From: Pestalotiopsis fici W106-1
Taxonomy: Eukaryota; Ascomycota; Sordariomycetes; Amphisphaeriales; Sporocadaceae
NCBI RefSeq assembly: GCF_000516985.1
Contig: NW_006917097.1
Span: 1,550,001-1,614,000, forward strand
Reading direction: 5' to 3'
Length of the DNA stretch: 64,000 bases
In this document: positions 1 to 64,000 of the stretch, piece by piece
Position numbering within the stretch: position 1 is the stretch's first letter
Layout of the letters: every line of letters starts with the position of its first letter
The notes under the pieces: model-generated
Told to the model about the DNA's origin: nothing
What the model saw: only the letters and a program-made list of their open reading frames with translations
Databases searched by the model: none
Made by a program: the position numbers and the translations under genes

Positions 1-502
1 CCAGCCGACGCACGAACAAGAAGAAGCGCAACTCCACCTACACATACACACAACTCTACTTACATATGTACACTCAGCAACCCACTCCCCGTTGTCTGGT
101 TTAGTTTCTCCTCAACTCCAGATTCGACTAACGAACCGATCTCCTCAACGACCGATCCGATCCGTCGTTGTGTATGAGAGGGAAAAAAAAGAACAAAGAC
201 GACGACGACGACGAGCTTTCGACCGCTATCAACGTCTCCCCTCCATATCTACCTCGTCGACACAAGAGGTGATATCGTCTACACTTTGCGCCGGGTCGCA
301 CTCAAGTACTCCACCGCCTGGCACGGCTACTTCTTACCGCTCAACGACAAAAGGCTCATGGGAAGCTATTGATTGATTCACAACTGCGTTTACGGTGACG
401 CCCGCGTTCTTGTAGTAGCACGCGAAGACTACTCTACAACACACCATCGACCTCCATATCCAAAATTGCACTGCTCCCATAGCTGAGCAGCACATCTTCA
501 AT
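1..502 (+). other. Upstream/5' leader region of the DUF1752 gene
   Basis: No convincing protein gene is seen. The stretch is rich in C, A and T, as in many fungal leaders, and runs directly into the ATG at 503. An open frame at 92-376 has no family resemblance and biased composition, so I treat it as leader sequence. The transcription start cannot be placed from sequence alone. Confidence 0.4.
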
Positions 503-2382
503 ATGCCTAGCAGAACAGAAGGATTGGTATTGACTGTGGACCCCCATGTCCTCCACAAGGTCGACACCGAGAACCCACAAAACTTCTTCAGCATTTGGGC
601 TCGTAAGTCTCTCGCGCTCCTGCCGTCACCGCCACCGCTACCATCCAACACCATGTGTGGTGTCTCGTAACTAACATACAGCTACTAGTATTCTCCAGAT
701 GCGCCGATTCGGTAGAGCAAGGCCGCCGGTTAGAGAACCTTAGTTGGAGGTTATGGAACCGCGAGATCCAATGTTGCGAGGCAGGACAGACAAAGGACCA
801 AGTCGACTCCCACGCCACATCGGTACCAAAGGATATTCCCAGCTACCAGATTGCAACTGAGATGCCTCAATTGTCTGGCAGCGTCGATTCAGCCATTGAG
901 GACGACGAGGAAGCTGTCGAGTTCTCCTCTGAGCTGGAGCCAGTAGATATTCTGAGACCCGCAATCGTTCGACAGGATTCGTGCGCCAGTAGTCAAAGCC
1001 GTGGACGGGAACGTCACATCACCTCGGACCACCTTGAGCGCATGGTTGTCAGCATTATCCAGGAGAGAGAGCCCAACTTGAATCCATTGCCGGAGATGAG
1101 CTCGCCGTCGCTAGAGCCCGAGTCTGAAGCTTCTGGCTCTGCCTTCTCGTCGGCAACCCAGGACGCCATGGAATCACCAACCACCCCGGCAACCGAGCCC
1201 ATGGGCCACTCGATGGAACAGGGCCAATACACCGACTCCTCCGAGCTGGCATCTTCGGCAAACACGCACAACACTCAAGTCATCCGTGGCTTCTCGCCAT
1301 CTCAAATTCCCATTCCTTCCCTGCGTATCATGAGCCAAGAATTTTCCAAGGCCTCTGACGTAGATGCCATTCCTGAGCCGCTCTCTTCCCCAGCTCACAA
1401 GCCTGTTCAGCTTCGCAAGAAGCCTGCGAAGTTTGCTCTCGGAGGCTCTTCGGGTGATGAGTCGTCGCCCAGCCTGGAAACTCGCCAGCCCATGATCCAG
1501 CAACCCAAGAAGAAGAGCATGTTCTCCATCGGAGAATCCTCCGCCAGCAACGATGAGACCCCATCTCTGAAGAGTGCTATGCACTCAGCCCGACCCAACT
1601 CCCTCCTCAGCGCCCAGAAGAAGCAGACTTCATTCAGCAACCAGGTGACCACACGAACCATTCAGACACCAAGCGATCAGAGCGATAGCTACATGGATGA
1701 GAGCGCCATCGACGATGACGATGAGGATTCTGACTGGGAGGATAGCATCGAAGAGAGTGGCAAGTCCAGCATGGATGATCCTGTTACATTCAAGCGAGTG
1801 CCTTCAAAGCCAAACTTGACTTCCCAGCGATCCCTCATCAGCCTGATGTTTGCTGGTCAGGAGCAACAGCGTCCTGGCCTGGGCAACCACGCCTCGCAGT
1901 CTACCTCGGCCATCCCACAGCAGAGATCCCGCACCTACCACAATGCCCCACAGATGGTTGCCTCTCCTAACGATTCCGATGATCATGGTCTCGAGATGAA
2001 GAGAGGCCTGCGCCGCACCCCTCTGCGTCCCATCAACGAGATTCCTCGGTCCAGTGCGCAGCCAATTCTGGCTGCCGGCCACAGCACTCACCAAGCTGCT
2101 CTGTCGCCACGAACGACTCGCCGCAACATGCTTGCCACCGAACTCACCGAGTCGCTTCGCCGTCACCTTCTCTGGGAACGCCAGCACAAGTCCTCCACTG
2201 CCAACGCTGTCTTGAAGAGGCGCCACACTTCGCATGATGTTGCCAACCTAAAGCAGTATCCCGAGAAGTCGTACATGGGAAAGGACCAGGGCCAGACGGC
2301 CAATGATGAGCCCAACGCCAGCAGCTGGAATCAGTATCTGGAGAGAGCAGACCTCAACGGCTACCATGCCCAAGGCTGGTAG
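503..2382 (+). CDS. DUF1752/DUF3295 (AreA GATA-like N-terminal domain) protein
   Basis: Exons are 503-602 and 689-2382, giving 597 aa. The intron at 603-688 starts GTAAGT and ends CTACTAG, and joining restores the block FFSIWALFSRCADSVEQG. Residues about 15-50, including RRLENLSWRLWNRE, match the fungal DUF1752 domain, also called the GATA-like domain of AreA. The rest is low-complexity and rich in Ser, Pro and Gln. An acidic stretch (DDDDEDSDWED) and a C-terminus ending NGYHAQGW fit DUF3295, which often accompanies DUF1752. No zinc finger is visible, so this is not AreA itself. A role in nitrogen or nutrient regulation is only inferred from the shared domain. The ATG at 503 was chosen because it is the first in frame before the conserved block. 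If the intron were retained, the downstream frame could start only at 655, losing half the domain. Confidence 0.88.
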
Positions 2383-3060
2383 AAAACTTCTTCCAATCCC
2401 GTCGACTTGATGTCGACACGAAAAAGGGAATTCGCCAATAGCGGTCCCAATGGTGGTTTCAACCACCCTGTATATTCACTTCATTTGATCACGGCATTGC
2501 GAGGTGTTCGATTTTTGTACGACACTAATTGCATTGCATTCTCGGCGTTCAAAGCACATGGCCTATTCAGTTGCCATAAATTCATGACCGGCATTACGAC
2601 ACGAAAAAAAAGGTCCCGGGGCACTAGATGCCTCACGCATTACTGTCAAGAGAACTTGGCAATTGTTTTACACTTTGATACATTATTGGGCGTTTTCGCA
2701 TCATGATACCACGTTTGTTTTTCTTGTTCCCGCCCCGGTGATAAAGGCCAGGGCGGAGGTATGTTTATTATTATTTGTGTGCTGCTCAGAGCAGTCTACA
2801 TGTCTCGAAAGAATGGTAGTGTGTATTCTACATGGAAGCTGGGGGCAACCCATTGGCAGCTGGTCGGACGGAGCAGCAAAAGAACGAGACAAAAAGGGCA
2901 CACTGGTTGGATGGGGAATACACAAGAGCGCGGTGAAGAGAAAAGCGAAAAGTGTCCACCGACCCTAAAAAACAGAGCAAAAGATGAAAAGCCCTACAAA
3001 ACATGAATAAAAGCATGTGCAAAACACAAACAAATCTGGCCTATACTGTGAAATGAACAT

Positions 3061-3086
3061 TGTGTGTGTGTGTGTCTGTGTGTGTG
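3061..3086. repeat. TG dinucleotide microsatellite
   Basis: About twelve TG units, interrupted once by TC, lie in the non-coding stretch downstream of the DUF1752 gene. Confidence 0.9.
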
Positions 3087-6000
3087 TGCTAAGTATCTAC
3101 TACTACTACTCGCAGTTATTGACTACTCTACGATTTGGTAGAACAATCAAGATCATGGTGCATGTGTAGGTAGTCTCAAGCGGCAGAGATGTAGATCCAA
3201 AGCATGGTAGCTGCACACGCTGTCAGCATGTGATAGAATGGGTGTCAGTCTTGTTACCGACCTAGTAGTATTCCTTCTCAAGGTTTCCTGGTAACGGTCA
3301 CGAGGACCTCTTTGCTAATGCACGACCAAACTGGTTTCGATAATTTAGGTCTGATCTTGCAGATAACATGAGAATTCAAGCTTTCTGTGTCGATTCGAAT
3401 AGCGACATGGGATCCATTGTCTAACGACCAGGAGCAAGAGAAACGTATTCGATTGCTTCATGTTACCCCATCCCATGCCATCGGTCAGAACTTGTAGGTA
3501 TTGTATTCTAGCGCCACTCTTTGTCTAGTCTGACTCTCACGACCATGATTTTGGAGGATGGGGGAAAAAGACATACCCGGCATGTGTATACTAGGCTCGT
3601 GCGGTTTTTCGGTCAGCTGCGTGCGGATAGTTTGTGACCGCGTTTTGCGCCCTTCTGGAGCCGGTTGACGCCTCCCCCTCCTCAAAGAAGCGAGCGCAAA
3701 ATTCCGATTTTCCACCTCGTCTCCCCCAGACTCTTGTTCCATGCCAAGGCTTATGACGCATCTGGGGAAAGGGTCCCTTCTTTTTTTCTTCCTTCTTTTT
3801 GGTCTGGGTGGGCCGCCTTGCGAGGAGAAAAGACAAAAGTGACCCAATGTTTTGTCGTAAAACACACTGACTGCTCCGGATCTCGCGATAGTCATGCTGC
3901 ATCAATTGCAATCATTTCCTTGGTATCCATATACAATGGCGATTGGTATGACGACTGTTTCTCGCGGGATGCATGACTCTTGACACCCTTTCTGCCCTGC
4001 CCCCCTCGACCTCCGTGGGGGGAATTCGTTTTCGCTGCAGCTACCTATAGTATACTCTGGTTGCCACTGGGGATGCGGAAATTTGGCGCTGTCCACGTGC
4101 TGGCCAATATGACAGTCTAGCTGCTGGGGCAGGTTATAAGATGCAGAAAGCAATTTTATTTTTCACATGGCCTCGGCCCTCATAGTGGCAGTTGTATCCA
4201 ATGCTTGCTACCTAATAGTAAGTGGGATTGTACCAATATCAAAACACACCATTTCGTTTCATTTTACTTCACTATAGCATTTCGATAGCTCAATACATTG
4301 CCGTCTTCTCCATGGAGATGGGAGTTTCCTGAATTTGTCTCAATGTCAAAAGACCCTGAATCCATCAATACCCACAATGTGCGTGCCGATCTTTGTTGTC
4401 CCAGCGTAATCTAGGCCAGCCTGCTCGCTACGACTCTGGCAGTCTCGCAGTCTCAGCATCTTGGTTCGACCCCATTCCAAGCAAGTGGATCAATTAGTCT
4501 GGTACACTGGCAAAAACAAGGGAAGAGTTCTGCTTGTCACAGGTATGGGCAATCTTTTCCCTGAATTGTTACTCTCAAAACCCATGGGCGCAAAGCAAGA
4601 GTGAGTGGCATTTCCGCCGACGCGGAAAGGGTCCTCTCTACCATGTCATCCCCGCTGCTCCTCCTCCCATTTTGTGAGCGGGGGGTTTGGGCGGAGCTCA
4701 ACCAGGGAAAAGAGCAAAATGTGTAGCCAATTAAGAATCAATAAAAAGAGAAATTCTCAAGTTGATCATCCCCTCTGTTCAGGGGAGGCGCGGGTTCCCC
4801 CATGGGCAATTGATAAGAGCGGAGGTCCTTTGCAGTGCTGGAGGGCCACTCATTGCTTGTATTATGGCTCAATTCCACAAAAAATGATCTCAGCGTGCGC
4901 ATATGGCTCGTCGGATGGGCATGCCTGCGCTCCTCTTGAGATCTAGATAATGTGAATACTAGTAGGATATATTGCAGATCATGATGCTGGTTGACCATTA
5001 TACAAAATGGTACTTGCAGTCTAGTTGATCAAGAAGGCGCGTTAAAGTATTATTATTTCTTTTTTTCAATTTTCTTGTACACTTTTATTTGATCAATTGT
5101 TCAAGAGCCGCCTGCTCTAGGATACTACCTGCGACTAATACATACAGGTGTGACTATTGTTCTTTGAGAATTCCCAGGTCACAGGACCGACCCGCAAACT
5201 GAAATGCTTAAACTAGTCGTACGATATAGTCCGGCGGCCCGGCACTTGATCGAAGATCCTCCTTGGAAAAGGTCTCGGTAGCTGGATGGGCCTCAAGTGT
5301 CCCAACGTGTTTGACTGTCACGCATCGAACTACTGCTTTGGTGATGACTTGATGTATGTCTCGCGGCTGTGTGAAATATTCCGAGGATAGCAAACGCAAC
5401 TAACAAGAAGCGTAGAGTGCTATAGTGCCTCTTGACCAGGAGATGGAGCACTTTACTGACTAAACCGTTTACTTGTGAGCTTCCTTCACCGCCAAGATGT
5501 CCCGACACTTGCACGCCTACTATAGTATATCAACTGGCTCAAGTCAGGTACAAATGCAGACAAACGCGCCAATGAGAGCATATATTCCGCTATTCATGTA
5601 ATTTGTGAAACGTAGCGTGGTGTTGCGGCACCATGGTCTCTCATGATGACCAATACATTGTAATAATTTTGACGATTAATATGTACGTGAGCTAAAACTT
5701 TTCATGTCTTGACCAGCAGCGTTTGTCTACAGTATGTGTATACCCGATTGATGCAATCCCGGCTTGCCTTGGCCCGGCAAACGAAATTCACCCTACGTAC
5801 GTACTTGAAAACAAAACATACCACATACCTTGACCGCATCTGTCAAGATCTACGAATCGATGCAGGTCAAGGGTTATTGGCATGTCTGGTTCACCGATAT
5901 GCTTTCAGGCTGCAGCATGCAGCTCAAGGAGAAAAAGCAAAAAAACAAAAGTACTGCCAGGATACGTCTTCTAGTAAACCGTCTGTACAAACAAGACAAA

Positions 6001-7151
6001 TTATATGGTCAACGAGGTACACGCGGGGCAAAAGGAAAATGTCGACCAAAAACACCAAACCAAACGCATAATATTGCATTTGCCGCTAGAGAGAAGAGAA
6101 GAGTAGAATCAAACCCCAAGGCCCAGATTAGTGTGACTGCTTTGAAGAAACGCGAATGCGGAAGAGGGTGGACAAGAGAAGAAAGAAGGAAAAAGAAAGC
6201 GTGATTTTCTCTTTCCCCTCCCCCGCATCGCATCTGTTTACTATACTACGTCGTAGGTAGGCAATTGTCTCGCGGAGGAGAGTCGGAGTTGCTTGTTGGG
6301 CTGGCTCAAGAGCTGCAGAGCCATGACAGCAGGTTTCATGCGATACACACCTTTTTTTTTTTGTATTTTTTTTTCCCACTACCCGCCCGTCGGCGATTGG
6401 GTCGCATACTACGATCAAATCCCCAGCTAGAGAACAGGAAAAGAAAGAAAATCACAATCCTGGTCAGTTTCTGCCTTTTATTGCTCTTCTCTTTCTTCTT
6501 TAGGTGTCAATTACCTATTCACATACAAAGTAGAAATTCTCCGAGCCATTCAATGAGCGTCACCGGGGCACACTCTTATGACGTGATCTATATCATTGGC
6601 TCACAAAACGCGGCGGGGAAGATAGGCGAGGTGAGCTGTAGTGCAGTACATAGTATAAGCTGCTGGCTGGTCGACAGGCTGGCCACCCCAAGGTTATGTA
6701 GGACCGACCTCTTTGCCCCTGCTTGCCCTGTAAAAGCCGTTTGCGTCCGGGCCGTCACGACCTCATGCATGATGATTGGGCCGGGGAAGACGCGTCGTGC
6801 TGGTGATGGCTGGCCATGGGAAGGGATTTGCAGCCAAATTCATCAATTGTATTCAATGTATTCTCTAGGGTGTGTAAACATGACTCTAGGATTTAGAATG
6901 GAAGATACCTTCAGAGATCAAATCATGATACTTTTGTAATTAATGTTGATGGTAATTGTTCCACGCATGTACATCAAGAACCCCGCCCAAAGCGAATTTG
7001 ACCTACCCAAAGAATTGAAAAAAAAAAAGAAAAAAAGAATTGATGCCAAACCAGCCCTCTGCCGAGACACCACAACAGAGCGAGCGGCCGGGCTACATTA
7101 GACAAATGCGGCAATGCACATACTACTTACTCATACTTCCAGAATGGGTGC

Positions 7152-7206
7152 ATGTATGTATGTATGTATGTATGTATGTATGTATGTATGTATGTATGTA
7201 TGTATG
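7152..7206. repeat. ATGT tetranucleotide microsatellite
   Basis: About fourteen tandem copies of ATGT make a 55-bp tract. Because 4 is not a multiple of 3, it opens frames reading Met-Tyr-Val-Cys repeats. This explains the spurious open frames at 7040-7337. Confidence 0.95.
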
Positions 7207-10200
7207 CAAGGCATTGCAGGACGATAAGGCTTTTTCAATCGCTGTTATTGCTCCTCTTTTTTATTCTATATCGTCTTCTCTCCCCCACCACCAGAACACA
7301 CTTGCAACCCCCCCCTCCTGCGGTTAGACGGATATGAGAGGGGGGGCTTTATTTTTCTTGCATGAACGCTGGCCTAATCAAAGTTTCAAGAAATACCGCC
7401 CACTCACCGACTTTTTCCCTCTTTACAAATCTGATATATTCTTTTTTATTTTATTTTTCATTATGTGGATAATGTTCATTTCGGTGCGTTGCCGCAGAAG
7501 GAGAAAGACAATGCAGCCCACCCTCCACTTTGATATCAATGGCTGAGTAAGTATACATGCTTGTTTTTGGCAAAAATGTCATCTCAACAATGCACGAGGA
7601 CTGTGGGCGTGTTATTTGTCCAACGATGGTGGTGGATGCGCGGATTTTACCAGTGTGTGGGGGGTGTTCCTTGGAGGGGCGTTTTTGGTGTGCCGGACTG
7701 CGGGTGAGAGATTGTCTTGAACATACATGATAGACTCGTGTTGAGGCGAGAAGGGGGGGGGGAAAGAGATATAAGAATAAAGTAGATATGTACATATCAA
7801 TAGAAAGAAGTCGCTGCAAGCCCAACTTATGTTTTCTGCAAAGTACAAGACATTATTGGTAGGGCAGGCCTGGCAAGGGGCAATTGTCCATGCATCGCTT
7901 TTCTGTTCTCGGGTGGCGGTCATGCCGTTTGGGAAACTTCCATGTATCGATTTTGAGTGTGTGGGGATGTTTTTGTCTCACTTTTTGGTGTTTGTTTTTC
8001 TCTTTCCAGATCCTCAGCACGCTGTTTCCCTTACGCATTCGGACGAGTGAGAGTCAGCACCATGCATTGAGTTTGCAAAACTCCAGCAGCCCATCACTGA
8101 TGACTGTAGATCTGTCTCATTGGCAGTGGCGAGGTTGAGGATGCTTGCTTGTAGGCACTCGTTTCTAGCAAGTAGTTCAACATATGAAGTTTATATGAAA
8201 TGAGTGATTTTGCAAGTAGGTAGTGTCTGCCAGTGTATGTAAGTCAGTCTGTTCGCCCCTTCAAATTACTACTATATACCACTGCTAGGTATTGAGCTCC
8301 ATGTGCACCTTTTGCCGCTCAATCACAAGCTGGTCTCGTCAGTGTGCTTTTTGAGAGAAAGAAGGTATCGTCCGTTGATTGAACGGCTACGAAATATCGC
8401 TGACGTCTCGACATGGAATCAGTAATCAAGCCCACGCCAATGAATCAACGCCTACTTGCTGCTGCTGCGGCTCTTGCTTGTGAGCTGCGAGGCTGGAATC
8501 CCGGGCATTTAAACCTACCTCTGTTCCATGTACAGAAAGTATATCATCAATTGGGATAGATACAGTCGAGACAATGTTAGAGCATATGCGTGGGTCCCAA
8601 TTATATTCCCGTCACGATTAATTGTCAACATTTTATCTCTATTATTTTCATGATTAATTTAGTTTTAATTTCCAAAACGCGAGATGGCCCAAGAATTTAG
8701 TAGCCAGCCAATGCGAGCAGTTGAGTTTCGACCATCGTTTGCTGCACGCACGGAATATCCACTCATTCTTTTTCATCGGTCCTTCTACTGCGGCACAATG
8801 TCGGCAGCGACTCGGTCTACGGGCCTGGTCCGATCTGACGGCCACGGCCAGTTCATTGACCGGGCCTGTCCCATCCGGAGCAGCTGTCAAGAGGTTAGGA
8901 ACCGGCTGTCTCGAGGCGGATAAGCTGACACTATCGTCGTCCACATGGCCCATACTTTGACTAATAAGTACACAAGAGTAGCAGCAGCATCCCCACAAGT
9001 TTCCAGAATTTCTTCTCTGGCCTAGCAACCATCGACCCCTTCAGCATTAAAAATTGCCCTGCCATTTTTCACTACTACTACTACGTACTACTTGCCTCTC
9101 ACTCTCTCGCCCTGCCTCGCGGTCCTCGCCATGCCCGTTGCGTGCTCTAGGCCCAAACTAGGCCTACTAGAGATGCAACCTACTTCCAGATCACCAGATC
9201 TGGAAGCTCCAGCCTCTATAGTGGGGACAGAGCCTCAGCCACGGGCTCGATGATTCGTATGATGGATGCCGCAGTAGCCAGGACAGTCAACCGTTGACTT
9301 GTATCTGCCCCCTTCATCATTGTTTTCTCGAGGCTTACACACACGTGGGACGATATACAAACACGTACCGATGGTCCAAGTGTCGTGAGCCTCCGCTTGG
9401 GAGGGGGTGCCGTACTGTGGCTGAAGCGCCCGGTGAAGAGAGGGCGCAAGTTGCACCTTGCTCTCACAATTCCGCACTCTGACCACCCGAGGGATCCACA
9501 CGATTTGCCAACCGCCAGGTACAAGCTGCAAGACTTTTGAAGTGATATATTTTCCCATGCCTCGGAGGGCTCCGGGGGATCCAGAAATCCGCCGAGCTCT
9601 ATCCACTGTCGAGGGTGAAAATCCCCTCCTTTGGGCCGCAGTGCTTTCGGAATGAGAGAATGAGGGAATCAGCTCCTCTCGCGAAACGTTTCATCCCCGA
9701 CAGCCAGCAGCTTTGCCAGGGTGGAAATTTTCTTCCCATTTTCTCTTCACGATAGTGGGGTTTTAGAGAAAGAGGGGAACGAGCGGAGTCTGTTCTTGCA
9801 ATGACGTTTTCGGAACACTATGGTGGGCAGTTTGATGGTGGACTTCTTTTTCCCTTCTTGTCCCCTTGAAATCCTTCGTACAGAAAGGTCAAGTACGTAC
9901 CACGACTGGCATACCCTCCCAGTCGGTTAACGGCAAACTCTAAAGCACCGTCGCGCTTAAGGAACAGACAAAGAGGTAGACATCCAGACCAGCCTGACAG
10001 CTACCAGTCAGACGTGACGGAGCTAAGAGCCTGGACCTTGCAGATACTCACACACACGCATTTGAATTTTTGCACTCTCACGCTGGAGCTTGAGCACTAG
10101 TAAAGACACCACGCGGTTGAGCTCGGCTTGCCATTCAGGGAAATGGTATTTCTCATAGGCAAAAAGACATCAATGAGAGAGGTCTTTGCAGATTGCCCAG

Positions 10201-13200
10201 AGCATTAGCCATGCTAACGCTAGGCTTGGCCTTTTTCCAATACCCAGACGCGGATAATTGTGTGTACGGAACCGCTGTTCGTGTCTGGATGGCATTGATA
10301 CATACATACTGAGTACATAAACGCGAATTTGACACGAAAATCGTTATAGAAGGTGGAGTCCCTAGGTTTCTAGCCACCGTCGACCGAGAACAAGATTGAC
10401 AACACTCCTGGATTGTGCATATGTCTTTCATAAGAATTCCATCTTTCTCCTGGAAAGCCCGTTTCTTTCCCCTCTTCCCTTCAAGCTGATATGGTTGGTT
10501 GAAAGGGCTGAAGGATGGGGCTAACGGTGGAGGAGGCTAAGATCTCAGTCCACCAAAGTGCACGTGGAAACGCACGAAATTTTTTTAATGCCTTTTTTTT
10601 TTCTTGCTTTATTTTACGGCTTCTTATTTTTTTTAACCTTCAACTGTTCTCCAGTATTGATGGCGCCAGAGAATTTCACGGAAGATGTCCAGCTGGGGGT
10701 AATATACAATGGGCCTAGCAAGTATAGTGTATACTAAGCATCAATGCTGTCCGCATGGGCCGCATCTTGAATGCCTAGAAACAGTATACGTGGTGTCTAC
10801 ACGGATGGTGGAGATTATAGTGCTGATTTTTAATATGCACCCTCAAGTCTTCAGGCAACGCGTCTTGTCCAAACTCGTATACGTGAAGAATGGGGTGTGG
10901 TAATGAGATGGTAGAACGCGTTGCCACCAATCCTTTCGCCTCGGTGATGATCTGGGGGATCCCGTATTCTCCAGCATGCATTGCTATTGAGCGCTATAGA
11001 ATACGATTAAATGTGCCTTGGTTATCCTGGTATGCTCAATTGACAGATATCTGTCTTCAAATGGGCCCCAATTGCAATGTGCCATGCTGCAGCCTGTCAA
11101 CAACTATACCCTATAGTCCGACTGACACAAGCCTCGACTATCATGGGTGCGGCTGGCAACGGTTCAAAAGATGAAACACAGGACTGAAAAATGTCAGACG
11201 TCAGCAAGCATGCAAATTTTCCTATAGGTTAGGAGGATAGGAAAATAAAATATGTCAATTGATCAAATTATTAAACGTCTTTTTTCCCCTTCTATTTGAC
11301 TGGTGGAGGGGTGGCATGAGGTTGGAAAGAATTGGATGGTCACCCTTCCCAACATACTTTTCGACTAGCACCAGTCCAGGACGTCAGATCCAGCTTCCCC
11401 GGACGCCCCCTAAGCCTGAAGCTGTATGGTATAAGTAAGCTCCAAAGGGGGGAGGGGGATGAGTTGGTGGTGTGCTCGACCAAATCTGCCAAACAAAGCC
11501 ATGTGACTCTTCGTTGACTGCCGGACGCCCTTTGGGGGTCTTGCGGGTCCCTCTGGGCTGAAAGCATTGACATTGTCACTACTGTTCTGTCCATTACGAT
11601 GCTGCGCGTGAGCCGCGAGTCGGGGGGGAGGACAAATGGAAAGATCCGCAATATTTCATCATGAGCCAGCGGCAAGCCCGGTAGGGCGAGGCAGGATTAG
11701 AGCAAAAGACATTGTACACTTTCCATGAATAGAGGTTGTGAAGCTCTCCCGCAAGAGCCTTGTGCGGCAGCCTCAAAGTTGCACAGATCTTGTTTGCATG
11801 CAGGACAGAATTACCAGGAAAATCATAATCAAAAATCCCGAGTCGTTAATTCGCTGGTCATAACACGGCAGCGACAATCTGTGCCACTCCATCGTCGTGA
11901 TAGACTTTGCAGTTGTGTTGGAGAGGCAGAAGAAAAAGGGGAGGAGCGGCATATCAACAAACCCTCAACATTGCTAAACCATTACGGGATTCCCGCGCAG
12001 GGCATCGGGGAAGCTTCCTACTGGGAGGGAGGCCACGAAACCTCATGGCAAAACGACTCTTGAGGGAGGGAGAAGAAGAAACACCTTGCCGAGATTGGGA
12101 ATCCAAGGACAAGAATGGAACTCTAAATTTGGACTGGCCCTATGCAACTAATGTTTTTGGTCTCTTTCCCATATTGTTGACATTCCGAAAGGTTGTCGCA
12201 CGTACCCAAAGCCCATTGTCTACTTTGGCATACTTTACCCCAGATCCCCGGGCCCTCGAGGTGGGAGGGAGGGAGGGAAAGAGAGCGCTAGAAGGAGACG
12301 GGAAGTCAAAAGTTTGCATCCGGGTATTGGCAAAGGCGCATAGACTCGGTGGGGGAAAAAAAAAAAGGTCAGACTTTTTTTCGTGTCAAAAATCCCATTG
12401 GGAGGAAATCTTAAAAAGACGAAAAAGAGTTAAGATAATCCGGGGAAGAATAACAAACTTTCTGGAAAAAAGGGGAGGCTGGTTTTAAAACTTTAGCTCT
12501 GCAGAAGTAACTTGACGGGAGAAATAAAGAGGCAGCAATACTTTGCGACATGAAGCAGCTTAGGCACCATGACTCGCCCATCCGTCCCAATGAGGACAAA
12601 ACGAAAATCATGAGGGAGAGGAACGCGGACAAGCTGGGCTGCTTTAGCCTCTTTCCCGCTAGAAGCCATGGAAGGTTTTTCGAGTAAACAGAACCGCCCG
12701 TTTCGGGGGGAAGCTCCAAGACCGTAAACAGCAAGATGGGCATTTCTGGTACCAAACTTAACGCGCAAGCTTGGGAACGCTGACGTGATTTGTGTATGAG
12801 GATATGGCGAGTAAGTATACAAGCGACGGAAGAGCAAGGGAGACAGAAAAGGGTTGCGAATATCAGGCTTGGCGTTCCTTGATTCAGTGATTACATGTCA
12901 ACGGGACCCCGTGATAGCTCGAGCTTGCCGGCTTCTGTGCCTCAAGGAAACGATGTTTGCCAGTAGCCTTGGAGATCTTTCTTGGTGTGCGACTCGCGTC
13001 GTCTGTTTCCATTCTGTAAAGGGTTCACCTCGTCTGATCTTGCCCCAGTTTGCACGACGAATGTGCGACTTGGCACGGTTGTGTTGGACCATATTGGGAA
13101 GTGGTACGATTCAAGCTACAGAAATGACTCCGAGATGTTCATCTGTACGACAAACTCGTACTCATCCCATTACCCCAACTGGTGCAACTCTATGCAGGAT

Positions 13201-13689
13201 ATTCTCGATACGGTAATTCAGAACGACCGGCCGGGTGCTACACGTGGAGGCAGTCGAACTCAAACGAGTCACGGCAAGCTAATCAATCCATCATCACGGG
13301 ATCCAATTGCTTTGGCAGACAAATCTTCCAGCTCCAGAGCATTACACAAAGCACAACCTGCTTAATCATCAAGAGCTGTCTTGATATCATAGTCTTGGTC
13401 GGTCACAAGAGACATTAATCGAATAATTTGAATAGAGATAGCCATTTCCAACAGGTGTTGATTTGGAAACGTAACCTAGTAAATGATATCAAAGATTGAT
13501 TCCCATACAAGGGCGAAATGTATCGATACCAACGTCGCACGGCTCATGTTTGGTCAACTACAAATTTCATGAAACCTCGAATTGGCCAAGACAAGTGCTC
13601 TCCTTTTGCCCATTGGAACGTAAACATGACAAAATTCTATCTATACCCATCTTGTAGAGAATGATGTAGACATCATATGCCATGAATCT

Positions 13690-15160
13690 TTATAGGCAGC
13701 CATTAGTATAAGGGTCCTGGCGATCAAGCAGCGTTCGGTGCCAGCCGTCCAAGTTGTACGCCTCAATGGTGTAGCCGTAGGAACTCCGGCTGCACACGTC
13801 CCCGGCACCTCCCCCGACGAGCTGAAAATCGTAAGCGCTGCGGGAGGAGCCACGGATGGCCTGGTAAAAATGCTCTCCAAGACCCGTCACGTTGACGGCG
13901 AACGCGGCCGTAAGGGACAGAAACGGCGCAACGCGTACGGGGCCTGACGGCTCGATAGTCACGCCCGATCCATAGTTTCCGTCCCACATCTGTCAAACCG
14001 AGTGATGTTAGCTTGTCGGAATATTTCATGTGTAGAGGTTTCTCATGCTAAGAACATGACTTATCTCCGCTCAGTGAAGCAACCGACTAAATAGGAGTTA
14101 GAAAATCTGTTTAGTAATTACTTACACCACTACTGGCGGTCTGGTCTGGCGTTACAAGGTCGATTCTAGCCCGGCCATCACTCAAAACCGTTGTCAGATT
14201 CGTCTGAGCCACCATGGCCGCGGGGGCGTCGACCTCGGCGCCGGCCTCATAAGTCAGAGCAGGCCGCACATCCAGGATGCCCGGGATGCCCCAGGCGCCG
14301 GCCTCAAGGTATCCCACCTGCACCGAGGCGCGGCCCTTGTACGGCATAGTGGCGTTGAGCACCAATGGAAGGCCATGGTTGGACGTGAGGGCGACATCTA
14401 GGTAGAGCGACCGTGGTCCTGTCGCGGAGCCTAGCTCGTAGTCTAAGTATCCAGAGTAGGAGAGCGAGGTGTAAAAGTAGCCTTGCTCGGTCAGGCCGAT
14501 CAGTGAAGGATTGTCTGAGAAGACTTGGCCGGCGGCGTTCATGTAGCTAATGTCCCATATGCTTGGATTCGAGAAGGACATGTTGGCCTGCTGGTCAAGT
14601 TGGTGCCCTGAGAATGAAGCCTGGATTGAGGCTATAATTTTGACGTTGGCAAGTGCTCGAAGGGGAGGAATTTGGGGTTACGTACATGCCACATCGACAA
14701 GCTTCTTCTTGTCGACACTGGCAGTGAGTACTCGCGTGACCTCGTTCTGCTCAATATTGCTTGTGACATAAAACCCCGGCTCGCCATTGGCATCACAATT
14801 GCCATGATGGTTTGTGATTAAGATCACAGACGAGTGTTCTGCCCAAGATCTGCCATAGTTGAACGTGCCCGGAGAATCAAACGTTATGTGGATTCCAGCA
14901 CCATCGCAATGGACGCTGGAGATACCTTCGACGTCTCCAAGGACCACGGCCGGCTGGTTCATGACAAGACTCGCGGTAGCATATGTTTCACCATTGTTAT
15001 CATATGTAAGAGTGATCTCGGGGTCTGGTGTAAGTTGTGGCGACCGAGCTTTCTTGCCATTGATAGCTTCAAGTACCGGTCTGTCATTCGAGACTTGTCG
15101 AATACCCATGCCGAGAACCAAGCAAGGCCAAAGAAGCGGGAAACAGACAGACAACTTCAT
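13690..15160 (-). CDS. Secreted hypothetical protein, DUF7029-like
   Basis: Exons on the minus strand are 15160-14686, 14607-14126 and 13989-13690, giving 418 aa. Intron 1 starts GTACGT. Intron 2 starts GTAAGT and has a GCTAAC branch site before TTTGACAG. Phases agree through all joins. The N-terminus MKLSVCFPLLWPCLVLGMG is a clear signal peptide, so the protein is probably secreted. The next part reads as beta-rich (EITLTYDNNG, then VHCDGAGIHITFDSPG, then ILITNHHGNCDANGEPG). From memory this layout resembles fungal secreted proteins with a DUF7029 domain. Function is unknown. Four cysteines follow the signal peptide (two in the first domain, two near the C-terminus). The ATG at 15160 was preferred over upstream in-frame starts because it alone puts the hydrophobic signal at the N-terminus. 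The next gene upstream is LSB5 on the same strand. Confidence 0.8.
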
Positions 15161-15689
15161 TGTGGCGAGCGATGTTGATGAGTGGCTATGAAATTGGTCT
15201 GAAGATGCAGTATTTGGGCAATGAGGGACAAATCTGCCCACAGAAGTAGGAGGGCACAGTCTTTCTAGTCTTACAACTGAGACAGTCTGTATTGGCGGTC
15301 TTTTTGGTGACACAACTCTGGGCAATCGGATCGGGAAGCATGAACCATTATTTGGAGCAAACAGCAATCATGCCGAGCCTCGATAGATACCCGAGGACTT
15401 GTGCGGCCTATTCTGCATGTGTACGGAGGGATGTGAAATATGGGCCATCTTGGTGTTACATGCCTTGCTTTAGCCAGTTTCAATGAAAGCTGGATGAAAG
15501 TGAAGTGAGATTTTGCGGTCTTGATTGATCAACAGAACGCTACAGTAGAGGTGAAGAAAGGGAGAAAAGAATTTCATGAGCCCAATGGATCAAGCTGTGT
15601 GCTACACATCAATGCTATGGAAGCAAATATCCGCCCATGACAAGGGCAATCGCTTCGAATACTCGGAATTTTGCAGTCCGTGGTTTGTA
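15161..15689. other. Spacer between LSB5 3' end and the secreted-protein gene
   Basis: This 529-nt spacer holds the promoter and leader of the secreted-protein gene and the 3' end of LSB5. I see no further gene or clear promoter box in it. Confidence 0.5.
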
Positions 15690-17318
15690 TTACAAGGCAT
15701 TCCTGTCAGCGAATGGATCGTTTTCATCCTCGGATTCCTCAGATTCCTCTGCATCAACTGCAGCCTGGGGAGCAGGCGTGAATGCCGACTTGGACGCGGC
15801 CGAGGGTCTTGGTGGGGCCGCAGGTCGAGGAGGCAGGGTGGGATTGATGCTTAGGTTGTCCATCTCTGGAACAGGACTGCCAGGGTTGGCACTCTCGGTT
15901 GGTGACATGGCTTGTTTTCCCTTCTCGGTTGCCACTGTAATTGTAAGCACAAGTCAAGCCGCAAGTATGTAAGGACTTACTTCTGTAGAGGTGGGCTTGT
16001 TCTGCCAGCTCATCTTCCGAATCACTGTCTGCATCAATCGAGCGGTCCAATTGTTCAAAGGTCATGAGAGCGAGTATGAGCTCATCGTTGGCGTGTAAAA
16101 GACCACCGAGCCACTGTTCGTCTTCGACGTGATAGATCTGTGGCTGTCAGTTTTACAAAAGGCATGGTGCTTAGAGAGTGACCTGGCTTACGTATCGGAC
16201 AATCTTTCTTCTAAGCTTCTTGCAAGCTTCAAAACGCTGCACTGCAGCTGCATTCTCGGAAATTCGTTCCTTCTCACGATTGATACTCTGGAGAGAGTTC
16301 ATCAGATTAGTTGAAGCGATAGAAGCCTCGGCTACAGCCACTTTCATTGAAGCCTTCTCGGCCTCGAGGTTGAATGGCCTGGATTTCTTCTTGTGCTTAT
16401 CCTTCTTCTTGTCCTTGTCCTTGGAAGAGCCGAAAAAGGAGGAGCCGGATCTTGAGGACGATTTGGTGTGGCTGAAAGACTGGACTGTCTGTGTAGGCTG
16501 GGGATAGGTGACAGGAACTTGTTGGGATGAGGATGCCGCTGGAGGGGGAGACTGTGACTTGGGTGCTGCCTCGGCCTCGTCCTCAGAATCATGGAAAGGG
16601 TTCTCCGTCTCCTTCAAAACCTTGGACTTGTCCTGAGTTACGACTTGCTTTCGTCGGGGGAGTTCCTTATTCCCTTGTCAGTGAGCTCTTCATTTTGCGG
16701 GTAGCCCGGGATGAATACCTTGTATAGCGCTGCAATACGTTCCAGACCAGGCGTGCTCTTGTACTCGGCAGCCCAACTCCTGAATAGCTCTGAACACTTC
16801 TTTCTAACCTCTGTATCGGAGAGATCAGAGGTACCACAGACCCTCAAACGCTCGAGGAGTGGCTCATCGACAAATGCACGCTGAAAACGTGGCCCAGCAT
16901 TCTGGATCAAGCCGTCAAGCAGGGTCAAGGCACGAAGCTGGCGATGCACATTTCCATACTTGAGCTTCTTTCTAATGGCCCGAGCAGCTTCAGCGGGACC
17001 AGATGCCTGCAGTTTGATGACCTCTACGAGATCCGGAATGCCACTAAAGTCATCCTCTTCAAACTGCTCGCTTGTGAGCCGTTCTATGGCGACGGTCACG
17101 GCCGAGTACGGTTTTTTCTAATTGCCGCATCAGTTGACAGAACTCATACAATCAAGCAACTATGCGAGGAGATTATGCTGAAGAGAAAACTCCGACCGTA
17201 GTAAACCGCTCAGAAGTCCGCAAACAAGATTGCAAGTTGCAGAAGTAGATGCAGGGGTGAGATGAATCCTGTATATCTCTGGCCAGCGCATGCAGTGGAA
17301 GCTTACTTGTGAAAACAT
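15690..17318 (-). CDS. LSB5: VHS and GAT domain protein, Lsb5-like
   Basis: Exons on the minus strand are 17318-17307, 17117-16719, 16665-16192, 16137-15981 and 15934-15690, giving 428 aa. The first exon is only four codons (MFSQ) and joins in phase 0 to KKPYSAVTVAIERL, which is typical of fungal orthologs. Residues about 5-145 form a VHS domain (AIRKKLKYGNVHRQLRALTLLD). The middle is Ser/Pro-rich with a Lys run. Residues about 225-325 form a GAT domain (LEAEKASMKVAVAEASIAST, then EQWLGGLLHANDELILAL). The acidic tail ends NDPFADRNAL. Yeast Lsb5 links ubiquitinated cargo, Arf3 and the actin regulator Las17 at endocytic sites; the same role is inferred here. All introns are short (53, 54 and 46 nt) except the first (189 nt). 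Assignment to Lsb5 rather than Gga rests on the absence of an ear domain. Confidence 0.9.
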
Positions 17319-18463
17319 GTCTGTTATGAGGCCTCCTCAGGTCTCGCGCACACGATTATTGGCGAAAACAATAGGCAATCCAAGCGTGAGGGGGGAAAAA
17401 AACACCAGATGGTCGAACGAAAAACGCAAAAAGACACAGTGTTCAGCCCTCAAGTCGTCTTGTGCGACTACTGCTCACAAGCGATTACGTGTATTGAACA
17501 CAGTTCCGGCTACAGGAATGCCGAAGGTTTGCGAACGCGGCGGTGCACAGCTGAGGGGCGGGCGTGACGTACTGATAAGGTGCTGCCGCGGGGTAAGTCG
17601 GAGTTGTTAGTGAAGATCTCAATGTTGTTCGTCTTCTTTGAAAGCACTGGCAGTTCTGAATCCAAACGAAGTCGGCGATGCACCTTTGGGAGCAAGACGA
17701 GAATACAAAAAGAGGCTGATTTGCTGAGTGTATGAGTAACTGCGCAAGATCATCACTGAATGGGTGGGTGGTGATCTACAGGCTGCGCGTGATGATGTTT
17801 TGGCTGCGATAATCCATGTGCTACATGCCGGCCCAATGCGCGTACCCGCACTTGCGTTAATTGAACATACGGCGACTACCTAAAACGACCCCTGAGTATT
17901 GCCCCACTCTGCTTTATCGCATATTGGGATGATATACTCAAGATCCAATGTTGTACATATAAGTAATCGCCGACGTAGTTGTCGTACCTTCCTCATTCAT
18001 TTTTGAACGACTTGAAAGCATATAATTTTGTCTGTCGGATTGGAAAGTGCAATGAGGGAAAAATGCCCTTCACCGCCAAGGGACGTCCCAACTTTTGGCG
18101 AAATGGCTGACATGCCTTTCAAGCTTCAACCATTCGCCAAATTTTACTACTCTTCTGATTCTGCTTCCCACTTGAGATTTTATCAGAAATATTCCAAGTC
18201 GTCTTTTAGTGTTGTGCATCTGTGAAGTAGAGGTTTTTCTTTCACGCTTCCCTCAGGATTGACCAAGGCATCAGCTACGCACTTTCCATCCTGCCTGGCT
18301 CAGCACAGTTGCACTAAAATACCTGAACGCCATACGTGACAGCTGGTGAGTTTGGCTCATGTTGAATCCTCTCTTTATCCTGCTCATTCATGAAAGTAAA
18401 ACGACAGTCTACGTGCCGGGACAATTAGGCAACAGCTCGGAGTTACCAAATGCTCACAGCGCC
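17319..18463. other. Divergent promoter region between LSB5 and the 483-aa gene
   Basis: About 1.1 kb separates two divergent starts. Short open frames here (for example 17290-17610 and 18028-18225) have no family match and probably belong to leaders. An in-frame upstream ATG for the right-hand gene lies at 18359. Confidence 0.45.
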
Positions 18464-19915
18464 ATGCCGTTCAAGAGGTCGAGAGGAGCTTTCAAGATAA
18501 CCAGCCCTCTTCCTCTTGACACAGAGCAACCTAATGCAGGCCAGAAAGAGGCTTCAAATCCTGATGCGAGTGAGTTTTTGTCATCTGAGGCAAGAGCCAA
18601 GCGTCCATGGCCCTTTGGTGATCCTCAAGGGTCAGTGAAACAGCCCATGCACTCCCGTCCACAGCCACGGTCGGATCACAACTGCAACACCAGTCACCGG
18701 GCAGTTTCAAATAACCAATCTGAAGATACATTGGTCTTGTCAAAGCATGTCCCGCATCTGACAACTATGGACTGCCTGCCATCTCAGCCCACACTCAGCA
18801 GTCCGGTACACAACTCTGACCTTATGCAATCCACTATAGTGACCGGTGACAACATGTGGACTCTTGCGCATACCAGTGATCCGAGTCATCAGGGCAAACA
18901 TACAAATGACTTGGATTTTGGTTCAACATGTTGGCCGGAGTATGCATCGTCGCATACATTATCAACACATACCTTGGACCACGGGTTCAGCGCGTCTGCA
19001 CCGCGACCCGACGACGAATACGGGTGTAACGAAATTCTCGAAAAGGATTTGTTGCACATGGTTGATATGCTGGATTCCCAAAACCATGGCCAAATGGTAC
19101 CTTCCAGTGTTTTAGAAGCTTGGGATCACGACTCAAGGTCTGCTGAGGATTATGACCCCAATCTCCAACACTCGCCACAACCAGCTTCAGAGGCCAAATG
19201 TTCACAGCAAGCAGCAGAGACATCCACTCCACTTCAGGAGACAGAGGATCTTTTGGACGAAGACGTCGACTGGGATGCTGTCTACAGCATGACCAAAGAC
19301 ATGGTGAAAGATCCAAGTCTAGTGATCTCTGGCAAAAAGTGCCCCTCCAAGTTGCCCGTGGATCATACACTGCGCTCTGTCAAACCCTTGGGTGACCTGC
19401 AGGTGGAAAATTCTGCTTCGATTCCATTTGCACGATCTCTGTTTCCTCAGCGAGTTGGTAATGAGTCTGTTATACCAACCGCTTCTGGGAAAACATTCCT
19501 CAGAACGTTTTTCCGTATCGATCAGCTCATCAGGGCAGCTGGCGAGAATGCTGTATTTGAGTTCTATGCCAGAGTCATGTACTCTGCCCGCGAAACCATG
19601 GCGCAAAGACAACACTTTCAGTTTGCGGACATTCTCAAGGATCAGCATCCCTACCCTTCAGGCACGCTGACAGGCTGGCGTACTGGTAGTAGTCTGGATC
19701 GGCAAAGTTATGTCTTCATCAGCTCCCGAGAAATCAAGCTGTGCCGTTGCATAGGAACAATGAGGAGAGACCAAAAGACATCATGTGGCTGGGCTATCGA
19801 GATCATGAGAATTCATGAAGTTTCTTGGGAAGAGATTCACATTGCCGAGTCAACCATCTGCGGAACGAGTGGGCAAGCTGAGAATGGCAAGCCAAATGGC
19901 GCAGAAAATCTATGA
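18464..19915 (+). CDS. Conserved fungal hypothetical protein, 483 aa
   Basis: A single open exon. The start at 18464 (MPFKRSRGAF) is preferred; an in-frame ATG at 18359 would add 35 residues (MLNPLFILLI...) that read like leader. Residues about 1-330 are low-complexity and rich in Ser, His, Gln and acidic residues, likely disordered. The last 150 residues look folded, with blocks FLRTFFRIDQLIRAAGENAV, VFEFYARVMYSARE and KLCRCIGTMRRDQ, then WAIEIMRIHEVSWEEI. The pattern of a conserved C-terminal domain behind a disordered N-terminal part suggests a protein-binding or nucleic-acid-binding factor, but I do not recognise the family and assign no function. It converges with the K+ channel gene, whose stop is about 470 bp away. 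Confidence 0.7.
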   Translation: MPFKRSRGAFKITSPLPLDTEQPNAGQKEASNPDASEFLSSEARAKRPWPFGDPQGSVKQPMHSRPQPRSDHNCNTSHRAVSNNQSEDTLVLSKHVPHLTTMDCLPSQPTLSSPVHNSDLMQSTIVTGDNMWTLAHTSDPSHQGKHTNDLDFGSTCWPEYASSHTLSTHTLDHGFSASAPRPDDEYGCNEILEKDLLHMVDMLDSQNHGQMVPSSVLEAWDHDSRSAEDYDPNLQHSPQPASEAKCSQQAAETSTPLQETEDLLDEDVDWDAVYSMTKDMVKDPSLVISGKKCPSKLPVDHTLRSVKPLGDLQVENSASIPFARSLFPQRVGNESVIPTASGKTFLRTFFRIDQLIRAAGENAVFEFYARVMYSARETMAQRQHFQFADILKDQHPYPSGTLTGWRTGSSLDRQSYVFISSREIKLCRCIGTMRRDQKTSCGWAIEIMRIHEVSWEEIHIAESTICGTSGQAENGKPNGAENL

Positions 19916-20386
19916 AGGGTCTTCTTATGATGGGTAGGATGTGGTGGTGTCGGAAGTGGGGAGCCAGATCAGCTTTCTAATTTGCTGGAATCAATTAATA
20001 GGTCACACGTAAGAGGTGAGCGTGAAAATGTGAAGACTTTGAGCTTCCAGCGAAAACAGTACAAATTCTATTTGCAAGTAGCCAGATCTTATCACATTGA
20101 ACTCTTTTCAAGTCATGGAATTATCATTGACAGTATTCTCTGAAACTCATTTCATGCGTTCTGTAGCCTTGCAGGCAATAGTAAAAATAGGTATACTCCA
20201 AGGTGACATGATAATGGTGCTTGATTAAACTTGATGCGCCATGATATATACTCCTATTAATTCCATATTGTATACAACTAAAGAATGTCGTGCCTCGTGT
20301 ACTCATGCATTTATCAATACTAGAAAATCGAGCCCCGAGGTTACCATGGGTCATATCATATGTATTTCCTGTTAAGGACCTCCTAA
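19916..20386. other. Convergent 3' intergenic region
   Basis: This AT-rich spacer lies between two stop codons (the 483-aa gene and TOK1). It should hold both 3' UTRs and polyadenylation sites. No gene is seen. Confidence 0.5.
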
Positions 20387-22911
20387 TCAGCCGCTAAGAT
20401 CAACCGGCTCATGTCTTGGAGAGTTCTCTTCGTCATGCTGGGCTTCTTGTAGCTTCGCATCACGAGTACCCTCCTCACCGAGCTGTTCATCAACAACGGC
20501 AGCTAGCTCAGCCTTGAGCTTGCGTTCCAGGCGATCGAGAATCCACTCGGCCTCCTCCTTGCTGTCCATGAGCGGACTGCGGTGTCCTACCCAACTCCAC
20601 TTGATCAAGCTATCGTCTGCGGGGTCAGTGCTGTCCGTGTTGCCGCTCGGCTCGCCCTTGGGATCTCCGGCACTGCTTGAGTTGTTCGTCGTGGTTCGTG
20701 TTGCCTTGTGCATGGCCACGCGGCTTAGATTCACTGCGTCGGTGGTGCTCGGCTTCCGCGCTGGTTTTCTGTGTGTACCGGCACTGCTCTCGTCCTCGCC
20801 TACGAGACGCAGATACCACGCCCATTCTTTGAACGAGTACTTGCGCGGAGGTGTGTGCTGGAGGTGTCTGGTCACCCGGGAAATTTCGTCAATGAGGACA
20901 AGGTGGTACTCGGCACGGGACTTGGGTAGCTCAAGTGGGAGGTCTTTACGCTCCGTGGTATCTGTCCTTCGGGGCAGTCCAAAGTCCGCGCTTCGTCTGG
21001 AGCTGTGTGCCGACCCTGGCCGCGACCGGTCTCTTGATTTTGCTTTGCGATCTGAGGACAATCCTCGATTAGATCTGTCTGGCCGTGCAAGTGGATCGCT
21101 CAATTTGATGGATCTGGTCGGTTTGCCTGTATTGGTCGTGTCATTTGTGTCGCACTTGGTAGGGCCTTGGGCGGGTTTTGACGAATTTTGAGCCTCTACG
21201 TCGCCGCTCTTTTCATTAGATGATGACCTATCTCTACGATGAGGCCTTGGTGCAACAGAGCCGTCTTCCATGTCTGTGTCTTCGTCCTCATCACGATCTC
21301 GAGCAGCGCCAAAGAAACCTGGTGGCTCCTCCTCAATGTCAATGTCTGCGTACAAGGTGCCGAAGGAAAGTCTTCCCAGCGCCAACTTGGCTTCTTTCTT
21401 AAAGCCATGTTCGCCCGGCAGGATCGTCAGATTACCGAGCTTCAGCGTACCATCCCTAATCCATTTCACGACAGTGTCGCCGGCGTTACTGATGAGTACC
21501 GTCATGGTGGGCAGCGCCAGCAAAGACCAAAAGACGAAAAAGGCTTTGCCACAAGGCGAAATGGGTGACAGGTCGCCGTAGCCAATGGTCGTCAGTCCAG
21601 TAAAGGCAAAGTAGAAGGCGTCAAAGTATGACCAGCCCTGGTATGGTGCTTCCGCTTCTTGGAAGATCTTTGCACCAACGGTCCAGAGAACGAACCATGT
21701 GGACGCAGATACAGCCAAGGCCATCCATCTCCTCTTAGTCGAGGCTCGTTTTTGAATCTTTCTCATTAGGTGGAACTCCTTTTCGCGGCGTTCAAGTTCA
21801 GTCAGAGGGCTCTGGCTGACGTCTAATTCGAGGTTGCTATCACCGGGATTGTCTTCTATAGGGTGGAGGATTCCGTCCTTGCCACGACGGCGTAGGTGGC
21901 GCAAATACTGTCGTCTCTTGTTCTCCAGCATGCGAGCGTCAAGGCGGCGCTTTCCACGATCCAGAATAAGGCTTCGGATAGAGCCAATGACCAGACCCAA
22001 GCTAATCACGCCAATGAGAGCATAGGGTATGAGCAGACCGCGGCCAAGAGTAGTCATGGGTGAATAGTCACCATAGCCCACAGTGAACAGAGTCACGTCG
22101 GCCCAGTAGACTGCATCGAGATACTGCCAGTTCTCGATATGTGAAAATACAAGGGCGCCACACAGGAGGTACATTAAAAACATGATGGTTTGCAGCATCA
22201 GGGTACGTTGACTAGTGGTCAGGCAAAAATCCTTTTCATAATGTCCAACCTGGGCACCCCAAACAGTGATGGACATGAGCGTGGCCACGACAAAGTAGAG
22301 CACAGCCGCAAAAATGCCGTAATAGAACGCCTGCGACCAGACATACTCTATTTCTGGCTGCTCAATCAGCGGCCCAGCGGCGGTGCAGGCCAAGGCTAGA
22401 AGGCAGATGGCAGATATATACCAACCGACGATGGTGATGGGCTGAGCGATAGAGAAGCGTACTCTTCTGGTCATGTTGAGCAGAAGAAAGACATTGGCAA
22501 CAATGGCCAGTGCCAGCTGTGCGGCGTTGACGCCAATGAGCCATGGAGGATCAGCGACGAACTCGGCCCTGGAGATGTCTGAGCCGGGAATAATGTGCAT
22601 CCGCCATTGTTTGACGAGGGCGCATATACTGAAGGCTGATGCGACAGGTCCCAGTGTGCCGGCAATCATGGGAAAGGCCGAGCTAGCAAACCACCATCGA
22701 CTACATGGTATAGTCAGAAACGCCGAGAGTCGCGATGATGATGATGATGATGGAGCGAGTATACTGCTGGTGTTTGCACTAACCTGGGATCAAGGTGGAC
22801 TGCCGGATCCGCCGCAATGACACTCTGGCGCTCAGCTTCGCCCTTGGATCGTTGGCCGTCGACATCTTGTGTATAGTCGTCAATATTGTCGCCTAGATCT
22901 GCATCGTTCAT
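20387..22911 (-). CDS. TOK1: TOK1-type two-pore outward-rectifying potassium channel
   Basis: Exons on the minus strand are 22911-22784 and 22700-20387, giving 813 aa. The intron (22783-22701) starts GTTAGT and has a CTGAC branch site. Its removal builds DPSRWWFASSAFPM, a block typical of fungal TOK channels just before the first membrane helix. Two pore loops are visible: TVGYGDYSP (GYG near residues 251-253) and TTIGYGDLSP (GYG near 416-418). Helices arranged as six before pore one and two around pore two fit the 8-TM, two-pore TOK layout. A basic cytoplasmic linker (LDARMLENKRRQYLRHLRRR) separates the pores. The long C-terminal tail, about 350 residues, is charged and Ser-rich, as in other fungi. 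The protein should sit in the plasma membrane and pass K+ outward on depolarisation. A 22-A run lies in its leader. Confidence 0.94.
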
Positions 22912-23728
22912 TCTGTCGGGGCCAGCAGCGGCTTGGCGTGCAGCTGTCTTGACAAATAGTTTGGCACTCTGGAGGATATGGCAACGAAGGAATGCATTTC
23001 CCGTCGTTACGCAGGGAAAGACAACAACGGATGGTCTGGCGACTGACGGGAAAAAAAAAAAAAAAAAAAAAAGGCGCAACGAGATGAAGATTGGATATTC
23101 TTGTTGCTGTCTCGGAAAATGTTCTCAAAAATCAATCTAGACCCTTTATCGAAAACCCCAGCCCACCCCCAAAGCGAGAAACAAAGTTCTGATGGTGGCC
23201 GTTGTAAGAAGGCATTTCCTTGGCAATTGATATTTTGGGTGGGTGATGGGCACTGGGGGCATGGCTAGAGGCAGGATGACGTCGCTTGGCACCTGCTGAA
23301 GCCTTGAAACAACGGGCAGGAGACCAGAATTGGTCGCCTACTGACCGGGGTTAGAGAAGCAGCTGGATCGAATCTCAGCGGGATAACCCAGCTAATCGCC
23401 GGTGATTTATGCCCTCCAAACTCCGCTAGAGCCAAATCGCGTTCAGTACGTTCAATGCAAATGGGTGCTCCTTGTAAATTATCTAGCAATGCAACCAACC
23501 CGCATCACCCGCATTTCCCATCGCGACGCGTGACTGCAACGACGTGACTAAGCTTCCATTTTCAGACTTTTGCTAGCGGAAAACAACAGCGAATTATTAC
23601 TCTCGACATTCCAGTGGTGGCTGTACTTTCAAACGCTCGTCCAAGAAGTCTGTACACTAGTAGATGTATGGCAGAGTAATGAAGTGATATTCAGCACCGA
23701 ACTGATTGTACATCAACAACGGCGGAAT
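22912..23728. other. Divergent promoter region of TOK1 and the hydrolase-like gene
   Basis: The left part is the TOK1 leader and includes a pure A run (T run on the coding strand). The right part precedes the ATG at 23729. An open frame at 23570-23872 is in frame with the hydrolase-like gene upstream of its chosen start, but its N-terminal part does not look like protein. No other gene is seen. Confidence 0.45.
23051..23072. repeat. 22-nt A homopolymer
   Basis: A pure run of 22 A in the leader of TOK1, reading as T on the channel's coding strand. Its exact length is prone to sequencing error. Confidence 0.9.
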
Positions 23729-25047
23729 ATGCAAAGATGGATGTGGTGTAGAACTGCTGCATTCTCCCGCCATTTCAGCTATCGGCAGTTGAGCAGTGTC
23801 TCGACCAAACCTAGCAATGTCGAGCGGGTCAGTGTCAAATGCGGTTCGACTGGTAGTGTCTTTATCGAGTAGGTGGTGATCATCCATAGAATGCGATAGT
23901 TGTATTGTTAATACATCAAAACAGCTTGCACAACATTGGCAAAGTGTCATCGTCGGATCCATTGCTGATTTACTTGCCACCGTATTGGGACGCATTAACA
24001 GAAACCGCACCGCAAGTGCCGTCCTTTTTGCGTAGATATCCCACGGCCGTCATCAACTATAGGTGGTATGGTTTCCATCCCTTTGAGGAGGTCGAACCAC
24101 CAAAGGCAGAGGTGCAGAACTCTGGGGATCCCGAGGCACCGACGTTGCACAATTGGCCTTTTCCTGTTCATGACACTTTGAACGCGTACAGCTGGATCGT
24201 TGAACACCTGGCACCGTCGGACTCGACGCGTCGCGATGTCTATGTCTACGGCTCCTACCTGGGTGCCTCTTTGGCAACATCACTGGCCTTGACCGAGAGT
24301 CACCCTCACCAGCGCATGGCTGTGCGCGGCTGTGTTGCTTTCAACGGCATCTACAATTGGACCATGTTTCTCCCTGATCACCAAATCAATAAGAAATCAG
24401 GCGCCAGGGCGGCAAACGTTCTCGAGGAGATTCTGGGGCAGCCCACCGATCCTTCATTCCAGGACCTGAAGCAGCACATCTCTAGCCTTTTTGGCGAACC
24501 AAGCCACCTATTTGACCCCTTTGTCAGCGCGTGTCTCTTTTTCCAGACGGCCGGACTGCTGGTGCCGCAGGACTTTGACGTCTCGGCCGACCCCGTTGCC
24601 ACCATGCTGGGGTCCTATGCGCCTGCGGCGTCCGAGGAGGCACAGGAGGCCATCAAGTCCTTGCTCTTGGTAATGGCTGATAAACCTCCGCGCAAGAGCG
24701 CCTTGGCCTTTCCGCCACGCAAGTCGACCCTCAAGTTACCTGACACGCTGCTGCTGCATACCGCTCTGCCGCCATTGCCTGCGGCGTTTCAGAGGCGACG
24801 GAGGAAACCTGTTGCAACGAATCATTTCAAGACTCAGGCGGACGAGCTGGCGGCGTTGATGCGGAGAAGCCTCGAAAAGATTGAGTTGAGGGATCGGTCC
24901 AAATGGGATCATGATCTTGACGAGTACTTGGAGGTGGACAGGAGAGTGCAACTGTTCAACGTTGGAAAGGATGAGCGCCCATTCGAGATACCCAATTATG
25001 GAGAGGCGGTTGCGCGCGACTGGCTGGAGGATAGAATGTCCAGGTGA
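23729..25047 (+). CDS. Alpha/beta-hydrolase-fold-like protein
   Basis: Exons are 23729-23868 and 23925-25047, giving 420 aa. The 56-nt intron starts GTAGGT and ends AAACAG. Joining creates GSVFIDLHNIGK, followed by DPLLIYLPPYWDAL, which reads as the first strands of an alpha/beta-hydrolase core. A likely nucleophile-elbow region is DVYVYGSYLGASLATSLA near residue 165, but it does not match the strict GxSxG motif: Ser follows Gly directly and the next Gly is three residues on. A region rich in basic residues lies near the C-terminus (FQRRRRKPVATNHFK). The N-terminus MQRWMWCRTAAFSRHFSYRQ is basic, aromatic and without acidic residues, so mitochondrial targeting is possible. The substrate is unknown, and the enzyme may be inactive if the elbow Ser is not catalytic. 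Confidence 0.78.
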
Positions 25048-25553
25048 TTACATGAATTATATTGCTTTGATAGGACGTCAACACTGGTCCATTAAGCTTT
25101 TTAGTCTCTCAAACTTCCATTGCCAAGAGGTATAAGTGACAAAAGTCTTGATCCGTAAGGGCTAGACTTGCAAGATGATCCCCGTCGCAAAGTCGCACGC
25201 AGATGCATTGTAGAACGCGCCTAAGACAATTGTGTCCCCTACGTTCCGAAACTAGGAAGATTGGTTACTTGCATTCATGTCATGAGATTCTCCTGCAAAT
25301 CTCATATCCCGAGTCGAGAAAATCCTGGCTTTGAGAATGGATAGCTTTCTTATTGTATTTTTATCTATTGATGTGTATATCCAGGTAAGACATCTGACTT
25401 TTCCAGCAATGTGTAGAGAAAATCCAGCAAGGTATATAAGTCCCCTAGTTCTACCACTTTACTAAATAGATGGAAGATCATTTTCTATAGTTTTTGTGTC
25501 ACCTCCCAATAGCCAAACCGATGCAACCGTGTAAACGCCCAGAAGATGCACGA
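25048..25553. other. Convergent 3' intergenic region
   Basis: AT-rich spacer between the stops of the hydrolase-like gene and HOM2. It should contain both 3' UTRs. No gene is seen. Confidence 0.5.
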
Positions 25554-26797
25554 TTAGACAAAGCCCTTGAGAACTGCTGCCTCGGCGTTCAGGATGGAGG
25601 AACCAGCGGCACCAATGACGGCTTTGCAAATATTAGCTTGGAAGTCTTGCTACTCGAGGGAAGAAACTTACTGTTGTGGCTCAACGCCACAAACTTGATA
25701 TCAAAGATACGGCTCTCGTCCTCACGGACTCTGCCAACACTGACAGTGTAACCGCGGCCAAGGTCACGGTCCAGACGGGGTTGCGGGCGGTCGGCATCGT
25801 CAAAGACCATGATGCTGGGCTCGGGGGCGCTGGGGCAGCCAAGCTTCTGGGCCTCACTGACATAGTTGCGGAGAGCAGCCTTGACATCCTCAACCTTTGG
25901 CGGCGGGCGGCTCTTGAAGCGCAGACTGACGCAGGCGGTGTGGCCGTCCAGAACGGGAACGCGGTTGCATGCGGCCGACACGCGCAGACCCTCCTGCTCG
26001 ACAAAAGCCGTCTTGTCGTCGCGGATGCCGCCCAGAATCTTGCGTGCCTCGGTCTCCAGCTTGTCCTCCTCGCCCGAGATGAAGGGCACGACGTTGTCGA
26101 TAATGTCCATGGAGCTCACGCCCGGGTAGCCAGCGCCCGAGACGGCCTGCATGGTGACGACGGAGACGGTGTCGACCTCGCCGAACTGAGCCTGCAGGGC
26201 AGCGAAGGGGATGACGAGACCAATGACGGCGCAGTTGGAGTTGCACACCAGGAAACCCTTTTCAAGGCTGTGGTGCTTCCTCTGGTGAGGAATGAGATCG
26301 AGATGCGGCAGGTTAACGGTGGGAACGACGAGTGGCACAAGGGGATCGCGACGGTAGTTCTTTGCGTTGGAGAAGACGGCGAGGTTGGCCTTCATGAATT
26401 CCATCTCTGAATGAGCCAATGGTTAGTATAACGGTCATTTTGAGCATCATGTTCCTTGGTCTCTTCCAGATACAACCCGTCGCTCAACTAGGCGCGAATG
26501 ACAAGACTCACCAACTTCACCTGCCACATCCGAGTCCAGACCGCTAAAGACAATGTCGCACTCCAAGAATTCGCTGGCCTTGCACTCCTTCACGACCAGG
26601 TCGGCGACCTTGCCCATGGGGGAGGCCTGCTTCCACCTCACGGCATCCTTGTACTTCTTTCCGGCAGATCGCGACGAGGCACCGACGGCGTGGAGGACAA
26701 AGTGCGGGTGGTTCTGGAGCAGGAGGATGAAGCGCTGGCCAACGGAGCCGGTAGCACCCAGCACACCAACCTTCTTTGTCGGGAATTGCGACGCCAT
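25554..26797 (-). CDS. HOM2: Aspartate-semialdehyde dehydrogenase
   Basis: Exons on the minus strand are 26797-26512, 26406-25672 and 25621-25554, giving 362 aa, the normal length for the fungal enzyme. It reduces aspartyl phosphate to aspartate semialdehyde with NADPH, the branch point for threonine, methionine and isoleucine synthesis. The N-terminal [13 protein letters not shown] is the nucleotide-binding loop. [11 protein letters not shown] near residue 155 holds the catalytic cysteine. Further family blocks are [14 protein letters not shown] and [16 protein letters not shown]. Introns are 105 nt (TACTAAC branch site, TTCAG acceptor) and 50 nt. The last exon encodes [20 protein letters not shown]. 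The start at 26797 ([14 protein letters not shown]) puts the Rossmann loop at the usual position. The enzyme is absent from animals. A near-consensus Gcn4/CPC1 site lies about 100 bp upstream. Confidence 0.97.
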
Positions 26798-26898
26798 TCT
26801 GGAGATTTTCTGGGGGGGTATTGAGATTCGACAAACGATGAACTCGAGCAAGAAATTATCTACGAATCGTAGGTCGTAGAATAGAAAAGTGCGTCACT

Positions 26899-26905
26899 TG
26901 AGTCG
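26899..26905 (+). promoter_or_regulatory. Possible Gcn4/CPC1 (general amino-acid control) site
   Basis: TGAGTCG differs from the TGASTCA consensus by one base and lies about 100 bp upstream of the HOM2 start. Amino-acid biosynthesis genes in fungi are commonly driven by this factor. One mismatch in a 7-mer is weak evidence. Confidence 0.25.
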
Positions 26906-28153
26906 TCTTTGGATGTCGCACTGGCGCCACAAGAGAGAAATGCCCCGCCAAAAATGTTGACTGGATTGACAATTGCCCCGCTATCGGAGGAGAGACCCTT
27001 GTGACGGCATGGCGGTTAGAGAGTATTTTTGCTGGCCGATCGAGTTACACATTTTGCTTGAATCAGTCTTTGGACTGCTACAAAGGCGCAATTGGTGACC
27101 ATGAGGTGATGGTAATGGCTCCTTGCACATGCATCTGTTGGTGGGCTTCGAGTTGATTTCAGCGTGCAAGCGCACCGCTGGGTATCACGGGGTCTACGCT
27201 TCAATGCCCAAGATGAGCGTCGCGCAATTGATGTAATATTCGGAATCGGTGTTTGCGGTGCGCGCGCAAGACCAATACAGTGTGGGTGGCTTGCGGTGCA
27301 TTAACAAGCATGTCTGTTTGCTTGTCACTCTTCTCTGCGGTAGGGTCAAAGTAGCATTTCGAGAATTCGGATATGGTTGTAGAATAGACCATTCATGGCT
27401 GTAATTTTCCCCTGAATTCGAGATAGACCACTCGTGGCAACTCTAAGAAAGAAAAAAATATTATGATTGATGTTATTGCTGTTGTTGATGATGAACCAGA
27501 ACGGTTCCAGCGGAGAGGAATGTATACACTATGGTGTGTGTATTGTGGTACACAATACACAGCGCAGCGGAGCGAAAGCACATTGCACACAGATGTTTCT
27601 TGGTACAGTGGCCTCATGTCTCAAGGATTGGAAGTTATACACTGGCATTCTTGCTAGGTTACAGCATTCCAGGCGAACAAATGTACAATATTTTCATGAC
27701 ATTTCGATTTTGAAGATTGCTCTTGCAAATGTTGGTGTTGCGCTACAAAGTACAAGGGGAGGTACGTACATACCCAGGCGTCTGGTTGGCATGGCATGGC
27801 ATGGTCCGTGTCCCGCGAGCCGGACATTGGGGATCCCCGCACCATACCTCTGGGCCCACGACTCATTTCTCCTATGCGGATGGCTCATGAATGCTCACCA
27901 TGAGCAAATTCCCACCACTTGCGCATCTGGAATACGTATTGATCAGGGCAAATCATGTCCACTAGCTTGCATTGACTTGTGCCTTCCATTTGGGCGAAGT
28001 AAACAGAGAGAAGGTGCAAAAAAGCTATAGTCCCTCACATCGCGACTATAATATAGTTGTTGCGATAATCCACGTTTCTCAACGACAAGTGATCGGGTCA
28101 ATTCCAAATTGCACCAGAATGTTCAGAAAAGTAAAAAGATAGATATGAGCTGC

Positions 28154-28170
28154 AAAAAAAGGCAAAAAAA
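28154..28170 (-). terminator. Pol III terminator of the tRNA-Pro gene
   Basis: On the tRNA coding strand, a run of seven T begins 10 nt after the discriminator base (28170-28164) and a second run of seven T follows (28160-28154). T runs of this kind end RNA polymerase III transcripts. Confidence 0.85.
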
Positions 28171-28205
28171 GATGTTGGGTGGGCTTGACCGGGGATTGAA
28201 CCCGG

Positions 28206-28262
28206 CTATTGAGATTGTTAGTATATGATTGATAACTCATGATATTTGAAGTTGTGACTTAC
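28206..28262 (-). other. 57-nt GT-AG (spliceosomal-type) insertion inside tRNA-Pro
   Basis: On the tRNA strand it begins GTAAGTCACA, contains ATACTAACAAT with the perfect branch sequence TACTAAC, and ends CTCAATAG. The branch A is about 12 nt from the end, a normal fungal spacing. Its size matches the mRNA introns of this window (46-105 nt). It lies at the exact boundary of tRNA positions 48 and 49, which is not where the tRNA splicing endonuclease normally cuts. Confidence 0.85.
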
Positions 28263-28273
28263 GACCTCCTGCA

Positions 28274-28284
28274 TTTTTCAGTTT
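28274..28284 (-). other. Canonical 11-nt tRNA intron in the anticodon loop
   Basis: The anticodon loop region is 18 nt instead of 7. The extra AAACTGAAAAA follows base 37, one base 3' of the anticodon, the standard site for introns removed by the tRNA splicing endonuclease. Confidence 0.85.
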
Positions 28285-28320
28285 CCCAAAGCAGGAATCA
28301 TACCACTAGACCATCAAGCC

Positions 28321-31202
28321 GTTGGTTCTGATTTAAATCAGCTTCTTTTGGTTGGAAGAGAGTGTGGAAATCAAAGTATATATAGGAGACATCAGGGAAT
28401 GCCTTTACGTGGCTGAATGCATAAGCGAGCGGGCACATGAGCCAATTCTGGCACCACTGTGGGGACATCTCCACAGACGACACATATGCCACACTGTATG
28501 GATGCCAGTTCGTCTTGTTGCGGCCTTTCAAGGGGCAGTCTTGCCTCTCATCCTACTATGGTATGATGGGTAAGTAAAATGTCCCTGGTAAGTATTTTGG
28601 AGCCACTTGTGCAGCCCTTGTGCACGTATTGTGCGTGTTTTGGCAGCTGTCGAGTGGGCGCCCCATCAGATCTGGTACTTGACCAGGGGTATTTTATTTA
28701 CGCCCACAACCATCGTAGATTAATTCTTGATACCATACAGCACTCAACTAACACTGGTGAGCCTGTATTATACAGAGTGCGGGACTAGCATGGCTCCTTG
28801 GAGCCTCAGAATCAAGAATCTGGATGATGGTCGCTCGGTAAACAGTGAACTGTTGGGCTGTATAGCTGAGAATCCCAAATGTGAAGCCACAGTATATGGG
28901 ACAATAGAATGTTTTGAGGGGGGCCCCAGCTTCATCAGAAGATGACAAGGCGTATCTCAAGTTGTTCATAGCTGGTTACTCATACGTTGTTCATGAATAT
29001 TTCTGTGCCGTGTTGACCGGTATGCAAATTTGGTAGATAAGAACTACTATGTGCATACCAGAGATATCTTGCCAGCCCATAAGGACTACGCTGGACAGCT
29101 CCAGGCCTTCATCTTCACGGTGATTGTCATGCTATTTCAACTTATTGAGGGTGTCATTAGATACGTAGTAAAGCATACTCATGCCAAGGGTGAGGCCTGT
29201 TGCGCCACGACTTCGATCCCCCGTCAAGGGCCTAGATAAGCTTTCTGCCCTGGTCACTCGCACATCTTCCCGCGATTATCGTTATTAGCTTATTCTCATT
29301 TCTCTCCTGGCCCCTCCCCTTCTCTCAAAATCGTAATAGAAAGAGAGGGCAAAAAAGGAAAAAGAAGAAAAAAACAAGGAAAAGAAGAGGGAGGGAGAGA
29401 GAGAGAGAGAGAGGGGCTCGGCGGCATGGTTTTAGTTTTCATCCGAGAGAGACAACAATAGAGAGAGAAGCCTTCTGGCATTCGAACTTGATATCAACTC
29501 AAGACTTCATGGAAGAACAAGCAAAGGGAACACTTGGGTTGTTGATATCAGGCCAGTCGTTTTCTAATCCTTCTTTGACATCAGATATCTTGAGGCTTTT
29601 GCCATGCCGCGCTTTCATTGGTGGCTGCCTCAAATTAAGTTACCTCAGTCTTCGGTTGTTCTTCGCAGCGCTCGACACGTTTTTGTGCTCGGTAACATGG
29701 TCATTCTGTTGATTGGCACGGGAATTAGGCGTTTCTATCATGCAATTGGTCTCCCAGCCAAGACTCGTTCCTAAGCAACTCCTCAACACGGACGTGGTGC
29801 TTGTCGAGCATTGTTGAACAACGGCCGCTCAAATCCAGAACCATCGTGATCAAGTCTTCCTTCAATTTCCCGTAATACTTTTGACGATAAGTCTCATCAA
29901 TCATTGGACGACAACACCTTTGCCTGTATCATGTGGCTCATGTTCCTGGTCCTCTCATCGATTCTGGGTATATCGTCGCTGCGGCCAAGAGTCGCGCTAC
30001 GGGCGGTTCCCTTTTGTGTATTTGTCGAGTGATGGACCTCTTCACTGGTCCCGTCGAAGTGGCAAGAGGCTTTCAGACATAGTTATTGTGTCAAAATATG
30101 CCTATACAATTACGCGGACGAGACAGAAATACTGAACAGTGAACATATGGAATGGTGATATAACCGTTCCTTCTTGCCATCATCTCATGGACTGCGGCTC
30201 GTGTCCTCAAGTTGTACTGTGAAGAAATCGATAAGATCACCAGGGCAGTTCGAGCCTCAAATACTATAGTAGGGTACCTCCTGTTCTCTGTGCATGATGA
30301 TTTGGATAGCCGCCAGAGACGCGCATCTCCGCAGAAACATCATCGAAGCATTCATGGCAGACCGACAAATGAAAGAGCTCATTTTCATAGTCATCATTCA
30401 CGACAATGGATTTGAATATTCAGCAATACGTCGCCCGTTATTATTATTCCTTCAGTATGCCAACTGAAAGTCTGGCCAATCAACACAACGCAATGATTTC
30501 TGGAATCTTAATTGAAATGGTAGCAGTGTACGTGCGGTCTAGTAACCCTGCACGTGGAACACCAGAAGATGAGGTCAGCCATCGCACGTATGTGCCATCA
30601 TAATACACTTGAAGCGGATACGGATATTCAAAGCTTCTGTCATGCCACCAAGTGGACAGCGCTTGATCGAGAGTATTCCTCGGTGTGTACCTACATATTC
30701 TTGCAATGTACGTATGTATGCAGATCACACTATCTGGTAGATGCGAGATATTGAATATGTACCTACTTTACATAAAAGAACATGAATACGTACCTCATGC
30801 ATTGAAACTCATCGGTATATATGTATCTCACAGAGAGTTGAATCCGGGCAGGCAGTCCCCAGATGCGACTTCCGTGGATACTTCTGGCGTCCAACGACTG
30901 ATGGGTTAAGCGGCCAGCTGATGAAGCAGGCACGACGGCACCTGCCCCTATTCACAATTTGGTGATTTGGAAAGTGCTCAATCGAAAGGCCGAGAACGTT
31001 GTTGCCTAACACGGAAAAATTCACTCGCAGAAGCGATCCAAATTTCTTTCTCTTTTTTTTTTCTTGCGGTCAAAAGTACAACCTCAAGCATTATTTCATT
31101 ATCACCCACCGCTTTCTCTTTGAGAACTGCCACTTCAACCACTTTTCATTGATTTCTCAATTTCCAATCTCGCTCAATCTTGTACACTTCTGACCAGCCT
31201 CG
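28321..31202. other. Gene-poor region upstream of the tRNA gene
   Basis: No intact gene is supported. A 59-codon ATG frame at 29903-29724 (minus) has good fungal codon use (MIDETYRQKYYGKLKEDL onward), and plus-strand frames at 29912-30082 and about 30295-30470 also read like protein, but none join into a gene. They may be remains of a decayed gene. A purine-rich tract with GA repeats lies at about 29337-29415. Confidence 0.4.
29337..29415. repeat. Purine-only tract with GA microsatellite
   Basis: Nearly all bases are A or G, ending in about eleven GA units at 29393-29414. The tract is strand-asymmetric and non-coding. Confidence 0.85.
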
Positions 31203-31324
31203 ATGAGCCGACAACAATTCGTCATAGAGCTGTCCGAGGAGGTCGCTCCTCTCTCACGAGAGGAGTGGCCTGCCTCTCCGCCGCCGCCACCACCACCACC
31301 ACCACCACCACCACCAGCAGCAGT

Positions 31325-31361
<37 letters not shown>

Positions 31362-31748
31362 ACAACAACGACGACGACGACGACGACGACGACGACCCCT
31401 CCTCGCCCCTCCAAGACGTAAGCATCTCTCTGGATGTTCCTAACAGATCAACAACTGACACATACATTATAGACATGCCCAGGAGGTTGTGGGATGGTCG
31501 GGCGGCCGTCCTTGAGGCGGTGCTGCTTGCTTGGGTGGCTCTGCCACACGTGAGGATCCGCGGCCGGGCCAAGGCCTGGACCAACGGCCTCCAAAAATTG
31601 GAGGAGATGAGACTCGTAAGTATATTCTGCAATTCTCGAAGTAAATAGCAGCACTAATAAACCATTTGCTTAGGATGCCGAGGACGACCGGCCAGTTTGG
31701 TCCTCGCCATACTTGGCTAGGCACCAGGCATGGCAATTGATGTATTGA
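31203..31748 (+). CDS. Small hypothetical protein with Pro/Ala/Thr repeat
   Basis: Best model: exons 31203-31417, 31483-31615 and 31674-31748, giving 140 aa. Intron 1 starts GTAAGC, contains CCTAACAG and ends at CCCAG. Intron 2 starts GTAAGT and ends CTTAG after a CACTAATAA-like branch site. All phases agree. The N-terminus MSRQQFVIELSEEVAPL is followed by thirteen Pro, an Ala-rich run and fourteen Thr, all encoded by one compound triplet repeat. The remainder (LWDGRAAVLEAVLLAWVALP, then RGRAKAWTNGLQKLEEMRL) looks like a folded helical domain and gives the best coding signal. The other acceptor for intron 1, at 31472, would shift the frame and stop. I do not recognise the family. Repeat-length errors in the assembly could change the frame, so the N-terminal part is less certain than the C-terminal part. 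Confidence 0.55.
31278..31396. repeat. Compound trinucleotide repeat CCG-CAC-CAG-CAA-CGA
   Basis: A 119-bp tract in which the triplet unit changes one base at a time along its length: CCG, then CAC, CAG (with two TAG), CAA and CGA. In the gene model it is read as proline, alanine/valine and threonine codons. Confidence 0.92.
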
Positions 31749-31836
31749 CGAGGAAATAATTTAGTCTTCGCATCAAATATAATTTGAAATATTCCCCTCT
31801 CGATACGCAGCTTTTTTTTTTTTTTTCCCTTCCTTT

Positions 31837-31936
31837 NNNNNNNNNNNNNNNNNNNNNNNNNNNNNNNNNNNNNNNNNNNNNNNNNNNNNNNNNNNNNNNN
31901 NNNNNNNNNNNNNNNNNNNNNNNNNNNNNNNNNNNN
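31837..31936. other. Assembly gap (100 N)
   Basis: Exactly 100 N, the conventional filler for a gap of unknown size, flanked on both sides by T-rich/CT-rich homopolymer sequence. Anything between 31.75 and 32.0 kb may be missing or mis-spaced. Confidence 0.99.
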
Positions 31937-34900
31937 TTTTTTTTTTTTTTCCCCTCTTTTTCCTTCTAAGAATTTCTTATGCTTTCAATATTTCTATTAA
32001 AATCCAGTTCAACAAGCATGAAGCTATTGCCATGAAAAGTCCTCCGATGAATTGTCTCTTCGGCTCCGGGCCGGCACACCGCCCGCCCACGCGGACTTAT
32101 ATTCCGCTTATGCCCGCTGATGTCCAGAGGCTGACGCGGGTAGGCAGTCAGGCGGCAACCATAAACGATCAGAATGGCGGGACAGGCCTATAATCCTGCG
32201 GTCCCTGAAATTTGATGCTGACATGCATAGCACTGGGTGAATGCAGGGAGAACAAGGGCTTTACATTTCTCTCTTTCACGTGGTGGCGCGGTTCAGCCTC
32301 AACGTCATCTGCCGGTGCGACGAATCATTTTGCGAGGTGATAATTCTGACGCATAAGCCCCCGTCAATGAGCTTGCATGAAAAGTTTCTTGAAACATCTG
32401 GAACACCAAGCTCTTCCTTGGACTACATAGTTGCTTCCCAGGATACATTACTACTGACATCATAGTATCAATTTGTGCAAGAATTGCGTGGACAGGTCGT
32501 AGGTGAGTGGACTTGAAGAGGAAAAGTCAGCGACGATACATGTGCTCCTGCTCACGTATGATCCGCCACAGTACGTGACCCAACATGGTAACCTCGTCGC
32601 CGTTGATTCCAAGAGCTCTATTTTCAAATCGGGTACTGATTCTGTCGTCGAGTGACAGATCGGATTATTCGCGGTTCCCTGTGGCGTCCCCTTGCGCAGG
32701 TCGCTTTGCTTCTTGTCGAAAGTAGAACGGCGACTGCTTTTCCAAGCAGCCGTGGCCAAATCCACAGTCAGAGTTCAATATCGGCAGCTTGTACAACCCG
32801 ATTGCTTTTGTTGATATCACATGCGCACTCAACATATGGCTACTGCCATGCAAATAAACCAGGAATTGTCTTCAGCTTGACCTCGAGGTCTAATACGCCA
32901 AGTCTCGATGAAGTCCAATTACCTTGCAACAACGCCGAGGTCACACCGCTGAAGTGGCTGTTCATATCTGACCAAGTCTATGCTTGACAGCAACATTTTT
33001 GCCCACGACGTCGATGAGATCAGCATTTTGAGAGCCAAGAGTGACTCAACGAGCGGTCAGCTTCATCTCGTCATACGTTTCCTTTCTTGTCTAGACTCTA
33101 TGTTCTCGGCATCAGCACGGCTTCTGGATGACGGCTTTGGCAACGCAAAGAAAAGAGCACAGACCATTGAATGCATCTGTTTTTGGTCCGAAAAATTTCA
33201 ATCATTTCAGACGACCGCATCCTTCGGACCAGATATGCCTATGTGCTCGTCGGGTGGTTGTCTTACGGCCCCCCACTGAATGCCTATGGGGCCCTGCAGA
33301 GTTACATTTAGTCACTGAAATGGGCCAGGGCCGCAAGCAGAGAGGAGTGCAGCGGCGACAAGCGATCCGAGCCAAGTGGTTCTGTAATGCCCATGTCAAA
33401 ATCCAAGACGTTACAAAATCTGACGGGAGTACCCCTATTTGGGATGGCAAAGAAAGCCGCAGCTTGTGTGTAAGCAACGGTGCAGACGAGCGACAAGAAA
33501 GGGAAGAGAAATGAACATGGTCGGCGAGCCTTAGGCAGCCCTATGAGGTCGTCCCGGGGGAGGACGAACCATGTCGTCGGTACATGGACCCGGTGCTGAT
33601 TGGCCGGCAAGGTTATTAGATGCTGCGCCTCCGCGGTCCCGCTGCCGACATTGCATACAGGGCATACAGGGCATCCATCAGGTTAGGCACTCTTCAGCGG
33701 TAAGGTAAGCTGCTGTAACCTGACGAGACTCGAGTACCCAGACTGCTGGGATGGGTAGCGTGTATAGATTATACGATGTCAAATGATATGATTGAGGATT
33801 TGACGAATCCTGCATATCGCGACCTGCCGAGATGTATTCGTTCACCCTTCGGACCGCATGACTTGCCGGCGGGTCATGACGATTCACGCAGAGCTGACAG
33901 ACGGACAGACAAACAGACAGACATTGCAGACCTGCAAGCTGTCTCCTCTTGCAGCCAAACACGCTGGCCGCATATCAAGTTATGTGCACAAAGCCCAACT
34001 CTTGGGGGGCTTTGCTGATCCTGCCCGCTAACAGCCATGGTCGCATTCGTACAAGTGGCATCGAAAGGGGCCACATTATAACAGATTGACCTAGGTTAGT
34101 GTAGTATTGGCACGACCGCGATCTAGGCTTGGACACTAGTTTTCCAGCTTTAGAATAGTGGGGAGATGAGAGACTGGAGACCCCTGGAGTCCGAGCAGTT
34201 GACAACCCAAGACCTTTTTTTTTTTTTTCTTAAACACGATTTTGCGCTACATCAATTTCGGTTGCATTGTTCTATAGCTTTGCATCCAACAGCCACAGTC
34301 GCGAAGGATTCGGTGGCAGCTCTCTCCAGGGGGCCTCCACTTGCCCTGATTGGTTGTTGTTGCGACGATATATGTATATTTATATTCTCGGTCACTGGGG
34401 CATTGTCTCTCTTGAAGCGTTCCGCCGTCAGCATGGCCAAACTCTTAGCATCGGAAACAGAGTGGGTCAGGAAGCGAGGCGAAGGCGACTTCTCTGAATC
34501 AAACGCAACAGTTAGGAACATGGCTTGATTGACACTTGACTCTTTCTTCTCTCCTTCGTCCGAGAGGATCCGGGGACCAGTATGGCGAATGGTCTGGCTG
34601 GGTCCAAAGTCTGAAAGTAAAATGCTACATGAGCCAAGTTCCAACCGACTACCTACCCAACCTACTACCTACCTCCTACATGCTACTACACGATCACTAC
34701 GTACCCATTGTATGGTAAGCAGCGCCGCCCGGCCCGCAGACCGGTGCAACGCAGGGGTTTCCTGATTAGGGACATCGCACTACTCCTGTGTACCTTGGCA
34801 ATACCATAGTAGTATGAGCTGCCTGACCGTAGCTGAACAGGGGTCAGAATCCACGAAAATCCTCCCATCGTCACTAGACTAGGTACAACTGCTAACGATT

Positions 34901-34980
34901 ATTTCGAGCGACCGGTTGACACATGGCGGATAGGAGATCCTTTGCGTATTGGTAGTACGTACGTAGGAACCCGACGGTGC

Positions 34981-34988
34981 ATATAAGT
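34981..34988 (+). promoter_or_regulatory. Possible TATA box of the secreted peptide gene
   Basis: ATATAAGT lies about 200 bp upstream of the ATG at 35187 and is followed by a CT- and AC-rich leader, a common arrangement for highly expressed fungal genes. Confidence 0.35.
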
Positions 34989-35186
34989 CTGTTGGCTTTC
35001 CCTACCTCGGGCCTGATCTACAGAAACATCTCGCTGATCATTCCAACAACGCAACAAACACTCTGAACTGTCTTATATCTCTACTATACTACCGCCCTGA
35101 ACAACTTCGTTTCAAGTCCGTTCCATCTCTACTACTACATTATACCAAAGACACACAAGTCATACACATCCACAAAAACTTTCACC

Positions 35187-35387
35187 ATGAAGCTGTCTCT
35201 TGTCTCGCTCTTTACCGTCGCCTCCATGGCATCTCTGGCCTTTGCTCTCCCGCAAGCCTGCCCCGGTTGCAAGTCGCCAGTCACGGCCGACACCATTGTC
35301 GAGAGGACTCCCGAGCCCGTAGCCGAGCCCGTCGTGGCTCTGCCCGAGATTGAAGTTCGCAGCAAACAAGCCTGCCCCGGATGCTAA
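35187..35387 (+). CDS. Small secreted peptide precursor with two QACPGC boxes
   Basis: A single exon of 66 aa. The first 20 residues (MKLSLVSLFTVASMASLAFA) form a textbook signal peptide. The mature part begins LPQACPGCKSP, has a middle rich in Pro, Glu and Val (TPEPVAEPVVALPEIEV) and ends RSKQACPGC. The same six residues, QACPGC, thus open and close the mature peptide, and its only four cysteines lie in two CxxC pairs. The start context CACCATGAAG is good. The layout recalls fungal secreted precursors that are processed into short peptides (pheromone-like or ribosomal peptides) and cysteine-bearing effectors. There is no Lys-Arg Kex2 site; RSK before the last box is the only basic cluster. 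The C-terminus CPGC is not a standard prenylation box. I assign no function. Confidence 0.72.
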   Translation: MKLSLVSLFTVASMASLAFALPQACPGCKSPVTADTIVERTPEPVAEPVVALPEIEVRSKQACPGC

Positions 35388-37057
35388 ACGCAACAAGAAG
35401 AAGAAGGAAACAAGATGACAATATCTTTTTCATGATATCTTTTTGTGCTGGCAAAACAACGGAGGCAACCCACCATAAAAAACAGCAAAACGCCAATCTT
35501 GTAAAAAAGAATACACACACTACAAAAAACCCCACCCCAAAAAACAATCACTTTACAAAAGACGAGAGAGCCGCGAGGCAAGGGAAATCAGCAAGACCGC
35601 TGATGTCACTGGGGGAGGGTCCGAACGGTGGACAGAAGAATCCCAGCCGCACTGACGAATGTGTTTTTTCCCCTTCTCCCTCTAGTGTTGGCCTAGTCTA
35701 CCTAATCTAGCAAAGGGGGGACGAGGGACGTGTAATCTTTCTTCACCACGTGGGAAACAGGGAGGATTGCTTTGAATCTGTACATGATTTCTACTTCTTC
35801 TTTTTCTATCTCTTTGGTCAAAGTTATGGATGGGGAGGCAGGCTGGATTTGGGAAGGAAAATTGGAAAACCCTCCTTTTGGCTGGTGGTGTTTGATCTTT
35901 TTTTTTTCTATTCCATATTTGGGGGGAAACTTAGCAGCTTGTTATTTCTTTGGATATAAATCAGCCATATCAAATCCCTAAACTTACGTTCGCTCGCTTT
36001 ATTTACACCCAGAACAACTTCTACCATGTATTGCATTGTACGGCCGTTTGTTTAAAACCCGCGCTTGTCTGTTTTCCAGGAATCTTTGAAAAGCCGATTG
36101 TTTGGCCCCTAGTCTGATTTTCGTCAAGCGGTAGTAGTTTTCTCTCTCCCCCATATTGGCCACCACACAAGTCAGTTCCTCGCTAGCAAATGTTCATTTC
36201 CGGATGGGTTGGTCTCATTTCTGGAGAACGAGTGCGCATTCCTTTGCATCCTTTGAGCATAGTGGATTTCTCCGTTACAAGCCGCGGAAACTTTAAATCT
36301 GAATGTGGCTCGTGCCGATCTTCTACAACCACTCTACATGACTCTTTCGATTCTGGCTCTTCGATAGCGGCGGGAGAAGATGTCCCGCGTCCTCGAGTCG
36401 TGACCTTGTGATAGTGCCGGAAAAATGTCCATAACTGATAAATGTAGGTGAATGCGAGATGTCGTTGATTACTTACATAAGTTGTCAGATCATCATGTTG
36501 TTGGCCGCATCCGAGAACCGACGCGACAGGCGTCTGTTTTACGCTAGAGAAGCGAATCTCACAGTGGCGTTACTGATTATGTGCATCCTTGGTGGGGACT
36601 CTCGGAATGTTGTCAGATCATGGAATTCTATACTCGCATTCAAAGCAGTAATAGTATACTTTTTGAGGATCGTGGTATTTTGTACTTTGTGTAAGGAGTT
36701 CAAGCCTTGCCCGCCACGAATTTAATTCAGAAACAATTGTGAACGCCTAAAATGATCTGCAGAGTCTGGACTCTTGGTCAAAAATGTGGCATGTTAATAA
36801 CTTTCGGTACGTAACAATCATTGCTTCTCAGACTGTCTGTGGTGGATACGATCCCCTCGTGGTCTTGTATAACCATCAGTGGGGCGACCCTTTTGCTCTA
36901 GCTAATGGCATACTCTTGAGCTTGTGGTGCCACTTTCTAATGGGAATATGGTACTCAAAACTAAAGCGACATCTCGAGCCAGAGACAGTGTACGACGCGC
37001 GCCGCATTTCTGATGGTGCCATTGGCTATCGCGAATGAGCCATCTATGTAACTTTTC
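35388..37057. other. Convergent intergenic region
   Basis: It holds the 3' end of the peptide gene (A-rich just after the stop) and of the GH76 gene. Open frames at 36190-36411, 36459-36725 and 36784-37038 have no recognisable domain. I see no supported gene. Confidence 0.45.
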
Positions 37058-38944
37058 TCAGATAATGGGTCGCCTCTTCTTCTTTAGAGACTGTCGTTTC
37101 CTCCTGGCTATATCCGGGGAAAGAGGTTCTCGATGACTCAAAGAGCCGGGAGTCTCAGGAACCACAATCGGCGGCCGTGGTCTCTGTGTATACCTTGGGG
37201 GCCTCGTGGGTCTCGCTGGATATTGCTCTGGGCGTGGACGGCATGCGGCTGTCATTATGGGCGCAATCCCACCGCTGGTATCTGAATCACTCCTTGCTAT
37301 GCTTTTTCCCTTTTCATCAGTCGCCGTGCGCTTGTCAGCCTTTACCAATACTCCAGCGCTGGCGCCCTTAGCAAGAGATGATTTCAAGTTGTCCCAGTTT
37401 TCCGTGGTCGACTTTTTCTCGTCCGTAAGCATGAATACAATGGCTGTCAGTACCCCAGAGCCAATGATGATGGTACAAAGAACGGCGCCAGCTTTATCGC
37501 CTGCTGTCACCGGGGCAAAGACGATTGAGCCCAAAGGGTCAGTACGCCCTATATCAGATCCGCCACTCGAAGGATCACCAGCACTGGTCCCGCCAGTTGC
37601 GTTTGTGACGGGACTCTCAGCCTCTTGGATCATGTTGGCAAGAACTACCTCCATGGCAGCCATCTGCGGGCCCACTCCAGTCGTCCCATCCCACGCTCCC
37701 GAGTTGTTTGCCCACTTCAGCCCACACATTCGACCATTGTCGCCGCCCGTACATTGCTTGGCGGCAGCTTCTGCCGAGCTCGCCAGGAGTGACTTGATAC
37801 GGTCGTACGTCCAAGGTGCCCATTTTGTCGTGGCCGCCATCCATCGACTGAGATAGGCCTTGAAAGATTGCTCGTCCAGGTTGCAAAGCTCAACACCCTC
37901 GCAGGCAATTTCAATCATGACCGGTGGACTGCCATTTTCGTCGCTGAAGAAGAAAACATCGGTTCCGTTCAAAAGCCCGTCGACTCTTTCGTGCCACATG
38001 TCTCGATCACTAGACAATCCCTTTTCGTCTGCAAAGGCGTACATGGCTGCAGCCCCAAGCAGAAATGACCCTGCATTGTAAGAAAATTGGTAGGGAATAA
38101 TCTGTGTGCAGTTCGTTTCAATATGCGCACCATCAAAGACACGGTAGTCTTGATCCAAGAATTCGACTTGCACCATCCAGTCCCACGTCTTGACAGCCCA
38201 GTCAGCATATGAGCTGTTCCCCGTATACAAGGCCAATCTAGCAGCAAGATTGAAGAAACACCCCTGCGAAATGGAGTTTTTGTAGTTGTATCCATTGTTC
38301 CATTGGAAAATTTGCCATCGTAGGCCTCCCTCGCAATACTGAGTATCCCATCTGGCGGCCTGCGTATTAAAGACGGCTTGGGCGAGTGCTAGCCATTGCG
38401 GTTTGTCCTCTGGTGGATCCGGGAATTTGTATTCTGCCGCCGACATGACGGCCATGCCCCAGAAACCTTGATCATCATTTCCTTCCGTCAGAGTCTGGTT
38501 TGGAGGCATGTAGTCGTCATACGGGCCAACCTGGAATAAAAGCCCGTCTGTCGTCAACTGGTTGTAGGTCGTGTCTCCTGTATAGTACCAGTAGTCGACT
38601 AATGACCCTAAAAAAGCACCGGCCTCCCACCCTACATATCACTTAGTTAACCATTATGATAATCATTGTCATGGATTGCTAACAGTAGTAAGGCTGTGGG
38701 AGAAGGCCTGGAGTTTGTCCAGGTTCATCACCGGTGTAGAATGCTATTAGATCGGCTGCCATTTGCTTGGACACGCTCTTTATGGAATCTGATTGTATAA
38801 AATCAGTTCTTGTAGCTCCGCAAAGATCCAAGGACTTTTCATACCTGACGAAGTGATATCCAAGTCGTATGCGGCTATGACGGGGCGGCAGCGCGCCGAT
38901 ATCAACACAGCCGTTGTAAGTGTCGTATGCCATGATACCCACAT
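37058..38944 (-). CDS. GH76 endo-1,6-alpha-mannosidase, membrane-anchored (Dcw1/Dfg5-like)
   Basis: Exons on the minus strand are 38944-38845, 38788-38684 and 38631-37058, giving 592 aa. Joining yields ITSSDSIKSVSKQMAADL and then PYYWWEAGAFLGSLVDYW, both GH76 hallmarks. The catalytic Asp pair lies in EGNDDQGFW (about residues 121-122). Further family blocks are WDTQYCEGGLRWQIFQWNNG and SISQGCFFNLAARL. An N-terminal signal peptide (MWVSWHTTLTTAVLISA) and one membrane helix near residue 450-470 (AGAVLCTIIIGSGVLTAIVF) predict a type I protein with its enzyme outside. Dcw1 and Dfg5 are thought to attach GPI proteins to cell-wall glucan. Here the tail after the helix is about 120 residues, Pro-rich and strongly basic (RRKRQSLKKKRRPII), so a GPI anchor is unlikely. 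An upstream in-frame ATG at 39019 was rejected because it would bury the signal peptide. Confidence 0.92.
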
Positions 38945-41900
38945 GATGGCGACAGGTTCCCGGGTAACAAGCGATGCGAACAGAGGAGAGACATCAAACC
39001 GAGAAAACAAGAAAGGCACGGGCTAGTTTTGAAAGAGAATAAATGGGATAATCCAAGCTGAAGCTGGAGCTGAGTAGCGACGATTGATTAGACTCTTCTA
39101 TTGTGTCCCAGCGCAAACGGAGAAGCATAAGCATCCGCGTGCCTGAATTGCTTTTTGCTCCCGCAGTATCCGTCCACTATAGGGCGGCTGAGGAGCAGAC
39201 AGTATAGACGTGGGAGTAAGTGGCGACTCCAGATCGTCTTCCTCGAACGGCTGTACCCGCAAGCATACCATTTATGACCAAAGTGGAGGAAGAAGAGGAT
39301 TTACTCGCGTGGTTTTCAAAGCTTCAAATGACACGATTGAGGAGCGTTGGGATGGAAAATGGGAAAGCTTTTGGTAAACGTCGCATGCAATGTACGATGG
39401 GAACCCAGAAAGAATGCGGGCAAGGCTACTTGCCTACATGATGAATGACATGACGGCAGACACTTTCCCATGTGTGTCAGCGAAGTCAGTAAGATTTCAG
39501 TAGCTGGGAAGCCACCCGGCGGGACCTAGTGAACTGCATGGTAGGGTTCAATGTAGGTTGCAGCCTATAAGAAGGTAGGAGGCATGCCAAACTGCAAGTT
39601 CCGTCAACGCGGGTAGCGAGTCGAGCAACCCACCGACACTTGGGCTGACTGAAGTCGGAGCCACGGGTTTAACTTGACAGGCATTGATGGGAAGGAGATG
39701 GTTGGCAACCCGGAACTCCTACCCCAAATAATGACGAAATAGGACAGACACGAGGCCAAGACTTCCCGCCTATGTCTTTCTGCTGTCTACCGCCTACCAG
39801 AGGGGGGGGGGGGGGGGGGGGGGAGTTGATTGGAAGTTGGTCGTTTGTTTGCAAGTACGAATTTCACAGAACTCTGCTTCTTGTCATGCTGTTGATGTCC
39901 ACGGTCTCGAGCACCTAGTTGTCGCCTTTCCTCATGCATGGCCTTGAAGAACGACGAGCCTATCATTTTCATGCGCGCGCAAAGTTTGTTATATGCCATG
40001 CGACTACTAATTGCAAGTCTCTTTGGGTAACGGCAAGAGACACAGAAAATGTCGGAAACCATGTTGAGCCATGCATCAGCACCACCTACCTTGGCTTATT
40101 AGCTTGTGACGGAAACGAGGGAATCAATCAATTATTATTATCACTCTCGAAAGCGGGGAAAGCTGGATGGAAGAAAAGGGCAGGTGTTGTACCGTGTAGG
40201 TGGTGTGAGTGTGAAATGTGCAGGCATTACATTACTATATACAAATGTACCATTGGTACACATGTATCATGTAGGCAGCAAAATTAAAGGCGCATACATG
40301 TATAACTGCAAAAAAACGTTACCTACATGCACCCACCACACGAGGGAAATGTAGATGGAGAGTGCATCAAGACGAGTTTGGCCTCTGCGATCTGGCCAAC
40401 GCTTAAGTCAAAAATTGACTTCATTGGCTCGAACTCCCACTCGGGAAAAAATAAAGTGGATTGGTTTGCTTAATTATTCGTGACGTATAGAAATGATAGG
40501 TTACAAATGCTTTCTGACAGCCATGATGATCGACAAAGATGGTAGTGAGTTAATTAGCCGCTGAAAGTAGAGAGTAGAAGCAGGCACATAACCACGATAT
40601 CTATAGCTAACTGTTATGTGCAGCAGATCCAAGAAACATTAAACCCCACGATTACAAAAACGGGGGGTCCATGCATTTATTTTGAGACTTCGGATGCGAA
40701 CAAAACAAAGCTGGCATCTTATTCTCAGTCTTTCACGTGACCTCGTAATGTCGGCAATATTTGATTTAGGATCGTCCGGCCTGTGCTTACTGCTCTCACC
40801 TGCAACGGAGCACACCTTGGATCTCAGAGAAATGCTGATTTGGCTGATATTTGGCTGGCGCATCCGCACATGCAACCCGACAACGCAACGATAATCGATA
40901 GCTGGTGCTGAATTACTTTTTTCTTCTTCTCTGTTTTTTTATGATAGGGTTGACACCAAAAAGTCAAGGTCAGGGCCAGAGTGCAACCTACCCACTCAAA
41001 GATGTGTCTCAGGAGGGGTCTGGTTCATATCTGCCATGCTACCACTTGAACAGAGAGTTTTGAGGCGGCGGCGGAAGCCGAACCATTTAAACGAGCCCAT
41101 TTCGTTCTGTGCTGAAACGGAGCTGCAACAGCTTTGACGGCCGACAAGCATTGACCACAAGCTTGGCACTCATCGCTGAGAGCAAACCAATCCTGCGAAA
41201 ACTACAAGCCGATAGCAAAAGTCTGCAACGAGCATCTCTGTCTGGACATGTTGAGAAATGCCGGATAGATTATCAATGCGTGGAGGCAAAGGCCAGGAAA
41301 CGTGGCGATGGATGGCGGTGGCCAAAGCCAAGCAAGCCATAGACGATTTGTTTATCACAAGTTAATCCAAACAAGGTCAAACAAGGAATCCATTGTAGCT
41401 TGGACCCAATTCCTTCCAATCGACGTTGGCCAGATCCTTGGTCATGATGACACCCCAGTCCCTGAGGGCAACAAGATCCGTAGCACTGCCACGGCGAGGA
41501 CTACGAAAGCTCGAGGCTGATGAGGCGCCTATTTTGTCGGATTGCGCGGACGTTCCAGTTGGCCTTGGATTATTTACCGTATCGTAGGCAGCGATATTTG
41601 TTCTCAGCTGAGCCTGGACGTCAGTGCATAAGCTATTATTGTAACAAGATGATGTCGACGCCTTTGTTACCACCAGATGGTTTCCCCGGGGCTTGAATAG
41701 AAGAGAATCACAATCCCCATTGCGTATTGACCTTTTTTTCGTCAAGAGAAGAGACCCCGACAAAGCAAGCCTCCCGTGCATCACTGCCATTTAGGCGCTA
41801 CCTACATTACTCATAGTACGTATTCGTGCTACAGTGCCACCACAAATAGTGTCATCCGTCCGAACCCCCCTTCTCACAGCCCCTTGTCCGTCGACGGTTC

Positions 41901-42404
41901 AGGTACCTACATTATTCATTGAGACTGCTAAAAAGGCTTCCTCGTCTCTCAAGCGTTTCACCAGGGCAACTGTAGTGTGGTAAAAGCACGGACAGTTGAG
42001 GATCCCGCCCGGTTCTCCCCCCAGCTCCAGCAAAAACCAAGCACAAGCGCCAGCACCAAGACAGCGCCCAACGTCAGGTCCCTTCCCTTGCGCCCAGTCC
42101 AAACCAGTCCAGTCCAGTGTATCCGTAGTAGTGTACAGGTGGTCAGCAGGGCCCCGAAAACACAACCAAGTTGAACTTTACCTCTACCATTCTCGTCTCT
42201 CTTCCAACCTCTCCTCATTCCACACTTTTTACGACCCAACCCCAACGATCACCAACAAGCGTCATACCGCCTACGAGCTCATCTCTGCCTGCGATTCAAC
42301 GTCATTTAGTCGCCGTCGCATAATTCTGCCATCTTGGTCAACCTGATCACTCTCCGCCAATCCCATCAAATTTTGTTTTACTACCACAGACACCAGCTGT
42401 CAAC
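38945..42404. other. Divergent intergenic region between GH76 and SNC1
   Basis: About 3.5 kb with two promoters facing out. It contains a 22-G run and scattered short open frames; the longest (41377-41790 reverse, 137 codons) has no recognisable domain. The last 400 bp are C- and CT-rich and fit the SNC1 leader. No gene is supported. Confidence 0.45.
39802..39823. repeat. 22-nt G homopolymer
   Basis: A pure run of 22 G in non-coding sequence. G runs of this length are unusual, can form quadruplexes, and are prone to length errors in sequencing. Confidence 0.9.
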
Positions 42405-43363
42405 ATGTCTGCTACTCACGATGCCCCTTACGACCCATACATTCCCAGCGGTCAGCAGGCCGGCGCTGGCCAGCAGGGCGGAAACGCCAGAACACAAGCG
42501 CTTCAAGCTGTAAGTTTTTCCATGAAGTAGGATCGAGCCTGCGATCTGCGACCGATTTGTCTCGACGGGGTTACGAAGTGGCCATGTCTGCCGTAAGCGC
42601 TCGAACCTTTCTACGCATCCGGCGACAATGTCATGATCATTACTTTTGTCGCCAAATCCATCAATGTCATGTCGAGTTTCGACTACGGCCGCAATTTTCT
42701 CATCGCTGTTCCATTACGACTGCCGATCGAAAGAAACCATGCAAAGGTCTTGACAAAAGACAATACAATGGGAGACCGACAATTGGCGTCAGGCGGATCT
42801 TGGCAACGGAAGGAGTCGCGCAATCTGAAAATCGCTGCCGCCACTGTTCGCGAAAAGCTAAATCAAGTCTCTAATCTGATTTCGCTTTTCGTGGCCAATC
42901 GATTTATGGAAAGCGAAGACGCCGACAACATGAGCGGGACAGAAACGAAATAGCGCCAATTTTGCAGACATGGACAATCGTAACCTCTGAGGACTTGCGG
43001 CTCACTAGATCTTGGCTTTCATTTTGGGCGAGGCAATGCTGACTTTCCCTGTTTTAGCAAATTGATGACACTGTTGGTGTCATGAGAGAGAACATCAACA
43101 AGGTCTCTCAGCGTGGCGAGCGACTTGACGCTTTACAAGATAAGACCGACAACCTGGCAGTCTCTGCCCAAGGCTTCCGCCGTGGAGCCAACAGAGTGCG
43201 CAAGCAGATGTGGTGGAAGGACATGAAGATGCGCATGTGTCTCATTGTGGGCATCATTATCCTCATTTTGGTCATTGTCATTCCTGCTGGTACGTTCTCT
43301 CCGCTCTCATGGCTCCAGAGCAATCTACTAACATGGGGTTCAGTCGTTGCAACCAGAAAGTAG
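42405..43363 (+). CDS. SNC1: Synaptobrevin-like v-SNARE (Snc1/Snc2)
   Basis: Exons are 42405-42509, 43058-43289 and 43344-43363, giving 118 aa, normal for fungal Snc. It is the R-SNARE of secretory and endocytic vesicles and fuses them with the plasma membrane. The SNARE helix begins [20 protein letters not shown], with the central layer arginine in [17 protein letters not shown]. It is followed by [16 protein letters not shown] and a C-terminal membrane anchor ([14 protein letters not shown]) ending ATRK. The N-terminal 35 residues are Gly/Gln-rich. Intron 1 is 548 nt, far longer than others here, and ends GACTTTCCCTGTTTTAG. Intron 2 is 54 nt; being a multiple of three and stop-free, it could be retained without frameshift. 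The leader is C-rich. Confidence 0.96.
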
Positions 43364-44797
43364 AGCAAAATGACACGAGACATGGGAACGACGAACGATA
43401 TGGATGAATAGTCGAATCTCGCAGGCTACGAGCGCATTCGAGTGTTTTGAATGATCCGAACCACGAATGGGATTGATATCAACAGAGGAGTTTATTGTTC
43501 ATTGGCTTGGCTTGATCTTTTTGTTTTCTCTTTGGCCTGCACGAATACCACGAGATCCAGCGCGGCGACTTCTCCACGACGAGAAGATCGTTCATATGGA
43601 AACGGTTGCTGCCGTATGTATGATGGAGAGACGATGCAGGGCGAAGGCGCTTCCCCGACTAATTGAAATATACCTTTCGGCACTTTTTGACGTGTTAAAT
43701 CATGAATCATGTGACTGACAATACTGTCTGTGTTCTGACTCTGGGTAAAACTGTGACCATTCAATAATGTATTACTGCCACAAGCCATGTCTAGGTTAGT
43801 TGTAAAGTTTCGAGACTGCCCACAACAAGACATGATTGGGTCGTTCACACGGACCTATCCTATGAATGATTTGTTTCTTCGGCAGTGGCACGCTACACGT
43901 TATTGAGGATATCCATGCCAGTTGGCGCAGAATCACGTAATAAAAGCTATAGCTACTGCAATGCATGTGCCTTCCCGATAGTCTGACGCCTATAGAACAA
44001 CAAATGTGTCCATCTGTCTTGTATTCCACTCGGCCGGAATTCCGAGGTAGTGGCGTGTTTGGTTCCTCGGAGGCAGCTCGTAATACGAATACACCAAGAT
44101 CTACAACTACCGTAGCTAAGCTCCAAGTTTTATATAATATTGCTCTCAACCCGAGAATATACAACGGTGTGCTCCGGCAGGTAGCTGAATGGTGAAATTG
44201 GTTGGTAATTATTTCAAGGGTTCCCGGATGGAGCAACCCGATCTCGATGCGCTGTTTTTTTTTCTTTTCCTCCCCGGGGCCATGGGACATTATTGATCTA
44301 GAACTTGCTCTCTGCATTGGAAAAGTAGGTGAAAGACAGGAACAGGAGGTGAGGCCTCTTGGAGAAATTGTTCACCATTGACGAGCTCGAGTCGCAACAT
44401 CCATATAGAGGCAAGCGGGAGGGGTGGGAGTCCTCAGACCATATAATACCTCAAGTACGATATGTAAATCAGGTGGTGTAATAAGTGACATGACAAGAGC
44501 TCTAGATAATGTGCTTTAGTGTCGTACCTGAACTGCTTGCTTCTTCCATAGTCGAGCTGCATTGATTTTGTGTTACTAGTACTAATTTGAGCTATGTAAA
44601 ACCGATCAAGGTATCTCCAGTATGAATTTTGGTGAGGCATTACATGCATTACCTAAGAATGGGGCGAGCCGGGATGCACAAAAGCTCTGACTCTGACCTT
44701 GCATGGGTACTTGCGGTTTTCGGCGCCCAAAATTTTCCCCAGGCTCTGGTCAGTTCCAATTGCGCGCACACTGCCCCTCAAGAAACTGAAATTTACA

Positions 44798-44821
44798 ATG
44801 ATCTACTTTGGAGCGTCTTGA
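44798..44821 (+). promoter_or_regulatory. Possible 7-codon uORF in the ARG5,6 leader
   Basis: ATG ATC TAC TTT GGA GCG TCT TGA encodes MIYFGAS and lies upstream of the proposed leader intron. It matters only if transcription starts before 44798, which cannot be seen. Fungal arginine genes are known to use uORF control (arg-2/CPA1), but this peptide does not resemble that attenuator. Confidence 0.25.
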
Positions 44822-44855
44822 CCACCACACCTCCATTGCTGACATTGATCCCGAG

Positions 44856-44935
44856 GTAAGCCGTCCTTTTGAACCCTTATATATCTATCTATACCAGACG
44901 GTCCCTTATCTGACTGACTCTCTACTTGAATACAG
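44856..44935 (+). other. Probable 5' UTR intron of ARG5,6
   Basis: The 80-nt segment begins GTAAGC after GAG, contains CTGACTGACTC as branch site, and ends GAATACAG. It lies 250 bp before the start codon and no protein frame crosses it, so it would be a leader intron. Confidence 0.55.
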
Positions 44936-45101
44936 GTCGTCTGCTTGATTTCGAGAGCTTGGGAAGGCAAGGGAAGCTCTCGCCCCTCCGAACCCAGTCC
45001 GTTGTACACGCCGACCCTACGCCGCGGTTCTTCCACTCGAGCGCCCACGACCCATTCCGTACGCCAGAGCCTGCCCAACTGCGACTAGAAGCAAGTCGTG
45101 A

Positions 45102-47913
<2,812 letters not shown>

Positions 47914-48589
47914 ATCAGGTAGATAAAAAAATGGGCCGGTTTTCTTTATTTTGAATTGGGTTCATCGGGTATTTTTTTGTTATTTACTGCGGAGTTGCTT
48001 CTTTCATTGATATACCTCGAGACCAATTGATATCGTGTTGATAGTTGTTCATGTGTTTTGTTAGTGTGGCTTGTATCGGGCGTGACTACATTGTTTACCA
48101 GCAAAGCATAGGATCAATTCTGGCTGTCTTAAATGTGCGCGCATGGCATTATGATGGATTTCTCCGAAAGGTCGAAAGCTGCCTAGGATATATATGCTTC
48201 AACTCTGAGTTACAAAAATGAAACAAGAATACTAACATCATTGATTGCTCATTTTTCCGCCTAGACAACTCTCATTAAAGATGATGCCCTTTTGAATGAC
48301 ACGAGAGAGAGAGAGGAAAGAGCCGGGCTGAGGCGCCCATGAGTAGAGACGCGTACCAGCGTACCAGCGCTTCGAGTGACGAGGTTGTTGGACTCTACTG
48401 CATATATTCTCTTACGTACCAGGTTTGATTACTATACTGCTACGCTGTGCAGAAAGATTCCTCCATGGTTAAGATGAGATCCCGATTCTGCTCTGAATAA
48501 TGTCATGTAAAAAAGAATGGGCACATCTCATTCGTATTGATATCAATGTCAGATGAATGCTAATAACAACCAATATGCACTATCTTGAC
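47914..48589. other. Convergent 3' intergenic region
   Basis: Spacer between the stops of ARG5,6 and HBS1, T-rich just after the ARG5,6 stop. It contains both 3' UTRs. No gene is seen. Confidence 0.5.
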
Positions 48590-51364
48590 TCATTCCAGTA
48601 GTCCAGCGGCAATGGTTTCTCCATTGCTTCTCAAGACGACTCTCTGCCCAGCCTCCAATGGCACCTTGTTACTCATCTTGACTACTACTCTGGCCACACT
48701 AGCTGGCTTGACGATCTTTGGCTTCTTCTTGAGCACAGTACCCTTGACCTTGTCCAAAATAGCTGGCATTTCCACAATCTGGCCGGGTGCCCACATCCGT
48801 CCGCGGTGCACATCAACTTGCATCGGCATCAAGATGTCGAAAGCCAACGCCTTGATTGTAAAGGTGTCGATCGAGTTGACAGGCGATTTGGGGTCGCAGA
48901 CGATATCTCCGACGCGCACGTGGATGGGGTCAATATTGGTCAGATGTATCACCACATTCTGTCCCGCCACAGCCCAGTCAACTGGTTCAGAGTCAAGCTC
49001 CAGGGACTTGACGTAGGCCTTCTCTCCGCTTGGCTGCACCAGAAGCGCATCTCCTGCTTGTAACGATCCCGCATCGATCCGTCCTGAAATAGTGAGCGGG
49101 CTTTGGGCCGTTCTGAAGACCTCAGAGATTGTTAAACGCAGCGGCTTGTCTAGTGCTCTTGTCAAGGGCTCCGATTTTTCGAGTTCTTGAATCAGAGTAT
49201 CGCCCGTGTACCAGCCCGAAGCTGGGTCTGTTGATTTGTTGACCAGGTTGTCGCCGTTCAGACCAGAAACAGGCACGAAGCTAATGTTCTTTAGCTGGAA
49301 GCCGGTTGTCGACATGAACCCGGATACTTGATGTGTAATCTCATCGAACCGCTCCTGCGACCATCCAACAGTGTCTAGTTTGTTGACGGCAACAATCACT
49401 CGTGACACTCCCATACTCCTTATCAAAAGGGAGTGTTCCCGCGTCTGTCCCTTGAGACCTGATTCAAAGGAGCCCGTGGAAGCATCAACCACCAAGATTG
49501 CAAAGTCGGCCTGACTTGCGCCTGCAATCATGTTGGGAATAAAGTCTCGATGGCCAGGAGCATCCAGGATAGTGAAAGACGTCGTCTCGGTCTCAAATCT
49601 GTTTGTGGCAATATCGATGGTAACGCCCCGGCTGCGCTCTTCCGTGCGTTGATCGAGGACCCATGCCAACGCGAATGACGATTTGCCCATTTGCTCCGCC
49701 TCTTTGCGGTATCTCTCTATGGTTCTTTGGTCTACCACATTGAGATCAAGGAGCAGCCTTCCCATCAGAGTACTCTTTCCGGCATCAACGTGACCTGCTC
49801 ATGTCAGCTACTGGTGTTGCACTCAACTTGGCCAGTTTTCTTACCAACAACGACAAAACTTGCACTCTTCTTGCTCTTGCTCTTCTCGTACTCGCTGAGC
49901 ACATTCAGGTTTTTGCTCTTCGGCAGGGGTGCATCATCGAGCTTGATGGCCTTGATCCCATCTGCAGTTTGATCAACCTTATCGTCGCCGCCCTTCTTCT
50001 TGGTTGTGTTGGCAAGCTTCTTATTGCTAGCTAATGAAGGCTGTCAGTAACTGTCCTGCTATGCCTTCCTAGCACTTGAAAGCGAACCTTTCGCTTGTGC
50101 TGCAAGCACCACATCATCAGGACTAGGCCCTGAGAATGCGTCAAGTACGGAGGACGATGATATAAAAGCCATATACGGAAGAGCATAAGTCCTGGGTGGT
50201 GCATGAGCAGGCGAAGCAGATCCCACAGATCCTAGGAGGGTTTGAGCAAAAGCAGAGGGCTCGGCTGGCTCGACTGGAGTAGCTTCTTCCATCTGTACAT
50301 CCTCTGACCTCGGGGAAGAAGCTTTGGCAGGTGGGCCATCAAGTTGCACCAGATCGCTCGTCTTTCTCTTCAAAGGTATAGTTGGGGTTGCTGTCGTGAT
50401 GGCTGCCTCAGCCGGAGGGGAAACAGTGGCTGTGGATGCTGACGCTGGCGCGCCTCTGGTCTTCGAGCCTAAAGACAGCTTGCTGAGGTTTTGTGTAGTC
50501 TGTGAAACTTCACCCTTGGGTCCGCCAGCGCTCTTGGCTTTCTGTTCCTCTGCTTTTCTTTTACGTTCGGCAGCCAGTAGTTGTAACTTAGACATCTTGG
50601 GTTGGGCACCTGATCCTCCGAGTAACCCTCCACGGGGGCGCAGCGGTTCGATCAAAGATGCCTGCCGATCTTGGGGTGTATTCAACCACGGCATGTCGTG
50701 GAAGAAGTCGGCGAAAGAGGAGCGATTTGAACGTCTTGGAGCCATGACATCTGCTGTAATTCGGATCAGCGACGTAGTCCAACCTCGGTGCTAATGTTGA
50801 CCGGTACGTACATGTAGTGCTTGAGACAGCTACTGTAATGGACTGAAGCCAGCGGTTGTCACATACATGGGCCGGCCAGGGATCTGCTCTTCTGCTCTTG
50901 CATGCAAAGATGTGTGCACAGGTCGGGAAACAAAAATCTGACCTACCTGGGTCTTTGGTCTTCACAGGGGCGCTCTTAGCGGCCTTGGGAGCAGGTGGAT
51001 CGATGAACTTGGTGATGAGGTAGGTGACCGACTTGTCGACGTCATAATAGTAGTGCCACAGGGCTTCCTGTATCTGCGCCGTCGTGACCTTGGATGCTTG
51101 CGGTCCGAGGATGCTGCGAATCTCAGCGGTGCACGCTTCCATTTGTTCTGGCAAAGAGAAAGCAGTATTAGCATTGTGTGATCTCTCATTGGCGCTCAGC
51201 TCCTCGAGCTCTTGCGACTTTGCGTTAGCATATGGGTTTCGCGCACCTTTGTCCTCAGCGCTCAATCCTTCCTCTTCCTCTCCCTCGTAATCGTCTTCGC
51301 CGCCGTCGAACTCATCGAGGTCGTTCTCGTAGTCGTAGTTTCGGTATGCCTGGTGTCGAGACAT
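48590..51364 (-). CDS. HBS1: Hbs1-like translational GTPase (ribosome rescue)
   Basis: Exons on the minus strand are 51364-50947, 50753-50088, 50030-49845 and 49794-48590, giving 824 aa. Hbs1 partners Dom34/Pelota to split stalled ribosomes in no-go and non-stop decay. The N-terminal region is acidic (DEFDGGEDDYEGEEEEG) and holds an HBS1_N helix block (EALWHYYYDVDKSVTYLITK, about 110-130). A long Ser/Ala/Pro linker follows. The GTPase domain has VVVGHVDAGKSTLMG (P-loop at 424-431), DAPGHRDF (about 501) and VNKLD (about 561), then two beta-barrel domains ending RSNGETIAAGLLE. The closest relative, eRF3/Sup35, is excluded by the HBS1_N block and the lack of a Gln/Asn prion domain. The second exon acceptor is a tandem CAGCAG, so one extra Ala is optional. 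Introns are 193, 57 and 50 nt. Confidence 0.95.
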
Positions 51365-53110
51365 TGTTCGCAAGTAGGGCGGGGCAGCGCCGCACCTCTT
51401 CGTCTTAAGGGAGATCGGGTTGTCGAACTTTTGGTGGTAACTTTGCATGCGACGACGTGTCTGTAAATTTTTCGCCCACTGTGAGTAGAGTCGCGCGTGA
51501 AACAAAAGATAGAATAAGTTGTGTTGGTGGTATAAATAGTAGCGAAAAGAAGCAGATCGACTCACCAATTATGCTTTGCTATTTACTACCCTGCGGTCCA
51601 ACCTGGGCTTTGTTCTTTTTGGCGGGGTTAAGGCATGACTGAATTCAAATGGCGGGGCATATAAGGGCCGAAGACTCATCGGCAGCTTGGATTTCTGCTA
51701 TGACGTAACGTATAGATACGGCAAATGTACAGTATTGATCTGTCAAGTAGTTGCTATTAGCTTAGAATTTTTGTATGCGTATTCACTGCTTTCTGGATTG
51801 CTCTATAATACGTACAATAAACAAAAAGACCTGAAGAACATGGCAACATTTTCCAACTGGGATATACATATACCTTGAGAGCAAACAGTCAAAGATCTTC
51901 GTTGCTGAAGCACTCTTTGTTACCTAGTAAACTATTAATTAAACCATAATATATTCGTGAGCAATCTGAATCGAGTTGAATATGACACATGGTATTATTT
52001 ATTAACCTTGATCTTAGATAGAGGCCTACAATAGAGAAATTACAAGTACTGATTGTTTGATCTTGCAGTCATTCTGTTGTATCAACTGCTCAAGAATCAG
52101 GTTTAAGCTTTGCTATCATGGTTTTTCATGCCCAAATTCTACGTCGTATTGCCAATCACATTGACTTTAGCTTGACTTTCAAGATACCATGGACAAATAT
52201 GAAACTATGCCTTACATTGTGCCAGAATAAATGCCAACTTGGGGAATGTATTGATCCTTGCCGGCAGGACAATTCATAGTAATAACTGCCAAGCCTGCTT
52301 GTAAGATGCAATAAATGCAGATATGGTTGAGTAATAGTGTACGACGAGGTTTGCATTTGTATTGTGACCCGTCTCATCTCACCATGTCCAATGTGCCTAT
52401 AAGTCATCCTTGGAAAAGATCGACATCGCGCAGGACGAAACATGTCTTTTCCGCAGAATTACAAGAAACATATTTCTCAAGAATGGAAGCCTGTGTATAA
52501 ATTTCCGAAATGGGAGAATGCTGAGATTCTGAGGTTACTGCACCTCAGGGAAAAGTGCACAAGAATGTCGGACTAAACAGAGTGGAATTCACTTCAAAAT
52601 CCACGAATAAGTCTGCCCGCAAGAGTGGTTTGACCCAAGCCGCCTGGATAGCGCCTCCCGTTTTGCCATTGAACGCCATGATTCGCCAAATGCATGTCAA
52701 TCCTGACTACCGGATATAACAGGACATATATACAGTTGCGACTCCCCGCATTATACTTCCAAACACACTGGGTGTATATCACGACAGCCATTATGACACT
52801 GGTAGGTTTGTCCTTGCTTTCACGAACTACTCTCTTCCTCTTGGGTATGCCCACCTCTGGTGCTCTTCTCTCCCGTCCTAACGAAGCTGGCGATTTGCTG
52901 ATTGTCGTCTCGATAATCGGCAAATCCCTTCGACGTAGGGCCCCTGGCGCCGCCTCCTGTACTTTCGCCATGCTTCGGCAGGCGTTCTCGACGCCGACTC
53001 CGAGCAGGCTACCCAAGCTGAGCGCGTCACCTTCACAACGGTGCTGTCGGTGCTGTCAGCGGGTGATATGGTTGTGGATGTCTGAGCCTATTCCGGCCAC
53101 GGGCTCAATA
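51365..53110. other. Intergenic region between HBS1 and the centrin-like gene
   Basis: The left part is the HBS1 promoter; the middle is AT-rich without features. Overlapping frames at 52594-53016 (reverse) and 52694-53134 (forward) are open on both strands, but neither has a domain I recognise. They are left uncalled. Confidence 0.45.
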
Positions 53111-53806
53111 TCATCCGGCCAGGAATATCCCTAGGAACTCTTCCCTGTTCACGCCACCTTTGTCCTCAATATCGAATTGCTCAATCATGCTCTGCATTTC
53201 GTTCTCTGGTACGTCCTCGCCCAGTTCTTTGACAACTATTCTAAGGTCGTCGATGGTTATTATCCCCTTTCCACCTTTATCGAACATGGCAAAGGTCCTG
53301 AGCAATTCTTCTCGGGGGTCGCGTTGCGCCAAGTACTCTGCTGCGATCGCCTGAAATCCTTCTTTCGAAAGCCGCAAGTCAGCGACCACAGGTGTCTGCG
53401 ACGGTGGAGGTTGATTTGGAATAGTGGGAAGCGGTGTCCAGTCCGCTCGTGGTCTCGCTCGTTCTTGGAATCTGGTGATCAGCTCCGGTCGCGACACCTG
53501 CCCGAGACCCAGCGACTGCAACGCATAGCGAAATTCGGAAAAGTCGAGCTGATCATCCTTGTTCATATCGAAGAGATGGAAACAGTCCTGTATTTCGCTG
53601 CGATGCTCGTCGGATATTTGATCCCAAGGTTCGGGCTCCTCAGGGTTCTGGATGGGCGGCGCAAAACGCCCGCCCGGTCGAATGGTAGTCGAACCTGGCC
53701 GGGCAGGGAGTGAGCGCGTTCCCATTTGCCTAGCATCACGATCTATTGGCCCCCTCGTATCGTTGTAGTTGTTTATCATGCTACTTGCACCCCCATAGGC
53801 TGCCAT
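53111..53806 (-). CDS. Centrin-like EF-hand protein (Cdc31-like)
   Basis: A single exon of 231 aa. Residues 1-70 are low-complexity with Arg, Pro and Gly. The core starts SDEHRSEIQDCFHLFDMNKD, with a complete EF-hand loop DMNKDDQLDFSE (D1, N3, D5, D9, E12). The second half has ELLRTFAMFDKGGKGIITID and MIEQFDIEDKGGVNREEF, where loop positions are partly lost (Lys or Gly in place of acidic residues), so probably only the first site binds Ca2+ well. A Pro-rich insert of about 40 residues (DWTPLPTIPNQPPPSQTP) splits the second EF-hand from the first. Centrins act at the spindle pole body and in the TREX-2 mRNA export complex; that role is inferred. The insert and extended N-terminus distinguish it from the compact 165-residue yeast Cdc31, so a divergent centrin relative is also possible. 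Confidence 0.82.
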   Translation of the reverse strand: MAAYGGASSMINNYNDTRGPIDRDARQMGTRSLPARPGSTTIRPGGRFAPPIQNPEEPEPWDQISDEHRSEIQDCFHLFDMNKDDQLDFSEFRYALQSLGLGQVSRPELITRFQERARPRADWTPLPTIPNQPPPSQTPVVADLRLSKEGFQAIAAEYLAQRDPREELLRTFAMFDKGGKGIITIDDLRIVVKELGEDVPENEMQSMIEQFDIEDKGGVNREEFLGIFLAG

Positions 53807-55831
53807 TTTCGTGAAAGCCTATACGGGCAGCACCAGCAAGTGCTGCGGTTATGTGTTATGTGTTCAGAATTCAACTCGATCTGGCGCCTCAGGTGATGAA
53901 GGACGAGAATATTGCGCCTTGTAGGAGCGAGGCGATCACTCCAAGAGTCGCTAACGCTTGGCCAGCAGCCGACGGCTATGCGATAATTCTGGCGTATTGA
54001 GGACGGCAAAGTGGTGAGCCGGTAATGCGACCGACCGACGCCCTTTGGTTCAATAGTCGAGTGTAACTACAAGTCACGATGGCAACTAGTTGCAACAGGC
54101 TCGCCTCGGAGCGACGGGGTTGAAATAATTATTTCGAGTCGGAAGTATCAGGGATGCATTCGAAAAAACTGATGGTGTTGGCGGAGGCCCTTTGCAAGTG
54201 TTTTGCGATGCAGGGCTGGTTGTCTTTGGGATAGATCCAATTGTTTGTCCAAAACAACAGACAGGAATTGACGAGAAGAATATGGTATCATGCAATAATC
54301 AACACAAGTGAACAGCTTTAGGGTCGCGAGCGGTGTTGTCTCGAGAGCATCGCGCGCACTACGCACCATTCGACAGCAGTGATAATTGGGTGGCCGGGGG
54401 GCCTATGGCGGCGCGTCCAGGATCGTGTGCGACCGCGAAGCTCGACCAGGTTAGCCTACAATAGGTGGGCGAGGGGCAGTCGCGACTTTTGCGCGTCGCC
54501 CCAATCTGTCTGGAACTTTTCCAATTTGGAGGCCCGTCTCCGTATGCGCCGCGACTTGTCACTGTACGGGCCCGCGCAAACGAGCTGACGGCCAAATCTG
54601 CCTTGCTTAAAAATCAAGACTGAAAATACAGTGCATGATTGGTAGAGCATCTCGGCACTCTTAACTCCCGCTACGAAATGACTCCGTCTTACATATCAGC
54701 TCATCCTGCCCACAAGCTGAGCACATCTATAAAAGGGAGCTTTTACTGCTTGCTACTACGCTGGATTTTTGATTTCATCTTATCCATCAGTAATTGCAAG
54801 AGAGGGCGTGGGACTACTGGCAATCACTGAGCAAGCAATAGAACACTGCGTATTTCTTCAAGTATCACACACTGGCTTCATCATCAGTCTGGCATGAAAT
54901 ACGGTTCTCCACGAAAAGTGACGTTTTGATGCAATTGCAACCGTGAAGAACATCAAGAACCCGACTCGTTCATCTGTTGTATGACTTTTGTTATTACTGC
55001 ATCAACGTTTTGGCCTGTCTCGTTTTTTTTGCTGCCCATTCCTCCCTTTAGAAACGCGTTTGCATGCTGTGACGGCTTGACCTTGTAGTGGCCCAAGCTT
55101 CTTCAAGCCGCCCAATTGCTTGACTGGCCGCTTCCTGTGCTGGAGCCACTAGCAGCTGCAGAAGCTTCCTACCTAGGCTTTGGCAAGCTCTTTTTTTTGC
55201 TCTCAAGACCGGGCCCCAGTTTCCTTAGCCAGTGCATTCATTCAACCCCCAGTCACCTTGGGAAATTCTGCGTGTCTGTCTGCCTCTTCTGCCCCAGCCG
55301 CCTTGTCTCAATTCGACCTCACTGCACAGGCATCATCAACACCAAGCCCAAGCAACTGCCATCGGGCCAGTTCCCTTCTTCCCTTTTTCGTCATTGTTGG
55401 ACCTGCATTCTGGCATTGGTTCAGCAGCGTTTTCTTCACGAACCGCGTCGTGCTCGCCAGGCTGCTCCAGCTCTCTTTCGTCCTAGCCCAACCTGCTCGA
55501 TTTGCGCGCCCCTGCAAAAAATCGCAATCGTCAGTCACTGAATTCCTCACCCGCGAACCCGACTTCTTTCGCAGAACACAACGCCAGCATATCTCCTGTG
55601 AAATTTCGTGTGCGCTCAATTGGTGAAAAGCTCTGCGGTCTTTGAACACGGCAAAGACTCAGCAGCAAGCACTTCCGAGTATCGTTCGCGCCTCTTTGTA
55701 TTTTACTCGGCTATCCCATGTCTTCGAAAACCTAATTCGAGCTCTCCATATCCCGTCTCACACGCGTCTGACGCGCCCTTCCTCACCACATCTCCAATCC
55801 TTTCATCGGACGAGCTTTGGAAAACTTCAAA
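53807..55831. other. Divergent promoter region; long NUP145 leader
   Basis: The left part is the promoter of the centrin-like gene. The right part, about 55080-55831, is CT-rich and carries two overlapping forward frames (55116-55541 and 55180-55626) without recognisable domains, which I read as leader sequence. No separate gene is supported. Confidence 0.45.
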
Positions 55832-58800
55832 ATGTCGTTTGGAGGAGGATTTGGGGGCTTCGGCTCCAATACCAACACCAGCACAGGCTTTGGAGGATTT
55901 GGTAGCAACAACACAACCAATGCGGCACCTACAGGTGAGCTTTCTTAACCTATTCACATATACACTCGAGAGGACACATCCTAGAGTCACCTACGCAGCA
56001 CTTTTACTAACCATTGCCATGTGTAGGTGGATTTGGCTCAACCAACAACACCTTTGGCGCCGCCAGCAACAACACCAGCGGCGGCCTTTTTGGAGGTGGT
56101 AGCAACACAACAGGAGGCTTCGGCTCTACTTCAGGTATGTTCTACTTTCCATGATAACTTCAAAATGCCAAGCAACTAGAGTCTAATGTGGCCATGACAG
56201 GTGGTTTTGGCTCGAATACCACAGGTGGCTTCGGATCGACTGCAAACAAGCCTGCTTTTGGTAGTACAACCTCTACTGGCGGTGGTTTGTTCGGTTCAAG
56301 TAACACTGGCACAGGCACAACGGGCACCGGCTTCGGCGGCTTCGGCAGCACGAACAACACGTCGACGACAAACACCTTTGGCAGCGGCAGTACCGGTGGC
56401 GGCCTATTTGGCGGTACCCAAAACAAGCCTGCCTTCGGCGCGTCCACGACGGGAACTACTGGCGGTGGTCTTTTCGGCGGCGGCGGCACGACTACATCGT
56501 TTGGCTCAGGTAATGCATTCAACGCACCTGCAAGCACAGCCCTGGGAGCCCCGGTTGGTGATGCTCCTGGAACCGCAACCACCGCGTTCTCGCCCACACT
56601 GGAAAAAGAGTCTGCCGCTAGTCTCGCCCAGAACTCGTTTCAGAGCATTCTCTTCCAGGAGCCCTACAAGAAGTGGTCCGCCGAGGAGCTGCGTCTAGCC
56701 GATTACGCACAGAACCGTCGTTTTGGCAGTGGTTCTGGCCCTAGCTTTGGTGGTGGTTTCGGAGGCTTTGGCTCCAACACAAACACAGCTACCACGACGA
56801 CCAACACCTTCGGCTCTGGATCTAACACAGGTGGAGGCCTGTTTGGCTCCAACACGGGCTCAACCGGATTTGGAGCAAACACGAACACGGCCAGTACCGG
56901 CGGCTTCGGCGCGAACACATCAGGAGGACTTTTTGGTGCCAAGCCAGCAGCAGCAACTGGTGGAGGACTCTTTGGTAGTACTGGAGCATCAGCCACACCT
57001 GCGTCTGGCGGCCTTTTTGGGTCGTCTGGAACAACTGGCTTCGGGACCAACACAAACACCGCGCCTGCCAACAATGCTTTTGGCACAAACACGAGCACTA
57101 CTGGAGGTGGGCTGTTCGGCAACGCAAATCAGCAACAGAACAAGCCAGCTGGTTTCAGTTTCGGAAATAACGCAGCCCCCGCTACTGGTGGAGGTGCTTT
57201 CGGAAATACCCAACAACAGAGCACTGGTTTTGGGGCGACCAATACTGGTGGCGGAGGTCTCTTTGGCAACAACCAGCAGAGTACTGCGAATGCGGGTGGT
57301 GGCTTGTTTGGTAACAACACCAACACACAGCAACCAAGCGCTGGGGGATTCGGTGCCAGTGGTGGTTTTGGCACTCAGAATACTCAGTCGACAGGCGGTG
57401 GCTTGTTTGGTGGCCAAACCCAGCAGAAGCCCGCAGGTGGCTTGTTCGGCAATACCCCTACAAACACTGGTGGTGGCCTTTTTGGAAACACTGGCAATAC
57501 TGGAAGCACTGGCTTTGGCACGAACAACCAGCAAAGCGGCGGAATGTTTGGCAATAAGCCTGCCGGCACCGCCACTGGCGGGATCTTTGGCAACAGCACG
57601 AACGCCCAGAACACCAACGCCGGTGGCGGTCTGTTTGGTGGGATAGGAAACAATGCACAGCAGCAGCCCCAGCCCAGTGGTGGACTCTTTGGTGGCTTGA
57701 ACAATTCGACACAGAATAAGCCGGCTGGAGGCTTGTTTGGTGCACCCAACCAGTCTGCTGGGGGCGGTCTATTTGGTGGCCAAAACAATGCGCAGCAGGG
57801 AGGTGGTCTATTTGGAAACTCAACCAACCAACAGCAGCAAAACAGCCTTGGTAACTCCCTCTTTGGCAATAGTATGAACAATCAGCAAACGCCACAAACA
57901 CTTACCGCGAGTGTCAATGACCCATCGGCCTACGGTACGGGATCTCTTTTTGGAAACCTGGCTGCTCCAACCAACGACCCTGGCCCTCTTGCAACGCCAC
58001 TATCAGCCAAGAAGCAGACGAAGCGTCCTTCAATCCTGCCAATGTACAAGCTCAATCCGGCCTCGGCTTCGCGTCTGACTACTCCTCAGAAGCGAGGATT
58101 CGGCTTCTCTTACAGCACCTACGGCACGCCAAACAGCCCGTCCAGTGCAGCTAGCACCCCTGGATCCATGTCTCAAAGCCTTCTTGGCGGAGGCAGTCTA
58201 GGCCGTAGCTTCAGCAAGAGCATCTCGTCGAGTAATCTGCGACGCAGCTACAACGTCGAAGATAGTCTGTTGGCCCCAGGTGCATTTTCTGCAAGCGTCG
58301 GGCCAAGATACGGTGGAGGCAACAATGTCAAGAAGCTCGTCATCAACCGTGAGCTGAGGAGTGATCTTTTCTCAACTCCTACCAGAACCCCAGAAAACGC
58401 AACCAGTGGTTCACGCAAACTCAACAAGCGCGTGAGCTTTGAAGAGTCGCACGAGACTCCGAAGGCCATTGAGGCCGCTGCGAGCAACGGCAGCCCGACT
58501 GCCGAGGAACTGGGCTACATTCGCCCTCAGACTAACGGAACCAATGGTACAAAAACCCCTGAAGTTGAGCCTGCTAAGAGCCGGGATCTTGCGATTGTTC
58601 ACGAAGAAGAGGTGACAAGCCCAAGTACAACAGCGGCATCTGCTGGCGGTTTCGAGAAGGAGCTTGGCGACTACTGGATGGAGCCTAGTAAGGAGGAGAT
58701 TCTAGCCATGAATCGTGTCCAGCGTCAAAAGGTGTCAAACTTTAGAGTTGGTCGCACAGGTTCTGGCTGGGTTATGTTCAAGGTGCCAGTTGACTTGACT

Positions 58801-61800
58801 CAGATCGATATCGACAACCTCTATGACAACATTGTCGTTCTCGATATTCGATCTTGCACAGTGTACCCCAATGCCGCAAAGAAGCCTCAAGTCGGCAAGG
58901 GCCTCAACGTTCCCTCGATTATCAATCTGGAGAACTCGTGGCCCCGCGCAACCAAGTCGCGTAGCAAAGCACCTACCTCTATGAAGAAGCACATTGAACG
59001 TCTCAAGCGTATAGAGAACACTCATTTCGAGAACTACAATGAGGAGACTGGCGAATGGACATTCTCCGTTGATCACTTCACAAGATATGGCTTAGACTAC
59101 GATGAGGATGAGGACACCGAAGCCGACCGCTCTACGGAGGCTCCAGCGTATCCAAGGCATGAGTCCGCGTCCCCGTCACCTTCAGCAAACCCTGACTTTG
59201 ACCAGGACGAACTTTACGACATCCGACCCGACAACCGCCCATTGCCCGGTGCCTTTGACGCCACCGAACGACACAGGAGCAAGCGAGGCGTAGATGAGAT
59301 GGCTGAAATCAGTGCATCGCGGCCGTCTTTTTTAGGTAGTCGCTCCGTGGGTTCTACTTCCAGAGCTCTCGTTCCTGTGGCACAGGAGGGTCTGGATGAA
59401 GAATATGCAATGTCTGAGGATCAAGATGCGAGTTCTGATCTTGGACAACATCACGCTGCGGAGCAAGATGACGACTCGTTCGCTGCCAGCCAGATGGAGT
59501 TTGTTCCTGAAACTCCGGCCGGAATCATGAGAGCACGCATGCGTGCCATTAAAGGATCTGCCACCCCTGCCAAAATCACAGTGACGGCCGGGGATGACTG
59601 GATGGATATGCTTCAAAAAACTGTCAGCCCACAAAAAAGAGATCGTGCTCGACTCAGGGAGAATCAAGAAGCCGAGCTTTACCGTGTCCAGGACAACGTA
59701 CAGCGACAGCCTTCTCCAAAGAAGCGGGCTGTATCTGATGGTCGTGGCTTTGCCACCAGCATTGACCTGATGAAGTCTATTTTCGAGCAGGCCAAGACAC
59801 CCGTCGAGAAACCTGTTCCTGCCGTGCACGCTGGAACTGTCAAGGTCGGTTGTCATTAACCCCATTTCATAATCGTTTTCCAATCAATGGGCGACTCTTT
59901 CTGAAAATGTGTATATGGGTATGAATTAGTTAATTAAGTAACTGTGCTAAAAAATCATGTTTTCCTCTTTTAGTGGCCTTATAAAAGAATGACGAAGACG
60001 CTTGATGAGAATGATCTTGACCAGAAAGATCAGATCTGGCACGACACCCTACGGCCAACATGGGGTCCGAATGGCACATTGGTCTTTGCAGCCAACCCCC
60101 AAGAGACTCCGTTCGGTCGATCTGGTCGCATTACCGAAAAGAATGGCTTGATGACAGTCACTAAAAACAACTTCAACTTTGAATCTCAAGACATTCGCAT
60201 TGCCAGGTTCTCGAACGAGGTAAGTGTAGAGCTGTTTTGCATATGTTCATGACTACCTGTAAACTGACCATCAATCTAGATGTCTGCGAAGGCAATTCGT
60301 GCACATGCCGACCTCTCTCAGATATATCTGGATAATGGAGTTCCCACCGTTCAAGGGCCTCGAGTCAGTCTGAAGGACTTCTGTACTGACACTGGCGCCA
60401 AAAACACTGCTGCTGAGCACGAAAAGCTCGTATGGGAGCTTGCCAGTACCCTATTTGATAATATCAAAATCCCCTCCGAATACTCGGACCAGCCAGATGC
60501 AGGGGAGAGACTCCGGCGGGAAGCTCTGTCCCGTTTCTGGGAGACCATGGTCGAAGTTGAATCAAACAAGGCCATTTCCATGGCAGGCTCGAGTGAAGAG
60601 AAGGCCTTGGCGGCCTTGGCAGGCCATCGCATAGCCGATGCTTGTAAACATCTGCTCGACGGCAAGAACTTTCGCCTCGCCACACTAATTTCTCTCATTG
60701 GCACCGGGGATGAGATCAAGCGTGACATGCAGGAGCAGATCAAGGATTGGCAGTCAAGCAAGGCCCTCTCTGAGTTTTCAGAGCCAATTCGAGCACTATA
60801 TGAAATGCTGAGCGGTAATGTGTGCATCTGCGAAGGCACAAAAGGGGGTGTCTCAGAGGACCGCGTCGAGTCATTCGTGATCTCTGAGAAGTTTGGCCTC
60901 AACTGGAAGCAAGCTTTTGGCCTCCGTCTTTGGTACGCATGTTCTTCGGAGGATGCCATTGCAGACGCTGTTGAAAAGTACAAGGAGGATTTTCAACAAG
61001 ACAAGGAGCAACGGCCGTTGACCTGGTTCGTGGAAGCCGGCATTCGCAGCATCTGGAACGATCCGAGGGAAGGTGATCGCGAGGATCTACTATGGGGGCT
61101 CTTGGAACTCTATTCGAACCCAGATGCTGACCTGGAGTCTGTATTGCGACCTGAGAACTCCCAACTCTCGCCGCTGGACTATCGCCTCACCTGGCAGCTT
61201 GGCCAAGCTTTGACAGCAACCGGAAAGGTATCTTTTGGAAGTGATGCCACTGAGAAGACAGATGCTGCTACCGTATCGTTTGCCTCGCAATTAACCAACG
61301 AGGGCAGCTGGCTCGAGGCAGCTTTTGTCATTTTGCACCTTACGGATGCGGACACAAGGTCAAAGGCCCTACAGGAACATCTCTGTCGCCATGCTGGCTT
61401 GATTGGTGACGAGCAGTCTGAAAGCTTCAAGCGACTGACGGAGAAGCTCAAGATGCCTCCACGATGGATCTGGCATGCCAAGGCTTTGCATATGCGAAGT
61501 GTCAAGAAGGACGCTGCTGGCGAAGTCCAATGTCTCTTGCGCGCAGAATCCTTTGCCGAGGCTCATCAGGTCTTCATCAAGGAAGTGGCTCCATACGCCG
61601 TCATCGAGCGCGATTATGATGCTCTAGCTGATCTACTCCGTCAATTTGATGGTCGTCAGTCGCAGGTGCCGGACTGGAATTTGGGAGGCGAGGTCTACAA
61701 AGCCTTCCTCCAGCTGGTGGGTTTCCAGCGTCGTCACGAACAAGCTCCTCTGGCTCTGATCAGCGGACTGCTGGAGGGTCTGCCTGCGATGCATGGCAAC

Positions 61801-62058
61801 ACGCCTGAGGCAGGAATCATGGAGTATGCAGCCCTTACCGACATGGCCGAAGTTGTTGCCAAGGTGGTCAGCGATCTGGCTAAGAACGGAAAGGTATGTG
61901 AATTTGTCTATGTGTGTCAAGACTTGGATAGATGACTAATTATGGAACAGATGGACCATCAGCGAATACTTAAGTTGCCGCTCACTGAGGATGTCTTGCT
62001 TCGTCACAGCCGCGACCTAGCTTGGTCGCACTACCACGCGGTTGTAGCTGGCCAGTGA
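55832..62058 (+). CDS. NUP145: Nucleoporin Nup145 (Nup98-Nup96 precursor)
   Basis: Exons are 55832-55934, 56027-56134, 56201-59844, 59974-60219, 60280-61893 and 61951-62058, giving 1940 aa. It encodes both the FG nucleoporin Nup98 and the scaffold Nup96. Residues 1-700 are FG and GLFG repeats (GGGLFG, GGFG) rich in Asn, Thr and Gln, forming the permeability barrier. A Gle2-binding (GLEBS) segment lies near 210-245 (SFQSILFQEPYKKW). The autoproteolytic domain spans about 894-1030 (YWMEPSKEEILAMNRVQ to WTFSVDHFTRYG). Cleavage is expected after HF, here followed by Thr instead of the Ser of human Nup98. The Nup96 part starts about 1031, and a helical Nup96 domain begins near 1390 (VSLKDFCTDTGAKN). 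Every join keeps phase. The exon-3 donor GTCGGT is weak, but skipping it would end the protein before Nup96. Confidence 0.95.
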
Positions 62059-62638
62059 TCAAAGTAGAAGTAGCTGGACACGATCATGTTAAACATAATC
62101 AAACAACGCATAAGGAAAAGAGAAAGTGGCAAATAGGCTCGTGGGTGTCTTTACTGTGCTGAAGCTTCATGGATTGAGCTAGGAACCAAGGGTTATTGTA
62201 TGAAATAGGACTTTTTGCGGCCATGCGAGTGGTGATATGAGCATCCTGGCATTTGGAGTAAAATAGATAGCAACAACAGAACAGTTGTCATGATACCGCC
62301 CTACAGCATCTCGCTACGTGTTGATACGTGACAATGATCCCGCATATACTTGACCTTTTTTTCTTTCTCTTTTTCCTCTCCTCTTTTCCCCCTGATAAAT
62401 AAATAAGCTCCATATTGTTGGTTACAGGTGTTTTATATGCAGTCACGTAACAGCGAGCAGAACATTTATGTAGTACTCCTGATTTAGCCAAGACCACAAG
62501 ATTAGTATTCATCTTAGTCTTCTTCGTGACTTTGCATTAGTCTATTTGTTTCGTTCATGATACTAAGCCGTACCGGTTGGCCTTTTTGTCTTTATTTTTT
62601 GAGTGCCTCTGAACCAAGCCTTTGTTGGGATATCAAGT
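62059..62638. other. Convergent 3' intergenic region
   Basis: AT-rich spacer between the stops of NUP145 and CCT5, with a CT-rich tract at about 62355-62390. It contains both 3' UTRs. No gene is seen. Confidence 0.5.
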
Positions 62639-64000
62639 CTAATAGTCTTCCTCGCCAGATCCACTCACAATGACGTTGTTCACCTTCAGCACCATGCGGC
62701 AAAGTTGTGTTGCCAGCATGAGCTGTTGCTTCTTGCCAATCAGGGGATCAATGACGAATGCCTGCTTCATGTCGTTGCTTCCCTTGTTCATACAGTCCAC
62801 TCCCAGCTTGCCGCGAGCCTCGCCAGCCTTGACTTGTTGCGACTTGACCTCGGCCAGTGTGGCAATGGGGTTCATGCCGCTGTTCTCTGCCAGTGCCATG
62901 GGCACAGCGTCGAGGGCCTCGGCGAAAGCGCGCATGGCGTACTGCTCGAGACCTGGTGTCTTGGTGGCGGCGTCCTCGACAGCGAGCGAGCAAGCAATTT
63001 CGGCGGCACCTCCACCGTAGACAACGCGGTTGTCCCTCACCAGGTTTCGTACCACGCAGAGGGCATCGTGCAGGGATCGCTTGGCTTCGTCAATGATCTG
63101 TTTCTTGGTTAGCGCCTGGTAATCGTGTAAGCAGCGGGATCCATTTGATCACCTACCATCTTGTTGCTACCCCGAATGAAGGCAGTCACAGCACGAGTGT
63201 TTGCGCACTCCTCAATGACCAACATCTTCTCCCGGGTTGTGCCAAAGGTCATCTCTCGTACAATACCGGCAGAGCCAAGCTTGTCACTCTTCAAGTCTTC
63301 GAATCTGGGCACTATTCTGCCGTTGGTGGCAATGGCGATGAGCTCAATCTCCGGACCACCGACCCATCTTACAGCGGGCAAATCGTTCTGTAGCAGCAGG
63401 TGGTTGGCCTCGTCATCAAAACCCCACTGGCAAATGGCCAAGTTGGCGCCGGCATCCTTGATCTGCTGGATCATCTCAACGAACTTGTCGTGCTCGTAGC
63501 TCTGCAGCTTTCTGTACTCCTCCACTGATGAAATCTCCAGCTTGTGCTTGGTCTTGGGCTTCGGGGGCTCGAATGCGCACGTCAGGATGGCGATCTTGGC
63601 ATCTCTGACCTCGGAGGGCATCTGCGGGTGGGAAAAGTCCTTGTCGACAATGACACCCTTGACCAGGATCGAGTCCTCCAGGGCACCTCCCACCTTACCG
63701 TCGACCTTGATGAGCTCAAAGTCGACATCCTTGCGCTCCAGGTCGGCGACGGACAGGACAGCGTCGACGGCCATGTTGGCAAACTGGTCGTGTGCCTTGG
63801 AGACAATCTTGCTGCCCAAACTCGTGTGCGCCACCTTGAGGAGGTTCTCCGTGTTTGTAGGGCTGAATTCGATAACGTCTGCTATCCGGTCCAACTCTTG
63901 CACTGCAATGTCGCAAGCCTGGTCGTAACCATCTGCGATTCGGATGGGGTGGATGCCCTTGTCGATCAGCTCGGCGGCCTGCTCGAGCAGAGCACCAGCC
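62639..64000 (-). CDS. CCT5: T-complex protein 1 subunit epsilon (CCT5), 5' end beyond window
   Basis: The visible minus-strand exons are from beyond 64000 to 63157, and 63097-62639. The start lies outside, so about 434 C-terminal residues are seen of an expected 550 or so. The intron (63156-63098) starts GTAGGT, has a GCTAACC branch site and ends AAACAG; the join gives [23 protein letters not shown] is the cytosolic chaperonin ring that folds actin and tubulin. Family blocks include [35 protein letters not shown] and [17 protein letters not shown]. The C-terminal [20 protein letters not shown] points to the epsilon subunit among the eight paralogs. It converges with NUP145. Confidence 0.95.

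Follow-up and report, generated by a model that had tools for sequence, protein, structure and literature searches.

The window analysed here is a stretch of 64,000 nucleotides from the genome of Pestalotiopsis fici W106-1, a member of the Sporocadaceae (Amphisphaeriales, Sordariomycetes) and not of the Hypocreales, as an earlier note made from the letters of this DNA had wrongly implied. On its minus strand, at 28181..28320, lies a tRNA-Pro(TGG) gene that is interrupted twice: its anticodon loop holds an intron of 11 nt, and an insert of 57 nt separates tRNA base 48 from base 49. The earlier note had placed the gene at the right coordinates and left its strand unstated. The gene is located on contig C7 (3.55 Mb) and possesses the features of a nuclear tRNA gene, namely the cloverleaf, the anticodon, A and B boxes, and a T-run terminator. 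Its parts are listed below in window coordinates, each with the basis of its assignment.

28181..28320, minus strand: precursor gene of tRNA-Pro(TGG) with two introns (Rfam RF00005, 33.3 bits; ARAGORN after removal of the 57 nt)
28285..28320, minus strand: tRNA bases 1-37, with the 5' strand of the acceptor stem, the D arm and the anticodon TGG (ARAGORN and sequence)
28303..28313, minus strand: A box TGGTCTAGTGG (sequence)
28274..28284, minus strand: 11-nt anticodon-loop intron of the ordinary kind (ARAGORN and sequence)
28263..28273, minus strand: tRNA bases 38-48, with the 3' strand of the anticodon stem and the variable loop (ARAGORN and sequence)
28206..28262, minus strand: 57-nt insert between tRNA bases 48 and 49, built like a spliceosomal GT-AG intron (ARAGORN, sequence and excision control)
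28257..28262, minus strand: 5' splice site GTAAGT (sequence)
28217..28223, minus strand: branch site TACTAAC, whose branch A (28218) precedes the intron end by 12 nt (sequence)
28206..28208, minus strand: 3' splice site TAG (sequence)
28181..28205, minus strand: tRNA bases 49-73, with the T arm, the 3' strand of the acceptor stem and C73 (ARAGORN and sequence)
28193..28202, minus strand: B box GGTTCAATCC (sequence)
28164..28170, minus strand: T7 run that starts 11 nt past the end of the tRNA, likely the Pol III terminator (sequence)
28154..28160, minus strand: second T7 run, at +21, likely a back-up terminator (sequence)

The register of the 11-nt intron can be shifted by one base, and ARAGORN lets it start one base later. 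Elsewhere in the window, a minus-strand gene at 25589-26893 resembles aspartate-semialdehyde dehydrogenase by eye, and ATACTAAC recurs in its intron, which is predicted at 105 nt. Positions 31837-31936 consist of exactly 100 N and are either an assembly gap or a withheld stretch. At 20387-22789 the window encodes a potassium-channel protein with 100% identity to PFICI_10128 of P. fici W106-1 across the compared 96% of the ORF.

The Rfam match runs from 28320 to 28181, lies above the cut-off of 29 bits and contains a large insertion in the variable region. ARAGORN reports no tRNA on the full 140 nt, also with anticodon introns allowed, and still none when only the 11 nt are taken out. Once the 57 nt are taken out, the remaining 83-nt gene is called as tRNA-Pro(tgg) with an 11-nt anticodon-loop intron, and with both introns taken out a 72-nt tRNA-Pro(tgg) is obtained. 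These results agree with the earlier description of an 11-nt intron and of a 57-nt insert at the 48/49 border that carries GTAAGT, TACTAAC and AATAG and whose removal restores a 72-nt tRNA. In its extended GTAAGT...TAG ends, its CTRAY branch site and its length, which is typical of the lineage, the insert corresponds to a U2-type intron.

The ends of the insert cannot slide because the adjoining letters differ. Its borders are thus set by the tRNA alone, and they coincide exactly with GT and AG. Under two simple base models, and with CTAAC counted as the branch motif, the chance that an insert with fixed borders contains GTAAGT, CTAAC at the proper distance and YAG is 5.6e-8 to 9.7e-8 per gene. 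For the 258 tRNA genes given for P. fici (PMC4320822), the corresponding chance is about 2e-5. The paper with this gene number also names a public RNA-seq set of the fungus, GSE60046. Virtual excision of intron-like stretches from 277 kb (71 sequences of the P. fici genome, window included) produced a junction-spanning tRNA in one of 641 cases, the tRNA-Pro(TGG) gene, and none of 641 random excisions of equal lengths from the same set gave a tRNA. The motifs themselves are not unusual. The pattern GTAAGTN{10,30}TACTAAC, outside which the tRNA intron falls with 33 nt between its motifs, occurs at 51 places genome-wide versus 64 for the reversed pattern, and GTAAGT...AG...GGTTCRANYCC occurs once, at the tRNA-Pro gene, versus once when reversed. 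The splice motifs alone are at chance level, and it is their exact fit within the tRNA that is improbable.

The length of the insert also agrees with that of other introns. In 219 kb that were not chosen for introns, and with the tRNA and U6 introns left out, GTRNGT...CTRAC...YAG motifs of 50-69 nt were found 19 times versus a shuffle mean of 9.7, and none of 20 shuffles reached 19. This is the sole length class clearly in excess in the 219 kb; motifs of all lengths number 57 versus 35 to 64 in the 20 shuffles. Those of 55-59 nt alone number 7 versus a mean of 2.9, a value reached by one of 20 shuffles. Introns of Fusarium core genes have a median length of 57 nt, identical to that of the insert, and the consensus GTAAGT, CTRAY and YAG (PMC5677156). 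A stretch found by motif at locus L067, apparently within a protein-coding gene, shares the GTAAGT, CTAAC and CAATAG pieces with the insert. No introner-like repeat copies were seen, as a 171-bp stretch matches the genome once, at itself, a comparison that short relatives could escape.

Further evidence comes from the U6 snRNA gene of the same genome. A Rfam U6 search, in which 47 of 3290 candidates were scored so that others could be missed, detected one U6 gene (L090), the match of which spans only positions 1-66 of 105.

L090:1501-1651, genome C1:2868938 onward: U6 snRNA gene with an intron (Rfam U6 and sequence)

After U6 position 66 the DNA reads GTAAGT, CTAAC and TAG, and by eye U6 resumes with TAAGGATGACACG; the intron has 56 nt, and a T run follows the second exon. 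Since the Rfam match ends at the intron, a family search catches only the first part of this gene. This agrees with the fungal U6 precedent to which the earlier note had appealed, and introns in fungal U6 genes are known (PMC5832005). U6 is a Pol III transcript (PMC10484740). It is thus very likely that the P. fici spliceosome acts on at least one product of Pol III, and if the detected U6 gene is the working one, it has to do so for its own formation. This is the strongest support for a spliceosomal mechanism at tRNA-Pro. Fungal U6 introns, including the one in P. fici, resemble the insert in that they are GT-AG introns of similar size and interrupt a small RNA that is structured and made by Pol III. 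Unlike U6, however, the tRNA host has internal A and B boxes and a second intron of the endonuclease type.

The two introns may even be related. In both, the branch A is intron nucleotide 45, followed by 11 nt in U6 and 12 nt in the tRNA intron. Their alignment score is 15 against a mean of 8.9 for shuffles that keep the motifs, and 190 of 5000 shuffles reach 15; for the 3' tail alone, 569 of 20,000 shuffles are as good. The same score is at most 11 for 13 predicted mRNA introns and 9 for the L067 intron. It is possible that the tRNA intron was derived from the U6 intron by transfer (reverse splicing), for which these marginal values are a weak hint.

With these data, the 57-nt insert is probably a spliceosomal intron in a nuclear Pol III tRNA gene, from whose transcript the spliceosome would remove the 57 nt and the tRNA endonuclease the other intron. 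That the product is a working nuclear tRNA obliged to pass both machineries is a more demanding claim, towards which we incline with greater reserve. A standard U2-type spliceosomal intron would have been inserted into the tRNA-Pro(UGG) gene between bases 48 and 49. Pol III would transcribe the gene from its intact A and B boxes and stop at the T runs, whereupon the U1, U2 and U6 snRNPs would recognise GUAAGU and UACUAAC and the 57 nt would leave as a lariat. The 11-nt anticodon intron would be taken out by the tRNA endonuclease and ligase in the usual way, and RNase P, RNase Z and CCA addition would finish the tRNA. We infer both the order of these steps and the use of the tRNA product. The requirement for two splicing machines, as proposed in the earlier note, is thus retained as the best explanation of the sequence, with the U6 intron in its support, whereas the accompanying suggestion that the gene may be read by two polymerases is unneeded because U6, itself made by Pol III, carries an intron of this kind.

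Predicted folding of the precursor bears on how such processing might proceed. The whole precursor folds with a z-score of -2.52, and 2 of 200 shuffles fold as well. In the predicted fold the acceptor, anticodon and T stems are kept, but not the D stem, and the region of the 5' splice site pairs with the D arm. This pairing might slow the binding of U1 and counts against the proposed splicing. The position of the insert would leave all four arms able to form, so that end processing need not await splicing. In favour of the proposal, runs of four or more T are absent from the tRNA-Pro precursor, which the two T7 runs follow. The longest T run in the insert is two, but the lack of T4 there is uninformative as a sign of Pol III transcription, because a T4 run is lacking from all 13 predicted mRNA introns too (some of the 13 are likely false).

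Among the alternatives, a redundant gene copy that was recently silenced by the insertion, and is now untranscribed or spliced too poorly to matter, is unlikely, although the most probable of them. Pattern searches found ten proline tRNA genes (six AGG, one CGG and three TGG), counts that are lower bounds; a Rfam tRNA search of the genome scored 63 of 1581 candidates and is no census. ARAGORN confirmed all seven of the Pro genes submitted to it; the other three (L040, L044 and L045) were identified by eye. The anticodon loop of L046 (C3:3549448), the one Pro-CGG gene among the ten, contains an intron of 34 nt, and none of the other six genes submitted to ARAGORN has one as long. The second insert is present in only one of the ten genes, the tRNA-Pro(TGG) gene at 28181..28320; in the nine others the variable loop is short and measures 4 to 5 nt. 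Two further Pro-TGG genes, L049 on C3 and L079 on C11, look intact and are free of the insert. Hence, the gene in the window is not the sole source of UGG decoding and its loss may be tolerated; AGG proline tRNAs can add cover by wobble reading. The earlier idea that splicing of this tRNA could be essential is weakened by the insert-free Pro-TGG genes, of which there are at least two. These redundant genes and the solitary insert are what a silenced copy would lead one to expect. However, no decay is seen, and the stems, the A and B boxes, C73 and the T runs are all intact. Nor is a spliceosomal intron by itself lethal to a gene of this kind, since U6 carries one.

Comparison with the other proline genes points in the same direction. 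The mature part shares 54-56 matches of 72, net of gaps, with L049, L079, L046 and L039. All seven pairs of the acceptor stem, the strands of which lie on either side of the 57-nt intron, are of the Watson-Crick type, and relative to the same four genes 1 to 4 of these pairs are changed on both sides. Because of these paired changes the two exons look as if they had evolved as one RNA. A divergent sequence with intact arms is as expected under selective maintenance.

A transcript made mainly by Pol II, with an exon-intron-exon structure and a spliced RNA that carries a tRNA-like fold, released or not, is very unlikely. The aspartate-semialdehyde dehydrogenase-like gene (product assigned by eye) does lie about 1.4 kb downstream in the same orientation. 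However, the Pol III boxes are intact, the paired T runs resemble those at the other proline genes, all nine of which have two T runs within 40 nt, and given the U6 precedent a Pol II transcript is unneeded.

It is extremely improbable that the tRNA splicing endonuclease takes out the 57 nt as it would an ectopic intron of the type found in red algae and nucleomorphs, and that the GT-AG signals are coincidental. The eukaryotic tRNA endonuclease is fitted to introns at 37/38. The fold check suggested in the earlier note was carried out, and a bulge-helix-bulge motif (3-nt bulges flanking a 4-bp helix) was not found at the insert ends in the 12 registers tried. The canonical register gives, with wobble, 2 of 4 pairs in the central helix, and it gives 2 of 4 in the outer stem and 0 of 4 in the inner stem. 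Two of the 12 registers do reach 4 of 4 helix pairs, wobble counted, but these have at most 2 of 4 outer pairs and 1 of 4 inner pairs. Ectopic introns in the D arm and T arm of Cyanidioschyzon tRNAs (PMC9602550) lend this explanation some plausibility, as does the description of many ectopic introns in the Guillardia nucleomorph that have no defined bulge-helix-bulge (PMC3978253). In view of the latter, a missing motif alone is no proof of the spliceosome. It also speaks against the endonuclease that splice signals at fixed borders would arise by chance at a rate of only about 1e-7.

Long-arm tRNAs are enlarged in the variable region, where the insert sits, but it is just as improbable that the mature tRNA keeps the insert as an extended variable region, since the 57 nt form no stable hairpin (MFE -1.7 kcal/mol, z 0.17), nine of the ten proline genes have a short variable loop and the intron signals are exact.

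The spliceosomal intron proposed here may be compared with several known systems. Canonical eukaryotic tRNA introns lie at 37/38, and the 11-nt intron of the tRNA-Pro gene is one of these; the 57-nt insert differs from them in its position at 48/49 and in its mRNA splice signals. Like the insert, the ectopic tRNA introns of Cyanidioschyzon merolae and of nucleomorphs occur outside 37/38, with several per gene in C. merolae (PMC9602550, PMC3978253). However, tRNA-Ile introns of C. merolae have bulge-helix-bulge motifs (PMC9602550), whereas in the P. fici insert none was found and GT, branch site and AG are present. Many of the Guillardia introns also have no defined motif (PMC3978253), a likeness that is drawn from their description and not from their sequence. 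Among small structured RNAs, fungal U3 snoRNAs also contain normal spliceosomal introns (PMC5832005). Unlike tRNA-Pro, U3 belongs to another RNA class and has a trimethylguanosine cap (PMC5832005). According to this 2017 paper, frequent interruption is known for no small structured RNAs other than U3 and U6 (PMC5832005). An intron in SRP RNA, a further precedent named in the earlier note, was not confirmed: one study argues against introns in basidiomycete SRP RNA (PMC4605306). In P. fici, the SRP RNA gene L091 (G000:C6:1644739-1645033) matches Fungi_SRP over its full length (1-293/293) and has no sign of an intron.

A 2026 review places the splicing of tRNAs outside the remit of the spliceosome (PMC13149111), and the tRNAscan-SE 2.0 paper describes a search for noncanonical introns in archaea (PMC8450103). 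No description of a nuclear tRNA with a spliceosomal intron was recognised in the literature searched, coverage of which was partial, and priority is unproven. The feature is best explained as an addition to the spliceosomal introns already known from small RNAs made by Pol III, with a class of host that had no precedent in the literature searched. That a complete spliceosomal intron should lie in a tRNA gene suggests that the border between tRNAs and the spliceosome can be crossed. Such a gene makes it possible to examine, in a natural setting, whether a short, uncapped and tightly folded Pol III transcript can be processed by the spliceosome, and in which order two splicing systems work. Together with the U6 intron of P. 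fici, it also bears on the question of how Pol III genes acquire spliceosomal introns.

Genome-wide patterns built on CTAAC, GTAAGT and CTGAC, which cover those branch- and splice-site spellings in introns before the T arm, revealed no further tRNA with such an intron among the matches read. The matches were no commoner than those of the reversed control patterns (CTAAC, 2 versus 14 and 8 versus 21; GTAAGT, 1 versus 1; CTGAC, 14 versus 19). Both outcomes count against a spliceosomal intron as the best explanation. For CTAAC, 2 of 2 and 7 of 8 matches were read by eye, the eighth being the tRNA-Pro gene itself, and one was also submitted to Rfam and gave no match; the 14 CTGAC matches were judged on the matched letters only. 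The 5' half of the Pro-TGG gene had no match in the viral contigs and genome contigs scanned. Of the 63 tRNA matches listed in the Rfam search, 8 fall on contig C20 (26,268 bases), a small contig that is taken to be the mitochondrial genome because its tRNAs form an AT-rich cluster.
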